This document shows, one piece after another, positions 1 through 64,000 of a stretch of 64,000 bases of DNA. The stretch is from Myxosarcina sp. GI1 (GTDB taxonomy: Bacteria > Cyanobacteriota > Cyanobacteriia > Cyanobacteriales > Xenococcaceae). The notes under the pieces are model-generated. The model was not told the DNA's origin, made no database searches, and saw only the letters and a program-made list of their open reading frames with translations. Location of the stretch: positions 1 through 64,000 of the forward strand of contig NZ_JRFE01000050.1 in NCBI RefSeq assembly GCF_000756305.1, given 5' to 3'. The position numbers and the translations under genes are program-made. Every line of letters begins with the position of its first letter. The stretch's first letter is position 1.

Positions 1-48
1 AGGCGGTAGCCTCTGTGGGTCGCTTTTTAGATCGAAGGGAATTGAAAC
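1..48 (+). repeat. possible last CRISPR repeat at window edge
   Basis: The left edge ends in GGGAATTGAAAC (about 37-48), the 3' signature of many cyanobacterial type I and III CRISPR repeats, followed by unrelated AT-rich DNA. Only one copy lies inside the window, so periodicity cannot be tested. It could be the terminal repeat of an array lying to the left. Confidence 0.3.
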
Positions 49-264
49 TGCTTGTAGCCCAAACTAGACTCAATTAGAAAGATAATTATCAAATTAATCT
101 AGAAGGAAATAAAGCTACGTATTGTAGTATAAAAGAAGTTAAAAAGACTTAAAAAGAGTAGCGATCGCCTTTGGCAATGGTGAAGAAGATCGCTTATTTA
201 AGAATGGATGGGTTGCGATAGACTGTCCATTTAACAATATATAGTAGGTTATGTTATTAATTTC

Positions 265-447
265 ATGAAATCCATGTCTCAGCTTGACCAATCTGCCCTA
301 AAAGCTCGAAATATATTGCTGACTATGTTTTTAGTGCATATTGTCTTAGAATACTATGCTAGTGGTTATTGCCAAAGACTTATGGGCTATTAGTCGCATT
401 TTAGTAACCATTGTCGTGATGTATTTTGTTGTACAAGGGCGCAAGTG
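265..447 (+). pseudogene. frameshifted small membrane protein remnant
   Basis: An ATG at 265 opens a 42-codon frame (N-terminus MSQLDQSALKARN after a few residues, then a hydrophobic helix) that stops at 391-393. From about 365 the +1 frame continues as a second hydrophobic stretch (LWAISRILVTIVVMYF) followed by a basic end (QGRKWAK). The two halves read as one two-helix membrane protein of about 60-70 residues broken by a frameshift. The 3' end runs into the transposase remnant at about 450, so an insertion has probably also removed its stop. The family is not recognised. Confidence 0.4.
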
Positions 448-1064
448 GGCTAAGTGTGTGAAGTCACAATTGATGGCTCAACATTGATAATAAAGTAATC
501 TATATCGTCTGCATTTTCAAACAAAGGTGCATTCATAACGATAGCTATTTTTCTTTTTCCTTTAAGACGAAATATTTCTACTTCAATAATAGCGATCCAA
601 ACAGTTCTCGCTTTTTCTAAGTTGATTAAAATTTGAGTATAAGCCTCTTTTGGCAATGATTCTGCCAAAGTGTCTAATCTTATTTCTTCTGGAAATTTTT
701 CTGAATTAACAACTTTAACCTTACGATTTTTAGCCAGTCCTCCTAAGTAGTTTAAGTTTTTCTGTTCTCGTTCCTTTAGAAACTTTGTATTATTACCATA
801 TCCTGAGTCAATTAATACTATTCCTGGTCTGTGTCCCCTCTCTAAACTTTTATCAATTAACTCTAAAGCCAACTCTGGCTTTTTCTTAAATAAAGGGTCT
901 TTTTTTCCTTCAGGTAGCGAATTACCATTTTGATATAATTCTATATCTAAAGGTAGGCTTTTTTTTCCATCATACAAATGAGTTGTTACTATTACATTAC
1001 CATTATCAGTTTTTCCTATTTCACCAATATATTGACGACCTACTCCTGCTGTAAAATTTCCACT

Positions 1065-1109
1065 GCTTGCTCCGTCTTTACGCTGAGGTTTCCTCAGCGC
1101 AGGCGGTGC
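1065..1109. repeat. 45-nt hairpin repeat inserted in transposase
   Basis: On the plus strand CGCTGAGG-TTT-CCTCAGCG forms a perfect 8-bp hairpin, framed by CCGTC and GGCGG and followed by TGCGC. It adds 15 codons (APPALRKPQRKDGAS) between RKS and SGNF of the transposase without changing frame. AGC occurs at both borders, a possible 3-bp target duplication. The same architecture recurs at 27041-27080. Confidence 0.7.
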
Positions 1110-1241
1110 GCTTTTTCGATGTCCACTATCATCAACAATTAAACTGAATCCTCTACTTACCCTAGTTTGATTGCATTTGTTCATCACCTCCAAACGTCGC
1201 TCATTTATTTTCTCTGTCGACCAAGTTGCTTCAGTTAAGAA

Positions 1242-1344
1242 GCGATGCAGCGCGGTCTTGGGGGTTTCCCCGCAGGAAGCAAAGCTTCCAAGCGTCGCTA
1301 GACGCGACTTCGAGCCTTGCTCGTGCAGCGACTGCATCAAGACA
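1242..1344. repeat. about 103-nt composite repeat inserted in transposase
   Basis: The block between codons LHH and FLTEATW is made of palindromic modules, including AGCGTCGCTAGACGCGACTT at 1291-1310. That module recurs with one mismatch at 12273-12292 beside another transposase remnant. Its length is not a multiple of three, which explains the frame change in the host gene. Confidence 0.65.
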
Positions 1345-1857
1345 GTGGTGTAATTTGTGGTAAGTTACTCCTACAGAGTCTAAAGCCATTTGATATATGT
1401 TTTTTCGCTCACTTTCTCCCAACAAACCCCCCAAATAGTTTCTGAACTCTCTTTTTTGTGCTTTAGTTCTCAATAAATCATCAAACTTGTTACACCATCT
1501 ATTAAAACAGGGAGGCATGGCTGAGGAAGTAGTTTCTCTCATAATAGCGATCGCCAACAACAGTGACGTTAAAACTATAACAGGTAATTATTTTACCCTG
1601 TTTTTACTTTTTTGAATGTTTAAGTCCCGCTATTACGAACGGTTATTATTTTCTCGTGTCCACTCTTTACACTGTGTCACTTAACTCTTGGCTTGTTTTG
1701 AGATGTGTTCATCAGTCAGGTTGGGTTGTCTTTTGCCCTGCCTATATTTCTTTGGAGGCGATCGCGAATTACTTTTCAAGAACTATCGCATTTACGAGCA
1801 ATTTCAGAAGCTTAAACCTTCTGAAGCTAAAAAATAACAGTTTTAAAACCCAAATAA

Positions 1858-2373
1858 ATGTCTAATTTTCTACCCGTTTCAACACTTTTTGGCGGAATCT
1901 TTAGCTTGATGGCGATCGCTCTTTCCTATGTAGTAGCAATAGAGCGAACTAAAAAACGGGTCTGGCATGGGGTATCTCTAGCAGATGTGTCTAATCAACC
2001 AGACTATTTAAAAGAACCTGGAAAATGGGCAGCTTTTGTCGAGAACTATACACAAAAGTCGATCGCTACTAAATCTTATGAATCTTGCGATGACGGCGTA
2101 TTGCAGCGCAAAGTCAGAGCTTTTGGCAACTTTATGGAATATGTTCCGTTAGCGTTGCTGTTAATTATACTGCTAGAACTAGTAGGCTCGCCAGCTTGGT
2201 TATTGTGGCTGTTAGGAATTGTATTGACTATCGCTCGTATCGCTCATGCTTGGGGAGTGATTGGGATTTATGGTGCTTCACCATTTCGAGCTATTGGCTT
2301 TTTTCTTACATGGTTAGTTTACCTTTTGGGTGCTGCTGCCTGTCTTTTTTATAGTGTAATAAGTTTTTTGTAG
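1858..2373 (+). CDS. MAPEG-family membrane protein
   Basis: A 171-residue integral membrane protein of the MAPEG superfamily (membrane-associated glutathione and eicosanoid metabolism, YecN-like branch). An N-terminal helix (about 5-27) is followed by a polar stretch unusually long for the family (about 30-88). Then come the conserved RVRAFGNFMEYVPLALL-type segment (the genome reads RKVRAFGNFMEYVP), two further hydrophobic helices, ARIAHAWG and a final helix. Bacterial members may be glutathione-dependent enzymes, but the substrate is unknown. It stands alone on the plus strand between mobile remnants. Confidence 0.82.
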   Translation: MSNFLPVSTLFGGIFSLMAIALSYVVAIERTKKRVWHGVSLADVSNQPDYLKEPGKWAAFVENYTQKSIATKSYESCDDGVLQRKVRAFGNFMEYVPLALLLIILLELVGSPAWLLWLLGIVLTIARIAHAWGVIGIYGASPFRAIGFFLTWLVYLLGAAACLFYSVISFL

Positions 2374-2515
2374 TTCGAGCGATTAATTGGGAAGATTGGA
2401 AGTCCGTCGATATAGTAAGTATTAGCAACTAAAAAGCTTTTTAAAAAGTCTATTTGTTTCACTAAATAACTAATTCACATCGCCAATTATATCCAAGCTT
2501 GATAAGCGATTGCGA

Positions 2516-2608
2516 ATGGAAGGCGATTTAACTATTGCTTTCAGTCGCAAAAGGATTCGGAAGACTAAGAACGGTAAACCTCAGCGAAATTTGTTCGTGA
2601 ATCATTGA
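2516..2608 (+). pseudogene. short basic C-terminal fragment
   Basis: A 30-codon reading frame, rich in Arg and Lys (FSRKRIRKTKNGKPQRN), ends at 2608 and overlaps the 3' end of the recombinase gene on the other strand. It looks like the tail of a longer protein rather than a complete gene. Its family is unknown. Confidence 0.2.
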
Positions 2609-3687
2609 GGATTGCTAGATTGCATATTTAGTTTTTCCTCAACTGCTGCACTTGGATTATGCTCCCATCTGTCTCCTACATGGGCATAAATCGAAGTAGT
2701 CCGAGGATCGGCATGTCCTAGTAAATCTTGTACCTGTCTTAAATCCGCACCAGTTCTCAATGCCAGCGTACCAGCAGTATGTCTTAAACTATGTGCAATA
2801 AGACTTCTACCAGGTGTGTGTTTGAGATTGCATTCAATCAAAGCGCGATCGCAGATCTCTCTAATGCTGCGTCGGGATAATTAACCACCTTTATTGTTGT
2901 TACTCAAAGAGACAAAAACATAATCTGTTGGTTTAATTTTCCGTCTCAAAACTTTCCTCCTCATCTGAAGATATTCATCGAGTTGAGCGGCTAAATTTTC
3001 AGTCAGAGGAACAATTCTGCTAGCTCGTTTGGCAGATACTTGTAGTCCAATTTTAATACCCTGCCTGACAATATCTTCTACTTTAAGCTGCTGCATTTCT
3101 ACCGTTCTGCAACCTTCTAAACTCATAATGCCAATTAAAGCGCGATCGCGCAGCAAGCTCAGTTTTGCTTTATTCGTCTTAGCTCGCTCTAATTGAGACT
3201 GTAAATAGTCAAGTAGATATTTTAGTTCATCTGCCTCCATAAAGGTAATTCGAGCGGCAGGATCTTTTCTATCTTTGGGAGCTTTAACTTTGGCTGCGGG
3301 ATTATTACCAATTAATCCATGAGCTATCGCAGCATTGTAGAATATTCTGACAATATTCAGTTTGGTGGCGATCGTACTGTTAGCGTATCCAGAGTTAACT
3401 AAATCTTGTCGGTACAGCTTGATATCTTCTGGTTCTGCTTCTATGGGCGAGAGTAAATTATCTCGGCACCAGTTTAAATACTGCTTAGTTTGGGACAAGT
3501 AATTCCGAATGGTATCAGAGGACGCTGCACCATCTCCTACTTCCATCATTATGAATTGGGCAAAGATATCTTCCAAGGTAGTGGTCAATTCAGGTGTAAC
3601 TATTACAGGATCTTTAATTTCAGCTTTCTCTTTCTCTTTTATATGAATTACTTTGGTTTCTATTATTGGAACAATATCGATCTTCAT
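2602..3687 (-). pseudogene. tyrosine recombinase/integrase with in-frame stop
   Basis: XerC/D-like site-specific recombinase. The N-terminal SAM-like domain (about residues 30-125) precedes a catalytic domain with the first Arg in LEGCRTVE. The frame then meets TAA at 2881-2883 and continues in the same frame with the rest of the active site: HSLRHTAG (HxxR), [10 protein letters not shown] and the tyrosine in SIYAHV. All catalytic residues are therefore present and one nonsense codon separates them. The start ATG overlaps the stop of the upstream GNAT gene (ATGA), so the three genes are probably one transcript. It may be inactive, or yield a truncated DNA-binding protein. Confidence 0.82.
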
Positions 3688-4199
3688 AACTCAAACTCTT
3701 GTTTAATAGTTTTTATGGGGAGAAACAACGATAGGGAGTTATCTTCAAAGGGAATAAATTCATGTTTGAGATAAAACTTCTTTGCTCTATCATCAATAGC
3801 ATCTACTCTTACTGCATAAATACCGATATCTGATGATGCTCTAACTATTCTCAATAAAGCATCTACCAGTAGCTCTGTACCTAATCCTTCTCCTTGACAG
3901 GAAACATCTACAGCCAATCGACCAATCAACGCTGCTGGTATGGGATAAGCTGGCAATCTTTTTCGCTTTTCTTCTGGTAACGAATGAAACTCGATCGCGC
4001 TAGAACTAATCGTGTAATAACCATCAACAACTAGGGGCGTATCTGGTTTGATAGCTACAAAAGTTTTATTGATGCCCAACTTATCGTTTTGTCTGGCATA
4101 ACGTTTTAGATAGTTGTTTAATTCTTCGTTGCCACAGTCAAAATCATTACGGTTGTATTTCTTCTCCAGAGGTGCAAAGTTCCAGTAACTATTTGACAT
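3684..4199 (-). CDS. GNAT-family acetyltransferase toxin (TacT-like)
   Basis: A GNAT N-acetyltransferase of 171 residues from the ATG at 4199. An upstream in-frame start at 4226 is possible but lies inside the partner gene. It carries the acetyl-CoA loop (CQGEGLGTELL) after the RLAVD strand and a C-terminal FYLKHEF segment with the conserved tyrosine. Toxins of this type acetylate the amino group of charged tRNAs and block translation. It overlaps the DUF1778 antitoxin gene by 11 nt and the recombinase gene by 4 nt, as expected for a type II toxin-antitoxin pair. The assignment to the toxin group rests on the partner gene. Confidence 0.85.
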   Translation of the reverse strand: MSNSYWNFAPLEKKYNRNDFDCGNEELNNYLKRYARQNDKLGINKTFVAIKPDTPLVVDGYYTISSSAIEFHSLPEEKRKRLPAYPIPAALIGRLAVDVSCQGEGLGTELLVDALLRIVRASSDIGIYAVRVDAIDDRAKKFYLKHEFIPFEDNSLSLFLPIKTIKQEFEL

Positions 4200-4467
4200 A
4201 CTTATCTCGATATTGGCGTATAGCAATTTTTAACTTCCCTTTTAAATTAGGCGGATTAGCTATAGCGGATAGAAATAAGTCGCGATTGCGGTCTGTCAAA
4301 ATAAGCTTTTCTCGCTCTTCAACGTCTTTTTGTGCCTGGGGTAATAGATGTATCAGAGTATAGGCACTCAAGGATACTCCATGCATTGAAGCTGCTTTTT
4401 CCAACAATGCTTTTTGTTCGGCTGTGACTCTTAAATCGATACGGCTGTCTTTTGATGAAGCTGACAT
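4189..4467 (-). CDS. DUF1778-family antitoxin (TacA-like)
   Basis: A 92-residue protein with an N-terminal ribbon-helix-helix DNA-binding region (RIDLRVTAEQKALLEKAA, about residues 9-26, then SLSAYTL). The flexible C-terminal half would wrap the toxin. Known relatives neutralise a GNAT toxin and repress their own operon. It is the first gene of the antitoxin-toxin-recombinase run on the minus strand. The ATG at 4467 fits the family N-terminus. Confidence 0.87.
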   Translation of the reverse strand: MSASSKDSRIDLRVTAEQKALLEKAASMHGVSLSAYTLIHLLPQAQKDVEEREKLILTDRNRDLFLSAIANPPNLKGKLKIAIRQYRDKYVK

Positions 4468-4547
4468 AATTAAAAGAGCGATACATTACCCTACTATTCT
4501 ATCCTATATACGGAAGATATACGTACATTTAGCCCTACATCTGATAA

Positions 4548-4778
4548 GTGTCCGAGTTAATGTGCCTTACTGATGACTTAGATGAGCTACGCAATAAAAT
4601 GAACGAGTATATTAATTGCGGCGTAAAGTTGGGTTGGTTGATTTGTCCTGACGAGAAGCAGGTAGAAATATATCGTCAAGGACAGCAAAAGGAAGTTTTA
4701 GATAATTCTAGTAGTTTGTTTGGGGAAGATGTCTTACCAGGATTGACAGTAGATTTGATAGATATTTTTACTGATTGA
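4548..4778 (+). pseudogene. Uma2-family (DUF820) nuclease, C-terminal remnant
   Basis: 76 codons matching the last third of Uma2/DUF820 proteins, which are PD-(D/E)XK-like and very abundant in cyanobacteria. Visible motifs are KMNEYINCGVKLGWLI, a strand with VEIYR and the end LPGLTVDL. Complete members have about 190 residues, so the N-terminal catalytic half is missing. The GTG at 4548 is only the first possible start. Probably a decayed gene. Confidence 0.7.
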
Positions 4779-4785
4779 TTAGCTC

Positions 4786-5256
4786 GTGGGAAGAAAAGCC
4801 GCTCCTAAATGCGTTTACTGCGCCAGGAACTATATCACGGAAGAAGAGGCACAAGTCAAGCATCCAGAATGTTATGTTACTACAAATCGTCTTTGTTATT
4901 ACAAACGCTATCGGTTGCGAAACAAGAGTCGGGTCAATGCCAAACGTCGCGCCTCTGCTGCTAGAGCCAAAGGTATTGAAACGCCAGAGTCAGTTTTACC
5001 CGAAGCCTATCGTGCAGAATTAGAAATATACGGAAAAGAGAATCAATTCGTTCATGCGATCGCTCTAAAAATCTATCAAGGCAATAAGTTAACCCATCAG
5101 ATGTCGCCCCAACACACTCAAGGACTCAGGCAGCCAGAGCTTGAAGCGTATATTTCCAAGCTGTTAGATTATTTGGAAACAGAATATGCTATAGATTGTT
5201 TTGGTTTAATCTATTGGTTGAATCCAGAAGAGTGTTCGGAGTGCCGAGAGAATTAG
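4786..5256 (+). CDS. hypothetical Cys-rich protein
   Basis: A 156-residue protein, start GTG at 4786. The N-terminus has a CVYC pair near residue 9 with further cysteines at about 29 and 37, suggesting a small zinc-binding module followed by a basic stretch (YKRYRLRNKSRVNAKRR). A middle acidic/helical part and a C-terminal CSEC pair follow. The function is not recognised. It lies directly upstream of the VapBC-type pair on the same strand. Confidence 0.6.
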   Translation: MGRKAAPKCVYCARNYITEEEAQVKHPECYVTTNRLCYYKRYRLRNKSRVNAKRRASAARAKGIETPESVLPEAYRAELEIYGKENQFVHAIALKIYQGNKLTHQMSPQHTQGLRQPELEAYISKLLDYLETEYAIDCFGLIYWLNPEECSECREN

Positions 5257-5291
5257 CTATAATTCTTACTATAATCTTACCAGCCATGATA

Positions 5292-5546
5292 ATGAATACT
5301 AGACTATCGAGTAAGGGACAGGTAGTAATTCCTCAAGAGATAAGAGAGATGAACCATTGGCTTCCAGGTCAAGAACTAATTGCAGTTAACACCGATGAAG
5401 GAGTTTTGTTAAAACCAAAACGAGCTTTTGCTGCAACTACCGTTGAAGACTTAACTGAGTTTCGACCCTACAAAGGAAAAGCCAAGTCCGTTGAGGAAAT
5501 GAATGATGCCGTTAGAGAACAAATCGCAAGCCGATGGTACGAATAG
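5292..5546 (+). CDS. AbrB/MazE-type antitoxin (VapB-like)
   Basis: An 84-residue SpoVT/AbrB-fold DNA-binding protein: LSSKGQVVIPQEIRE is the classic swapped-hairpin motif at its N-terminus, followed by LKPKRAF. The start at ATG 5292 places the motif at residue 4. Longer upstream frames read into a hydrophobic stretch outside the family. The C-terminal part would bind the toxin encoded by the next gene, which it overlaps by 13 nt. Family members repress their own operon. Confidence 0.87.
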   Translation: MNTRLSSKGQVVIPQEIREMNHWLPGQELIAVNTDEGVLLKPKRAFAATTVEDLTEFRPYKGKAKSVEEMNDAVREQIASRWYE

Positions 5547-5941
5547 GTATCGATACCAACATTGTTGTTAGAGCGATAGTAAAAGATGAACTTCAACAGG
5601 CTCAAATATCTCTTTCAGTATTGCAAGAAAGAGAAACTTATATTTGTCATACGGTAATCCTTGAAACTGTATGGGTACTAGAATCTGTTTACAAACTTTC
5701 AAAAGTCGATATTATCAAAGGTTTAAAATTGGTTTTTGGATTACCTAAAGTTTTTTTAGAAGATTCGGGCGCGATCGCTCTAACTTTAAGATGGTATTAT
5801 TCTGGTTTGGACTTTGGCGATGCCCTTCATTTAGCGACGGCGCAAAGGTACAAGACATTCTATACTTTCGATAAAGCCTTAATCAAAAAAGCTAAAGAAA
5901 TACCCCAAATAAAAGTAGTCGAACCGTCTAGTGGCAAGTAA
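5534..5941 (+). CDS. PIN-domain ribonuclease toxin (VapC-like)
   Basis: A 135-residue PIN-domain protein. The four acidic active-site positions are visible: Asp in GIDTNI (residue 7), Glu in ILETVW, Asp in LDFGDALH and Asp in YTFDKAL. Such toxins are Mg-dependent endoribonucleases that cut tRNA or rRNA. Translation is coupled to the AbrB-type antitoxin by overlap. The next gene begins 2 nt after its stop. Confidence 0.88.
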   Translation: MVRIGIDTNIVVRAIVKDELQQAQISLSVLQERETYICHTVILETVWVLESVYKLSKVDIIKGLKLVFGLPKVFLEDSGAIALTLRWYYSGLDFGDALHLATAQRYKTFYTFDKALIKKAKEIPQIKVVEPSSGK

Positions 5942-5943
5942 AT

Positions 5944-6540
5944 TTGATGGATTATTCTTTTAGCACCATAATCCAACGGGTTAATCTAATTGCTTCATCA
6001 AAGTTGAACGATGAAGTCAAACTACGGCAAGCGGGCGAACTATTCTATCAGAGTAGTCTGAGTATTTTAGTTAGAGCAGAAGCAGCCTTTGAAGCATCTT
6101 TACAACCAGAGATAGCTACAGCCGATACTAAAATAGATAGCAGCTTCAGTCTATTTATAGACTCTCTAACCCAACAAAGCGTTAGTACTATTTTTTTACA
6201 GAAATATCTCCAACCTCAAGTTAGGGCAGCATACCAACGTGAATCGCTAGTAACAATTTCGACTCTAACTGCTGTTGAAGCTGTAGAGAAATATAGTTTA
6301 GAGAAAATAAGTTCGGAGGTTAGTTCTCTAGCTTACGATGAAAATATCAATGCTTGGATAGACAAAGTAGCAGAATGTCTAAGAGGTAATCCTCAAGTTA
6401 ACACCCTAATTCAAATTGTCAGAGCGACCGATTTATCCGTAGCTCAAGTTTTCATTTCTTTACTATTTGGCAACTTTGAACTCGTGCCATCGGAAAACTT
6501 CTATGATGGCTTTAAAATTCTCGCTCGAAATATTCAATAG
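5944..6540 (+). CDS. hypothetical protein, helical
   Basis: A 198-residue, mostly helical soluble protein starting with two Met codons 2 nt after the PIN toxin gene, so probably in the same transcript. No catalytic motif or membrane segment is visible. It has no recognised family. The location makes it an accessory-region gene, but nothing ties it to toxin function. Confidence 0.6.
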   Translation: MMDYSFSTIIQRVNLIASSKLNDEVKLRQAGELFYQSSLSILVRAEAAFEASLQPEIATADTKIDSSFSLFIDSLTQQSVSTIFLQKYLQPQVRAAYQRESLVTISTLTAVEAVEKYSLEKISSEVSSLAYDENINAWIDKVAECLRGNPQVNTLIQIVRATDLSVAQVFISLLFGNFELVPSENFYDGFKILARNIQ

Positions 6541-6547
6541 AAGCGAC

Positions 6548-6790
6548 TCAAATGCTTAAAAATTCATAACCACGCACTCGACGGCGAAGTTGCTGTTTTT
6601 GGTACTCTTCCAATCCACTTTGATAGTCGGAACAAACTACCGAGTTAGAACGACCGTAATCTAACCTTACAGCACTACCCCAGGTTTTTTTGACAATCCA
6701 ATCGCCAAAAAGGTTTTGACAGAGTTCGACCGTATAAAATCGTGTATTTTTTTGCCAAAACGAACGCTGCCACAGTTCAATTTGATACAT
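6548..6790 (-). CDS. WGR-domain protein
   Basis: An 80-residue protein that is essentially one WGR-like domain: FYTVELCQNLFGDW, then KKTWGS where the family has WGR, and RRRVRGYEF at the end. WGR domains bind nucleic acid in PARP-type and other proteins. Stand-alone copies are frequent in cyanobacteria. The ATG at 6790 is preferred over two upstream in-frame ATGs that lengthen the N-terminus outside the domain. It lies next to the IS4-type remnant and is otherwise alone. Confidence 0.7.
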   Translation of the reverse strand: MYQIELWQRSFWQKNTRFYTVELCQNLFGDWIVKKTWGSAVRLDYGRSNSVVCSDYQSGLEEYQKQQLRRRVRGYEFLSI

Positions 6791-6829
6791 AATGTTCATT
6801 GGTGACAAGTTAAGGCTCTGTGTCGGTTG

Positions 6830-7403
6830 TCAAGAGGGATTCGGAGACAAGTCCAGAGGGGGCATAGCTCTTTTAGGGCGAGGGGATTTGACTATCCCCA
6901 AGTCGCGATTTTCAGGTGCAGTTAGATAGGCGATAATATTGGTGACATTGCCTTGATTTAATGCTTGGGTAAAATGATAAATTCCGCGAAAAACCATTTC
7001 TACAGAAATAGAATTTATAGGTAAGGTAAGCTCGTCAGCAATCTCATCAGAGAGAGCGAGGAGAAGAGCAGAGAAAAGCCATGTTGCCCAGATTTGTAAT
7101 TTAATCCCATTAATCGAACGCCACTTGCTTCAAGTCGGGGAACCCGCCCAACGCAGTGGCTCACCAGTCCACAAGTAACTCAAACCTAGCAACCGTTTAA
7201 GTAGAAGAAAACTTTCTTCGATTCGCCAGCGACGTGAGTAGAGAGCGCCAACCACAAAGGGAGGTAAAATCTTGGGGTCAAGTACCGAAGTAAGATATCG
7301 ATACCAGCTACGACCATGACGAATCTCAACTAAACGCAAATCCAGAATGGGATTACCTTTAAGTTTCCGAAACAATGCCTTTGCGAACTGGAGTTCGCCG
7401 CCG
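6830..7403 (-). pseudogene. IS4-type transposase, 3' exon remnant
   Basis: C-terminal part of a DDE transposase of the IS4 family. From IGGELQF it reads through LVEIRHG and the YSRRWRIEESF segment (Y-(2)-R-(3)-E-(6)-K signature, with KRLLG) to a conserved helical tail. A 45-nt repeat at 7118-7162 adds an in-frame TGA (7130-7132), after which the frame resumes at SINGIKLQIW and ends at 6830. At its 5' side it abuts the 3' end of the outer group II intron (7404). No N-terminal half was found beyond the intron. Confidence 0.82.
7118..7162. repeat. 45-nt repeat inserted in IS4-type transposase
   Basis: The segment GCCACT...AGTGGC is an inverted-repeat frame around a GC-rich core. Removing 7118-7162 restores an uninterrupted reading TGG ACT GGT TCG ATT, giving YLWTGSINGIKLQ. 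The insert keeps frame but brings a TGA codon, so the host gene is stopped. Confidence 0.7.
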
Positions 7404-7446
7404 ATTAGAGTCGGGGTAGTTGTTTCCAACTTACCCCTCTCCTCCG

Positions 7447-7480
7447 AAACCGTACTTGTGCTTTTCAACACATACGGCTA
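7447..7480 (-). ncRNA. domain V of outer group II intron
   Basis: 34 nt that begin with the catalytic AGC in AGCCGTATG and end in GTACGGTTT, closing the standard domain V stem with an AAAA-type loop. It sits 34 nt after the stop of the intron ORF, as usual. It shares its stem ends with the inner intron's domain V. Confidence 0.85.
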
Positions 7481-7514
7481 CTCAAACGTATCCACTTTGT
7501 CAATAACTGACCCC

Positions 7515-8662
7515 TCAACTGCTGAGTATAACTGGAATATCATCTACCCATAGGTAGTTTACTTTCGACCATAATTTATGTAACTCCGTTAAGAAGTTAG
7601 ATAGTCGTTTTTTCCTTATTTCAATCATATCCAGTGCTGTTTTTTCATCGTGACAGTGTGCGTGTAGTAATTGGAGATTGTCATATACGTTTTTACCGCC
7701 GAGGGCAATAGCCGTAATATGGTCTTCCTCCAAAACATCTCCCTCACGAAAATATAATCCGCACCAGCTACATTTGCCTTTTTGCTTCTTGAGCTTAATA
7801 GCCTTGGAAACGGGCATTTCGGGATGTCTACCCATTCTGGTACTCCAATAAATCAGGTTGCCGTCGTAGGGGCTTTTATCGCCTTTAACTTTTACGTAGT
7901 TGGTTGAACTGCTATCGAACGAACTATGCAAAAGTAACCGAAGAGGGTTCGCGTCCCCTTCCCTGGTTGCGAATATCCAATTTCTTTTACCGATTTTTGT
8001 GTAATATTTTTTGTAAGCCTTTTTAAGACTTCTGCATCGGTATCTGCCCCAAGCTCTTAATTTGAGGTATACAAGATGATCTTGTTTAGTTAAGATGTTT
8101 CTTGTTTGGGCATCAGAAAACTTGTAATAGTTGCACCATCCCCTGATTACAGGGTTAAGCTCTGAGATTATCCGAGCTTGTGATGAGTTCTTGTGTTTCC
8201 TGATGACTTTTATACGACTTTGATGCTTTTTACAGGCATCTTTGCTTGGGGTGATGAAGGTATTAAAACCAACTACGTCTTTTTTAGTATTTCTAGGGCT
8301 GACGTATTTACCCGCAGGAAATTGTCGAATGTTATATCCGAGAAAGTCAAACCCTGCTATTCCGTCCTCACTCTTCTCTGAATCCAGAGTGTGAGCTATT
8401 CTAGTTTTAGTTGGTTTTAATTCCAAACCTACATCTTTTAACCACTCCGAGATTAATTCTCGACATCTCTGGATTACCTTAAGGTCGTGGTGTAGCACAA
8501 CGAAATCATCCGCATACCTGACGAATGTTAGTTGACTTACTTTCTTTTGCCAGCTTATCTGGCTGCTCGGTTTGTCTTTTCTTCTAATATCCAATGTCTT
8601 AGCATATTCAATAAGCATATTTTCTATGCCGTGTAACGCTATATTGGCTAGAAGTGGGCTAA
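7515..8662 (-). CDS. outer intron reverse transcriptase, C-terminal segment
   Basis: The second half of the split intron-encoded protein, from SPLLANIALHG (end of RT motif 4) through the catalytic RYADDF (motif 5) and the maturase X domain (RGWCNYYKF). A C-terminal HNH nuclease follows, with CSWC, EEDHI and HAHCHD. Precise removal of 8663-11044 joins it in frame to the segment at 11045-11753 (709 + 1148 = 1857 nt, 619 codons including stop). Without splicing, only a 5'-extended, RT-less frame would be read. Activity would therefore depend on the inner intron being spliced. Confidence 0.85.
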
Positions 8663-8726
8663 ATAGAGTAGGCACAAAGCGCACTTTCCAATCTTGCGAT
8701 TGATGTGTTTCTTCATACCTCTCTCC

Positions 8727-8760
8727 AAACCGTACGTGACAATTTCTCGTCATACGGCTT
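8727..8760 (-). ncRNA. domain V of inner group II intron
   Basis: 34-nt hairpin starting AAGCCGTATGACGAG and ending GTACGGTTT, with the AGC triad and a GAAA-like loop. Domain VI follows at once. It lies 10 nt after the stop of the inner intron's ORF. Confidence 0.9.
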
Positions 8761-8770
8761 TCCATCATTG

Positions 8771-10432
8771 TTACCTCCGACCAAACGAGGGTGTTAAGGC
8801 ATGACAAGAGCGACATAGTAGCTGAAGATTATCTTCAGTGTCTTTACCCTTGCTTTTGCGCGGTATGATGTGGTGCAGGTCTAGTTTTCCTAGTGCGCCA
8901 CAACATTCGCATTTTGCGCCCCTCTCAGCTTTAATTTTCTCTTTGAGTTCGCGCCATGTGACGTTCTCGGCATTTCCCATCCAGATTATTTGGGATAAAG
9001 GTATTTCTGGCTGTGCTGCTGATAATGTTCCAAACCCTTCTAAATAAGGGTTTTCTGGTGAACGAGAACGGTATTTCTTTAGGGGTAAATCGCTCATCCT
9101 ATAAAGAAAAAGGTGATTATCCCCGTTGAGTACACCAAAGTTCCATCTCTTCCCGTTCTCACGGAGTTTGAATCTATCTAGTACTTTTCGTTTGGATACT
9201 TTATGCCGTTTACTTAACCAGAGAAACAGCCTTTCGTTAACCCAGAAGTCTAGATCTTTGGCTAATTTCTTGGTGTTAGTATGGCGATAGTAATTAATCC
9301 ATCCTCTGAGTACTGCGTTTAAAGCTGAGATTTTGAGCAATGGTGAATCTTGAAACCACTTGCGTCGCGTCATCTCTTTAATCTTGAGCTTCAACTTTTT
9401 AATGTTTTCCTGGGCTGGAGTGACCAGCATTTTAGGTCGGTCATTAGATTTTACGTATCTTTGAACGTGAAAACCTAAAAAGTCAAAACCTTGATTTACA
9501 TGAGTTATGTGCGTTTTTTCTGGTGAAAGTTCGAGCTTTAGTTCTTTCCAGAGGAAGGCTTGAAACTCTTCTTTTAGCCTGATGGCTTCTGCTTTCCCAC
9601 CGTTGGTAAGTAGTAGCCAATCATCAGCATATCGAATCAGCGCACAGTTTCCCATGTGGTTTATTCGACGACGTTCTTTCTGTTTGCGGTGAAGATTGCC
9701 GTATTTGTTCCACCAGTAGAGGTCTAGCTGATGTAAGTAGATGTTCGCCAAAATTGGCGAGCAGATTGCACCCTGCGGTGTTCCCGTTTCGGTGCGTTTG
9801 AACAAACAACCTTCCATAATTCCCGCTTCAAGAAATCGTTCTATTAGTTTTAAGAACTTTTCATCAGAGATTCTTTGAGCCAGCAATTTTATCAATATTT
9901 GATGGTGAATGCTGTCAAATGCTCCTTTGATATCCCCTTCGATAACCCAATAGTATTTGTTGCGTCGGTTGATGTAGCTATCTAATCGGGCGATACAGTC
10001 CTGTGTTCTGCGTCCTGGTCGAAAACCGTTGGAGCAGTTCAAGAAGTCGCTTTCATAAATAGGTTCTAACACCATTTTGACAAGCATTTGTACTACTCGG
10101 TCTTTGATTGTAGGAATACCCAATGGGCGAGTTTTACCGTTAGACTTAGGAATGTATATTCGACGAACGGGCATTGGGCGGAACTGTTTTTGACGCAGTT
10201 CGCTTTCAAGCTCTTTCACAAATTTAGACTTTGCTACCTCTGATTCTAGAGCCTTTTTGCTTATTCCATCGACTCCTGGTGTCTTAGACCCTTTATTTGA
10301 GAGAATTGTCTTTAGGACATCGGCAATCCAATCTCGACGGCAAATGAGCCGATAGAGATGGTCAAATTGATGTTCCTTCTGGAACTTTGCTTTTATGGCG
10401 AGACTACGTTGGGTTTTGATGATATCGGACAT
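8771..10432 (-). CDS. inner intron reverse transcriptase/maturase/HNH
   Basis: A complete 553-residue intron-encoded protein. RT motifs run in order: TPGVDGIS, RRIYIPKSNGKTRPLGIP, GDIKGAFDSI (motif 3 Asp), TGTPQGAICSP (motif 4) and the catalytic RYADDW (motif 5). The X/maturase domain has LRGWINYYRH near residue 365. The C-terminal HNH domain carries CECC, LDLHHI and CRSCH, the nuclease used for target-primed integration. Length and order are normal for the cyanobacterial HNH class, and no stop or frameshift is seen. It starts 612 nt after the intron 5' end. Confidence 0.93.
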   Translation of the reverse strand: MSDIIKTQRSLAIKAKFQKEHQFDHLYRLICRRDWIADVLKTILSNKGSKTPGVDGISKKALESEVAKSKFVKELESELRQKQFRPMPVRRIYIPKSNGKTRPLGIPTIKDRVVQMLVKMVLEPIYESDFLNCSNGFRPGRRTQDCIARLDSYINRRNKYYWVIEGDIKGAFDSIHHQILIKLLAQRISDEKFLKLIERFLEAGIMEGCLFKRTETGTPQGAICSPILANIYLHQLDLYWWNKYGNLHRKQKERRRINHMGNCALIRYADDWLLLTNGGKAEAIRLKEEFQAFLWKELKLELSPEKTHITHVNQGFDFLGFHVQRYVKSNDRPKMLVTPAQENIKKLKLKIKEMTRRKWFQDSPLLKISALNAVLRGWINYYRHTNTKKLAKDLDFWVNERLFLWLSKRHKVSKRKVLDRFKLRENGKRWNFGVLNGDNHLFLYRMSDLPLKKYRSRSPENPYLEGFGTLSAAQPEIPLSQIIWMGNAENVTWRELKEKIKAERGAKCECCGALGKLDLHHIIPRKSKGKDTEDNLQLLCRSCHALTPSFGRR

Positions 10433-11044
10433 ACTTCTTAGTCCTCTCTACTTCCTATGTGTATCTCTAACAATGACTGCCATCCTTCGCCATGTACCAG
10501 ACTATTTTCTGGCTCGGACTACTACGATGGCTCTGCCACGCAATAACTACTTCAGTTGCAGTTAACCCAGTCTGTGACCAGACCAGCTATTGCGCTTCCT
10601 ACGTTCATACTTCGGTAAGTGGTTACATTTAACCGTGGGCTTCTTCTTTACTCCGTAAGGATACAGACCTAGTATCCCCGACATCAGTTGATAATTTGTA
10701 CCCTTATAATTAGAGCAATTTGAACCGCGTCGAAAGTTCTTTTCAGTCAAACGAGTGCAACATTGACTTACCTGATGTCTCACGCCATCTCTGTTGTTTA
10801 GCGGCGTGTCCAAGGTGTAGGAGCGTCGGACGAAGATTCCTTTCGTAGCCATAGTTAAATTCAGGCTCGAAGCCTCATACTGTAACAGAGTGCCAGTATT
10901 TTGCCCCTTGTTCCCCAGGCTTCAAACAGGTTTTTACTCATTGTCCCCTGCCTGCTGGGTCAGCCTTAGTACATTAGGGAATGTACTATCTCTTGGTAGT
11001 TTTCACTCTCCTTGAGCATTACCAAAGTACGCTTCGCAGCGCAC

Positions 11045-11753
11045 CCACGCCACCTTGAGGTGTTCCTTCAGATATAGCAGTAAATACCCCTTTGTCTATG
11101 ACCCCAGATTTTAACCAAGCTTTAATTTGTTTCCTGACTTTTCCTCTGTGGTTAAGTCTTTGGAGTAATGTATTGTGGTTGATGCGGTCAAAGCATTTTG
11201 CAATGTCGGCATCTAAAACGTACTTGGCTTTAGATTGAATTGCGTTCTTAATGTGCTTTATCGCATCTTGGCAGGCTCTTCCTGGTCGGAAACCATAGCT
11301 TGAGGCTTCAAACTTTGCCTCCCATTCTGGTTCTAGGGCAGCTTTGACTACCCCTTGTAAGGCGCGGTCGTATATGGTAGGTATTCCTAATGGACGTTTT
11401 TCATCCTTCCCTGGTTTTGGTATCCAAACTCTTCGAGTAGGTTTACTTCTACCTGTAAGTTTGAGTTGTCCTACGAGTTTCATACGAGCTGCTGGGGATA
11501 GGGATTTTTCCCCGTCCACTCCTGCTGTCTTTTTGCCTCGATTTTCTTGTGTTACCCTGCGAACCGCTAGCACTTTGCATGACCAGGAATTCATTAATGT
11601 TTTTTGAAGTTTTCGGACTTTTTTGATCTCTCCACGACGAGAGGCAGCATAAATGCGCGTTTGCAGCTTGTAGACATATTTATCGACTTGTTGCCAATCA
11701 ATACTGTCCCATCCCACAGTCTTCGACTTTGAATCTGTATTAGGCTTGTTCAC
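11045..11753 (-). CDS. outer intron reverse transcriptase, N-terminal segment
   Basis: First 236 codons of the split intron-encoded protein, starting ATG at 11753. Visible RT motifs are AGVDGEK, RRVWIPKPGKDEKRPLGIPT, YGFRPGR, LDADIAKCFDRI (motif 3 Asp) and EGTPQGGV. The reading frame then enters the inner intron and stops eight codons later at 11019. The last base before the intron supplies the first position of a Val codon completed by TT at 8662-8661. The joined protein reads GTPQGGVVSPLLANI, which is the expected family sequence. Confidence 0.88.
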
Positions 11754-12272
11754 TGTTAATTACACCTTTAGCTTTGATACATTTGCGGGTCACGTCTGCT
11801 TATCCTGGGCATTACCCCATCCTTTTTCTGGCTTTACCTGTCGTTTCAGATTAGGCTTTTGCTTCTTGACCCATCTCTTCCATTTACACCATACGGGTCG
11901 ATCCCTACCAGTTAATTTTGGGGATGTAATTGGGTTACTTCGTTCCTACAGTCATTGTTTGTGTTCTTTAGGGTTTATCTCTCCGCCCATTGAGCTAGTT
12001 GCGCGACACATAAATCCGAAAGTTCTGTGTACTTAGGCTCTGTCTGTTGTTTCAGACGCAGGGTGTGGTCTTGCACCACTAGCTTATTCCCCCTGCTGAT
12101 GAACTGTAAGTTATCATTTCTAAAGGATTAAAGTGCGAACTCAAGTCAGGATAACTTACTTTAGAAATGTGCCGTATCCCCCTAGTTATCTAGGTTTCAC
12201 GACAACGAATCGCACTTCGCAGAACGCCGAGACGCTCCAGCGGTTGAAAGGCGTTTGAGCGCATAGCTCTGT

Positions 12273-12310
12273 AGCGTCGCTAGGCGCGACTTGGGCGCAT
12301 ACGCCCTGCG
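12273..12310. repeat. palindromic repeat module upstream of IS982 remnant
   Basis: AGCGTCGCTAGGCGCGACTT (12273-12292) matches the module at 1291-1310 with one mismatch and is followed by GGGCGCATACGCCC, a perfect hairpin. The block begins near 12200 with further GC-rich palindromes and replaces the N-terminal codons of the transposase that follows. Confidence 0.6.
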
Positions 12311-12794
12311 CTTCAAACTTCATTTGGTAGTCAATGAGTTGGGAGAACTGTTAAACGTTAATCTCACTCCTGGTAACGTAGATGACCGTCGCCCTATTCC
12401 TCAGCTACTTCAAGGTCTTTTTGGTAAATTTTTTGCCGATAGAGGTTATGTCTCTCAAAAGCTGGCTAATCAACTTCTGGAAGAGTTGGGGATTCAGCTT
12501 TTTGCCAAACCTCGTCGTAATATGAAAAATAAGCTAATGTGTCTTCACGATAAGCTTTTGTCCCGCCAACGCTCGATTATTGAAACAAGCTCTGGAGAGA
12601 TTCGACGTGCTTCGCACGGCGGAGTGCCGCAGGCACTCAATGACCAACTCAAAAATATTTCTCAGATTGAACATTCTCGTCATCGATCGCCTGTCAACTT
12701 TTGCGTTAATGTTCTTTGCGGATTAATTGCCTATTGTCATCAACCCAAGAAGCCGAGCCTCCGTCTCGACTGGCTTTTACCTCAATCTACTTAA
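12291..12794 (+). pseudogene. IS982-type transposase, 5'-truncated
   Basis: C-terminal two thirds of an IS982-family DDE transposase, reading [34 protein letters not shown] and [13 protein letters not shown], then [11 protein letters not shown] at the end. The N-terminal domain is missing and replaced by palindromic repeats upstream of codon FKL. A 45-48-nt in-frame insert (about 12588-12635) splits IIET from NDQLKNI. The right end of the element is probably near 12793-12810 (AACCCGAACTCAGGTTA), directly against a regulator gene. Inactive. Confidence 0.8.
12588..12635. repeat. 45-48-nt repeat inserted in IS982-type transposase
   Basis: GTGCTTCGCAC and GAGTGCC-GCA-GGCACTC hairpins lie within an extra 16-codon stretch absent from the family motif IET-NDQLKNI. 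The reading frame is preserved. The exact borders are uncertain by 3 nt. Confidence 0.6.
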
Positions 12795-12810
12795 CCCGAA
12801 CTCAGGTTAG

Positions 12811-13342
12811 TTTAGTGGGAAAAAACGGCTTAATTGGTTTGCCAAGAATTTTAGGCTCGAAAACTAGTACTCATCAGGCGATCGTACAGGTTATGGGTAC
12901 GGCAATGAGAATTAAAGCTGAAATCATAGAAGACAAGTTTAGTAAATTGCCAGAACTGCGCCGTACTTTATTACTCTACACCCAAACTAGATTGAGTTAT
13001 GTCGGACAACTAGCTGCCTGTAATCGTCAGCACAAAATAGAAAAAAGACTAGCAAGATGGCTACTTTTAGTTCAAGATTGTCTGGCTGTAGAGGAACTAC
13101 CCCTAACACAAGAGTTTATTGCTAATATGTTGGGTACCAATCGTGCTGGAGTCACCATCGCTGCGGGAAGACTACAAAAAGCAGGAATCATTAGCTACAC
13201 CAGAGGCAGTATTACGGTTTTAGAGCGTACCAGGCTCGAACAGATGTCTTGCGAATGCTACGACCTGATGCGGCAAGAACAACAAAGGCTATTCGGCGAT
13301 CTCTACTGCCAAACTTACAAGAAATATGAGAAAGCGTGTTAA
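12811..13342 (+). pseudogene. Crp/Fnr-family regulator, 5'-truncated by IS982
   Basis: About 176 codons of a Crp/Fnr-type transcription regulator. It starts inside the cyclic-nucleotide-like domain (GKNGLIGLPRIL), continues with the dimer helix (about ELRRTLLLYTQTRLSY) and ends with a complete winged-helix domain (LTQEFIANMLGTNRAGVT recognition region, GRLQKAGIISYTRG wing). The first 60 or so residues are missing. Its sequence begins at the presumed right end of the IS982 remnant. The open frame extends back into the IS to 12716, so a fusion could in principle be made, but regulation is probably lost. Confidence 0.78.
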
Positions 13343-13616
13343 AGTTTATGAGAACGTTTAATAAAACTTTGTCTGTGTTAGAAATCATACAGACATTTTT
13401 ACAATCGAATGTCATTATAGTGCTGTAGGTATAGATCGGTTAAAACCGTATAAAAGCCTTGAAATAATAATTTTTATGAGTCATCGGTTTGAAAGTCTAA
13501 GCTTGATAGTTTCGCTATTCAAATCGTTTGCAGATAAATAATTTAATTTTCCAGTACTGCTACCTCAAAAAATTTACATTTTGAAATATTCATTAAATTA
13601 ATTTAACTATTTAGTC

Positions 13617-13886
13617 ATGACCAAATCTCAAGGTGTTGTATATCAGCCTCCACTCGACACTGAATCTGAAGAAATTCTCTGTCAGTATGTCAACGCTACC
13701 AGTCACTTACAGGTAATTAAAATTAACAATATTGATAATTACGATTGGGAAAAAGTTGTTTTTCCAGGTCAAAGAATTTTATTCAATACTTTCAAACGGG
13801 CAGAATTGAGTATATATAGTACTGCTCAAATAAATACAATTTTAATCGATACCATTGACTGCAAAAAACTTAAGGTAGATGAGTAA
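13617..13886 (+). CDS. DUF1830 protein
   Basis: An 89-residue cyanobacterial DUF1830 protein: ILCQYVNATSHLQVIKI at about residues 20-36 and ERVVFPGQ-like sequence (here EKVVFPGQRILF), then a short C-terminal strand (ELSIYS). The fold and role are unknown. It is followed on the same strand by two other small genes. A roughly 270-nt AT-rich gap separates it from the truncated regulator. Confidence 0.82.
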   Translation: MTKSQGVVYQPPLDTESEEILCQYVNATSHLQVIKINNIDNYDWEKVVFPGQRILFNTFKRAELSIYSTAQINTILIDTIDCKKLKVDE

Positions 13887-13947
13887 TTTTTTTGTTTAGC
13901 TGCGTTTTAATGTCTATTGCCAACAAGCTGCATTTTGAGGTTTAACC

Positions 13948-14271
13948 ATGTCTTCTCTATCAGTAAATTTGACGCATCTATGCTTGGAAAAAGAAATTAA
14001 GTACATTTTGTCGTCTAGTCTTTATCATCCTTATTATTCTTTTTTGGAAAACACAAGTATTAAACAACAAATAATTGACTACGTACTTAGCAGCGTACCT
14101 AATCGACAGCTGATAATTACAGAACTATTAGAATTACCTCAAGAATCGAGTAGTTTTTTTCCGCAATGTCCGATAGAGGAACGAATAGAAATTAATAAGC
14201 TAGTTCTATCAAAACTTACCAACATCTTAAGCGATCGCGTCTTGCAAAAAGCTATGAAAAACGTAGCATAA
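13948..14271 (+). CDS. hypothetical protein, 107 aa
   Basis: A small, probably helical protein with an LPQESSSFFPQCP segment in its second half. No membrane helix or catalytic motif is seen. The start at ATG 13948 follows DUF1830 by 61 nt, and the next small gene begins 16 nt after its stop, suggesting one transcript. Its pattern resembles small uncharacterised cyanobacterial proteins, but I do not recognise the family. Confidence 0.65.
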   Translation: MSSLSVNLTHLCLEKEIKYILSSSLYHPYYSFLENTSIKQQIIDYVLSSVPNRQLIITELLELPQESSSFFPQCPIEERIEINKLVLSKLTNILSDRVLQKAMKNVA

Positions 14272-14287
14272 ACAGAGGTAAATAATA

Positions 14288-14470
14288 ATGAACAAATGTT
14301 TGTGTTGTCAAGATAAATTATTACGTCATTTAAGCCATCAGCGCAGCTATTGGTTTTGTCCGACTTGTCATCAAGAAATGCCTAGCGTCCGCAGTATGGT
14401 TTTGGCTCCTTCTAAATTAGAAATTGCCAGAAACAAGATAACCAAAACTGTATTGGTTAAAAACTTTTAA
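14288..14470 (+). CDS. small zinc-ribbon-like protein
   Basis: A 60-residue protein with two CxxC pairs (CLCC at 4-7, CPTC at about 24-27) that would form a zinc ribbon, then a basic C-terminus. It is the third gene of a tight small-gene run. The ATG at 14288 is preceded by AGAGGTAAATAATA, containing a plausible ribosome-binding site. The role is unknown. Confidence 0.7.
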   Translation: MNKCLCCQDKLLRHLSHQRSYWFCPTCHQEMPSVRSMVLAPSKLEIARNKITKTVLVKNF

Positions 14471-14705
14471 GTTTTACTTGAAAAGAATAAGAAAGATAAT
14501 CTCTTAAATATTTGTCGAAAAAATTAACTCTAATAAACAATTCTTCCATATTTATTTCTAAAAAACATTTTGGATTTGAAAGCTTACCTAGTGCAACTGT
14601 ATAAAACTTTTTTATTTTATGAATCTCTAAAGCTTTTTCTTTGTCCCAAATATCTGTTGGATGTTTTTTAGCTTTAAACCAGCTTTTACAATATGTAATA
14701 TTCAT
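14457..14705 (-). CDS. hypothetical protein, possible immunity protein
   Basis: An 82-residue protein from ATG 14705 (an upstream ATG at 14744 would add 13 residues overlapping the neighbouring frame). It is AT-rich and soluble, with aromatic-rich strands such as CFLEINMEELFIRVNFF. It directly follows a remnant resembling the tail of a secreted polymorphic toxin, the usual place for an immunity gene. The family is not recognised, so this rests on context only. Confidence 0.4.
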   Translation of the reverse strand: MNITYCKSWFKAKKHPTDIWDKEKALEIHKIKKFYTVALGKLSNPKCFLEINMEELFIRVNFFDKYLRDYLSYSFQVKLKSF

Positions 14706-14846
14706 GTTTTTCTTTAGCAGCATCCAAAATAGATTGTGGTACAAAGTTCTTTTGTACTGGTACTTCTAATATCTTTTGACCACTGATAGTTTCTCCTGCT
14801 ACATTACTGTCAGTAGGAACGTCAAGTATTTTTCGTCCAAGAACGT
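14686..14846 (-). pseudogene. C-terminal remnant, possibly polymorphic toxin
   Basis: About 53 codons read from 14846: GRKILDVPTDSN, then AGETISGQKILEVPVQKN and an end near KEKHEYYIL. Two related KILxVP phrases suggest a pretoxin-like linker of a large surface protein. A TAG lies just upstream and no start is present. It overlaps the start of the 82-residue gene by 20 nt. Confidence 0.3.
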
Positions 14847-15061
14847 ATTTTTTCTAGATATGATTTCTATGGTAACAGGGTCGTAAGAATCTAATATGGC
14901 GTTGGTAAGTAAGTAAATGCTCTAAGAAAAAACAGGGACGGTATCAAATCTGAGATAGTGTAATGGCAACCGAATATAGAAGAAGAAAAAACTGTTACGA
15001 CATTGAAGCAAAGGGTAAAAAAAACAGCGATTAGTATCGTGTTTCAACCCAAACAGTTTTT

Positions 15062-15637
15062 TTAAATAAAAGTACAGGAACTACTTATAGCTTTATTAAG
15101 TAAAGCCCGATATTTTCGAGGAGAGACTATATAAGAACCAAAGCGTTCGAGGTGAGAGTTTTGTAACTGTGCGTCAAAGAGCATAAACTTTTTCTGGCGA
15201 AGATGTTCGACTAATTTAACCATTGCTACTTTAGAACCTTCTGGAATGCGATAAAACATCGATTCGCCAATAAACGCACCGCCAATGGCAATTCCCAAGA
15301 TTCCTCCTGCAAGTTCGTCTCCCTGCCAAGTTTCAAAGCTGTGCGCCCAACCTGCTTGATGCAAAACTAGATAAATTTGGCTCAACTTTTCAGAAATCCA
15401 GGTAATATCGCGATTGGCACAGCCCTGACAAACGGCAGCAAAATCTCTGTCGATCGCAATATCAAAACGCTGTTGATTGATAGCCCTTCTTAAAGATTTG
15501 GGATAGCGAAAGCGCTCGTCTAGAGGAATTAAGGTACGCTGGCGACTAGAATACCAATCCAATTCACCATCATCATCTGCCATCAAAAAATAACCTTGTT
15601 TATAGCCTTCAATAATTGAGGAAACATCAATTTCCAT
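15062..15637 (-). CDS. aat: leucyl/phenylalanyl-tRNA-protein transferase
   Basis: Transfers Leu or Phe from tRNA to N-terminal Arg or Lys of proteins, marking them for Clp degradation by the N-end rule. Family motifs are visible: YKQGYFLMAD, WYSSRQRTLIPL, a central AHSFETWQGDELAGGILG and FIGESMFYRIPEGSK, and a C-terminal DAQLQNSHLERFG. From ATG 15637 the protein has 191 residues, normal for the family. A start at 15670 adds an unneeded 11 residues. It is monocistronic on the minus strand, divergent from the DUF697 GTPase gene. Confidence 0.93.
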   Translation of the reverse strand: MEIDVSSIIEGYKQGYFLMADDDGELDWYSSRQRTLIPLDERFRYPKSLRRAINQQRFDIAIDRDFAAVCQGCANRDITWISEKLSQIYLVLHQAGWAHSFETWQGDELAGGILGIAIGGAFIGESMFYRIPEGSKVAMVKLVEHLRQKKFMLFDAQLQNSHLERFGSYIVSPRKYRALLNKAISSSCTFI

Positions 15638-15801
15638 ATTTTTATTTATTCTAAAAGTTCCCAAAAACAAATAGACGATTACTATTCCGTCATTTATCGT
15701 AGACCATAGATACTAAAAAAGTTATTATCTATAGCTAGATGTTACTTGCGATTTTCTTATGTAACTTTAATATGAGTGTGTATCGGTAAGTTTAAAATAA
15801 G

Positions 15802-17112
15802 ATGAATGAATCCGACGAGCGAGATTTACCTCATAGCGATAAAGAAAAAGTTAGTAGTTCTAATGCAATTGACGATTGGAAAAATCGTGCTGTGGGTATT
15901 TGGCAGGGAGCTACAGGGCGTTTGAAAAAAATGCTGCCTGTCGAACAGATAGGAAAGACTGCTGCTAGTTGGTTTGAGGTTAGCGACTCTAGAATTGCCG
16001 AGATTTTAGCAGCTGTGAGAACTGAGTTACCAACTACAGAAGCAATGTTAATTGGTAAGCCTCAAGCTGGTAAAAGTTCTATCGTTCGTGGTTTGACAGG
16101 AGTTTCGGCACAAATTATCGGACAGGGTTTTCGTCCCCATACACAGCATACTCAAAGATATGCCTATCCTTCTGAAGATTTACCGCTATTAATCTTTACC
16201 GACACCGTCGGGTTAGGAGACATCAAACAAAACACCCAAATAATTATTGAAGAATTAGAGCGAGAAATAGAAACCGAAAATCGCTGTGCCAAAATTCTTA
16301 TTCTAACGGTAAAAATTAACGATTTTGCTACCGATACCTTAAAACAGACTGCGGTACAGCTACGGGAAAAGTATCCTCAAATTCCCTGTCTGCTAGCGGT
16401 GACTTGTCTGCATGAAGTTTATCCAGGTGATGTTATCAATCATCCTGTTTATCCTCCCGAATACGAATCAATACAGAGAGCTTTTAGCGCGATCGAAAAT
16501 GATTTTAAAGACTTGTGCGATCGCTCGGTGCTAATTGATTTTACTCTAGAAGAAGACGAATATCAGCCCGTATTTTATGGTTTAGAAGCTTTCAAAGAAG
16601 CCCTATCTGAATTACTGCCCGAAGCCGAGTCTCGCGCTATCTATCAGCTATTAGATAAAAAAGCCGAAGATGAATTGGGCAATATTTACCGCAATGCAGC
16701 GCGACGTTATCTGGTTGCTTTTTCGACTATCGCCGCAACTCTAGCAGCCGTACCCCTTCCTTTTGCAACTATGCCCGCACTTACCGCGGTACAGGTGTCT
16801 TTAGTAGGCTTACTCGGTAAGTTGTACGGACAAACTCTATCTCCTTCTCAGGCTGGTGGTGTCGCTAGCGCGATCGCTGGTGGCTTTTTTGCTCAGGCAA
16901 TTGGTAGAGAGTTAATTAAGTTTATTCCTGGTTTTGGTAGCGTTATCGCCGCTTCTTGGGCTGCTGCCTATACCTGGGCTTTGGGTGAAGGTGCCTGCGT
17001 CTATTTTGGCGATCTTATGGGTGGCAAAAAACCCGATCCCCAAAAGATACAATCGGTAATGAATGAAGCGTTTAAATCGGCAAAAGAAAGGTTTAAAGGT
17101 ATGGAAAATTAG
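15802..17112 (+). CDS. GTPase with C-terminal DUF697 domain
   Basis: 436 residues. The GTPase domain has P-loop GKPQAGKSS (about residue 82) and the G3 motif DTVGLGD (about 133). The usual NKxD is replaced by TCLHE, so guanine specificity is uncertain. The C-terminal half is the DUF697 type, with Gly/Ala-rich hydrophobic helices (AAVPLPFATMPALTAVQ, GGFFAQAIGRELIKFIPGFG) that probably contact membrane. Cyanobacteria carry several such proteins of unknown cellular role. A 54-residue lipoprotein gene follows 22 nt downstream. Confidence 0.85.
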   Translation: MNESDERDLPHSDKEKVSSSNAIDDWKNRAVGIWQGATGRLKKMLPVEQIGKTAASWFEVSDSRIAEILAAVRTELPTTEAMLIGKPQAGKSSIVRGLTGVSAQIIGQGFRPHTQHTQRYAYPSEDLPLLIFTDTVGLGDIKQNTQIIIEELEREIETENRCAKILILTVKINDFATDTLKQTAVQLREKYPQIPCLLAVTCLHEVYPGDVINHPVYPPEYESIQRAFSAIENDFKDLCDRSVLIDFTLEEDEYQPVFYGLEAFKEALSELLPEAESRAIYQLLDKKAEDELGNIYRNAARRYLVAFSTIAATLAAVPLPFATMPALTAVQVSLVGLLGKLYGQTLSPSQAGGVASAIAGGFFAQAIGRELIKFIPGFGSVIAASWAAAYTWALGEGACVYFGDLMGGKKPDPQKIQSVMNEAFKSAKERFKGMEN

Positions 17113-17134
17113 ACGATCCCTTTAAATATTAATT

Positions 17135-17299
17135 ATGCTGCAAAAATTACAGCATAAAACTAAATCAAAAAATTATTTTTTCGCTAGTATCGCAATACTA
17201 TCGCTAGCTGTTTGTGGTTGTAATTTTGCCAACCAAGAGACTTTTAATACCACTTCTGACTCAAAAATAAAGCTTCATAATACAATCAAAGCTCAATAG
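17135..17299 (+). CDS. small lipoprotein, 54 aa
   Basis: Read directly: a basic N-terminus (LQKLQHKTKSKN), a hydrophobic core (YFFASIAILSLAV) and a lipobox-like CGC, then a short polar tail of about 25 residues. This is the architecture of a lipid-anchored peptide. It starts 22 nt after the GTPase stop on the same strand. No family is known to me. Confidence 0.55.
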   Translation: MLQKLQHKTKSKNYFFASIAILSLAVCGCNFANQETFNTTSDSKIKLHNTIKAQ

Positions 17300-17309
17300 A
17301 AGTTTTTAT

Positions 17310-18524
17310 TTACGAAGCGATCGTCTTTCCTGCTAACCAAGATGTAGTCCAAGCACTCTGAAAATTAAAGCCGCCAGTAACACCATCGATATCTAAAACT
17401 TCACCTGCAAAATAAAGATTGGCACATTTTTTGCTTTCCATAGTTTTGAAATTAATTTCTTTGATGCTTACACCACCACAGGTAACAAATTCATCTTTAA
17501 ATACACCTTTACCCTTTATTTGATATTGTCCTTGCACAAGTTCGGCTACTAGTTTATTTGATTCTTTTTTGCTTAACTCAGTCCAGATCTTTTGCTCTGA
17601 AATACCGACATAATTAATTAAGCTTTGCCATAGTCTTTTAGGCAATTTTAACGGACAATAACCTAGTATTTTTTTCTTTGGGCTTTCAGTTTTTATCTGT
17701 AATAAATAATTTTTTAAAAACTCTGCGTTGTATTCTGGTAGCCAGTTGATTTCTAAATTATCGGCATATTTGCGATCGAACAAATTTCTGGCACTCCAGG
17801 CAGATAGTTTAAGAACGGCAGGACCACTAATGCCCCAATGAGTAATTAATAATGCGCCCGTTTGTTCTAGCTTATTTTTGCCCGTACCTAGTTTGACTCT
17901 TACATTTTGTACGCTGACTCCTGCCAAATCCTGCAAACGCACATCTTTAATATTAAAAGTAAACAAAGAGGGTACTGGCGACTCGATTTTATGACCGAAG
18001 TTTTTTGCCCAACGATGTCCTAATGGGTTACTTCCTGTTGCGATTAATAAGCGATCGCAGTTTAACACTTCGCCGTTTTTTAGTTCGATTTGAAAATTAT
18101 CGTTAGGTTTAGTTACCGACTTAACTCCTACACCAGTACGTAAAACAACTCCTGCTTTAGCTGCGGCTTCTGTCAAGCAATTAATAATAGTTTCTGAGTT
18201 ATCGGTAACGGGAAACATTCTGCCATCAACTTCGGTTTTTAACTTGACACCGCGAGACTCAAACCAGTTGACAGTATCTCTGGGTTGAAAACGGGTAAAT
18301 GCACCCCGCAAAGCTTTACCGCCTCTAGGATAGTTTTGCACTAACAGGGCAGGATCGAAACAGTTATGGGTAACGTTACACCTACCGCCACCAGATATTC
18401 GGACTTTGGCCAGGGGTTTACGACCTGCTTCAATTAAAGTAACTTTAAGTTTACGATCGGTTTCGGCTGCGGCGATCGCTCCAAAAAAACCAGCCGCACC
18501 ACCACCAATAACAATTACGTTCAA
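17310..18524 (-). CDS. HI0933/YhiN-type FAD flavoprotein
   Basis: A 404-residue NAD(P)/FAD-dependent oxidoreductase-like protein. The dinucleotide-binding motif IGGGAAGFFGA is at residue 6, SGGGRCNVTH at about 45, LLIATGSN in the middle, and the conserved C-terminal GGVSI...LYFAGEVLDIDGVTGG binds FAD. The reaction is unknown for the family. The start is a TTG at 18524 that overlaps the stop of the upstream 59-residue membrane protein (TTGA), indicating translational coupling. Confidence 0.9.
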   Translation of the reverse strand: MNVIVIGGGAAGFFGAIAAAETDRKLKVTLIEAGRKPLAKVRISGGGRCNVTHNCFDPALLVQNYPRGGKALRGAFTRFQPRDTVNWFESRGVKLKTEVDGRMFPVTDNSETIINCLTEAAAKAGVVLRTGVGVKSVTKPNDNFQIELKNGEVLNCDRLLIATGSNPLGHRWAKNFGHKIESPVPSLFTFNIKDVRLQDLAGVSVQNVRVKLGTGKNKLEQTGALLITHWGISGPAVLKLSAWSARNLFDRKYADNLEINWLPEYNAEFLKNYLLQIKTESPKKKILGYCPLKLPKRLWQSLINYVGISEQKIWTELSKKESNKLVAELVQGQYQIKGKGVFKDEFVTCGGVSIKEINFKTMESKKCANLYFAGEVLDIDGVTGGFNFQSAWTTSWLAGKTIAS

Positions 18525-18700
18525 TATCTTCTTGTTTTTAAAATTCCCCAGAGCAAACCAGAGATTAAAGTTATTAGAAATAGGATAATAATAATTCCTC
18601 CTGGCAAAAATGTAAGCAGACCAAACCCTCTAAGTACGTAGAGCAACAAGAAGGCTATCAGGGAATATAAAAATACTTTCGGTAATGTCTTCGATATCAC
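18521..18700 (-). CDS. small two-helix membrane protein, 59 aa
   Basis: Read directly from GTG 18700: a short basic N-terminus (ISKTLPK), a hydrophobic helix (VFLYSLIAFLLLYVL), RGFG, then GGIIIILFLITLISGLLWG and a basic KTRRY end. The RGFG-turn-GG pattern with KTRRY resembles small conserved cyanobacterial membrane proteins. Its stop overlaps the TTG start of the flavoprotein gene by 3 nt. The start codon is the least certain part. Confidence 0.6.
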   Translation of the reverse strand: MISKTLPKVFLYSLIAFLLLYVLRGFGLLTFLPGGIIIILFLITLISGLLWGILKTRRY

Positions 18701-18960
18701 GGTGTACGGGCGATCGCATTATTGCTGGTTTGATTTTAGCAATTTCTTACTTTTATATTCTACATTCATAATTTTTTATGCCAAGTTTTTGAAGCTAGGT
18801 TTAAAAGTGCTCTCAGAAGATATGACTCTGCCTCGCTACCGATAAAGGTAAAGTACTTTTCTAAAGATAATGCTAAACCCGATTTATAGTAGGTACTGAG
18901 ATATAAAAAAAATCCCAAACACAGTTATGCTTTATCAATTAAGTCTTAAGAATTCATAAA

Positions 18961-19470
18961 ATGCAAAGTCAAAATATAGATTCAATTAAAACTATCTTCC
19001 AAAGTCGTCTAACGACTCTCGAACACCTGTTAAAGTTGGCTCAGTCTCATTTTGATGGTAATGAATCTTTCCTTCAGAAGCGAATCGTAGCTGATATGCT
19101 TCCACTTGGTACACAGATCGCTTTTACCTGCAATCAACCACGCAACTTTGCTTTGTGGTGCGATGGCAAACCAATGGATAATCTAGATCCAGAAGTCACA
19201 TCCTTGGCACTGGCATACGAACACATAGCAAATACTCAAGGACTTCTTTCGGGCATTAAAGTCAAAGATGAAAAGCTAAGTGAAGTTACGCGCCTCGACG
19301 AAAAAGATCTCTATATCGAGATGTCTGGTAGCGTCTATGTAAATGACTTTCTAATTCCAAACTTCTACTTTCATCTAGTCACGGCTTACGACATTCTACG
19401 CATGGCAGGTGTATCCATTGGAAAACGAGATTACATGATGCACCTGGTTCCCTTTATCAAGAAGGCATGA
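18961..19470 (+). CDS. DUF1993 protein
   Basis: A 169-residue protein of the DUF1993 family, with a DinB-like four-helix fold. It begins with a helical region (FQSRLTTLEHLLKLAQSHF), has RIVADMLPLGTQI in the middle and ends FYFHLVTAYDILRMAGVSIGKRDY, the best-conserved segment. The histidine positions that bind metal in DinB enzymes are only partly visible. Function unknown. It is a single gene with no close neighbour. Confidence 0.85.
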   Translation: MQSQNIDSIKTIFQSRLTTLEHLLKLAQSHFDGNESFLQKRIVADMLPLGTQIAFTCNQPRNFALWCDGKPMDNLDPEVTSLALAYEHIANTQGLLSGIKVKDEKLSEVTRLDEKDLYIEMSGSVYVNDFLIPNFYFHLVTAYDILRMAGVSIGKRDYMMHLVPFIKKA

Positions 19471-20066
19471 AGCCTAATGAGGTTTATTCTAGAAATTTTG
19501 GAAATTAACAGCAACCGTTATTTAACCTTACTGGCTTCGTTGTTTACAAATCTAGACATTATCTAGCTTGCAGCTAAAAATTAACGCTTCTTTACTAAAA
19601 AAAAATCTGTTACTTCCAATACTCCTATTTTGAGATTCGCTCTAGCTTTTTACTCGATTTAACTACAAGTTCTACAAGCGATCGCCTTTTTTGTTTATAA
19701 GCTATATATCTTGCTAGTCAATACTTTCACTAGATTTATAGCCCAAAAAATTTTGTGTTTTTGCTCTTGGCGATCGCTTAAGATAAACTTAATGTTTATT
19801 TTTTGTGTTTTGTTTTTATTTATCTTAAGCAAAACTCTAAAATTTTGTTTTAAAGCATAAATAAGCTTCAGACAAAAAAAAAAGCTTGTTTGTGCAATCA
19901 AAATCTCTTAAAAACTTAAATAATACGAATAAAGCTCTATCTTGTTCTGAAATCGCCTTTATTTTCTAGATAAATTAATTAATAATGCAGTCATGAAAGC
20001 TTTTGAAAAAAACGAGAGCGATCGCAACTCATATAAATATCTGTATATAGAAATTAGGAGATCGAA
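19471..20066. other. AT-rich gap upstream of chlL
   Basis: No convincing gene. The only notable structure is a 12-bp inverted repeat, GCTTAAGATAAA (19776-19787) and TTTATCTTAAGC (19819-19830), separated by 31 nt of T-rich DNA about 240 nt before chlL. The chlL promoter must lie here but was not identified. AGGAG lies shortly before the ATG. Confidence 0.5.
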
Positions 20067-20945
20067 ATGAGTCAAATTAGATTAGCAGTTTATGGCAAAG
20101 GCGGTATCGGCAAATCTACGACTAGCTGTAATATTTCCGCAGCCTTAGCAAAAAGAGGCAAAAAAGTTTTACAGATTGGTTGCGATCCCAAGCACGACAG
20201 TACCTTTACCCTCACGGGCTTTTTGATTCCCACGATTATCGATACGTTACAAGAAAAAGATTTTCATTACGAAGATATTTGGCCCGAAGATGTAATCTAT
20301 GAAGGGTATGGCGGCGTTCACTGCGTAGAAGCTGGTGGTCCTCCTGCTGGTGCTGGTTGTGGTGGTTATGTTGTGGGTGAAACCGTTAAGCTACTCAAAG
20401 AATTAAACGCTTTTGACGAATACGATGTCATTCTCTTTGACGTACTCGGTGACGTGGTTTGTGGTGGTTTTGCCGCACCCCTCAACTATGCGGACTACTG
20501 CATGATTGTTACCGATAATGGTTTTGATGCTTTGTTTGCTGCCAACCGCATTGCTGCATCGGTTAGAGAGAAAGCCCGTACACATTCATTGCGTCTGGCT
20601 GGTTTAATTGGCAACCGTACTTCTAAAAGAGATTTAATTGATAAATATATCTCTCACGTAGCGATGCCAGTCTTAGAAATCTTGCCTTTAATTGAAGATA
20701 TTCGCGTTTCTCGCGTTAAAGGAAAAACTCTCTTTGAAATGGCTGAGGGCGATCCTTCTTTAGAATTTGTCTGCAACTACTATCTCAATATTGCCGATCA
20801 GATTTTGGCACAGCCAGAAGGTGTAGTTCCTAGCGAAGCCCAAGACAGAGATTTATTCTCGTTGCTGTCTGACTATTATCTCAATCCTCCTGTTGAAAAT
20901 CAAAAACCAACAGAAGAAGAAGAGTTAGATTTGATGATGGTTTAG
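20067..20945 (+). CDS. chlL: ChlL, DPOR iron protein
   Basis: The L protein of the light-independent protochlorophyllide reductase, a homologue of the nitrogenase Fe protein. It transfers electrons with ATP hydrolysis to ChlN/ChlB. The 292 residues include the P-loop [12 protein letters not shown], the switch segments and the two cysteines that bridge the [4Fe-4S] cluster (in [10 protein letters not shown] and [10 protein letters not shown]). The length is normal. It is preceded by AGGAG about 8 nt before ATG. chlN lies 131 nt downstream in the usual order; chlB is outside the window. Confidence 0.97.
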
Positions 20946-21040
20946 ATCGGTTAGCAATTATCAGTTAACAGAAAACAGTTTATCTCAATACTCATTATTC
21001 TAAGGCTACTGCAAAGATGCTTTTAGAGTAATGTCATTAA

Positions 21041-22483
<1,443 letters not shown>

Positions 22484-22514
22484 GCAAGTTTAAACTTTAG
22501 TCTAGATAGATCGA

Positions 22515-22545
22515 AATCGGAGTTTGGCACTGCCAAACTCCGATT
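22515..22545 (+). terminator. perfect palindrome after chlN
   Basis: Two 15-nt arms, AATCGGAGTTTGGCA and its exact complement, with a single central base, lie 32 nt after the chlN stop. No T-run follows, so it may act as a 3'-end stabiliser or weak terminator, or be a mobile palindrome rather than an intrinsic terminator. Confidence 0.4.
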
Positions 22546-22609
22546 AGTAATTAAAAATTATGTAATTTGCGATCGCTAAAATCAGTGTTTATCTAAAAAG
22601 TCAAAAGCT

Positions 22610-23014
22610 TTATGCAAACTGCGGCAAGCACTCTCGGTCGGAGCAGCTCTTTCGATCGAGTAGTTTATGAACTTGCGATAATAAATAGTCTATATTAAAA
22701 GGTTTATGCAAAATACCATCGGCTCCATTTTCTTTAGCTTGTTCTGCACTAATTTCGTGATTCGCCGAAACTAACAAAATTTGTGTCGAAGATAGTTCTT
22801 TATTTTGGCGAATTTGTTGACTGATTTCTAAACCATTGACATCTGGCATCATGATATCCATCAACATCAACTGAGGACGTACTCTTTGTGCCAACTTCAA
22901 AGCTTCTCTACCATTAGCAGCCGAAATTACTTCATATCCATCTGATTTTAAAACAAGTTCGATCAAATATAAAATATCGTCGTAATCATCGACTATTAAT
23001 ATCGGTTTAGTCAT
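22610..23014 (-). CDS. single-domain response regulator
   Basis: A CheY-like receiver of 134 residues with no output domain. The acid pocket (DDYDD at about 9-13), the phospho-acceptor Asp in LMLMDIMMP (about 54), Ser in LLVSANH and Lys in LHKPFN are all present. It probably acts as a relay or protein-binding switch for a histidine kinase encoded elsewhere. It is isolated, tail to tail with chlN. Confidence 0.9.
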   Translation of the reverse strand: MTKPILIVDDYDDILYLIELVLKSDGYEVISAANGREALKLAQRVRPQLMLMDIMMPDVNGLEISQQIRQNKELSSTQILLVSANHEISAEQAKENGADGILHKPFNIDYLLSQVHKLLDRKSCSDRECLPQFA

Positions 23015-23619
23015 CGCTTTGAGTTTATTAAATTTACCTGGTTTTAGTAGCCTATATAAAACTTACCTGACAAATCCCTCTAAAGCTTCTAACTTTTGAT
23101 GGCTATTGTTTTAAATTAGACTCTATCTTTAGTATTATCGATTCATAAGACTATTTATTTAATAAAGTTTATAAAGTTTTGTTACAAAAGCCGTTATTAG
23201 TTAAAACATCTATCAAAGTAAACAACAACTAGGCTCAATAGAACCAAGGCAATTTTGGTAAGCTTAAATATTTGATGGTTTTGTTTCTATAGAAGTGCAG
23301 CTACGATCTCTAAAGTTTTGCCAATTTATTTAATATTTATTTAATATTTATTGTTAGCGGGCTACTCTAGCTATTCTAAAAAACTATCAGTACTCGGTTA
23401 CTAAGTATGTAGACAGAATTAAATGCAATATAACAAGAGTTGGTAAATCACCCAAAACTTTTGTTGCTCCTGTCTCTTTGACACCATAGTTCACTTTAAT
23501 TAACTAAGTTCACTTACTTATCCGAGCTATCCAAACGTTAGGAAATTAACTGGAATAACTATAAGTAGCGATCGCAATTGATTGCAATCTCGTTTAAAAA
23601 GGCGAGATTACTATAAAGT
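23015..23619. other. AT-rich intergenic region
   Basis: About 600 nt without a supported gene between divergent or unrelated genes. I see no tRNA, repeat array or clear regulatory element; a short direct repeat, TTTAATATTTAT, occurs near 23330-23350. Confidence 0.5.
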
Positions 23620-23940
23620 TTAAATTTGACCCAAAGATTTTGGAGTTTTGTCTAAATTGCGAACCAAATTTCTGCAACCTGCACAATCACAACCATATAG
23701 CTCGATCGCTTTGTCTCCTTCACGGTCTACTGCTTCAATGGTTGCAGGATCGTAGCTGTCACAACTACAGTCATAAAAAGGATAGTCGGTATCGCTTTTA
23801 GGAATTGTAGCTTCACTAGCTACTTCTGGTGCTTTAAATACATATTCGCGTCCTGTATTTGCCTCGGCAGCATTAGTGCCTATCATAGTTAAAGCTACAG
23901 AACCAGAACAACCTAAGATACTCAATAATTTTTTATTCAT
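23620..23940 (-). CDS. exported Cys-rich small protein
   Basis: A 106-residue protein with a signal peptide (KKLLSILGCSGSVALTMIG, cleavage probably after AEA at about 27). The mature part has six cysteines grouped as DCSCDSYDP and CDCAGCRN. This arrangement suggests periplasmic metal or disulfide chemistry. The role is not known. It stands alone, upstream of nothing obvious. Confidence 0.6.
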   Translation of the reverse strand: MNKKLLSILGCSGSVALTMIGTNAAEANTGREYVFKAPEVASEATIPKSDTDYPFYDCSCDSYDPATIEAVDREGDKAIELYGCDCAGCRNLVRNLDKTPKSLGQI

Positions 23941-24016
23941 AAATCGACTCTGATATTGAGAACAGTAATAGTTAGTTAACGATGATAATAACTGACATCT
24001 TAAAAAACTAAAACCT

Positions 24017-24925
24017 TTATTGAAAATTGCTTGTAGTTTTAAGCCAATCTAACAAAATTGGATTGACTACTTCAGGAGCCTCATCTTGCGGGCAATGTCC
24101 CAAACCTTCTAAAGCAATAAAGCGATCGACAGCGGCAATCTTACCCAGTTCTCTGCCCATTGAGACTGGTTCCCAGGGATCTTCCGTTCCCCACAGTAAG
24201 ATAGTTGGACAAGTAAGCTGAGGTAACAAGTCCTCTGGCAATGGTCCTTGAGAATAACGGGTAAAAGCGATAAAAACATCTACTGCCCCTTCATCAAATG
24301 CTGGTTTCATTAGCATTTCTATGAGTTCATCGCTTACTGCTTCGGGGCGACGATATGCCTGTAACAAAATTTTACGAACTACCTTGGGTTTGGCAATTTG
24401 CTTGAAAAAGAAATTGCCGATCCATTTATTACCCAAAACTCGCTGCATTATGGCAGAACCGTAGTTACGATACCAGGGTAAAGTAACTCGTTTGCGATCG
24501 TGCAATAATCTTACCGAACAATTTATTGCTGCTACTCCCAGGGTTAATTCTGGGTTATCTACCGCAGCTTGCATCACTACAATACAGCCGATGGAATTGC
24601 CAACTAAAAATGCCGGGCTACCCACAACTTCTCGACAAAAATCGGCTACTTGTTGGCCCCAGGTTTCAAATGTATAGCTAATATCCCCTGGTGAGGGTTT
24701 GGCAGAACCGCCAAACCCAATTAGATCGATCGCATAACAACGATATATTTGTCCTAAGACGGGTAGGTTTTTGCGCCAGTGTCCCCAGGAAGCCCCAAAT
24801 CCGTGAACTAATACTACCGCAGGAGCATCGTTATTTTCACCACAGCTTTGATAGGTAATATTAAAACCCTGCCAGTTCCAATTTTGAGGAGTTTTTGAAT
24901 TTGCGATCGCTCCAACAGTTGTCAT
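24017..24925 (-). CDS. alpha/beta-hydrolase
   Basis: A 302-residue alpha/beta-hydrolase. The oxyanion HGFGASWGHW and the nucleophile elbow GNSIGC (Ser at about 113) are visible, as are the acid in WGTEDPWEP and the catalytic His in GLGHCPQDEAP. The N-terminal WQGFNITYQ is typical of cyanobacterial and plastid-like carboxylesterase homologues. The substrate cannot be assigned. It is followed 37 nt away on the same strand by no partner; the symporter gene lies upstream. Confidence 0.88.
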   Translation of the reverse strand: MTTVGAIANSKTPQNWNWQGFNITYQSCGENNDAPAVVLVHGFGASWGHWRKNLPVLGQIYRCYAIDLIGFGGSAKPSPGDISYTFETWGQQVADFCREVVGSPAFLVGNSIGCIVVMQAAVDNPELTLGVAAINCSVRLLHDRKRVTLPWYRNYGSAIMQRVLGNKWIGNFFFKQIAKPKVVRKILLQAYRRPEAVSDELIEMLMKPAFDEGAVDVFIAFTRYSQGPLPEDLLPQLTCPTILLWGTEDPWEPVSMGRELGKIAAVDRFIALEGLGHCPQDEAPEVVNPILLDWLKTTSNFQ

Positions 24926-24962
24926 ATTCAGTCAATTGATAAAAGTTTATGTTATTTATCTT

Positions 24963-26558
24963 CTACCACCACCATACGACCATGACAATAATTAAGACAA
25001 TTAGACCGATAGAAAGATATCGATAGTTAGAATACCAAGGGCATTGTTTTAAATCTTCTGTTTCCTGTTGCCACATTCGTGGTTTCCACACCAAAGCCTC
25101 AGTTTCAGGTGAGGGTTCGGGGGTAAACAAGCTAATGACCGTCATCGCTATGCAGCTTAAGACAAATAGTATCCCGCAAGCATAGAGATACTGAATCGAA
25201 AATTTGCCTAAAACTTCTACATAAACCCAGGCTATAACTCCCAGAGGAAAACCTACCAATAGAGTAGTTACTGCTGCCTCAGATGTCGCCCTACGCCAAA
25301 ATAAGCCAAAAAGATAAACGGCAACCACTGGCGGCGTGACATAGGAAAAAATTGACTGTAAATACTGCCACAGGGTAGGAAATCGAGTTACTTGCGGCGC
25401 CCATAGTGCTGCCAGCACCATTGCTACTAAAGTAGCAATACGCCCGATTCTGGTTAAGCTCTGACTATCAGTATCAGAGCGCAGCGTCCGCACGAAGTCC
25501 ATCGTCACCAAAGTCGATACAGAATTTAAAATTGCTTCCAAACTAGAGAGTATAGCGGCAGCAACGGCAGAAAGAATCAAACCTCGTAACCCTACTGGCA
25601 GCAAGTCAAAGGTTAAAGTTGGAAAAACTTTATCGGGGTTTTGCAGATCGGGATAGAGAACCGTGGCGATTACGCCAGGCATAATTAAAATAAACAAGTT
25701 GGGCAACTTTAATAAGCCAGCAAACAAAGCTCCCTTTCGTCCTGCTGCTAGAGAATCTGCTCCCAAAGCCCGCTGAATTATGTACTGGTTAGTACACCAA
25801 TAGTAAAAGGCAATAATTAAAACTCCCGTTATCAGCCCAGGCCAGGGCAAGTTGCCATCGCTAGCAGGCTTAACCAGATGCAAGGCTTCGGGAGATACGC
25901 GATCGCGGACGCTCTGCCAAGAGTCGAGCTTGAGAAAAGACAAGACTGCAATCGTAGTTCCACCACCGATAATTAAAGCTGCCTGTAGGGCATCGTTTAG
26001 CACTACGGCTCCCAAACCACCAAAGGTAATATAAATACCTGCGATCGCTGCAGCCGAAAAAATTGTTACCCACAGAGGAATTGAAGGATACAAAGTCTGA
26101 ACGATCGTTCCTCCTGCATACAGCGAAGCTGCCGCATCGATAAATATTCCCGTTAATACCAAAAAACTAGAAAATGTCAGCCGCAAGCGCGTTCCATAAC
26201 GTCGCTGTAAAAATTCTGGAGCGGTAAACATTTCTTCTTTGAGGTACAGCGGCAGTAAAAAAACAATAAAGAAAATTAAGATTACTGCGGGAATCCACTC
26301 ATAGTTGTAAACACCAATACCATTGTTGTAGCCACTACCAGCAAATGCTACAAACGAACTACCGCTCATGTTCGACACATAAAACGAAAGACCGATAATT
26401 GGCCAACTGATGTTTCTGCCACTTAAAAAGTAGCTTTCTGCATCTCCACCCGATTTGGAAGTTTGACGGGCACTATACCAGCCAAAGGCAATGCGGGTTC
26501 CCAATAGATAAATTAAAAATACAGCTAAATCTAGGGTAGTTACTGAAAAGTCAGGCAT
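24963..26558 (-). CDS. sodium/solute symporter (SSF family)
   Basis: A 531-residue integral membrane protein of the SSF family (LeuT fold), with about 13-14 hydrophobic segments. The family signature lies near GAVVLNDALQAALIIGGG (about residues 185-202), and AAAILSSLEAILNSVSTL carries the helix-9-type Na-binding positions. Relatives transport sugars, amino acids or urea. The substrate is not deducible. It starts at ATG 26558 and ends 38 nt before the hydrolase gene, so the two may share a transcript. Confidence 0.9.
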   Translation of the reverse strand: MPDFSVTTLDLAVFLIYLLGTRIAFGWYSARQTSKSGGDAESYFLSGRNISWPIIGLSFYVSNMSGSSFVAFAGSGYNNGIGVYNYEWIPAVILIFFIVFLLPLYLKEEMFTAPEFLQRRYGTRLRLTFSSFLVLTGIFIDAAASLYAGGTIVQTLYPSIPLWVTIFSAAAIAGIYITFGGLGAVVLNDALQAALIIGGGTTIAVLSFLKLDSWQSVRDRVSPEALHLVKPASDGNLPWPGLITGVLIIAFYYWCTNQYIIQRALGADSLAAGRKGALFAGLLKLPNLFILIMPGVIATVLYPDLQNPDKVFPTLTFDLLPVGLRGLILSAVAAAILSSLEAILNSVSTLVTMDFVRTLRSDTDSQSLTRIGRIATLVAMVLAALWAPQVTRFPTLWQYLQSIFSYVTPPVVAVYLFGLFWRRATSEAAVTTLLVGFPLGVIAWVYVEVLGKFSIQYLYACGILFVLSCIAMTVISLFTPEPSPETEALVWKPRMWQQETEDLKQCPWYSNYRYLSIGLIVLIIVMVVWWW

Positions 26559-27121
26559 ACTGCCTATCCCTAATTATTTTTACTAAGTCAGAAAAGCTCC
26601 GTCATTTTATAAATCCGCGTTGTTTGGAATTTTCTCGCAATAAAACTTATGACACAAACATAGTTTGAATCATAGCTTTGCTATTAATGGCGGACGTAGC
26701 GGGCTTTCTCTAACCCCTATGTTTAATCTATCTTATTTTGGGATGTTATCTTACAAAACAGCTAAAAATTAAGATATGTAATCGCTCGCAGCTTTTAAAA
26801 GCGTAACTGGTTGAAATGAAAACCGCTACATGTTAGTGAAAATTGATTGTTTTGCTGTCAACCAAAAATTTAGCCGTATTAATAACTGACGCAAAATGGT
26901 GAATAATCAACTGTTCTAGTTATCGTCTGAAAAAAGAACAATCAGCCTTTTAAACCTTTTCCCCTGTCTTGGTTGCGCTTTTTTTTGCGTATGTCGTCAG
27001 GTGGCTCGGCGCACACTGCTATAACTTTCTCAATCCGCGTCCGTCATCTGCCTGGTGAAAGCCCAGGCAGGACGGTGCGCTTTCTTCTGAACTTAACGGA
27101 TTTATTAGGGCGTAATATTAG
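26559..27121. other. intergenic region with hairpin repeat
   Basis: 560 nt with no gene. It holds the hairpin CCGTC-AT-CTGCCTGG ... CCAGGCAG-GACGG (27041-27075) followed by TGCGC, the same layout as the 45-nt insert at 1065-1109. Confidence 0.6.
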
Positions 27122-27310
27122 TTAATAAGCCAAAGTTGCTAGAGTTTCTTCGAGATAGTGACGTACTTGTACGTCTAAACTTTCGTTTAGCTCGCCTCTA
27201 GCCTGCTGCCAGTTCAGAAAACCCGAGCTGCTGGCAATTGCTTTTTTGAGGTTTTGCCAAATTTCGGCATCTTGGGAGTTACTTTGCTTGTGAACGGTTG
27301 AACTGGTCAT
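27122..27310 (-). CDS. conserved hypothetical, 62 aa
   Basis: A small soluble protein whose end (WQNLKKAIASSSGFLNWQ and QVRHYLEETLATLAY) looks conserved among cyanobacteria. The ATG at 27310 is preferred; the first one at 27334 adds eight residues. The function is unknown and no membrane segment is seen. Confidence 0.65.
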   Translation of the reverse strand: MTSSTVHKQSNSQDAEIWQNLKKAIASSSGFLNWQQARGELNESLDVQVRHYLEETLATLAY

Positions 27311-27454
27311 AATATTTTGACTAAATTTTTGCACTCGATTTCCATAAGCATTTTTGGTTTTGCTCTAAAATGATTTATGGCTCTATTTCTAGAATAGCTC
27401 AACTTGAAAATTAGTCGGTAACTAGCACTACATTAATTTTAGTTACCCAAAAGT

Positions 27455-28063
27455 TTAGCTGTTCTGGCTTTGAGTGGGTTCTACTAAAGGCAAAATTTTA
27501 TTCACCTTAAATCCTGGAACTGTAAAATCTAAAGGGATTTTCTCTATGGAACAGGGTTCGCTATTGAGTAACCGCGATTCCTTGCTCATCAAAACATTAA
27601 AAACGCTAATTGGCACTTGAAAAAATAGATTGGCTGCTAAAAAAGCAACTGCTGCGATCGCCAAACCTAACAACCGCCACTGAGGAAACCAAGAGGCAAC
27701 CCCAATTGCTAACGGTGATAGGCGAAATAGTAGCCAGAGAATAAATAACATCAAGCCAGCGGCGATCGCACTCGCCCAACGATGCCTGGTTGTTTTAAAT
27801 TGAGTCAAAATTTGCCGCTGTCTAACCGTTAATTGTTCTGGTTTGAGAGAAACTACGGCAATACTAAAAATATCAAACGGTCGCGCTAGCTGCATCCATA
27901 ATACGGGAAGCGTTCCCATAGCGGCAATTAAAACAAACTCCAGCAAGGAAAACGGCAGTGGTTTGCCAATTTCCAAACCCAGCCAGGTGCACTCCAGGGT
28001 AATTGGAAATAAAACAATACCAGCCAGGTGAATCCACAGAAAAGGTTCCGAACGAAAAGTCAT
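27455..28063 (-). CDS. low-complexity tail membrane protein
   Basis: A 202-residue membrane protein from ATG 28063 (the first ATG at 28102 lies in unlike sequence). It begins TFRSEPFLWIHLAGI and has about four hydrophobic segments, FILWLLFRLSPLAIGV and LAANLFFQVPISVFN among them, plus a polar, variable tail. It matches a cyanobacterial family known by that descriptive name. The role is unknown. A terminator separates it from infB. Confidence 0.72.
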   Translation of the reverse strand: MTFRSEPFLWIHLAGIVLFPITLECTWLGLEIGKPLPFSLLEFVLIAAMGTLPVLWMQLARPFDIFSIAVVSLKPEQLTVRQRQILTQFKTTRHRWASAIAAGLMLFILWLLFRLSPLAIGVASWFPQWRLLGLAIAAVAFLAANLFFQVPISVFNVLMSKESRLLNSEPCSIEKIPLDFTVPGFKVNKILPLVEPTQSQNS

Positions 28064-28085
28064 TGGCTTATCTAGTATGTGTAGT

Positions 28086-28126
28086 AAAAAACAAAACCGC
28101 AAGCGGTGAGGTAGCTTGCCACCGCT
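28086..28126 (-). terminator. intrinsic terminator of infB operon
   Basis: On the minus strand AGCGGTG ... CACCGCT forms a 7-bp stem starting 26 nt after the infB stop. It is followed by TGCGG and a T-run (28086-28098), the normal intrinsic-terminator layout. Confidence 0.7.
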
Positions 28127-28151
28127 GTCAGTTAAACTTTACTGTCTAGAC

Positions 28152-31118
28152 TTAAGTTGCCAAAGTACGGCGTTTAAAGACCATTTCATAGGCTTCCACA
28201 ATATCGCCTTCTTGCCAATCGTTAAATTTAGCCGAACCCAAACCGCATTCATATCCTGCGTTAACTTCCTTGGCATCTTCTTTGATACGCCGCAGAGAAT
28301 CTAAGTTGCCATCATAAACGACTTGCTGACCGCGATGCACTCTAATCCGACAGTTACGGACTATTTTACCAGACTGGACGTAGCATCCCGCTACCGAACC
28401 CCTGCCAACTGTAAAGACGGCTCTAACTTCTGCCTGACCGAGATTTTCTTCTACTTCTTCGGGGTCGAGCAGTCCTTCCATCGCCCCTTGAATTTCATCG
28501 AGGAGTTTGTAAATGATATTGTATTGACGAATATCCACTCCTTCACGGTCGGCAGCCTGACGAGCACCGCTGGCCAGAGTAGTATTAAAACCGACGATTA
28601 CCGCACCACTGGCGGCTGCCAGATCGACATCGGTTTCGGTAACTTCTCCTGGAGATGCCAACAAGATCCGAATTTGAACTTCGTTTTGTGGTAGCTGCTG
28701 TAAAGAACCGAGAATTGCTTCTACCGAACCCTGTACGTCGGCTTTAACAATCAAATTGAGTTCTTTTAGTTCTCCTTCTTGTGCCTGAGCCGACAGAGTA
28801 CTAAGGCTAACGCGACGCGAAGACATCGATTGCTGAAGTCTTGAATCTCTTTGTTGGCTGGCGCGGCGATCGGCTACAGTACGAGCTTCTTTTTCACTGG
28901 GATAGACATCAAATTCATCACCAGCTTCGGGAACTTCATTCAAACCTAAAATCTCGACGGCAAAAGAAGGTGTTGCTGCTTCTACTTTATTACCCCGATC
29001 GTCGATCATGGCGCGAATCTTACCGAGAACCGATCCCGCTACGATGTTGTCTCCCACTCTCAAAGTACCGTTTTGTACTAGCAAGGTAGCTACAGGACCT
29101 CTAGTGCGATCTAGATTAGCTTCGATAATCGTACCTTTAGCAGGGCGATCGGGATTTGCCGATAGTTCTTCTATTTCCGAAACCAGCAAGATCATCTCAA
29201 GTAACTCATCGAGATTTTCTCCCTTGAGGGCACTGACGGGAACCATCGGAGTAGAGCCGCCCCAATCTTCGGGAACCAACTCAAATTCAGTAAGTTCCTG
29301 CATGATGCGATCGGGATTGGCTTCGGGTTTGTCGATTTTGTTAATCGCGACGATTATCGGTACTTCTGCTGCTTTAGCGTGGCTGATTGCCTCTTTAGTT
29401 TGTGGCTGTACGCCATCATCGGCAGCTACTACTAAAATAGCGATGTCTGTAACCCTGGTACCTCTGGCACGCATGGCGGTAAAAGCTTCGTGACCAGGAG
29501 TGTCGAGAAATACAATTTGCTGCTGGGAGTCTTCGCGATCGAGATCGACGTGATAGGCACCGATATGTTGGGTAATGCCTCCCGCTTCTCCCTGAGCAAC
29601 TTTGCTCTTTCTTATCGAATCTAGCAAGGTAGTTTTACCATGGTCTACGTGTCCCATAATTGTTACTACGGGAGGACGAAGCTGAAGATTTTCAAGATCG
29701 TCTACATCGAGCATTTCGGTTTCTTTAGTTGCTGCCGATCGCTCTTCTGGAGTTTCTACCTCTACTCCTAGTTCTTCTGTTACTAAACGTGCGGTATCTA
29801 AATCTAGAGTTTGAGTGATGTTAACCGCAATTCCTTTAAAGAAAAGATTTTTGATAATATCTGTTTCGGGAATATTTAATCGTTCTGATAGATCGCGAAT
29901 TGTCAAATTGTCTGTTAGAACGATCTTTTCGGGTAACGTCTGAACTTCTTTGCGGGTTTGCTTTTCTACTTTGGAGCTTTTTTCTGCTGTTTTAGGAGTA
30001 GGTTTTTTCGGTTTTTTGCTGCTGGTTGCGGCAGTTTTTGGCTGTAAAGCTTCGGGTTTGGGAGGACGCGCCGTCGATATGCTTACAGCAGTGCCGCCGT
30101 TATTATTATCGAAGTCAGTATCAAAATCATCATCATCATCATCAATAATTGGCTTAGGTCGGCGTTTGCCTTTACCAAGCTTTGATTTTTTAGAGCTTTC
30201 TTCTTCTTCTTCATCAACCCATTCCTGAGTTTTCCTCGGAGGAGTGGGACGCTTAAGTCTGGTTTTTTTGACTTCTGTTTTGTTGATAACTTCGTCTTTA
30301 TCTGTATCTTCTTCTGGCTCTAAAAGCTCGTTGGGTTCTTCTTCAATATCCGAAGCTGGTTTGTCTACTGTTTTAAGTTTGGGCGGCTTTTGTAGTTTTG
30401 GTAGATCGGGAGGAGAAGCAGTTTTTTTGTCCTTTGCTGGTTTGGCCTCTTTTGCTGGTGCTGGTGCTGGTGCTGGTGCTTCAACATCATCCGCTTTATC
30501 CGCTCTAACTGGCTTGGACGGCGGACGTACGGATGTTTCTTTAGCAGCTTTAGCTTGTCGTCTAGAAGGCGGCTCTACTAATTTCGGTGGCTTGGCTGCC
30601 GCTACTCGTTTCTCGTTTTTATTAGTAGTATCTGTAGTATCTTGGGTTACGGTTTCGCTTTTAGATGGTTCTTTTAATTGAGGAGGTTTGTTTGGAGTGG
30701 CAGGCTCTACTCGCTCTCGATCTGACCTATTATCTTTTAATGGTCTTGGCGGTGCTACTAACTTGGGAGGAGATGCTAACTGAGGCGATCCCGACTCGTT
30801 CTTGGGTGTTTGAGGAGCAGAGTCAGAAGCAGGTTGTTTGTGATGAACTGCCAAAACCTGTTGTTTGCGTTTTACTTTGGGCTTGTTAAGTTTATTTTCT
30901 TTGGCTTTACTATTGTTGTTGCCATTATTGCCATTGGTTTTTGCGGCAGAAGTATATCTTACTGCCACGCTTTTAACTCTGTCTGCTTGTGCTGACGTGA
31001 TCGTACTGCTATGGCTCTTGACTGCAATATTAAGCTGTTCGCAAATATCTTTAATATCTTTGTTGTCCAAATTTAATTCTTTTGATAGTTCGTATATTCT
31101 TATTTTGCCGTTGTTCAT
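28152..31118 (-). CDS. infB: translation initiation factor IF-2
   Basis: IF-2 of 988 residues. It delivers fMet-tRNA to the small ribosomal subunit. A long, charged, Pro/Lys-rich N-terminal region (about 60-400), low-complexity as in other cyanobacterial IF-2s, is followed by an IF2_N module ([17 protein letters not shown]). The G domain has [12 protein letters not shown] (G1), [18 protein letters not shown] (G3) and NKID (G4); the C-terminal domains end with [14 protein letters not shown]. It is the last gene of the rimP-nusA-ylxR-infB cluster. AT-rich spacing of about 290 nt separates it from ylxR. Confidence 0.97.
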
Positions 31119-31411
31119 CCACTAATGCCCCAAATTGGTTTGCGCTGTTGATTGTTTACATCATTTGTTCTTTCCTGCTTTTTGTTTGGCTGCTAGCATT
31201 TAATTTTTGCTTGAGAAAGTTGACGCTTTCTTACCAAAAATGTCGATTTTTTGTTTAGCAATTCCCTACATTATCTATTTTAGGAAAAAATACGGTGGTG
31301 TTTGAAAAATTTTGAGTTTAAATTTCAAAAAATTACTTAAAATTACCGATTTACTATTGTTGAATTTTATTTTTGTTAAAGCTGGCGGGATACCATACTA
31401 CCACATTCATT

Positions 31412-31720
31412 TTAGATGCCTGGCAAGTTGCCGTCAGATTTTAAATTTTTAGACTCTTGGCTCGATACGCGATCTAGCAGTCGTTCCTGCAAATTTTGAG
31501 AGCTGGATTGAGAAACTTTGGTACGGAGCGATCGCGCCAAACGCTGTTTGCTAAAGGCTTGGCGGATACAAGTTTTTTGAGGACAAATATAAGCCGAGCG
31601 TCCCATGCCCCGATCTAATTGAACTGCGTAGCTAGGATGTACTCTGACCACTCTTATTAGAGTTTCTTTTGGTGCTAGTTGCCGACAGCTAATACAGCAC
31701 CGATAGTTGGGTTTCATCAA
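31412..31720 (-). CDS. ylxR: YlxR-family protein (DUF448)
   Basis: 102 residues: CCISCRQLAPKETLIRVVR and GRSAYICPQKTCIRQA are the DUF448/YlxR motifs, usually associated with nucleic-acid binding and translation-related regulation. The usual place of this gene is between nusA and infB, as here. It lies 27 nt after the nusA stop. Confidence 0.92.
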   Translation of the reverse strand: MMKPNYRCCISCRQLAPKETLIRVVRVHPSYAVQLDRGMGRSAYICPQKTCIRQAFSKQRLARSLRTKVSQSSSQNLQERLLDRVSSQESKNLKSDGNLPGI

Positions 31721-31747
31721 TTATCGCTATAGTATTCGGGGCGATCG

Positions 31748-32983
31748 CTAAACGCTAGTTTCTTCGGTTTCGGTAAATTCCTCTACTGGTTCGGGTTCTA
31801 TTTCTGGTTCTTCTTCCGCTACTGAGGCTGCTTCTGCCTCGTATTTTGCCAGATCTTTAATATCAATTTTCCAGCCTGTAAGACGAGCCGCCAAGCGTAC
31901 GTTTTGACCTTCTTTACCAATTGCCAAACTCAACTGATCTTCGGCAACCAATACTAAAGACTGTTTTTCTTCGGTATCTGCTAGAATTACTCGATCTACT
32001 CTGGCAGGACTTAGAGAATTAGCAATATAAGTAGCGGGATCGGGAGACCAGCGAATCACGTCGATTTTTTCGCCGCGCAATTCATTAACTACTGCCTGAA
32101 TGCGCGAACCTCTGGCACCGATACAGGCACCTACAGGATCTACATCTCGCTCTAAAGTATCTACCGCTATTTTAGTTCTTACTCCCACATGGCGTGAAGG
32201 GGGGTTAGCCTCCCTGGCTACGGCAACAATCCGCACGATTTCTTCTTCAATTTCTGGAACTTCATTGCTAAACAGTTCTACAACTAAACCTGCTGCGGCT
32301 CGCGAGACGATTAGCTGCGGTCCTCGTGAAGGAGTATCGCGTACTTTCTTTAAATAAACTTTAAAAGTTACATTAGAGCGATAAGTATCGTTGGGTAACT
32401 GCTCGCGTTTGGGAAGTTCTGCTTCGACTTCTGGCTGCCCCAAACCGCTGCTGACGGCAACAATTGCCGATTGTCTTTCAAAGCGAACTACTCTAGCCTG
32501 TAAAACCGTTTCTTCTAAATCTTTAAATTCTTCTTGAATTAATAATCTTTGGCGATCGCGCAGTTTTTGTAACAGTACCTGTTTGGTTTGTATCGCCGCC
32601 ATACGTCCAAAATCTTTTTGTTCTGGAGTTACATCTACTACTACCGAATCTCCTACCTGAATATCGAGATCGTCTACTTGATCTTGTACTTCTTTGAGGG
32701 CAATTTCGCGATCGCGGTCTTCTTCGGCAATCTCTTCTTTATCGACAATAACTTTGGTAGTTAAAATTTGAAATCCTTCTTCATCTATATCGAGTTGAAC
32801 GTTGAAATTTTCAAAATACTCATCCTCGAATTCGCTATGGCGGTTTTTGGAACGACGAAAACGCTCGTAGCCTTTTAATAAAGCTTCTCTAAGTGCTTCT
32901 TGAACCGCAGATTCTGGTAAATTATAACTTTGACTGATTTCTTCAATTGTGTTTTTTAGTCCAGGTAAACTAACTATAGTCAT
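31748..32983 (-). CDS. nusA: transcription termination/antitermination factor NusA
   Basis: 411 residues. An N-terminal RNA-polymerase-binding domain is followed by an S1 domain (about 130-200) and two KH domains (EVPEIEEEIVRIVAVAREA; GARGSRIQAVVNELRGEKIDVIRW; LAIGKEGQNVRLAARLTGW). A short acidic tail replaces the C-terminal repeats of enteric NusA, normal for cyanobacteria. It modulates pausing and termination. It is followed by ylxR and preceded by rimP with a 460-nt gap that is unusually long for this operon. Confidence 0.96.
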   Translation of the reverse strand: MTIVSLPGLKNTIEEISQSYNLPESAVQEALREALLKGYERFRRSKNRHSEFEDEYFENFNVQLDIDEEGFQILTTKVIVDKEEIAEEDRDREIALKEVQDQVDDLDIQVGDSVVVDVTPEQKDFGRMAAIQTKQVLLQKLRDRQRLLIQEEFKDLEETVLQARVVRFERQSAIVAVSSGLGQPEVEAELPKREQLPNDTYRSNVTFKVYLKKVRDTPSRGPQLIVSRAAAGLVVELFSNEVPEIEEEIVRIVAVAREANPPSRHVGVRTKIAVDTLERDVDPVGACIGARGSRIQAVVNELRGEKIDVIRWSPDPATYIANSLSPARVDRVILADTEEKQSLVLVAEDQLSLAIGKEGQNVRLAARLTGWKIDIKDLAKYEAEAASVAEEEPEIEPEPVEEFTETEETSV

Positions 32984-33444
32984 AAAATTGAACTCCTATA
33001 TAAATAATTGAGTTAATTGCAGCGATCGCTTGTACGTAGTCACAAAGCAGATAAATCCAGCAGCGATTGGCGCAAGTACGGGAGGAAGCATCGCCCTCTT
33101 CAATAGCTGTTCTAACAATGCTTTTAAAACATTCGGTGCTTGTTGCGAGGCTACTACCGCAGACAGACTATCTGTCAGGTTTTATGAGCGCGATTGCGAA
33201 GCTATGACTTAGGCTTATCGCGCTTATGTCGATCTCACCACAAAATACGATAGACGATCGATAAGTCTCGGTCTGATGTTAAATGGCTTTACTTTTAAAA
33301 AGTTTATTTAGCCACTTACACTAATCTAAATACGCTAAGGACTTTGGCTCTGCTATTCGAGCTTCATCATAAGGTAAAATCGAGCTATAAAGCGATTCTT
33401 TACTTTGGTGTTAGCACTGCAATAATTTTTAACGCCCCACTATG
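32984..33444. other. long gap between rimP and nusA
   Basis: 460 nt between two genes that are normally adjacent. I see no complete gene on either strand, although the AT balance is close to coding. A promoter for nusA may be here, and GCGATCGC occurs at 33021-33028. Confidence 0.4.
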
Positions 33445-33906
33445 TTAACTATCGTCTTGTAACCGTACTGTAGCAACTAAATCGCGAGGTATGGCAACTG
33501 CTTTGCCTTTCTGGTTGAGATAAATTGCCTCGTCATCCCTACCCTGAAGATTGCCCTGCCACTGTTTGTGCTGTTTGTAAGGAGCAAAAGTTTTTACCGT
33601 TACGGTAAATCCTTTAAAGGCAATAAATTCTCTGTCTGTAGTTAGAGTACGAGAAATTCCGGGGCTGGAAATTTCTAAAACATAAGAACCAGGAATAATC
33701 TCTGCTGCATCTAATTCAGCCTCTAAAGCTTTACTCATTTGTTCGCAGTTTTCTAAACTAGTATCTTCAGTAAGATTGCGAACATCTACTCTTAAAACTG
33801 GTGGGGTTTTGTTAGTTTGAAAAACGGCATCGACTAGCTCGAGATTTAAACTTTTGGCTACAGGAGTTGCTATTTCAATAATTTGAGCAATGACAGGATA
33901 AGTCAC
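33445..33906 (-). CDS. rimP: ribosome maturation factor RimP
   Basis: 153 residues, RimP fold: LELVDAVF near the N-terminus, LRVDVRN, the C-terminal Sm-like domain starting at EISSPGISRTL, and KTFAPYKQHKQWQG. It helps mature the small ribosomal subunit. First gene of the rimP-nusA-ylxR-infB cluster. Confidence 0.94.
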   Translation of the reverse strand: MTYPVIAQIIEIATPVAKSLNLELVDAVFQTNKTPPVLRVDVRNLTEDTSLENCEQMSKALEAELDAAEIIPGSYVLEISSPGISRTLTTDREFIAFKGFTVTVKTFAPYKQHKQWQGNLQGRDDEAIYLNQKGKAVAIPRDLVATVRLQDDS

Positions 33907-33978
33907 GGTTTATTATTGGTAAGGATCGGTCGTTATTTTTAGCCAAGCTATTATTTACTTGAAAGGTTATTCGAGCAA

Positions 33979-34010
33979 TAAAAAAAGCGGGTGTTTCCCA
34001 CTGTCGCTTT
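33979..34010 (-). terminator. intrinsic terminator downstream of hisA
   Basis: On the minus strand AAAGCG-ACA-GTG-GGAAA-CAC-C-CGCTTT forms a hairpin that ends in a T7-run. It lies about 155 nt beyond the hisA stop and before rimP. Confidence 0.65.
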
Positions 34011-34165
34011 GCTAATAGTGCCTTCACAGGTAGAGAAATTTGAATGGAGGCAAACTTCTCATATTTGTTTATGTTACCAATAAATGTCTTTAGTTGCTAA
34101 AAGAAATCGGAAACTGCCTGATATAAAAAATTGGCGAGGCTGTTATAGCCACCTGCCAAGACTAA

Positions 34166-34939
34166 TCAGGCAAAACTAGAAAAGCCACTGTTTGGTGGTA
34201 TATCTTGCCAGCGTCCATTTCCCACTGCCTGCAATGCCTCTTTAAGATCGAGATCGCCTGTATAAATAGCACGACCGACGATCGCTCCTTCGATACCAAG
34301 AGGTTCTAAAGCGAGAAGACTGAGTAAGTCACTTAGAGAACTAACTCCACCAGAAGCAATAACGGGAATATCGATCGCTTCAGCTAATACTCTTAAAGCT
34401 GGTAAATTGGGACCAGAAAGAGTACCATCTCGCTGAATATCAGTATAAATAATTGCTGCTACTCCCTGTTTTGCCATGCGCTGCGCTAGTTCGGTTGCTT
34501 CTGTTTCGGAAGTTTCCAACCAACCTTTAGTTGCAACTCTACCGTTGCGGGCATCGATCCCGACTAATATTTGCTGGGGAAATTCTCGGCATAATTCCGT
34601 GACTAAATCGGGCTGTTCTACAGCTATAGTACCTAAAATGGTGCGTTCTACTCCCAGATCCAGCAACCGAGCAACAGAGGTGCGATCGCGCAATCCTCCT
34701 CCTACTTGAATGGGAATAGAAACCTCACGAACAATTGCTTTTATAGCTGTTAAGTTAACCGATTTTCCCTGTTTTGCTCCGTCAAGATCGACTACGTGAA
34801 TTCTAGTTGCTCCCTGTTGTTCCCAACTACGAGCGACTTCAGCTGGGCGATCGCTAAATTGGGAGGCGCGAGCGTAGTCTCCTTGATACAAACGAACGCA
34901 TTTGCCATCTAATAAATCGATTGCTGGGATTACTTCCAT
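34166..34939 (-). CDS. hisA: ProFAR isomerase HisA
   Basis: Phosphoribosylformimino-AICAR isomerase, histidine biosynthesis step 4, 257 residues with a (beta/alpha)8 barrel. Conserved motifs: [19 protein letters not shown] (catalytic Asp at 8), [44 protein letters not shown] (second Asp), and [10 protein letters not shown]. No other his gene is nearby. Confidence 0.96.
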
Positions 34940-35476
34940 AAACTGTAATAAAAAATAAAGATTAAAAATTGATTATAGATCGCCTGGGCGATCGCACTGG
35001 AGTTGCTGTCAGCAAGCAAAAAAGTAAAATTTGTGCGTTTTATAGCGGTTCTCATATTAGACAAAGTACAAATCTGCACCAAGGACAAATTCTCTAAAGC
35101 CTAATAAGAGCGAGATGTATCTCACCCAATTCAGAAGTGCTAATAGATTGGAAATTCTTGACTGCTCGCTAGAAACTAATAGAAGATGTTCTTAATAATT
35201 ATCACCAAGTTACCTAAAACAGACGACTCTGACAATTCTTAATATAAATAGGGAATAAAATTTTTTTGTTTTGTTTGGCAACATTGTAGTTTTTATAAAT
35301 CAAAAAAATACTATATCAATAATTGTTAACTTGTGTATCGATTCACTCAATATATGTCTATTGAAAGACGATGTTTTTTACTTCAATGTCTTACGGTAAA
35401 AATACAGCTAGTAAATAGATCTTATAATTAATCTATTTTATTAGATAAATATTAGACAAAACTTTAATTACCGCTT
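34940..35476. other. intergenic region
   Basis: About 540 nt, partly coding-poor and AT-rich. A GCGATCGC site lies at about 34988. No gene, tRNA or terminator is evident. Confidence 0.5.
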
Positions 35477-35647
35477 ATGAAATATAGAACCACAATAGCA
35501 TCATCTCTAATCAGTTCTGGAATAACAACGCTTTTTCTTAAAGTACTTCCTGGGGATTCACTTTGGTGGGGAATTGGATTATTAATTGTTGGTATTTCCG
35601 TACTTTTTGTTAAAAAAAGTGACGAAGTTTCTTTGCCTTCAAAATAA
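35477..35647 (+). CDS. small membrane protein, 56 aa
   Basis: Read directly: KYRTTIASSLISSG, a hydrophobic stretch (TTLFLKVLPGDSLWWGI), then GLLIVGISVLFV and a polar end with KKSDEVSLPSK. It looks like a two-helix membrane peptide, unrelated to the minus-strand frame over the same bases. Function unknown. Confidence 0.45.
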   Translation: MKYRTTIASSLISSGITTLFLKVLPGDSLWWGIGLLIVGISVLFVKKSDEVSLPSK

Positions 35648-35883
35648 TTAAAATTAAAAAGGAAGATAAAAATTATAAAAGGTATCTTCCTTATGACATA
35701 AATTGCCAAGCGCAAAAATACAGTTAAAATATTTTTGCCGAAGAAATAATCAGATCGAGTTAAAAATAACTTATATTTTACAATTGCTAAAAAAACAATC
35801 AAATATGTTTTGTTTTCGCCGTGTTTTACAAATAGTAAAATGTTTGCCAGTAAAATAAAAAATTAGTGTTTTTAAACTGATAA

Positions 35884-36699
35884 ATGCAGCAACAGCTGAA
35901 AAACATATTGGGTAATCCTTGGGCAAATCAATTTATTTTAGTTGGTTATGTTGCCAAAGGAATTTTGTATTTTCTCATTGGCGTATTAGCAATTCGAGCC
36001 GCATTCATGACTGGCAAAGAAGCAGTAGGAACATACAACACACTTGTTACTCTTGGACAACAGCCTTGGGGGGGAGTGTTTCTTTGTTTTTTGGGAGTAG
36101 GTTTGATGGGTTACGTACTGCGGCGTTTTCTTCAAGCAGTACTAGATCCTGGATATTCTGATTCTTCTAATTTAAAGCGAATTTTGCATCGATTGGGCTA
36201 TATTATGAGCGGTTTTAGTTATGCGGGTATTGCCTATTCGGCACTTGATGTATACCTGGAGCTAGGAGAACAAGACGACAAAATTGAAGATGTAGTAAAA
36301 GAGCTATTTATGCAGCCTTTCGGTAAATGGTTAGTTTTTTTAGGTGGAATATTTGTAGTTGGTATTGGACTTTCGTATATGTATGGAGCATATACGGGTT
36401 CCTACATTAGCGATTTTCGCTCTCGCGAGCTTTGGGATAGTTTTGAAGAATGGGCGATCGCTACAGGAAAAGTAGGTGTAGCTTCTAGAGGTGTGGCTTT
36501 TGTTTTGACTGGTAGCTTTTTAATTCAAGCCGTAGTGTGGACGGACATCGACTTAGCAGGAGGACTAGAAAATGCTTTCCAAATTGTATCATTGCAGCCT
36601 TTGGGATGGCTGTGGCTGGGGCTAATAGGGATGGGTTTTGTCGCTTATGGTTTGTATCTGTTCGTGTCCGTAAGATATCGACGTTTTATTTTAAGATAA
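35884..36699 (+). CDS. DUF1206 membrane protein
   Basis: 271 residues, three repeated DUF1206 units (two helices each), for example GYVAKGILYFLIGVLAI at about 22 and GVASRGVAFVLTGSFLI at about 198. An integral membrane protein of unknown role. It heads a same-strand run with an SDR 27 nt downstream and a flavin monooxygenase. Confidence 0.88.
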   Translation: MQQQLKNILGNPWANQFILVGYVAKGILYFLIGVLAIRAAFMTGKEAVGTYNTLVTLGQQPWGGVFLCFLGVGLMGYVLRRFLQAVLDPGYSDSSNLKRILHRLGYIMSGFSYAGIAYSALDVYLELGEQDDKIEDVVKELFMQPFGKWLVFLGGIFVVGIGLSYMYGAYTGSYISDFRSRELWDSFEEWAIATGKVGVASRGVAFVLTGSFLIQAVVWTDIDLAGGLENAFQIVSLQPLGWLWLGLIGMGFVAYGLYLFVSVRYRRFILR

Positions 36700-36726
36700 A
36701 TAAAATCGACAAGCTAACTAGGTGTC

Positions 36727-37530
36727 ATGACCCAATTAAAGGATGCTGTAGTTGTCCTCACTGGTGCAGCAGGAGGGTTTGGTAGAGAATTTACTCGACA
36801 ATTGTTACAAGCAGGTAGCCGTTTGATTCTTACCGATATTGATGAAAAGCTGTTGCGCGATCGCATTACTGAAATACGCCAAGAAATAGCTTCAGGTGAA
36901 ATTATTGCTTATTGGAATATCGATCTTGCCAGTAGTGCAGGATGTGAGACTCTTTACACTCGCATCAAGTCATTAAATCTACCAGTCGATATTTTAATCA
37001 ACAATGCTGGGCTCGGTCTGTTTGGGCGTATGGATGAAGTGCCAGTAGCCAAATGGGAGCGTTTGATGGAAATAAATCTAATCTCTCCAATGCGCTTGAG
37101 TTCGCTGTTTATTGCCGATGCGATCGCTCGCCGACAGGGACATATTGTTAATATTTCTTCGATGGCGGGGTGGGTTGCTCCTGCGGGCATGGCTCACTAC
37201 AGCACTAGTAAATTTGGCTTGCGAGGCTTTAGCGAAGGATTGTATAACGAAGTCAAAGCTTATAATGTAAAAGTCACGGCAGTGTATCCTTTTTTTAGCC
37301 GTACTCCTATCTTACAGTCGGAAGGATATGGCACTTTAGCTGGGAATAAAGAAATTAACGATCGCCTGATAAGCGATCCTGCCAGGGTGATAAAAAATAC
37401 CATTAGAGCGATCGAGAAAGACAGACTTCACGTATTCCCCGATAGGATAGGAAAGAGTATTCACCTTCTCAAACAATATTTTCCGTCATTATTGGACTGG
37501 TTGGGCGCTCGCGGTACGAGAAATAAATAA
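36727..37530 (+). CDS. short-chain dehydrogenase/reductase
   Basis: Classical SDR, 267 residues. The NAD(P) motif TGAAGGFG starts at residue 12. NNAGLG, the catalytic Ser in NISSMAG and YSTSKFG (Tyr-x3-Lys) follow, and the C-terminal substrate region is hydrophobic. The stop abuts directly on the next gene's ATG, so the monooxygenase is probably translated together. The substrate is unknown; the neighbour suggests oxidation and reduction of a ketone or lipid. Confidence 0.9.
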   Translation: MTQLKDAVVVLTGAAGGFGREFTRQLLQAGSRLILTDIDEKLLRDRITEIRQEIASGEIIAYWNIDLASSAGCETLYTRIKSLNLPVDILINNAGLGLFGRMDEVPVAKWERLMEINLISPMRLSSLFIADAIARRQGHIVNISSMAGWVAPAGMAHYSTSKFGLRGFSEGLYNEVKAYNVKVTAVYPFFSRTPILQSEGYGTLAGNKEINDRLISDPARVIKNTIRAIEKDRLHVFPDRIGKSIHLLKQYFPSLLDWLGARGTRNK

Positions 37531-38868
37531 ATGAGTAATAACCACAAACAATTAGTTATTGGTGCTGGCTTTGTCGGCTTAGGGATAGCGCAAGCTTTAA
37601 AAGAAGCAGGTATACCTTACGATTGGGTGGATGCCAGCGACAACATTGGAGGCAATTGGTATCACGGAGTTTACGAAACTGCCCATATTATCTCCTCTCG
37701 TAAGGTAACAGAGTTTACTCATTTTCCCATGTCCAAAGATTATCCCGATTTTCCTAGCGCGCAACAGATGTGGGATTATCTTAATATGTTTGCCGAACAC
37801 TTCGATCTCAAATCACAAATCGAACTCAACCGTACTGTCAGCTACGTTAGACCGATTGAAAATAACCTCTGGGAAGTAACTTTTGCTAATGGCGAACGGC
37901 GCATCTACAAAGGTGTAATTATGTGTAACGGTCATCACTGGTGCAGGCGGTTTCCCAAGTTTGAGGGTGAGTTTGCAGGGGAAATTATTCATTCTAAAGA
38001 CTACAAAAAACCCGAACAACTGCGCGGTAAGCGAGTTTTGGTCATCGGTGGTGGTAATTCTGCCTGCGATATTGCCTCTGAAGCGGCGCGAGTAGCAGAT
38101 AAAAGCGTATTGAGTCTTAGAAACTCAGTTTGGTTTTTGCCTAAATCTTTCGCAGGAGTTCCTTTAGTCAATATTATTCAGGGTTGGATGCCAGAATGGT
38201 TTCAGCGTTGGTTAGCTTACAGCATTATTCGCCTTACCTTTGGCAAACACGAACGCTACGGATTGCCCAAACCCAACTATCGGATTTTTGAAAAACATCC
38301 TACTTTAAACAACGAAGTTCCCTACTATATTCAACACGGACGCATTATTCCCAAGCCTGCCGTAAATAAGCTTGATGGTCGATGGGTGGAATTTTGCGAT
38401 CGCACTCGCGAAGAATTTGACTTAATCGTTTGCGCTACTGGCTATTATGTAGCATATCCTTTTTTACCACCAGAACTTCAGCGAGTAAAAGGCGCAACGG
38501 TGCAGTGTTATGGCGGTTCGTTTTTAGCTGACTATAAGGGTTTGTCTTACATTGGGTGGGGACAAGTGCGCGGGGGAGTCGGTTCGATAATGTCGGCTTA
38601 CGCACCAATTTTTGCTCGTTTACTCAAATTACAGAACGAAATAAATATTCCCCTTGGTTTAGTATTCAGAGAAATGGGTCAGTCTCTACCAAAAACCCAC
38701 CTCAGCGATCCCCATCAAACCTTTAGGCAATTAAAATTTCTCAACTTATTTTTTGGTTTCTTGGTTAAAAAAGCGCGTCAGATTGATAAGCGATATCCCG
38801 AACATCAAAATCAGCCGCTTCCTTATCCACAAAATCGAGAAGATAAAATGTTAATCACTATAAAGTAA
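37531..38868 (+). CDS. flavin-containing monooxygenase
   Basis: 445 residues, FMO or Baeyer-Villiger-like enzyme. The FAD motif IGAGFVGLG is at about residue 6 and IGGGNSACD (NADP motif) at about 172, followed by LSLRNSVWFLPK. The FMO-type fingerprint and the C-terminal LIVCATGYY are present. It uses NADPH and oxygen. It starts exactly after the SDR stop. The DUF1206-SDR-FMO trio suggests a membrane-associated oxidation pathway; the substrate is not readable. Confidence 0.88.
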   Translation: MSNNHKQLVIGAGFVGLGIAQALKEAGIPYDWVDASDNIGGNWYHGVYETAHIISSRKVTEFTHFPMSKDYPDFPSAQQMWDYLNMFAEHFDLKSQIELNRTVSYVRPIENNLWEVTFANGERRIYKGVIMCNGHHWCRRFPKFEGEFAGEIIHSKDYKKPEQLRGKRVLVIGGGNSACDIASEAARVADKSVLSLRNSVWFLPKSFAGVPLVNIIQGWMPEWFQRWLAYSIIRLTFGKHERYGLPKPNYRIFEKHPTLNNEVPYYIQHGRIIPKPAVNKLDGRWVEFCDRTREEFDLIVCATGYYVAYPFLPPELQRVKGATVQCYGGSFLADYKGLSYIGWGQVRGGVGSIMSAYAPIFARLLKLQNEINIPLGLVFREMGQSLPKTHLSDPHQTFRQLKFLNLFFGFLVKKARQIDKRYPEHQNQPLPYPQNREDKMLITIK

Positions 38869-38945
38869 GTCAAAATTATTAACATAAAATAGCTAAAAAT
38901 CTATTATGGGTCACAACATTATCGGTCGATGAGAAATTAATAGAA

Positions 38946-39050
38946 ATGCCAAATAACTTATCCAAAGATGCACCACCTAGTTTGTTTCAACATCACATCT
39001 CTGGTACGGGTTTTCCAGAGATGCAAATTTCAGAAAGAAAAGAAGAATAA
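38946..39050 (+). CDS. possible 34-aa peptide
   Basis: A short frame (PNNLSKDAPPSLFQHHISG and a charged KEE end). It has no ribosome-binding site clearer than background and no family. It could be a decayed gene end. Confidence 0.15.
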   Translation: MPNNLSKDAPPSLFQHHISGTGFPEMQISERKEE

Positions 39051-39134
39051 ATTTTGTCATTTATTTAGTTTATATTAGGAAGAAAAGAATTTTTTATATC
39101 ATGAAATTTTTATCTAATAAATAGAATCGTTCTC

Positions 39135-39677
39135 ATGAGATACCTAGTTGGGATAGTTCTTTTATTTATCAGTAGTTGCAGTTACTTTGCCGATACGCAA
39201 AATTTCGACGCATTTTATCCTTATGAATTGATAATAGAGTCTGATAAATCTGAGTATACTGTCAATGAAAATATTCTTTTGACGGCTAGCGTGATACCAG
39301 ACGAACCTGATGTTATTCACGTTTACGAAGATCGGACAAAATCATTCAGACTGTCTCTACGTGCTATGTCTGATGGTGATATTGACTTCAGCGATAATGA
39401 TTTTTATGGACTTCTTAGAAAATCTACAAGTGAAGATCGAATAGATGTAATTGAAATTTCTCCTTCTAATCCGTATCGTTTAACCATAGATGGTCGCATT
39501 CTTCAAAATGATAAAGATAGCATCGTATTTGACTTTGACGAGTTTGGTACTTTTGTTAAACCTTATAACGGTGAATTTTTGATATGGGGTTACTGGCTCC
39601 CTATTAACCACGATCCAGTAGATTCTCTTGAGGATTTTACAAAGTCGGTTAGTATCTCTGTTGAGTATCCTAAATAA
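39135..39677 (+). CDS. hypothetical lipoprotein
   Basis: 180 residues: a signal peptide with lipobox (LLFISSC, Cys at about 15), then a beta-rich domain (IIESDKSEYTVNENILLTAS) and an acidic end. Immunoglobulin-like surface protein of unknown function. No partner gene. A convergent helical protein follows. Confidence 0.6.
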   Translation: MRYLVGIVLLFISSCSYFADTQNFDAFYPYELIIESDKSEYTVNENILLTASVIPDEPDVIHVYEDRTKSFRLSLRAMSDGDIDFSDNDFYGLLRKSTSEDRIDVIEISPSNPYRLTIDGRILQNDKDSIVFDFDEFGTFVKPYNGEFLIWGYWLPINHDPVDSLEDFTKSVSISVEYPK

Positions 39678-39803
39678 ATCCAAACCCATACATTTCAAGC
39701 TAAAAAAACGAAACTTAACACGATACTAAATTATTGGCGATCGCTCTTAATAAAAATATTACATGAGACTTCTAGATTAACTTTTTATAATTCTTAGATA
39801 TCA

Positions 39804-40676
39804 TTAATAATCTAAATACAAACCAAATTTATATTTACAACATCGATCTACCCAGTCAAAAAATATTTCTAGCCAATCATTATCGAAAAAACTTTCTTTA
39901 AATTCTTCAAAATTTAGATAATACCTATCTTCGTAATAATCTACTTTCCAACCATCATTTATTTTAGAATCCCAAGCCCTAGTTAATTCAATAACATCCT
40001 TGAGATAATTGAATGTTTGGCGGTATGTGGAATCAAAATTATCGATTTTGTCTGAAATTGGCTGTTGTGGGTCTACACGAATTTGAATACATTCTACTTG
40101 AGGAAGTTCTAATATTTTTTGTCTTATTGTTTGCAATTCTGAATTTTTCTGCCAATTATTATTTTTGTCTAAAGAAGCAATTGCAGTACTTTGTAAAATA
40201 TTTAAGTGACAGATAAAAGTATTTAAAGTTTCATATAAATAGATTTCTTGAAGATATTCATCATGTTGATTATTTTTAACTTCTGCAATCCAAGTTTGCC
40301 ATTTATCTAATTGTTTTTCTAATTTTTCTAGTAAATAAGTTCGGCAATCTAAAACTCGCCATAGAGGAGGGAAAATAGCCCATCTGGTAATTGGATATAC
40401 TCGCATACAAGAATGCAAATCGGAAATATCTTCTGCACATCCTTTTTCTTCGTTCCATTCTGGAAATTCTAAAAGACTTTTTAATTCTTTAGAAGCTTTT
40501 ATATAAGGCTGGAGATGGATTTTTTCTAACAAACTATACAAATTTTTATCTTTGTCAAAATTAGAACTCCATCCCCAGAGAGATTGAAAACTTATAGCTT
40601 GGCGTTCGATTAATTTTTTAACTAAGGATATGTCTGTATTGTCTTTTAATTTAAATCTGAACCAATCAATACCCAT
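39804..40676 (-). CDS. hypothetical helical protein, 290 aa
   Basis: A Trp- and acid-rich soluble protein starting GIDWFRFKLKDN. Aromatic motifs (QSLWGWSSNF, WAIFPPLWRVLDCRTYL) and a C-terminal cluster (DDWLEIFFDW-like, WVDRCCKYKFGLYL). I do not recognise a family. It lies 66 nt downstream of the chlH-type gene on the same strand and could share its transcript. Confidence 0.55.
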   Translation of the reverse strand: MGIDWFRFKLKDNTDISLVKKLIERQAISFQSLWGWSSNFDKDKNLYSLLEKIHLQPYIKASKELKSLLEFPEWNEEKGCAEDISDLHSCMRVYPITRWAIFPPLWRVLDCRTYLLEKLEKQLDKWQTWIAEVKNNQHDEYLQEIYLYETLNTFICHLNILQSTAIASLDKNNNWQKNSELQTIRQKILELPQVECIQIRVDPQQPISDKIDNFDSTYRQTFNYLKDVIELTRAWDSKINDGWKVDYYEDRYYLNFEEFKESFFDNDWLEIFFDWVDRCCKYKFGLYLDY

Positions 40677-40742
40677 AAGATAATTTTGGAATATATCGTA
40701 ACTGATAAAAATTAATTTTAATTGTCAATTGTCCATTGTCAA

Positions 40743-43700
40743 TCAAACTGTTACTCCTTCTAATTCATCTTCGGTAGACTGATACAACTCCCTCAACTTC
40801 TCTAACTTTTCTTCATCGGCATTCCACAAACCCCGTCCGTGTGCTTCAAGCGATCGCGCTACAATATTTCTAAACGCTTCAGGATTGGCATCTCGTAATT
40901 TTTGCGCCATCTCAGCATCTAAAGCATAGGTATCTACTGCTTGGTCGTATACCCAATTATCTTTAAAATTAGCCGTACCACCCCAACCAATTAAAGCCGT
41001 CATCCGTTGCGAGATTTCATACGCGCCACCGCTGCCTTGGTCTGACATGGCTTTTGCCCATTTAGGATTGAGTAACTTAGTACGGTACTCCATGCGTAAC
41101 AGGTCTTTTAACTTGCGGGGAGTAGTATCTTTAGAAAAGCTTTCCACAAAAGAAGCCTCTACTTGCTTGCCGCTTTGTTTTTCCGCCGCCAGCTTTAAAC
41201 CGCCAGTATTGCCATAGTATTCTTGGATGTCGGTTAAGCCATATTCTACTGAGTCAATTTCTTGGACGATGCGATCGCTGGTTTCTAATAACTGAGATAA
41301 TATTTCTGGTCTGGCTTGTCCTTTGTCTTTGCGTCCGTAGCTAAAGACGTTGCGGTTTTTCCAGGTGTCTGCCAGTTCGTCACCAGATTCCCAATTGCTA
41401 TCTACTACCTTATCGTTTACCAAAGAACCAAAATCACCAGCAGGGTTAGAAAACATTCTCGCACTAGCATTATCTACCCCTTTCGCCTGTAAAGCTAAAT
41501 AGTGTTTGCGAATATAGTTATCAGCTTCGGATTCTTCGGCTTCTGCTGCCCGTTGAAACAAGTCGTCTAACAGTTCGATAATATTGACAAAGGTATCGCG
41601 GAAGATACCAGACAGGTTAGCTAAAACATCAATACGAGGATGTTCCAATTCTTCTACAGATATCAACTCGTAACGCACAATTCTTCCCGTACCTTCTTTT
41701 ACGGGTTCTGCACCTACAAGTTCTAATAGAATACCTAAAGACTCACCTTTAGTTTTAATCGAATCTAAACCCCACAGCATTACCGCTACAGTTTCGGGAT
41801 AGTTTCCTGTTTCTTCCAGGTTTTGGGCAATAATCTTTTCAGCTATTTCCTTACCGCGTTCGTAAGCCGCAGGGGAAGGCATCCGATAAGGATCTAAAGC
41901 GTGTATGTTTCTACCCGTAGGTAATACGCCACTGCCGTCTCTAAGCAAGTCTCCACCAGGCGCGGGGGGTATATATTCTCCATTTAAACCCCGTAGCAAA
42001 TTGGTTAACTCATCGGTATTTTGTGCCAACAAATCTCTAATTTTTATTGCTTCTTCATTGGGCGAAAGCCTTTCGCTCCTACTTTGTGTATCTGTATCAT
42101 GACGCGAGGTAATATCGCCAATTTCATTTTGCGATAATTCTTTATCGAAATAAGCCTCTAAATATGACTTTAACTGTTCTTCATTGGGTGCATTTCCTAA
42201 AACGTGCAAGCCAGAAGAAAATAAACGCTGTTCTAATACCTGCAAGTATTCGTAAACTTGGAGAAAATATTTATTAATTATCGTCTTACTAAACAATTTC
42301 GCATTCTCGACAGTAAAACTAATTCCTTGTTTCGATCCTTCTTCAAACTTGCAGTCCTTTTCTATACCAGCATCGACAATTTTTTGACAGATAGCTTCTC
42401 GTAAAGCCTGATTTTTTTCAGGATCTTCACGATATTCAGCAATTAATTCTCTTAGTGCCATCAATTCTTTATACAAACCCGCACGTCCGTAGGGCGGTAC
42501 GTTGTGAGAAACTAAGACACCATAACCCCGACGTTTTGCCAAAATTGATTCTGAAGGATTATTAGCAGCATAGATATATAAGTTAGGTAAATTGCCTAAC
42601 AAAATATCAGACCAAGAATAGCCAGTATTACCCAGAGGCGAACCAGGAAGCCATTCTACAGTACCGTGCATTCCAAAGTGAACTATTGCGTCGGCTTGAT
42701 ATTCGTGTTGCAGCCACTTGTAAAAAGCTGCATACTGCGGATGGGGGGTTAAATCTTTCTCAAACATCAACCGCATAGGATCGCCTGCAATTCCTAATGG
42801 TGGTTGTACTCCTATCCACACATTACCCAATTGAATACCGCCAATTTGAAAATCATCGCCGTAGGTTTTAATTCCCGTACCCGTTAGTGACTGCCATTGC
42901 CGTTCGATTTTGGTAGTTTGTAGATAACCCAACCATTTTTCTAAAGTGCGAACGTTAACTGAGGTTATGTCGCTTTTGTTATCAAAAGAAGCCATAGCTT
43001 CATCCGCTTCTTTTACTTTTTGAATTATCTCCTCGCCATCTTCGGGTAGTTCTCCGACTTCATAACCCTGTGTTTTTAAAGCCTGAAGAAATTTTAATAA
43101 ACTCTGTGGCACATTTAATAATGCGGCAGTACCAGTTGCGCCATAACCAGGAGGGAAGCCATATAAAATAACGGCAATTTTTCTTTCTGAAGTGGGTTTG
43201 TGTCGCAACTCAATCCAGTTTTTAACTCTGCTGGTGAGGCGTTGTAAACGTTCGGGTACGAGATAGATATCCTCTCCTACTAAACCACCTAAAGGTACGG
43301 TATCGATCGCGCCATCTAATTCGGGTAGAGAATATAAAACTACACTCTGCAAACCGCCTATTCCCTGTCGCGTCCAAGAGTAGATATCTTGAATTAATAA
43401 AGGTGCAGCGACGATATAAGGAACGTTCTTAGCCGTTAGAATGCGCTTAGCTACTTCTACCTGTCTCCCTGCTTCCATCGAACCCGCAGGACCTCCAACT
43501 AATGGAAAACCAATGGTAGAAACAACTGCATCGACTTTTACCGCATCATCTTTTAGAGATAAAATTTCTTTATTACCCTGCTGTCTTTGTTCTTGTTCGT
43601 AGTCAGTAGTCAGCCAGTCTCGAACCGCAACATGACCTTCTACGCCATTAATAAATATTGGCAGGGGAATCAAACCTGCGGTTTCAAAATGTTTAATTAA

Positions 43701-44489
43701 TTGCGGAATATATGGTTGTTTGGTAATTACGTGTTTGCGATACAGCAGAATACCAACAACGGGTTTCTGTAGGGGCTGTTCGCGAACAGCCCCTACTACA
43801 GGAATCGTCCTGACATTGTTTTGATACCAATTTGAATAATTTTGTGGCGACGTAAAATAACCCTGATATTTGGGATGCAATAAACCCATGTTGGGGGTTT
43901 CTATCGCTGGTGGAATATCACCAACGGTCAAACCCAAATATTTCTCCGCCAGCGTCCAACACATAGCCGCGACGTTTTCAGTTCCCCCCGCATTCCAGTA
44001 ACCGTAAATAATCAACCAGTTACGCAAGTCTCGGACTTTTTTGCCAGGAACGTATTTTAATAATTTGGGTCCCGTTTTTAGAAAACTTAAATAGCCAGCC
44101 AGCTTATCTTCTTCCCTGCTGTTGCCAAACTTACTTAGGATAAATTTAACGGGTTTGGGCATTCCTTTTGGTTTATCGCCGATCGCAAATTTACCCAACT
44201 TTGTCAGACTAATTAATTCTATCGCCGACTCAAAAACTAGTCTGATAGGAATATCTTTAACTCTTTCTTTTAACCAAACAACTTGGTCGTAGTCGAAGAG
44301 CAAACTGGCAAAAAACACATCGGCAGACTGTAGCGCAGTTTCTACTTTATCGGAAGAAGTAGCAATGTCGCGATCGCTGAAAAAGATTACCTCCAACCCT
44401 TCACATCGCACCGTCGCCATCTCCGCCGCCTGACGATAGAGGTTGCCATTAAAAGATTCAAATCCCGCGATCGCCACAATCCGTTTCAT
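40743..44489 (-). CDS. chlH: Mg-chelatase subunit H family (ChlH/BchH-like)
   Basis: 1248 residues, the porphyrin-binding CobN/BchH-type subunit that inserts Mg into protoporphyrin IX with the D and I subunits. Motifs: GTENVAAMCWTLAEKY, GILLYRKHVITKQPYI, HFGMHGTVEWLPGSPLG, NNPSESILAKRRGYG, and the C-terminal GWGGTANFKDNWVYDQ. The N-terminal part (GFESFNGNLYRQAAEMA) is unlike the usual long cyanobacterial ChlH, and the protein is about 80 residues shorter, so it may be a paralogue or a BchH-type copy. It contains an in-frame 28-nt palindrome (43770-43797). Confidence 0.85.
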   Translation of the reverse strand: MKRIVAIAGFESFNGNLYRQAAEMATVRCEGLEVIFFSDRDIATSSDKVETALQSADVFFASLLFDYDQVVWLKERVKDIPIRLVFESAIELISLTKLGKFAIGDKPKGMPKPVKFILSKFGNSREEDKLAGYLSFLKTGPKLLKYVPGKKVRDLRNWLIIYGYWNAGGTENVAAMCWTLAEKYLGLTVGDIPPAIETPNMGLLHPKYQGYFTSPQNYSNWYQNNVRTIPVVGAVREQPLQKPVVGILLYRKHVITKQPYIPQLIKHFETAGLIPLPIFINGVEGHVAVRDWLTTDYEQEQRQQGNKEILSLKDDAVKVDAVVSTIGFPLVGGPAGSMEAGRQVEVAKRILTAKNVPYIVAAPLLIQDIYSWTRQGIGGLQSVVLYSLPELDGAIDTVPLGGLVGEDIYLVPERLQRLTSRVKNWIELRHKPTSERKIAVILYGFPPGYGATGTAALLNVPQSLLKFLQALKTQGYEVGELPEDGEEIIQKVKEADEAMASFDNKSDITSVNVRTLEKWLGYLQTTKIERQWQSLTGTGIKTYGDDFQIGGIQLGNVWIGVQPPLGIAGDPMRLMFEKDLTPHPQYAAFYKWLQHEYQADAIVHFGMHGTVEWLPGSPLGNTGYSWSDILLGNLPNLYIYAANNPSESILAKRRGYGVLVSHNVPPYGRAGLYKELMALRELIAEYREDPEKNQALREAICQKIVDAGIEKDCKFEEGSKQGISFTVENAKLFSKTIINKYFLQVYEYLQVLEQRLFSSGLHVLGNAPNEEQLKSYLEAYFDKELSQNEIGDITSRHDTDTQSRSERLSPNEEAIKIRDLLAQNTDELTNLLRGLNGEYIPPAPGGDLLRDGSGVLPTGRNIHALDPYRMPSPAAYERGKEIAEKIIAQNLEETGNYPETVAVMLWGLDSIKTKGESLGILLELVGAEPVKEGTGRIVRYELISVEELEHPRIDVLANLSGIFRDTFVNIIELLDDLFQRAAEAEESEADNYIRKHYLALQAKGVDNASARMFSNPAGDFGSLVNDKVVDSNWESGDELADTWKNRNVFSYGRKDKGQARPEILSQLLETSDRIVQEIDSVEYGLTDIQEYYGNTGGLKLAAEKQSGKQVEASFVESFSKDTTPRKLKDLLRMEYRTKLLNPKWAKAMSDQGSGGAYEISQRMTALIGWGGTANFKDNWVYDQAVDTYALDAEMAQKLRDANPEAFRNIVARSLEAHGRGLWNADEEKLEKLRELYQSTEDELEGVTV
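43770..43797. repeat. perfect 28-nt palindrome in ChlH-type gene
   Basis: GTAGGGGCTGTTCGCGAACAGCCCCTAC is translated as part of a linker (about VVGAVREQPLQ) without breaking the frame. Its layout matches common cyanobacterial dispersed palindromes of the GTAGGGGCG...CGCCCCTAC type. Confidence 0.8.
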
Positions 44490-44634
44490 AGTCCAGATTC
44501 TTAAAGTTTCTTTATATATTCCTACTTATGATTTTAAGAAAATTTTAGAGTAAAGGTGATGATTGTAAGGTGGAGTGAGATTGGGAGCAAGCGATCGCTT
44601 ATTCAGGAATTTCTACTGTAATTAGAGCTTTCTA

Positions 44635-45093
44635 TTAAGAACTAGCTTTAAATCCCATTGATAAAAGAATAAATGCCAAAATCAAAAATATTACCCTAAT
44701 CCAGTTATACAAATCCCATTTGCTTCTGGTTTGCTCCCAATCTAGCGGTAATTCAGTAATATCCCATTCTTTTACTCGATTGTTCAGAGGAACTGGAAAA
44801 ATCAGACTATAGAGAATTACGATTGCCCAAATTGAGGCAGTAGCAAACAACCAAGGAAATACGGATTTAAAATAGAACCAAGCGATTGCACTAACTAAAG
44901 TATGTAAACCTGTTGTCATGCCCATCCAAAAAGGCATTACTCTACCGTAAAGTTTGGCAAAATGTTGTATCGTTGGTAGATTTGAACGATGATTATCAGC
45001 AGATAGCGACGGATGTATAAATGTAGATACGGCAAACTCATTACCTGTAAGAAGAGCAGAGTTTAAAAGTAGGACTAAAAGTACTAGCTGCAT
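44635..45093 (-). CDS. DUF1772 membrane protein
   Basis: 152 residues, four hydrophobic segments, and a conserved C-terminal block (FPVPLNNRVKEWDITELP and WEQTRSKWDLYNWIRV) typical of DUF1772, which includes anthrone-oxygenase-like proteins. The enzymatic role is unproven. Confidence 0.8.
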   Translation of the reverse strand: MQLVLLVLLLNSALLTGNEFAVSTFIHPSLSADNHRSNLPTIQHFAKLYGRVMPFWMGMTTGLHTLVSAIAWFYFKSVFPWLFATASIWAIVILYSLIFPVPLNNRVKEWDITELPLDWEQTRSKWDLYNWIRVIFLILAFILLSMGFKASS

Positions 45094-45193
45094 CTATACT
45101 TATGTAGTTAAAAATTATACGACAATTTTATCGGAAGCGAGCGAATCAAGTAAAAGATGTTCGTATATTTATATTAAGTGCAAAAGTAAAAAA

Positions 45194-45511
45194 ATGAAAT
45201 ATAAAGGATATGAAGCCGTAATTGAATATGATGAAGTCGATCGCCTGTTTTTTGGCGGAGTAATTAATACTAGAAATGTTATTTCTTTTGATGGTAAAAC
45301 AGTAGATGAATTATAACCGTCTTTTGAAGCAGTAATTGAGGAATATCTAGAAGATTGCAAGCGAGAAGAAAAAGAACCCGATCGAGCATTTTCTGGTCAA
45401 TTTAATCTGCGAAATTCTCCTGAGTTACATCGGAAAATTAGTATTGAAGCAAAAAAACAAAATTTCAGTCTCAATAGTTTTGTCGAACAAGCATTAAATA
45501 GAACAGTGTGA
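45194..45511 (+). pseudogene. HicB-family antitoxin with in-frame stop
   Basis: 106 codons in one frame: KYKGYEAVIEYDEVDRLFFG and the HicB fold, then TAA at 45314-45316 (after DEL), continuing FEAVIEEYLEDCKREEKEP and an RHH-type C-terminus (FNLRNSPELHRKIS, then NFSLNSFVEQALN). The stop divides antitoxin and DNA-binding halves. No hicA gene is visible on either side. Probably non-functional. Confidence 0.75.
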
Positions 45512-45961
45512 GTAGCTTCTAGTTACGATCGCTGACAAGGATAACTTTTAAACAATCGAATTGAAGCCAAGAAACTAAAAAAAGGCTTTGATAGTTTTGC
45601 CTTAGTTTTTTACTAGTTTAATGCTAAATATTATCAATAAGCAGCTATTGGCAGCGTAGTTATATCGTTTCTTTAAATGTTGAATACAGATTGAGAAGTT
45701 GAATACAGATTGAGAAATTTTCCACTGCTCCCCAATCCTTTACAGTCAATCAATAGCTTTATTTTAGGTAATTAATATTAGATCTTGATAACAAAAACCA
45801 AAAAATAATTCAGTAAAATTACCGAACAAACCTTTATAATTATTTACAAATTTCTCGAACTAACAGTGGTTATTGTTGTTAAATTTCGATGTCGAGACTC
45901 GACCAAATACTGCAATCGGCTCTGCCGCTGCGCTTCGGGCAATCGCCTATTAAACCTATAA
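45512..45961. other. intergenic region
   Basis: About 450 nt without a gene. A GC-rich patch, GCTCTGCCGCTGCGCTTCGG, near 45920 resembles the small palindromic repeats elsewhere in the window. Confidence 0.4.
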
Positions 45962-47449
45962 GTGTTGCTAAAGTTTATGAATATTAAGCCATTATTGACA
46001 GACTCAGATCGAGGTAAGATTCAGCAAAGCGACCTACTTGCTGAATTTATTCAAGATCGTGAAAGTGAGTTGGTTTTAGACCTGGTAAAAGAAATTCGTG
46101 CCGCCGTTTCAGAACAAGATTTTTATTCAGTTAGCGTCAGAACGGTCTATCGGGTTTTAAAATGCGATCGCGTGGTAGTTTATAGTTTAGAAAAGGACTC
46201 TCACGAAAAGATAATAGCCGAAGCCGTAAATCCTAGATTTACTCGCACGTTAGGTACGGTTATCGAAGATCCCTGCTTTGAAAATAGATACATTAATAAA
46301 TACCAACAGGGAAGAATTACAACCATTACCAACATCTATGAAGCGGGAATGAGCCGATGCTATGTGGAAAACCTGGAAAAAATTGAGGTTAAGGCTAATT
46401 TAGTAGTTCCTATATGCGATGCTGAAGGCTTATTATACGGATTATTGATAGCACATCAATGTTCGGATTTTCGACAATGGAAACAGTCAGAAATCGATTT
46501 TGCGCTGCAAATTGCTAGTTGGACTGCCGAAAGACTTTTAGAGTGGAAAAAACAACAGCAGCTAAGCTCGAAGCTGGAAAAAGCTGCTCGGTGGCAAGAA
46601 CAGATGACCGAACTGGTTAGAAAGCTTCACCAGCAAGAAAAAGTTGCCTCAGTTTTACAGTTTGCAGTAGAAAAAGCTAAAGAAACGTTAGAATGCGATC
46701 GCGTCGTTATTTATGGTCTTCAAGAAGAAAACATCGGTAAAATTGTTGCCGAAGCTAAAATTTCTCCCTTGGCTCCAATTTTAAATAGCGTTATTAAAGA
46801 TCCTTGTTTTGAATATCGATACATCGACAAATACAAACATGGTCGAGTTTCGGCAATCTCTAATATTTTTGAAGCAGGGATGAGTAAATGTTACGTAGAA
46901 AATTTGGATAAAATTGCCGTAAAATCTACTTTAGTCGTTCCTGTAAATTGGGATGATGGAGAAGTATATGGTTTGCTGGTCGCTCATCAGTGTTTTAAAT
47001 TTCGAGAGTGGCAAACTGAAGAAATTGAGTGGTTAAAACAGGTTGGTTTTCATACAGGTTTATCTCTATCTAAGGTTAAATTAAACGAACGCATTGATGA
47101 TAATCAGTCCAATATAGCCTCTATAGAACTAGCTAGAGATACTATAACTATTTCTAAATCTAATATCGAGCAAATTAGAGAACCAGTGAGAGATGCTTCG
47201 CAGCTATTGATTGAAGCTAATAATTTAAACAAATTACTAATTAGAGAATTTAATTCAATTATTGAAAGTATTTCACCTCAATCTAGAAAGCAAACTAAGT
47301 TTATTCAAATCTTACTTAAAAAACTGTCGGCAAATTTAATCGAACTCAAAAAAGCTCATATTGCCTTGCATAAAAACAGCAACAGCATTAATGAACTTTT
47401 AGAAACTGCGGCTCGGGACTTATATGCTAAAGAGTCAAAAAAACTTTGA
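45962..47449 (+). CDS. tandem GAF-domain signalling protein
   Basis: 495 residues: two closely related GAF domains (about 55-200 and 230-370), each with CDRVV, DPCFE and the segment AGMS-(R/K)-CYVENL before VVP. A coiled C-terminal region (about 380-495) lacks a clear kinase or methyl-accepting core. In bilin-binding cyanobacteriochromes the key pair at this place is Cys-His; here it is Cys-Tyr in both domains, so chromophore binding is uncertain. The start is GTG 45962 or ATG 45977. An AT-rich 450-nt region precedes it. Confidence 0.82.
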   Translation: MLLKFMNIKPLLTDSDRGKIQQSDLLAEFIQDRESELVLDLVKEIRAAVSEQDFYSVSVRTVYRVLKCDRVVVYSLEKDSHEKIIAEAVNPRFTRTLGTVIEDPCFENRYINKYQQGRITTITNIYEAGMSRCYVENLEKIEVKANLVVPICDAEGLLYGLLIAHQCSDFRQWKQSEIDFALQIASWTAERLLEWKKQQQLSSKLEKAARWQEQMTELVRKLHQQEKVASVLQFAVEKAKETLECDRVVIYGLQEENIGKIVAEAKISPLAPILNSVIKDPCFEYRYIDKYKHGRVSAISNIFEAGMSKCYVENLDKIAVKSTLVVPVNWDDGEVYGLLVAHQCFKFREWQTEEIEWLKQVGFHTGLSLSKVKLNERIDDNQSNIASIELARDTITISKSNIEQIREPVRDASQLLIEANNLNKLLIREFNSIIESISPQSRKQTKFIQILLKKLSANLIELKKAHIALHKNSNSINELLETAARDLYAKESKKL

Positions 47450-47556
47450 AAGAAGCCGTAAGCTCTAAGCTTAATTAAAAGTAGTCAGTGAAATCAGAAA
47501 GATTAATTTTTACATAATTTTTCTCCTTTCACTGCTTTCACCAATTTCTGAATAAA

Positions 47557-48966
47557 CTACTCGCTTGCTGGAGAAGTTTTAGCTATTTCTGGTGCGGTAA
47601 TTCCCTCACCCTGAAAACCAAAATACCACAGGGAAGCTGCTGCTTCAGCACGAGTTACGGGTTTTTTGGGTTGAAATAAAGTAGTGTAACCAAAAGCGCG
47701 ACCCACATTAGAGCGATCGCCGTTTTGAAAATCGGCAAATAAAGCTTTTAAAGCAGTAGGGTCGATATCGGTAGCATCTTGAAAGCCCCAACTTTCTTTA
47801 ATTGCTTCAATATCTGCCTGTGGTAGAGCTTTGCGGGTATCTAGAGGTACCTTCCAAGTAACTAAATCCTCTCTTTTTAAAGGAGCGTTTGGTTGAAACA
47901 AGAGTTTACTGCTGTCTTGAGTAAGCATTGAAGGAATTAAACCAGCTTCTGCCAATCCCTGAATCGCGCCAAAACTCGGACTGTTGCTATTTACATCATT
48001 AAAAGCTGGCTGTTCGGGGTCTTTAGCTTCGTAAATTTTTTTATTTGGAGAATCTTGATAATACTTATTGTTAGCTGCAATTAACCAGCGTGCATACTCA
48101 CTACGGGTTATGGGTTTATTAGGAGCAAATTTATCTGTGGCGACATTTTCTTCTTGAATGTAAGGAGTCAGAATTCCTAATTTCGCTACGTCGCCTACAT
48201 ATTGTTGAAGTTGTTCGGGAACTTCAGCCAGATCGCTAAACTCTGCTGTTGTGGAAATTTTTGCAGTAGGACTATTTGCTACATTTTGTGGCTTGGTGTT
48301 GACTGAATTTTGGGTATTTTTAATTTCTTCTTCGACAGCCGTATTTGCAGGAGCAAACAAATTATCCTCTGGTGTCTTTTCTGGTTGCGGTTTGCTTGCA
48401 GAATTTAAATTAGTCTCTGGTTCGCTAGGTTGATAGGCAATAGTCAACTCGGTTTTATCGCCATTGGCTTCTGCATCCGAACTCAACTGTTCTAAAGAAA
48501 TAGCAATCTCTAAATTGTCTTTACTGGCTATTGCTTCAGAAGTTTCAATATTAGCAGCGAGATTGAATGGTTGAATAATTTCCCAACCATCGCTCTTTAG
48601 TCGTTCTTGATAGTTAGAAGCGATGCGAGCGATTGGATCTGGCGATCGCCAGATTCCTCTCCCTGTCTCGTCAGTTAATCCCGATTCTATATTTTGCAAC
48701 TCGGCTGGGCTATAGAGAGGAATCAAATTGGGAAATTGTGATAGGTCGGTCGCCTCACTTCCCGACAATTTTGAATTCAAAGAATTGCCGTTATCTTCAG
48801 CTTGTAAATTAGAAGTTGGAGTTGTAGTTTGGTTTTTGCTTAGTTGAGGATCGGCACTAACTAAATTTTCAATTGCGCTACCGTTGCCACAGCTAGCTAG
48901 CAAAGCTAACAATAACGTCGATATAGCCTGAAACGCAACTGTTTTATAAGGTCTAATGTGTAACAA
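47557..48966 (-). CDS. SLH-domain lipoprotein
   Basis: 469 residues. A signal with a lipobox (TLLLALLASC) is followed by a long low-complexity region and SLH-type repeats (for example KPITRSEYARWLIAANNKYY, then LKREDLVTWKV and KKPVTRAEAAASLWYFG). SLH modules in cyanobacteria usually attach outer-membrane proteins to peptidoglycan. Its role is probably envelope-structural. Confidence 0.82.
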   Translation of the reverse strand: MLHIRPYKTVAFQAISTLLLALLASCGNGSAIENLVSADPQLSKNQTTTPTSNLQAEDNGNSLNSKLSGSEATDLSQFPNLIPLYSPAELQNIESGLTDETGRGIWRSPDPIARIASNYQERLKSDGWEIIQPFNLAANIETSEAIASKDNLEIAISLEQLSSDAEANGDKTELTIAYQPSEPETNLNSASKPQPEKTPEDNLFAPANTAVEEEIKNTQNSVNTKPQNVANSPTAKISTTAEFSDLAEVPEQLQQYVGDVAKLGILTPYIQEENVATDKFAPNKPITRSEYARWLIAANNKYYQDSPNKKIYEAKDPEQPAFNDVNSNSPSFGAIQGLAEAGLIPSMLTQDSSKLLFQPNAPLKREDLVTWKVPLDTRKALPQADIEAIKESWGFQDATDIDPTALKALFADFQNGDRSNVGRAFGYTTLFQPKKPVTRAEAAASLWYFGFQGEGITAPEIAKTSPASE

Positions 48967-49018
48967 GATCGCTCGTCAAAAAGTTTTGTATTCTTTAATT
49001 TTACCAACTTAACCCGCT

Positions 49019-49705
49019 CTAAAATTGGCTACGTTTAATTTTGCGGCGATACTGGGTTTTTGGTACGTTTCCGAGTTCGCGGCTAACTTCTAAAAACACG
49101 TCACGAGCTAGCCAGGGATACTGAGCGAGCCAAAGATTTTGTTTGGGAAAGTAAGCATCGCTAATTTTGTCGATTGCTGAAAGGTCGGGACGGTTGGATA
49201 GCACTACTAATTGGGCAACTTGACCTGTAGTAATGGCTTTATGAATTCGCTTTAAAGGAGCATGTACTTCTAGTTCAAAACCAGTTTCGTCAACTAGAAC
49301 CACATTGATCCAGCGTTCGCGGTTTTCTACGATGACTAATTCGCCTCGCTTGTTTACTGTTTCTTCTTCACCAATTAATTCTTCAGTTAGATAAACTTCA
49401 ACAACTTTTCCCTGCCAAAAACCACCGTATTTAAAGCGGCGAGCAGTAGAGTTACGAGTGCTAGCTAAATATACGGGACACCACAGCCAATAAAGTCCAG
49501 AGATCGCACCTAACAACAACAGTAAAGCCTGTCCCGATTCGCCAATTATCAAATCTATAATTAAAATGACTACTATTGCTACTACAGATATCAGCAGACG
49601 ATTGAGTAAATCTTGCCATTTTCCCCAGTAGTGAGAGTACTGTTGACTGGTAGCAATTAATGGAATTAGTTGTTCTAATTTTTCTCGCGTTAGAGGTATT
49701 AACAT
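49019..49705 (-). CDS. conserved cyanobacterial membrane protein
   Basis: 228 residues with two hydrophobic helices near 35-80 (LLISVVAIVVILIIDLIIG, ALLLLLGAISGLYWLW) and a soluble C-terminal domain (RRFKYGGFWQGKVVEVYL, EVHAPLKRIHKAITTGQ). Homologues are sometimes labelled phosphate-transport permease, but no transporter signature is visible. Function unknown. Confidence 0.7.
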   Translation of the reverse strand: MLIPLTREKLEQLIPLIATSQQYSHYWGKWQDLLNRLLISVVAIVVILIIDLIIGESGQALLLLLGAISGLYWLWCPVYLASTRNSTARRFKYGGFWQGKVVEVYLTEELIGEEETVNKRGELVIVENRERWINVVLVDETGFELEVHAPLKRIHKAITTGQVAQLVVLSNRPDLSAIDKISDAYFPKQNLWLAQYPWLARDVFLEVSRELGNVPKTQYRRKIKRSQF

Positions 49706-49858
49706 AGAGTTTTACAGCGACGGGTATCGATGAGGGAAATTGAAAATTTGAGAAACAAGTTTAATAGATGTGTTGTCTATGTTGACATATTCAGTTAGCA
49801 ATGCCACAAAGTTTGCAGTTGGTACAACTAACCTGGCTGAGTTTGGGAAATAAAGATT

Positions 49859-51148
49859 ATGTTCGACTTAGATACATTTAGGGTTAATAAGGCTATTTTA
49901 GTCTCTCTTTCTACCTTGCTCTTACCAGGGGCAATCGCTGTTCCTATGAAAGTAAGGGCACAGCAAGCAAATTCTTTTAGCTCGACAACACAATTACTAG
50001 CTCAAGCTCAAACCGCTGCCATCGAGTCAGAAATCCTGGCAGAAATCAATCGCGCTAGAACTCAACCTCAAGCCTATGCCGACTGGCTGGAGCAACAACA
50101 GCAATATTACCAAGGTATTTTGTTAAAGCTGCCAGGGGAACAAGCTATTAGAACCAATCGTGGCTTCAAAGCTTTACAAGAAGCGATCGCTTTTTTACGC
50201 CAACAACCGCCTTTACCACCTTTAAGCAGTTCTGAAGCTTTGTCAGCTACAGCAGAAACTCAGTTAGATGCGATCTTTAATTTTACTAATGGCATCAATA
50301 TTAATCTCGACAATATTAGCTACAGCCTTGTTACTCCTCAAGCAATTGTCATGCAGTTAATTGTAGACGATCGCTTTCCAGATCGCCGTCGCCGTCTTAG
50401 CTTGTTTACTACAGAGTCAGAACAAGCGGGAATTGTCTGTGAGCCTGACGAACGATACGATAACATTTGCGCGATCGCCTACAAACCAGATAGCGCAATC
50501 GCTAGTAATACGCGATCGGATACGGAAGTAACTACTACTGAGACTGCTACCCTACCTCCACCAACTCCGCCCGAAAATTCTCAATCTACCATCAGTAGTA
50601 CCGTTCCAGAGCCTCCAGCTAATAACTCGACTCCCGATATATTTATTTCTCCCACTGAAGAAACTGTAGAATCTTTAGAATCCTCTAATTCTGAAAACAG
50701 CTTACCAGAAGTACCGAGTATTGAAGTAGCAGTACCACCTGCTGAAACAGTTGCCGACACTGAAGTAGCTAACCAGACAGAAGCCAACACTTCGGAGGAA
50801 GTTGCTATTACTCAGAATGATTCTCGTTTGTTAGAAAAAGTAGAGCGTGGTGCTTTAGCATCAGGAGATAAAACAGTTCCCGACGATGGTAGTTTTTACG
50901 ATTCTTATCCCCTCGAAGGTGATGCAGGAGAGTCTTTTATCGTTAGCTTAGAAAGCGATGAATTCGATACTTTTGTGGCGGTTATGGACGCAGAAGGTAA
51001 GATTCTAGAACAAAACGACGATATCAGCGACGATAACAGCAACTCGCGATTGCGCGTTACCCTGCCCGACAAGGGAGTATATCAGGTAATTGTCAACGCC
51101 TACGATGAAGGCGGAACGGGTAGTTATGTTTTAACTATAAGTCGATGA
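49859..51148 (+). CDS. secreted CAP-like/PPC-domain protein
   Basis: 429 residues: a signal peptide (cut likely after VRA, about 34), a CAP-like segment (ESEILAEINRARTQPQAYADW) lacking some canonical Cys, then a Ser/Thr/Pro-rich linker (about 215-310). The C-terminal pre-peptidase domain (LEGDAGESFIVSLESDEFDTF, GSYVLTI) helps surface or extracellular folding. Probably an extracellular protein of unknown activity. Confidence 0.75.
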   Translation: MFDLDTFRVNKAILVSLSTLLLPGAIAVPMKVRAQQANSFSSTTQLLAQAQTAAIESEILAEINRARTQPQAYADWLEQQQQYYQGILLKLPGEQAIRTNRGFKALQEAIAFLRQQPPLPPLSSSEALSATAETQLDAIFNFTNGININLDNISYSLVTPQAIVMQLIVDDRFPDRRRRLSLFTTESEQAGIVCEPDERYDNICAIAYKPDSAIASNTRSDTEVTTTETATLPPPTPPENSQSTISSTVPEPPANNSTPDIFISPTEETVESLESSNSENSLPEVPSIEVAVPPAETVADTEVANQTEANTSEEVAITQNDSRLLEKVERGALASGDKTVPDDGSFYDSYPLEGDAGESFIVSLESDEFDTFVAVMDAEGKILEQNDDISDDNSNSRLRVTLPDKGVYQVIVNAYDEGGTGSYVLTISR

Positions 51149-51184
51149 GCTAAATTATGCTGTACGATTTTCTCTATTTGTCAA

Positions 51185-52201
51185 TTATCCTCCAAATAAA
51201 GCTCCGATCGCTTTACCCATATTTTCGGGCTGCATAGCGGCAGTAGCGGCAGTAGGTTCGTAGCCGCAGTGAACCATGCAGTCAGCACATTTAGGGTTGC
51301 CGCTGGCTTTGCCGTAGTTATCCCACTTGGTCTTGCTAATTAATTCTTTGTAGCTAGAATAATGTCCTTCATTGAGTAAATAACAAGGTTTTTGCCAGCC
51401 CAAAACGCTGTAGCTAGGACTGCCCCAGGGAGTACAGTCAAAGTCTTTATCACCCATTAAAAACTCTAAAAATAAGGGATTGTGGTTAAAATTCCACTTT
51501 TTACGCCCCGATTTCCAGGGAGAGAGAATTTCTTTAAATAAAGCTTTGGTTTGTTCCCTTTTGAGGAAGCTTTCCTGGTCTGGTGCCCATTCGTAGCTAT
51601 AGCCAGGAGAAACCATCATGCCGTCGAGGTTGAGGCTTTCGAGGAAATCAAAAAATTTCTGCATCTTGGCAGGATCGGCACCTTCAAATACGGTGGTGTT
51701 GGTAGTAACCCGAAACCCCTGCTGTTTGGCAACGCGAATTGCCGCGATCGCTTTATCGAATACTCCCTGGCGATCGACGCATTTATCGTGTTGTTCTCGC
51801 AAGCCGTCTAAATGAACGCTAAAAGTCAGATAGGGAGAAGGGGTAAATTTATGCAGGCTTTTTTCTAACAGCAAGCCGTTGGTGCAGAGATAGACAAACT
51901 TTTTCCGCGCTACCAAACCCCTAACAATTTCATCAATTTGGGGATGTAGCAGGGGTTCGCCCCCAGGTATAGAAACTACAGGCGCGCCGCATTCTTCTAC
52001 GGCAGCAAAACACTGTTCGGGAGTGAGATTTTGCTTGAGTATTTCTGTAGGATGCTGAATTTTACCACACCCAGAACAGGCAAGATTGCAGCGAAACAGA
52101 GGTTCGAGCATCAATACTAAAGGAAAATGCTTGCGTCCTAACAATCTTTGAGTGACCAGATATTTACCTACGGTTATCGCTTGCTGTAGTTGAATTGCCA
52201 T
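51185..52201 (-). CDS. hpnH: adenosyl-hopene transferase HpnH
   Basis: A radical SAM enzyme of 338 residues that joins adenosyl to diploptene in hopanoid biosynthesis. The cluster motif is CNLACSGC (about 38-45); [19 protein letters not shown] and a C-terminal auxiliary Cys region ([15 protein letters not shown]) complete the family signature. It is alone; the hopanoid side chain genes are elsewhere. Confidence 0.94.
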
Positions 52202-52399
52202 TTCTCACACCTTTATCTTTAGAGGTTATTGTAATGAGATTTTGGCAATTAAGTGTTAAAGTTGGTGCTTTTAAAGCTTTTCTTAACAGTATTAAAAATG
52301 TAAAACAAAAGAAATATTTCTGTAAATTAAATTACAATTTTTTAATTCAGATCGCCTTTTCTAGTACACTCGATTTTTAATGTTTAAAGAAAAGATCGT

Positions 52400-52705
52400 A
52401 TGACAGATAACTACGAAGAGATGACGCTTAGTGAGGAAGAACGCCAAATCGCAGCAATTCGGCGCGATCGCTATCGAGCTTACTGGCGTGCCAATACTAA
52501 ATTAATTCGTAACTTATTGATTATTTGGGCGTTGGCTTCTTTAGTTTGCGGAATTTTGCTAGTTCCCCTACTAAACAATATTCAAATTGGTAATGTTCCT
52601 TTGGGTTTTTGGATGGCGCAACAGGGAGCAATTTTTATTTTTGTCATTTTAATTTTTGTCTATGCGATCGCAATGGATAAGCTCGATCGCAAATATCGTC
52701 AGTAA
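52400..52705 (+). CDS. DUF4212 symporter small subunit
   Basis: 101 residues with two membrane segments (LLIIWALASLVCGILLV, GAIFIFVILIFVYAIAM) and a YWRANTKLI segment. DUF4212 proteins accompany VC_2705-type solute symporters as the small subunit. It lies 33 nt before the symporter gene on the same strand. Confidence 0.9.
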   Translation: MTDNYEEMTLSEEERQIAAIRRDRYRAYWRANTKLIRNLLIIWALASLVCGILLVPLLNNIQIGNVPLGFWMAQQGAIFIFVILIFVYAIAMDKLDRKYRQ

Positions 52706-52738
52706 TTTTATAAAAATTAACTATCAACTTTAAAAATT

Positions 52739-54394
52739 ATGTCAGTCGAACTTTGGACTACTATTTTTGTTGCAATTACTTTTATTATTTATCTTTATAT
52801 TGGCTGGCGATCGCGAGTTAGAGACAGTGAAGGTTTTTTTGTGGCAGATCGCGGCGTACCTGCCTTAGCTAATGGCGCGGCTACCGCAGCCGACTGGATG
52901 TCAGCAGCTTCGTTTATTTCGATGGCGGGATTAATTTCCTTTTTGGGCTACGACGGCTCGATGTATCTTATGGGTTGGACTGGTGGCTTTGTCTTACTTG
53001 CCTTGCTGCTCGCTCCCTATCTTCGCAAGTTTGGTAAATATACCGTTCCCGATTTTGTCGGCGATCGCTACTACTCAGTGTGGGCGCGTTTGGTGGCAGT
53101 AGTGGCAGCAATCTTTGTCTCACTTACCTATGTGGCGGGGCAAATGCGCGGAGTAGGAATTGTTTTTAGCCGTTTTCTACAGGTAGATATTAATACTGGT
53201 GTGATAATCGGGATGATTATCGTGGCATTTTTTGCCATTTTAGGAGGTATGAAGGGCATTACCTGGACGCAGGTAGCGCAGTACACTGTGTTGATTTTTG
53301 CCTTTATTATTCCCGCCGTAGCGATCGCACTAAAATTAACTGGCAATCCCATACCGCAACTGGCTTTTAGCTTTAGCGATATCGTCCCCAAACTCAATCA
53401 GATACAGGTAGATTTAGGTTTTGCCGAATATACCCAACCTTTTGTCGATAAATCGATGCTGGATATCCTGTTTATCACTATTGCTTTGATGGTAGGTACG
53501 GCAGGATTACCCCACGTTATTGTCAGATTTTATACCGTACCTTCGGCTCGTGCCGCTCGTTATTCGGCTGGTTGGGCATTGTTATTTATTGCCATTCTCT
53601 ATACTACTGCCCCTGCGGTATCGGCTTTTGCCCGCTACAACCTCATTGACAGTCTGCACGATAAAACCATTGCTGAAGTACAGCAACTAGACTGGGCAAA
53701 TAAATGGTCGAATACGGGACTGTTAGGCTTTGAAGATAAAAACAACGACGGTAGAATCGAGCTAACCCCCGATGAAACCACCAGCGAAATCACTATCGAT
53801 CGCGATATTATCGTGCTAGCAACTCCTGAAGTTGCCAGTCTTGCTCCTTGGGTAATAGCTTTAGTTGCCGCAGGCGGTTTGGCTGCCGCTCTATCTACAG
53901 CTTCTGGGCTACTATTAGTTATTTCTAGTTCTATCGCCCACGATGTTTACTATCGCATTATCAATCCCAACGCTTCAGAAAGTCGCAGGGTAATGGTAGG
54001 TAGAATTATGGTGGGATTTGCGATCGCCATTGCTGGTTATTTTGGCGTTAATCCTCCTGGTTTTGTGGCTGAGGTAGTAGCCTTTGCCTTCGGTTTGGCG
54101 GCAGCTAGCTTCTTCCCCGTAATTTTATTGGGGATTTTTGACAGTCGTACCAACCGCGAAGGCGCGATCGCTGGAATGATCGTCGGCTTGGCATTTACGC
54201 TCTTTTATATTATCGGCAATAAATTTTATGGCATGCCCCCTTGGTTTTTAGGCATTTCTCCTGAAGGTATCGGTACTGTAGGTATGATACTCAACTTTAT
54301 CATTACCTATACTGTCTCTCGCCTGACACCACCGCCACCAAGAGAAATTCAAGCAATGGTAGATAATTTGCAATCTCCTGAAGGAAATTTTTAG
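52739..54394 (+). CDS. VC_2705-type sodium/solute symporter
   Basis: 551 residues, SSF-family large subunit that pairs with DUF4212. About 13 membrane segments; the family motif YVAGQMRGVGIVFSRFL, GTAGLPHVIVRFY, and AALSTASGLLLVISSSIAHD carry the conserved sodium region. A soluble loop (about 335-350) has DKNNDGRIELTP, an EF-hand-like calcium loop, found in some relatives. Relatives carry small organic acids such as acetate; the substrate here is unknown. Confidence 0.92.
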   Translation: MSVELWTTIFVAITFIIYLYIGWRSRVRDSEGFFVADRGVPALANGAATAADWMSAASFISMAGLISFLGYDGSMYLMGWTGGFVLLALLLAPYLRKFGKYTVPDFVGDRYYSVWARLVAVVAAIFVSLTYVAGQMRGVGIVFSRFLQVDINTGVIIGMIIVAFFAILGGMKGITWTQVAQYTVLIFAFIIPAVAIALKLTGNPIPQLAFSFSDIVPKLNQIQVDLGFAEYTQPFVDKSMLDILFITIALMVGTAGLPHVIVRFYTVPSARAARYSAGWALLFIAILYTTAPAVSAFARYNLIDSLHDKTIAEVQQLDWANKWSNTGLLGFEDKNNDGRIELTPDETTSEITIDRDIIVLATPEVASLAPWVIALVAAGGLAAALSTASGLLLVISSSIAHDVYYRIINPNASESRRVMVGRIMVGFAIAIAGYFGVNPPGFVAEVVAFAFGLAAASFFPVILLGIFDSRTNREGAIAGMIVGLAFTLFYIIGNKFYGMPPWFLGISPEGIGTVGMILNFIITYTVSRLTPPPPREIQAMVDNLQSPEGNF

Positions 54395-54398
54395 TCAG

Positions 54399-54432
54399 AA
54401 AAAGGAAAAGGTAACAAAACCTTTTCCTTTTT
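54399..54432. terminator. bidirectional intrinsic terminator
   Basis: AAAAAGGAAAAGG ... CCTTTTCCTTTTT with an 8-nt loop, located between the converging symporter and cobS genes. Each strand ends in a T-run, so it can terminate both transcripts. Confidence 0.85.
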
Positions 54433-54435
54433 TAT

Positions 54436-55224
54436 TTAAAATGCGGTCAACAAACATAAAATAAATACTTCCGTCCACTCTACTACCGCACCGTAAGTGT
54501 CTCCAGTATGTCCCTTTAACTGCCAGTAAAAATAATATCCCGTTAGCAAAGCGATCGCGCAACTAACAGAATTTAAGAAAACAATTTGCCACCAGGTTAA
54601 ATATTCCAGCCACCAGATAACACCGTCAAACAACAGGATAAATACCAGTCCCAACAATAAATCTTGTGGTAGGCGCAGATTTTCTTTGTGAAACGCTCCC
54701 GTTCCTGTTTCTCTTAAATAAGGATAACAAGCGATCGCTGCCACTTGTCCCCATCTCGCCCAACTTGCAGCCAGCATTAATACCAGCCAAAGAGGAAGCG
54801 TAGTTTCACTTAAAGCGACAGTTTTTAAAAGAATAATAATTACTGCGGCGATCGCTCCATAAGCACCAGTCGCACTATCTTTCATTACTTCCAAACGACG
54901 GCTGATATCCGTAACTGCCAGACCATCAGCAGCATCCATTACCCCATCTAAATGCAATCCACCTGTAATTCCTACCCACATCGCTACAATAATGGCACTG
55001 CTAGTTAGATTGGGGAAATTGCCAAATCGTAAAGCGAGCGATAATAAGCCCAATGTTGCTCCAACTGTTAAGCCAACTAAAGGCGACCAACGAGCAACAC
55101 GCTGCCACTCTCCAATCCAACCCTGTGGCAAAGGTATTATGGTATAAAAAATTACACAGCTTGCCAAAGAACGAAGTAATCGTTTGAATTGAAGCCATAA
55201 TAACTCTAGAGAAGTTTTTGACAC
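54436..55224 (-). CDS. cobS: adenosylcobinamide-GDP ribazoletransferase
   Basis: CobS, the membrane enzyme that joins the lower ligand to adenosylcobinamide-GDP in cobalamin synthesis. 262 residues, with several hydrophobic helices and the family core GGLHLDGVMDAADGL (about residues 86-101) followed by SATGAYGA. No cobalamin riboswitch was seen in the 250 nt upstream. It is isolated from other cob genes here. Confidence 0.93.
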   Translation of the reverse strand: MSKTSLELLWLQFKRLLRSLASCVIFYTIIPLPQGWIGEWQRVARWSPLVGLTVGATLGLLSLALRFGNFPNLTSSAIIVAMWVGITGGLHLDGVMDAADGLAVTDISRRLEVMKDSATGAYGAIAAVIIILLKTVALSETTLPLWLVLMLAASWARWGQVAAIACYPYLRETGTGAFHKENLRLPQDLLLGLVFILLFDGVIWWLEYLTWWQIVFLNSVSCAIALLTGYYFYWQLKGHTGDTYGAVVEWTEVFILCLLTAF

Positions 55225-55517
55225 AGAAAAATTCTTAGATAAAAATTCATACGATAGCAGGGAAATATTGAGTTAATATTGTTTCATAGATTACTTTATT
55301 TTTGACTGTAACAAACTGTCATTGCAGACAGTGTATGAGTTCAAGCGCAAAACTTATTTATATTGCGATCGTTATAACTACTTATTTATTACTATTTGCG
55401 TGTGTTTAAATTTTGTCAGTCAAAAGCTACGTATTGATAATCAACCAGATGTTCATTTACTAACAATAATCTTGAATATTGCCAATTGAGTTTGGAATAT
55501 CGGATAAAAGCTCTGCT

Positions 55518-55958
55518 ATGAGTCAACACAAATCTTCACAATCCTTTCCCGCACCTTGTATCGTCGATACGGGAATTGTTATTAATCGAGATGATATCAA
55601 ACGTTTGTTGAACGACCTTGGTTGTGTTCGCTATGTTCATACGATCGATAACCATTTACATAGCAAAGGCGAAGGTAAAGTAAGAGAAGTATTTAACGAT
55701 CCCGATCGAGCTACTCTAATTGCTAATGGTAATCTCTACATTAATATTCAAAGTTTTAACTATTTACAACTCGGTCAATCTTCTGAGGCAGAAGTCTGTT
55801 TCGATTTGATTCAAGAAAATCTTCAACTGCGCTTGATTCCTCTGTCGCCATCTTCAAAACAAAACGATCGAGATCTTGATGCCGCAGTGATAGAAGCAAT
55901 GGTAGCAGAAGTGCTTTCGGCTCGTTTGGACGTACAGTTAGACGATGAAGACTTCTAA
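55518..55958 (+). CDS. conserved hypothetical, 146 aa
   Basis: From ATG 55518 (an earlier ATG at 55479 lies in unlike sequence): CIVDTGIVINRDDIKRLL, VRYVHTIDNHLHSKGEGKVRE and a strand-helix end. A small soluble cyanobacterial protein of unknown function. The next gene, tgt, lies 214 nt downstream, with palindromic repeats between. Confidence 0.68.
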   Translation: MSQHKSSQSFPAPCIVDTGIVINRDDIKRLLNDLGCVRYVHTIDNHLHSKGEGKVREVFNDPDRATLIANGNLYINIQSFNYLQLGQSSEAEVCFDLIQENLQLRLIPLSPSSKQNDRDLDAAVIEAMVAEVLSARLDVQLDDEDF

Positions 55959-55975
55959 ACATTGACCATTGAACT

Positions 55976-56130
55976 TTGACGGACGTTTGCTGAGGTTTCC
56001 TCAGCAAACGTCCGTCACAAGCGCAGCCTCTTTCAGAGGCAAGTCGCGACGCAGGAGCGACGCTTTGGGCGATTCCGCCCTGCGAGGAAACCTCCTCGAC
56101 TCTAATGACTCAGGAACGCGCGAGTTGAAC
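55976..56130. repeat. composite palindromic repeat
   Basis: The 18-bp stem GACGGACGTTTGCTGAGG with its exact complement and a TTT loop shares the core CTGAGGTTTCCTCAG with the insert at 1065-1109. A second part (GTCGCGACGCAGGAGCGACG, GGGCGATTCCGCCC) follows. It lies upstream of tgt and may affect 5' RNA structure. Confidence 0.75.
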
Positions 56131-56172
56131 ATTAAACAATGAATGAGGTAAATGCTCAATGTTAAATGCTAA

Positions 56173-57294
56173 ATGCTAAATGATTCAAAGGTGGGATTTT
56201 CGTTTCAGTGCCAAGCAACCTGTAATCATACTCAAGCTAGAGCGGGAGTGTTTTATACACCTCACGGCATCGTAGAAACACCGCGGTTTATGCCCGTAGG
56301 TACTCTAGCAACGGTAAAAGGAATTACCCCTCGACAGTTAGAAGATGCCCAGGCGCAGATGATTTTGGCTAATACCTACCATCTCCATTTGCAGCCAGGA
56401 GAAAAGATAATTGAAGCGGCAGGGGGTTTGCATCAGTTTATGGGCTGGAATAAGCCTATTTTGACCGATTCGGGTGGATTTCAGGTTTTTAGCCTTAGCG
56501 AACTGCGAAAGATTAGTGAAGCAGGAGTTACTTTTCGTTCGCCTCGCGATGGCAGTATTATCGAACTGACACCAGAAAAATCGATTCAAATTCAAAATGC
56601 TTTGGGTGCCGATGTCATCATGGCATTTGATGAATGTCCTCCTGCTGATGCTACCAAAGAACAAGTACGAGAAGCTACAGAAAGAAGCTATCGTTGGTTG
56701 AAAAGATGCGTGTCAGCGCATCAATATCCCGAAAAACAGGCTTTATTCGGAATCGTACAGGGAGGAATACACTTAGATCTACGCTTCAAAGCGGTAAAAG
56801 ATTTAGTCGCCTTAGATTTACCAGGTTATGCTATTGGTGGCGTTAGCGTCGGGGAAGCAACGGAACTGATTAACGAAACGGTAAAGTATACTGCTCCTTT
56901 ATTACCAGCAGACAAACCCCGCTATTTAATGGGAGTAGGAACCTATAAAGAAATGGTACGGGCGATCGCTTCAGGAATCGATTTATTTGATTGTGTAATT
57001 CCTACCCGTTTGGGAAGACACGGTACGGCTTTGGTAAAAGGCGACAGAATAAATATAAAAAATGCTGCCTATCGAGAAGATTATTCCCCTCTAGATCGAG
57101 ATTGTTCCTGTTATGCCTGTCAAAATTTTAGCCGTGCTTACCTAAATCACCTGGTGCGATCGCGCGAAATGTTAGGCTATATTTTATTATCCCTACACAA
57201 CATTACCGAACTGATCGGTTTTACTCGGCAAATTCGCCAGTCAATTTTTGAAGATACTTTTACTACTGATTTTGCTGGCTGGTTGAATGACTAA
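56173..57294 (+). CDS. tgt: tRNA-guanine transglycosylase
   Basis: Bacterial TGT, 373 residues. It exchanges G34 of GUN anticodon tRNAs for preQ1. Motifs: [26 protein letters not shown] (catalytic nucleophile and general acid region), [12 protein letters not shown], and the Zn site [16 protein letters not shown]. Length normal. Upstream lie short direct repeats (TAAATGC x2). The order tgt-psbK is known in other cyanobacteria; here a restriction-modification pair separates them. Confidence 0.97.
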
Positions 57295-57338
57295 GCTAAA
57301 TTATTGCGATTGCTTTAAAAAACTAAAATTTTGTCCCA

Positions 57339-58406
57339 ATGTCAGTTAAAGACGTAATTCATACAGAACAATCTTACATATCGGCATTATTCGAGCAACT
57401 AAACCCTAGTTATTCTAGTTATGCTTCGCCTTATTTGATTCAAGATAAAATTAAATTTATCGATCTTTTTGCAGGTATTGGAGGAATGCGTATTGCTTTT
57501 CAGACCAACAAAAGCCAATGTGTTTTTTCCTCTGAATGGGATAAATATGCTCGACAAACCTATCAAGCAAATTTTGGTGAAATTCCTTATGGAGATATTA
57601 ATTTACTTTCGCCTCAAGAGATTCCCGACCATGATATTCTGCTCGCTGGATTTCCCTGCCAACCCTTTAGTAGTATTGGCAAACGAGAAGGTTTTTTACA
57701 TCAAACTCAGGGAACCTTATTTTATTCTATTGCCAAAATTTTAGAAACCAAAAAACCTTTTTGTTTTTTACTAGAAAATGTTCCAGGCTTAGTAACTCAC
57801 GACAAAGGCAAAACTTTTCAAGTTATTTTACAAACCTTAGATGCTCTTAACTACGATACCCGCTACATAATCTTAAACGCCGCACGATTTCAGCTTCCTC
57901 AAATTAGAGATAGAATTTATATAATAGGTTTTCAAAGAGATTATTTAAACAGCAGAATTAATTTTTCTTTTCCTTTAGGAGAAGACAATAACGTGTATAT
58001 AGACAGGTTTATAGAGCAAGGTGTCGGAAACTATTCAATCAGCAAACATTTACAAAAAACCTATTTATTTAAAAAAGATGATGGTAGACCTCAAATAGTC
58101 GATTGCTCTTCCAAAATTAAAGTAAAAACTTTAGTTTCGACCTACCATAAAATTCAAAGATTAACTGGCACATTTGTTAGAGATGGCGAAACGGGAATTA
58201 GATTATTAACTCAAAATGAATGCAAATCTATTATGGGTTTTCCTGATAATTTTGTTTTTCCCGTTTCTCGTACTCAAATGTATAGACAATTAGGAAACTC
58301 TGTAGCTGTTCCCGTTGTCAAAGCTATTGCCGATCGCATTTATCAAACAATAAGTGCTAATTGTCACTTTGTCCAAAATAATGCTGTTTTAAATAAAAAT
58401 TTTTGA
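57339..58406 (+). CDS. DNA (cytosine-5) methyltransferase
   Basis: 355 residues with the C5-MTase motifs in order: DLFAGIGGMRIAF (I), GFPCQPFSSIGKR (IV, catalytic Cys), ENVPGL (VI), QIRDRIYIIGF (VIII) and QLGNSVAVPV (X). It methylates cytosine in a short palindrome; the target is not deducible. The stop lies 3 nt before the HNH gene, so it is part of a type II restriction-modification pair. It is AT-richer than the flanking genes, consistent with transfer. Confidence 0.94.
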   Translation: MSVKDVIHTEQSYISALFEQLNPSYSSYASPYLIQDKIKFIDLFAGIGGMRIAFQTNKSQCVFSSEWDKYARQTYQANFGEIPYGDINLLSPQEIPDHDILLAGFPCQPFSSIGKREGFLHQTQGTLFYSIAKILETKKPFCFLLENVPGLVTHDKGKTFQVILQTLDALNYDTRYIILNAARFQLPQIRDRIYIIGFQRDYLNSRINFSFPLGEDNNVYIDRFIEQGVGNYSISKHLQKTYLFKKDDGRPQIVDCSSKIKVKTLVSTYHKIQRLTGTFVRDGETGIRLLTQNECKSIMGFPDNFVFPVSRTQMYRQLGNSVAVPVVKAIADRIYQTISANCHFVQNNAVLNKNF

Positions 58407-58409
58407 AAC

Positions 58410-59003
58410 ATGGATGAAAATAAAAAACTGTCTCAAAAAGAGTTTATTTTTCAATATTATTTAGAAAGACCCAATCGAGCTATAAAACACCAAGATATTA
58501 TTCCTAAAATAGTTGAGGCTTGGCAAGAACTTTATGAAACACCTTTGGCAGATCCAGACCGTGCAATTAGAAAACTTTTTGAAGAAGGTAGATTAGTCAA
58601 GGTAAAAAAAGGAGTATATAAATACGATCCCAATTATGTGGCAATAGCAAAAGCAGATACTTTTCCCGAAGCAATGAGACAAGAGATATTTGCCAGAGAT
58701 AATTACAAATGTGTAATTTGTGGTCAAGGTAAAAAAGAAGGACTAGAAATACATGCCGACCATATCAGACCAAGAGAACTGGGCGGCGAAAATACTATTG
58801 AAAATGGACAAACTCTTTGTAGTCGCCATAATATGCTGAAAAAAAATCTGCATCAAACAGAAACAGGCAAAAAAATGTTTATCAAACTATACGATTTAGC
58901 CAAAAAAGAAAAAGACGAAAGACTGGTAAACTTTGCCTTAGAAATTTTATCGATATATGAAAAGCATAATATAAACGGTCATATATCTTGGCAGGAAGAA
59001 TAA
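58410..59003 (+). CDS. HNH restriction endonuclease (type II partner)
   Basis: 197 residues. An N-terminal winged-helix-like domain (PNRAIKHQDIIPKI, ADPDRAIRKLFEEGRLV) precedes an HNH domain with CVICGQGKKEGLEIHADHI (His-His-type) and LCSRHN at about 150. It lies 3 nt after the C5-methyltransferase and most likely cleaves the same site when unmethylated. The target site is unknown. Confidence 0.85.
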   Translation: MDENKKLSQKEFIFQYYLERPNRAIKHQDIIPKIVEAWQELYETPLADPDRAIRKLFEEGRLVKVKKGVYKYDPNYVAIAKADTFPEAMRQEIFARDNYKCVICGQGKKEGLEIHADHIRPRELGGENTIENGQTLCSRHNMLKKNLHQTETGKKMFIKLYDLAKKEKDERLVNFALEILSIYEKHNINGHISWQEE

Positions 59004-59127
59004 TTAAAAGAAGTATTATCGTTCACCAATATTCAATCGGTATCAAAAGCCCAAGATTGAATAAGACACGAACCATGATAATATTTTTACTATATTTTAA
59101 GAAAATTCTTGGAAGGTAGATAAATAT

Positions 59128-59265
59128 ATGGAAGCTGCAATGCTATTGGCAAAGCTGCCAGAAGCTTATGCTATGTTTAACCCACTAGTAGACGTTTTGC
59201 CCTTGATTCCCTTGTTTTTCCTGTTATTGGCTTTTGTTTGGCAGGCTGCAGTCGGATTCAAATAA
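59128..59265 (+). CDS. psbK: photosystem II reaction centre protein K
   Basis: A 45-residue membrane peptide, read directly. The presequence ends before [20 protein letters not shown], the conserved mature N-terminus and lumenal turn, then [17 protein letters not shown], the single helix and end. It is a core PSII subunit close to PsbZ and CP43. A hairpin terminator follows. Confidence 0.95.
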
Positions 59266-59295
59266 ATTTAATTTATCGTCTGTTTGTGTTTTAAG

Positions 59296-59322
59296 GCATC
59301 CCATATCAGGGATGCTTTTTTA
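59296..59322 (+). terminator. intrinsic terminator after psbK
   Basis: GCATCCC-ATATCA-GGGATGC is followed by six T, 30 nt after the psbK stop. It also lies just beyond the 3' end of the converging Omp85-type gene. Confidence 0.85.
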
Positions 59323-59332
59323 TTGGCTAAAC

Positions 59333-60892
59333 TCAAAAGCGATCGCCAATGGCAAAAATTATTTCACTATCTCCCTCATCATTAAGGGCAAACTCCAATC
59401 TCACCGCTCCAACAGGAGTAAGGGCGCGCAAGCCCAAACCGTAACCCAAACCGCTATTAGGCTTATCTCGCACTTGCGCGGGTCGTCCGATAACATCGTC
59501 GTTCGTACCTAAATCGCTGCCGTAATCGATAAAAAAAGTGCCACCTACGTCGATATATCTTTTAAATACCCTAAAAGCTGATATTGGATAGCGATATTCT
59601 GCCGTAGCTTGAATAAAGCTACGTCCCGTACTTAGTTCCCCCGATCCATAACCGCGTACCGAGCTAGAACCACCCAAAGTAAAAGCTTCATAAGGCGGTA
59701 CTTCTCCTAAAATAGTTCCTCCCTGAAAATTTAGTACCAAAGTTCGTGCTCCCTCAGTAAAACCAAAGAGATTTAGAGGCAAGTAATGAGTATAGTTAGC
59801 CGCCAGACGATTGTAAACAATACTGGCATCGCCAACGGGAATAGATTGGTCGCTACCAAATTGAAGCTTAAAACCTTCGGTAGGGTATTGAGAATTGTTT
59901 TGTCGATCTAAAACAGCAGCAAAATTAATAGTCAACAGATCGTCTTGTCCGTCATCACTTACAGTTAAGCGATCGCCCAATTCGTCGCGAGCTTCGATGC
60001 TTTTAGAAAAAGCCCTTTCTCTCACAGAAATACGCTGATAGGAAATACCAATCGCGCCGACAAAATCTCTAGCCAGAGGTTGAAAATACTCCATACCACC
60101 GCCAATACGATGAATCCAAGGATCGTTATCATCAGGTAGATCGACATCGATATCGCCTTCATCAAACTCAGGCTCTACATTTCGTTGATTGAAAAAATTA
60201 ATTCCATAACCCGTATCGTGCCTGAGATAATTGCGATAGCCTAGATTAAATCCAAATTTTTGTTCGCCTCCTTCTATACCAAGGCTTGCTTGCTGGTTGG
60301 TACCGCCAAGATTTCTCAACCCAAAGCGAACACCTCCAGATGTACCTGTAGAGCTATTAGACAAAGCATGAACTACATTTGGTTTAACCGTACCTTGTAA
60401 AGCCGTAGGCGGTTCTAAAGTCAAACCAAAAGCAAAATAGGCAGACTTCTTTTCTGCTACTGTCACTACCATTACGGCTTCATCAGTTGTCGCCCCAGGC
60501 TCTAAGGTTAATTTGGCGAGATCGACAATGTCTAGTTTTCTGACTCCATTTAAGCCTTGCAGGGCTAATTTTTGGTTATAAACATCTCCAGGCTGTAGGG
60601 CAAATTCACGAATAATAATTGTTGGTTTAGTTTGTCCCGTAGTTATATCGCCGTTTTTATCTACAAAACGTACTTCAATTTCGCTAATAGTTATGTTGTT
60701 GCCTGCTGGTACGGTGGTTGTTGTTTCTGTCTGTGACTGAAAACTTGAATTAGATTGACTAACTTTAACAATTCGTTCTGACGATAGGCGATCGCTAGAA
60801 CTAAACGTTAGTTTTGATTGCGCCAGAGCCGTTTTAATTTCACCAAAACCAACTGCAATAAATGACAAACAAAATAAAGACGACTTAATCAT
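59333..60892 (-). CDS. Omp85/BamA-type outer-membrane protein, one POTRA
   Basis: 519 residues: signal peptide (about 1-24), one visible POTRA-like domain (about 70-150, ITISEIEVRFV...YNQKLALQGLNG), and a 16-strand-type barrel ending in F (FAIGDRF). The barrel signature SSSVRGYGSGEL (lid-lock RGY) is at about 405. It is shorter than full BamA homologues, so it could be a TamA-like or a secretion/export variant. Encoded 7 nt downstream of a 154-residue protein. Confidence 0.85.
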   Translation of the reverse strand: MIKSSLFCLSFIAVGFGEIKTALAQSKLTFSSSDRLSSERIVKVSQSNSSFQSQTETTTTVPAGNNITISEIEVRFVDKNGDITTGQTKPTIIIREFALQPGDVYNQKLALQGLNGVRKLDIVDLAKLTLEPGATTDEAVMVVTVAEKKSAYFAFGLTLEPPTALQGTVKPNVVHALSNSSTGTSGGVRFGLRNLGGTNQQASLGIEGGEQKFGFNLGYRNYLRHDTGYGINFFNQRNVEPEFDEGDIDVDLPDDNDPWIHRIGGGMEYFQPLARDFVGAIGISYQRISVRERAFSKSIEARDELGDRLTVSDDGQDDLLTINFAAVLDRQNNSQYPTEGFKLQFGSDQSIPVGDASIVYNRLAANYTHYLPLNLFGFTEGARTLVLNFQGGTILGEVPPYEAFTLGGSSSVRGYGSGELSTGRSFIQATAEYRYPISAFRVFKRYIDVGGTFFIDYGSDLGTNDDVIGRPAQVRDKPNSGLGYGLGLRALTPVGAVRLEFALNDEGDSEIIFAIGDRF

Positions 60893-60899
60893 CTATTAT

Positions 60900-61364
60900 T
60901 TAAAGCACTTTATGTGTATGTTCGTGCTGTTTGACATTATCTTCAGGACGCACGATATTTTCAGAGTTAAGAACTCTTTTCCGTTCCAAAGAATAGTTAA
61001 AATCTTGTTTAATAGTTCCTAAAGGTATATGTTTTTTAGCTTCAGGACGACTTTTGTAGGTTCGAGCGGCAGCTAAAATTCTTTCCTCGAAACGCTCGCA
61101 CAGACTAGCATCTTGAGGTAGTTCTGAGGGAATTTGAATTTTATCTCCAATTAAAATCTCTCCAAGAGTTTTAGAACAAGCTGCTTGATAAGAAGTCGGA
61201 ATTTTCTCGATTAGTGCTTCTAATGCAGCCGAAGGAATTGGTTCGACAATTTTAACTTCTGTTACTTCTCCTTCTTCTCTCAAGAAACAAGTAGCAACTC
61301 CTAAAACGCAATAATCTTCTGTAGATAAATCTGTGGCTTGTGTAAGTAAGGTCGTGTTAGTCAT
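60900..61364 (-). CDS. conserved hypothetical, 154 aa
   Basis: A soluble, acid-rich protein beginning with TLLTQATDLSTEDYCVLGVAT and ending in a His-rich tail (KQHEHTHKVL). It lies 7 nt before the Omp85-type gene, so the two probably act or are made together. The family is a cyanobacterial conserved one as far as I can see; the role is unknown. Confidence 0.6.
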   Translation of the reverse strand: MTNTTLLTQATDLSTEDYCVLGVATCFLREEGEVTEVKIVEPIPSAALEALIEKIPTSYQAACSKTLGEILIGDKIQIPSELPQDASLCERFEERILAAARTYKSRPEAKKHIPLGTIKQDFNYSLERKRVLNSENIVRPEDNVKQHEHTHKVL

Positions 61365-62065
61365 AAATTTAATTTTAGGTATAGCATTTTTTAGCTAATT
61401 CGATACAAAAACAATCGATATTTAGCAATGTAAATGAATTTATCGGGCAACACAAGCCCTGGATATTTTCTCGGTAGACGGCACTCACGTTTTGAAAAAA
61501 CAAATCCTACGGAGAAAGCTACTCTCCAAAAGGGCTTCAGCAACGCCAACGGAACTATTCCGTTCAATATTGTACCCAAATAGCCACTTTCATCAAAAAT
61601 TGTTATGAAACCAAACACTTGTTTTAAGCAATAAGTACTAATGATAAGTTGCCAGTTAAAAGTTACTAACAAGCTGGACTGGCGAAAAACTTAAATTAAT
61701 GATAAAAAATGATATTTTTTTTAAATCTTTGGGAATTCTGCTTAAGTAAGCTAGTTGGTTTTGATTTCTGTTGTGTACTAAGAAAGTTTCAATCTCATTA
61801 AAACTTAACCGAATCTTCATCTAAGAACGGTCAATAATTATGAGATAGTGCGCTTAGTATCCAATTCGGTAGTCAGTGTCCCTCTGAAAGACCATAAGTT
61901 TTAGGTTGCTTTAAATAAGCTTGAGTATTTGTCAAACCCACTGTCTTTTTCAAAGAAAACCATCAGAGCGTAAAGGTAAATCAATACGCAGCGATTACAC
62001 GGGACGTTCCAGCTAGAGAGTTAGGTCAGACAACGTAGCTTTTTTAAAGAGGTTTAATTGATGCC
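61365..62065. other. 700-nt gap with palindromic patch
   Basis: No gene supported. Around 61470-61570 there is a repeat-like patch with TCCTACGGAGAAAGCTACTC and AACGGAACTATTCCGTT (a perfect inverted repeat). The rest is AT-rich. Confidence 0.5.
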
Positions 62066-62779
62066 ATGCCAATCGAAAATCGAGATTGCGAGCGATTTCA
62101 GTCCTCAAGTGCGAGCTTGTCATCTTCTAATATGACTGAAACATCGATGTGTCTGTTTTCTCCTCTATCTTACGGAGAAAAACTAAACTCAGAAGCCAGA
62201 CTTAAAACTTTTTTAGCAGAAAAAGCATCTCAAGGAGATTATGCAGTTGCGATCGCTATACTAGATCGATTAATTGCCCTCCGTCCCAATAGTGCGATTA
62301 ACTACAACAATCGAGGTTTAATGCACTTCCGTAATAACCAAATATTAGAAGCAATCGTCGATTTGTCTCTGGCTTTAGAGTTAGATCCCGAACTTGACAG
62401 TGCTTACAATAATCGAGCCAATTGTCATGCAGCCCAGGGTAACTTAGCAGAAGCGATCGCCGATTACGATTTAGCACTCGATCTCAATCCTGCTAATCTT
62501 AGAGCCTGGATCAATCAGGGAATTACTTTCCGCGAACTGGAAATGTATGACTCGGCTCTAGAAAACTTCGACTTTGCTTTAACAATTGGTACCCGTTATC
62601 GAGAGAGAATTTACGCCGAGAGAGGACGCTGTTATTATTTAAGAGGCGATTGGAATTGTGCTGTTGCCGATTATCAGCGGAGTTTGGAACTGTTAAAAGA
62701 CGATCTCAATCGAGCTAAATACCGAGAGAAAGTCATGGGGTGGTGGGAAGAATTATACAATCATCTGCGCGGGAAATGA
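62066..62779 (+). CDS. TPR-repeat protein
   Basis: 237 residues with about four tetratricopeptide repeats (for example DYAVAIAILDRLIALRPNSA, NRGLMHFRNNQILEAIVDLS, ANCHAAQGNLAEAIADYDLAL and QGITFRELEMYDSALENFD). A protein-protein interaction scaffold; partner unknown. It starts at ATG 62066, after a long, AT-rich leader. Confidence 0.88.
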   Translation: MPIENRDCERFQSSSASLSSSNMTETSMCLFSPLSYGEKLNSEARLKTFLAEKASQGDYAVAIAILDRLIALRPNSAINYNNRGLMHFRNNQILEAIVDLSLALELDPELDSAYNNRANCHAAQGNLAEAIADYDLALDLNPANLRAWINQGITFRELEMYDSALENFDFALTIGTRYRERIYAERGRCYYLRGDWNCAVADYQRSLELLKDDLNRAKYREKVMGWWEELYNHLRGK

Positions 62780-62921
62780 GCAGGGGACTAAGATACGGGG
62801 AGACGAAGGGATTTACGGTGCTTACAAGCTCTGAAGGCTTCCTCCAGAGACAGCCCCTCCTCTACGAGAGTGAAATCTCCAAGTACCCAAGTCTCCCTTG
62901 CACCCCTGCACCCCTGCTTGG
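62780..62921. repeat. GC-rich repeat-like intergenic patch
   Basis: A low-complexity segment with a direct repeat CACCCCTGCACCCCTGC at about 62900, and GGCTTCCTCCAGAGACAGCC. It is typical of cyanobacterial dispersed intergenic repeats. Confidence 0.4.
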
Positions 62922-63275
62922 TTATTCTTCTTGGCGATCGCTATCTTTATTTGGCAGCCAATAAATTCTGCTGCGATTGGGTGCTAACAGCGAACTATAT
63001 TGTTCCATAAGATTCCGAGTTTGTTGGGGATCGAAATTATGATTGAGTTGCTGGCGTAGTTCTGCGACTTTAGCTTCTGTTTGACTTACCTGAATACGAA
63101 GTTCTTTTAACTTTGCCTGTTGAGAAAGATGATATGGGAGTAGCTTAACTAAAGAGCCAATTGAAGCGATCGCAATTATCCAGCTAAAAATCAGCTTGAG
63201 CCAAACTTCACCAGTAACTCCACGATAAGTACTTTTTTTGTGAGAACGCTGCGATCGGGGTCGATTTCGATCCAT
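62922..63275 (-). CDS. bitopic coiled-coil membrane protein
   Basis: 117 residues: a basic N-terminus, one membrane helix (VWLKLIFSWIIAIASIGSLV, about 25-44), a coiled coil (KLKELRIQVSQTEAKVAELR, about 55-75) and a C-terminal basic/aromatic tail (RSRIYWLPNK). This topology resembles FtsB/DivIC-like division proteins, but the family is not certain. Confidence 0.6.
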   Translation of the reverse strand: MDRNRPRSQRSHKKSTYRGVTGEVWLKLIFSWIIAIASIGSLVKLLPYHLSQQAKLKELRIQVSQTEAKVAELRQQLNHNFDPQQTRNLMEQYSSLLAPNRSRIYWLPNKDSDRQEE

Positions 63276-63412
63276 TTAAATAACTCCATTACTAAGCTCT
63301 GGCTGAGACTTTAGATTAGCAATTTTTTAGTCTTTTGCCGATCTAAAACTCAGCTTTAGCTAGCAAGGAGCTATTTATTTCCAGACTTTAGCAGTCTTGA
63401 GTAATTAAAGAC

Positions 63413-63508
63413 TTATTTGTAAAGTTCTGTAGACAGACGAATTGCCATAATTCCGGGAATTAAAGCCACCAACAAAGCTACAAAAACTTGAGTATCAGAT
63501 AAAGGCAT
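63413..63508 (-). CDS. psaM: photosystem I reaction centre subunit XII
   Basis: A 31-residue membrane peptide, read directly: [16 protein letters not shown] then [12 protein letters not shown], which matches PsaM at the key positions. A clear AGGAG lies before ATG. It is a small PSI subunit at the trimer/monomer periphery. A short monocistronic unit. Confidence 0.95.
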
Positions 63509-63619
63509 AAAAATTTACTCCTGTTTAAACTTAAAAAAAGATATTCATTCCTTAATTTGCGTCATAATTGACCCCAAACCAAACAAATCGTTACAAGATG
63601 CAACATAATTAATAAAAGC

Positions 63620-63670
63620 GGTGAGAACCTGGCAAGGAAACCTCGCTTAAGGAAGGCTTACCAAGTCGCC
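63620..63670 (+). promoter_or_regulatory. structured leader upstream of TerC-type gene
   Basis: GGTGA (63620-63624) can pair with TCGCC (63666-63670) around AGGAAACCT, or GGTGAG with CTTACC (63657-63662). It sits about 140 nt before the TerC-type ATG, where Mn-sensing yybP-ykoY leaders occur in other bacteria, but the family's conserved GGGGAGUA is not present. Tentative. Confidence 0.25.
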
Positions 63671-63806
63671 AACTAAAAAATCCAGAATTTAGAACCAAGT
63701 TTTGGTAAAGTCGCTATGCGACCGAGAAAATAAATACAAAAACCAAAGATATGTTGCAAGTAGCGACAATATCTTCAATAGTTATCGCTCTGGAGAAAGA
63801 CAGTGA

Positions 63807-64000
63807 ATGCTTGAAGATTCATTTGATTATTTTGATTATTTAGCGGATATGGGGTTTCAAACTCCTCTGATTTTATTAGTTTTAGTAGTTTTAGAAGCCG
63901 TACTCTCAGCCGATAATGCGATCGCCCTGGCATCAATCGCTCAGGGTTTACCCGATGCAAAAATGCAGCGCAAGGCTCTTAATGTTGGCTTGATCGCCGC
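63807..64000 (+). CDS. TerC-family membrane protein, 5' part
   Basis: The first 64 codons before the window edge: FQTPLILLVLVVLEAVLSAD (first helix), NAIALASIA (the conserved ADNA-type motif as SADNAIALA) and LPDAKMQRKALNVGL. TerC proteins are membrane proteins connected with metal, chiefly Mn, homeostasis. The start ATG at 63807 is supported because an upstream in-frame GTG leads to a stop. Confidence 0.82.
   Translation, partial: MLEDSFDYFDYLADMGFQTPLILLVLVVLEAVLSADNAIALASIAQGLPDAKMQRKALNVGLIA

Follow-up and report, generated by a model that had tools for sequence, protein, structure and literature searches.

Small repeats of several classes in a length-variable linker of a BchH/CobN-type chelatase gene of cyanobacteria

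Described palindromic repeats and the chelatase linker

Rickettsia palindromic elements are inserted in frame in protein genes and translated; they are CGTC-tagged or longer and belong to another phylum. The SDR repeats of Nostoc, reportedly described by Elhai et al. in 2008, are said to be tiny mobile repeats of 21-27 nt and of other sequence that show compensatory changes, nesting and insertion in heptamer repeats. The GTAG REP superfamily comprises palindromes of 20-40 bp with an unpaired GTAG at one end, which are present in high copy number, associated with RAYT transposases that are proposed to move them, and predominantly extragenic (PMC3733652, Di Nocera et al. 2013). The part of that account cited here includes the cyanobacterial members GTAG-12, -15 and -16 and a GTAG REP found at about the same orthologous site in recB of two Xanthomonas species, and it names the Rickettsia elements among palindromes in protein genes (PMC3733652). 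Perfect inverted repeats also occur in functional protein genes of Nematomorpha mitochondria, where the arms encode conserved regions (PMC6649704). Small variable segments of bacterial genomes, which are short differences at one locus among relatives, consist in part of palindromic units or repeats (PMC2884548).

The element analysed here is a 28-bp palindrome within a chelatase gene of Myxosarcina sp. GI1, located in a stretch of 64,000 nucleotides (the window). By description it can be likened to the Rickettsia elements, since it lies in frame within a protein gene. With GTAG REPs it shares a length of 20-40 bp, a terminal GTAG, dispersal in cyanobacteria and an intragenic position of some copies (PMC3733652). 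However, the GTAG pairs here with CTAC, and the palindrome is paired throughout, including its centre, in contrast to the unpaired GTAG and the loop of GTAG REPs (PMC3733652). As the definition of the superfamily includes an unpaired GTAG, the element is not filed as one of its members; we file it as similar in its workings to a GTAG REP or an SDR, with membership not claimed.

The setting also differs. Unlike the coding palindromes of Nematomorpha, the window element fills a variable linker (PMC6649704). The cited part of the GTAG REP account does not mention any one linker that several repeat classes have refilled (PMC3733652), and the segments of PMC2884548 come from a genome-wide strain comparison in other bacteria, with no cyanobacterial enzyme linker in the part cited. 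Among the literature matches listed, no account was found of one enzyme linker so often taking unlike repeat families, though one may exist. Translated in-frame intragenic palindromes are already known; what is new is the repeated refilling of one enzyme linker, and the site is more interesting than the single palindrome.

The palindrome, its host gene and its dispersed family

The host gene (positions 40743-44489, minus strand) is an ORF of 1248 amino acids with no internal stop, and the description of the gene as otherwise intact in the first-pass annotation was correct. Its product scores 1573 bits with the NCBIfam model TIGR02025 of the BchH magnesium chelatase H subunit (cut-off 829) and matches PF02514 and PF11965, but remains below the stricter magnesium chelatase models NF009140 (998 vs 1300 bits) and NF009942 (826 vs 1166 bits) and the CobN models TIGR02257 (537 vs 822 bits) and NF004646 (565 vs 1468 bits). 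A paralogue with 35% identity to the window protein is encoded on contig C24 of the same genome, and a 702-amino-acid part of it alone reaches 1209 bits with NF009140, exceeding the score of the whole window protein. On the basis of this better fit we call the paralogue ChlH, while the window gene is regarded as a putative BchH/CobN-type chelatase large subunit with the metal left unassigned.

The palindrome, GTAGGGGCTGTTCGCGAACAGCCCCTAC, occupies positions 43769-43796 on the minus strand with 14 of 14 pairs; it had been recognised as a perfect 28-nt palindrome before, although placed one base off (43770-43797). It is the single match in the window even with up to three mismatches. The sequence begins at codon 232 (GTA GGG GCT GTT CGC GAA CAG CCC CTA C) and encodes VGAVREQPL (V232-L240) and the first base of Q241, so that the translation proposed earlier, about VVGAVREQPLQ, was right and includes one flanking residue per side. 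Five codons (QKPVV) separate it from the GILLYRKH motif (residues 246-253). Judging from the sequence, the palindrome is presumably translated, in one of its two stop-free frames; the peptide region that it encodes, VVGAVREQPLQKPVVGILLYR, contains a trypsin site at R236. Since 28 nt is not a multiple of three, the footprint differs from that of a clean in-frame insertion.

Orthologue alignments and repeat classes delimit a length-variable linker, the docking site of the repeats, at residues 223-245 (43755-43823, minus strand). In a weak structure model predicted for residues 1-480 (mean pLDDT 58, with 198 of the 480 residues under 50) the linker is a coil between a helix (215-225) and a strand (244-250); low pLDDT at residues 229-239 is poor evidence for disorder. 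Sequence comparison distinguishes an 18-nt segment, GTCAGGACGATTCCTGTA (43797-43814, minus strand), which adjoins the palindrome on its 5' side in the gene and is possibly the remnant of an older palindrome with an internal deletion. At the equivalent place, the orthologue L013 has an 18-nt segment of another sequence. A second length-variable loop, near residue 805, contains a decayed GTAG-type palindrome, GTAGGAGCGAAAGGCTTTCGCCC (42060-42082, minus strand), read as RSERLSP, and the same loop harbours GTAG palindromes in L006, L017, L018 and L020.

The exact 28-mer is present in one copy in the 7.07 Mb of its own genome and in three of the 388 genomes sampled from the order, namely its own, G018 and G014. 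In G018, which has the same DNA as Waterburya agarophytonicola KI4, it lies in the orthologous linker. The chelatase genes of these two genomes are identical at only 47.9% of their fourfold sites, and slow neutral descent would therefore hardly be expected to leave the 28-mer identical. The copy in G014 lies in an mfd-like ORF (L122, 1131-3026, plus strand), which scores 264 bits as a partial ORF with the transcription-repair coupling factor model (cut-off 800), and is read there in a different frame as RGCSRTAPT.

The looser pattern GTAGRGRC-N10-14-GYCYCTAC has ten copies in the own genome, against one for the reversed control, and the looser GTAG...CTAC pattern was matched in 24 of the 27 family genomes; one other species has 138 copies of a sub-pattern. 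The proposal that the palindrome is a dispersed repeat is upheld by this looser family and by the identical 28-mer in the mfd-like gene of G014, but not for the exact sequence within its own genome, where it is single-copy. Six of the ten own copies are covered by stop-to-stop ORFs of at least 90 amino acids, and five of the ten, few copies as these are for comparison with the predominantly extragenic GTAG REPs, are counted as intragenic: those in the window gene, in two RAYT-like ORFs, in an NRPS-like ORF and in a Usp ORF, in the tail that follows its domain. The sixth ORF-covered copy (L119) is excluded, the family matches starting downstream of it. The NRPS-like ORF (L120, 1-3027, plus strand, contig C29) carries its palindrome in frame, read as VGAIRESSLL, between the adenylation core and the C-terminal part. 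The RAYT-like ORFs (L003, 1202-1903, and L118, 1260-1619, both minus strand, on contigs C14 and C13) score 64 and 54 bits with NF047646, below its cut-off of 80. We take the palindromes within them to sit after an HxH motif. On contig C14, another palindrome lies at a distance of 379 bp.

Two other features of the window may be mentioned. An ORF at 45194-45511 (plus strand), which presumably resembles a HicB-type antitoxin, has an in-frame TAA after codon 40 and is otherwise open to 105 codons. Between two ORFs, a perfect 19-nt inverted repeat with a 3-nt loop (55977-56017) is perhaps a terminator.

Occupants of the linker and their turnover

Linkers were obtained from 192 of the 198 candidate loci (L078, L100, L174, L184, L196 and L202 were unparsed) and reduce to 137 distinct sequences. 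Classified by hand-written patterns composed after viewing the sequences, with three manual changes (L217 and L020 to palindrome, L207 to composite), they comprise 40 with a GTAG-type palindrome, some decayed or nested, 30 with a tandem repeat, mostly of a 7-base unit, 11 with a composite GC-rich element (CTTGTGGGGCAGGCG...), 8 with a C-run/G-run palindrome, 2 others and 46 unrecognised. Orthologue alignments differ in length and sequence before GILLYRKH, in agreement with the variable linker assumed in the first-pass annotation, and the residues track the repeat that is present rather than being conserved whatever the palindrome. The palindrome is not a lone accident either, as orthologues of other genera have different palindromes in the same frame or quite different repeats.

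Among relatives from the same taxonomic family, palindromes start at linker position 12 in, for example, L006 (GTAGAGACGCGAAATTTCGCGTCTCTAC), L011 (GTAGGGGCGCATCACGATGCGCCCCTAC) and, slightly decayed, L018 (GTAGAGACAAGATATATCGCGTCTCTAC). The palindromes of orthologues in other genera mostly begin 18 nt further 5' than that of the window gene, which starts at position 30, as does that of L013, in the same frame as those at position 12. Many Nostoc-like relatives have a start at position 13, in another frame with a CRDAINRVST-like reading. The starts of the 27 linker 28-mers, taken modulo 3, are 0 in 11 and 1 in 16; the remaining frame, which contains TAG, is used by none of the 27. Eight of the 11 frame-0 palindromes are at position 12 and 13 of the 16 frame-1 palindromes at position 13. 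That many genera share one offset suggests that, besides re-insertion, the site itself has been inherited. Elements that look nested, as judged by eye, are found in L037, L045, L051 and L217, and in L168 a GAGCGGAGTCGAAG-type repeat lies within a heptamer tandem array, resembling the insertion of SDR-type repeats inside heptamers that is said to occur in Nostoc.

The distribution of palindromes along the gene was determined in 96 orthologues totalling 352,371 bases, of which the linker accounts for 1.8%. Of the perfect arms of at least 12 nt, 19 lie in the linker and five outside it, all five in two other length-variable loops; the binomial probability of this enrichment is 3e-29, a rough guide only, as it ignores common descent. 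The contrast is weaker for arms of at least 10 nt (22 in the linker vs 11 outside, two of these at residue 29) and of at least 9 nt (27 vs 20). Palindromic 28-mers number 52, with 24 in the linker, six near residue 503, four near 800 and 18 elsewhere. The linker ones occur in 24 of the 96 genes, two with GTCT or GTAC ends instead of GTAG. Those elsewhere lack the GTAGRGRC arm, and seven of the 18 represent one conserved stretch at residue 638; a near-palindrome at residue 200 of L081, with 11 of 14 pairs, a GTAG start and a CTAC end, is spelled by conserved VETPNMGLL. We take the 18 near-palindromes elsewhere for codon chance. In the conserved core of the 96 genes no such palindromes were found, bar near-palindromes spelled by ordinary codons.

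ChlH segments served as a control, taken from 20 of the 27 family genomes; each is about 2.1 kb long and reaches approximately to the middle of the gene from its start (42,141 bases in all; three of the 20 were checked by family models). They contain no arms of at least 10 nt and two of 9 nt, while the same counts are 10 and 18 in a 20-gene Pleurocapsales-type set of the window gene. The 28-mer scan of the ChlH segments returned two AT-rich, non-GTAG near-palindromes.

On the tree, the linker class changes at least 50 times (27 times without the unrecognised linkers), against an average of 74 for shuffled labels, which indicates that inheritance is present and yet turnover is fast. Flank identity is at least 95% in 13 pairs, of which three differ in class and one has identical linkers; for at least 90% identity (98 pairs) the respective numbers are 49, with both classes recognised in 30, and two. 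A palindrome in one member faces a composite element in the other in L048/L082 (97.7% flank identity) and in L177/L200 (95.1%). In L018/L020 (93.7%) the linker palindromes are unlike, while the palindrome near residue 805 is common to both with one difference in 28 and may be used as an internal control for their relatedness. No insertion between strains within one species was seen, the comparison being of species representatives.

Origin of the linker repeats

The occupant of the linker, the family to which it belongs, its restriction to variable loops and the turnover among close relatives are probably explained by a tolerant chelatase loop that has been repeatedly colonised by small mobile repeats in cyanobacteria. 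The loop of the BchH/CobN-type chelatase would tolerate in-frame additions, and small dispersed repeats would colonise it, overwrite one another and nest there again and again; in the own genome the occupant is a 28-bp perfect GTAG...CTAC palindrome of an order-wide family. Arrival may depend on the repeat's own mobility, perhaps provided in trans by RAYT-like HUH transposases, and the palindrome would presumably bring no benefit to the enzyme. RAYT-driven movement is plausible. Y1_Tnp matches were found in all 27 family genomes, and the numbers of Y1 transposases and palindromes are not significantly correlated across them (Spearman 0.32, p 0.10); G020, with 18 Y1 matches, lacks palindromes, and G007, with 19 palindromes, has a single Y1 match, which is marginal. 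A simple link to the number of Y1 transposases was rejected on this basis.

The palindromes of the linker vary in a concerted manner. Across a set of 21 distinct 28-mers from the linker, two-sided changes affect 11 of the 14 pairs, with a covariation score of 0.577 vs 0.160 for shuffled sequences and at most 0.159 for slid controls; as 20 of the 21 were selected for at least 11 of 14 pairs (one has 10), this selection inflates the percentage of paired bases. Dispersed copies were counted in two of three genomes, with the third (138 copies) outside the count: the ten central bases that the pattern leaves unspecified show perfect self-complementarity in 26 of 33 copies in one pool and in 14 of 18 in the other. 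Since a hairpin loop does not need a self-complementary centre, the symmetry points to a cause at the DNA level. Template switching can yield compensatory two-sided changes, according to the part of the report cited (PMC8794818). Template-switch correction and movement limited to symmetric copies may be regarded as equal alternatives for the upkeep of symmetry under repeated colonisation.

The two-sided changes, and the reported capacity of template switching to produce them, also suit a somewhat unlikely alternative, in which one ancient insertion per clade was inherited and template switching copied changes to the other arm with no movement. It would account for the recurrence of offsets at positions 12 and 13, but not so readily for the window palindrome at position 30, nor for the exchange of the whole element in L018/L020 and L048/L082. 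In L052/L061 (95.1%) all six central palindrome bases differ, together with only four other linker positions, and each core recurs elsewhere in its own genome, which again argues against change without movement. The linker core of L079, GTTGTATACAAC, is the sole such copy in its genome, and relatives have GTTGCATGCAAC, as would be expected of in-place change; however, this core type is found in 35 of the 388 genomes and could be an immigrant. It was therefore rejected as proof of in-place change, and it does not decide between template switching and symmetric-only movement.

Alternatively, linker alleles might be swapped between strains by homologous recombination via the conserved flanks, with the repeats as passengers. 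The two pairs with 95-98% identical flanks and unlike repeat classes are in keeping with such swapping, which leaves unexplained the origin of the unlike classes, the nested-looking elements and the two frames at one place; we consider it unlikely. More doubtful still is the view of the linker as a true exchange site, in which dedicated machinery, RAYT-like or acting by hairpin-directed template exchange, would swap palindromes in place, so that the self-complementary core is exchanged between arms and flanks that stay as they are.

A functional RNA element or terminator within the message is highly improbable. The stem is strong by prediction (-34.3 kcal/mol for the 91 nt around the palindrome, z = -4.6, with none of 200 shuffles equally stable) and covaries, but the element occupies several offsets and two frames, is missing from many relatives and is not universal, and its self-complementarity mostly extends across the centre, something an RNA loop can do without. 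A known RNA family was rejected, as the Rfam search gave no match up to E = 1, and so was an intrinsic terminator at the palindrome, the one terminator-like site found being another hairpin, a weak one of the opposite strand. An origin by chance from codon usage has virtually no probability and was rejected: conserved codons do spell near-palindromes with 11 of 14 pairs, as at residue 638 (seven) and at residue 200 of L081, but GTAGGGGCTGTTCGCGAACAGCCCCTAC arose in none of 100 shuffles of the window, perfect arms of at least 12 nt are present in 20 of the 137 linkers vs none in 20 rounds of single-base shuffling, and dispersed copies exist.

Under repeated colonisation, the loop would record how, in more than 100 species, small repeats of several families arrived many times, and loop sequences in such proteins can derive from repeats. 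The linker would offer a ready trap in which to study the movement and in-place exchange of elements of about 30 bp, and it also suits the study of compensatory palindrome changes that arise without RNA function; a coding hairpin may covary strongly without being a functional RNA. If the linker were a true exchange site after all, cyanobacteria would rewrite a stretch of enzyme sequence by means of palindrome cassettes.
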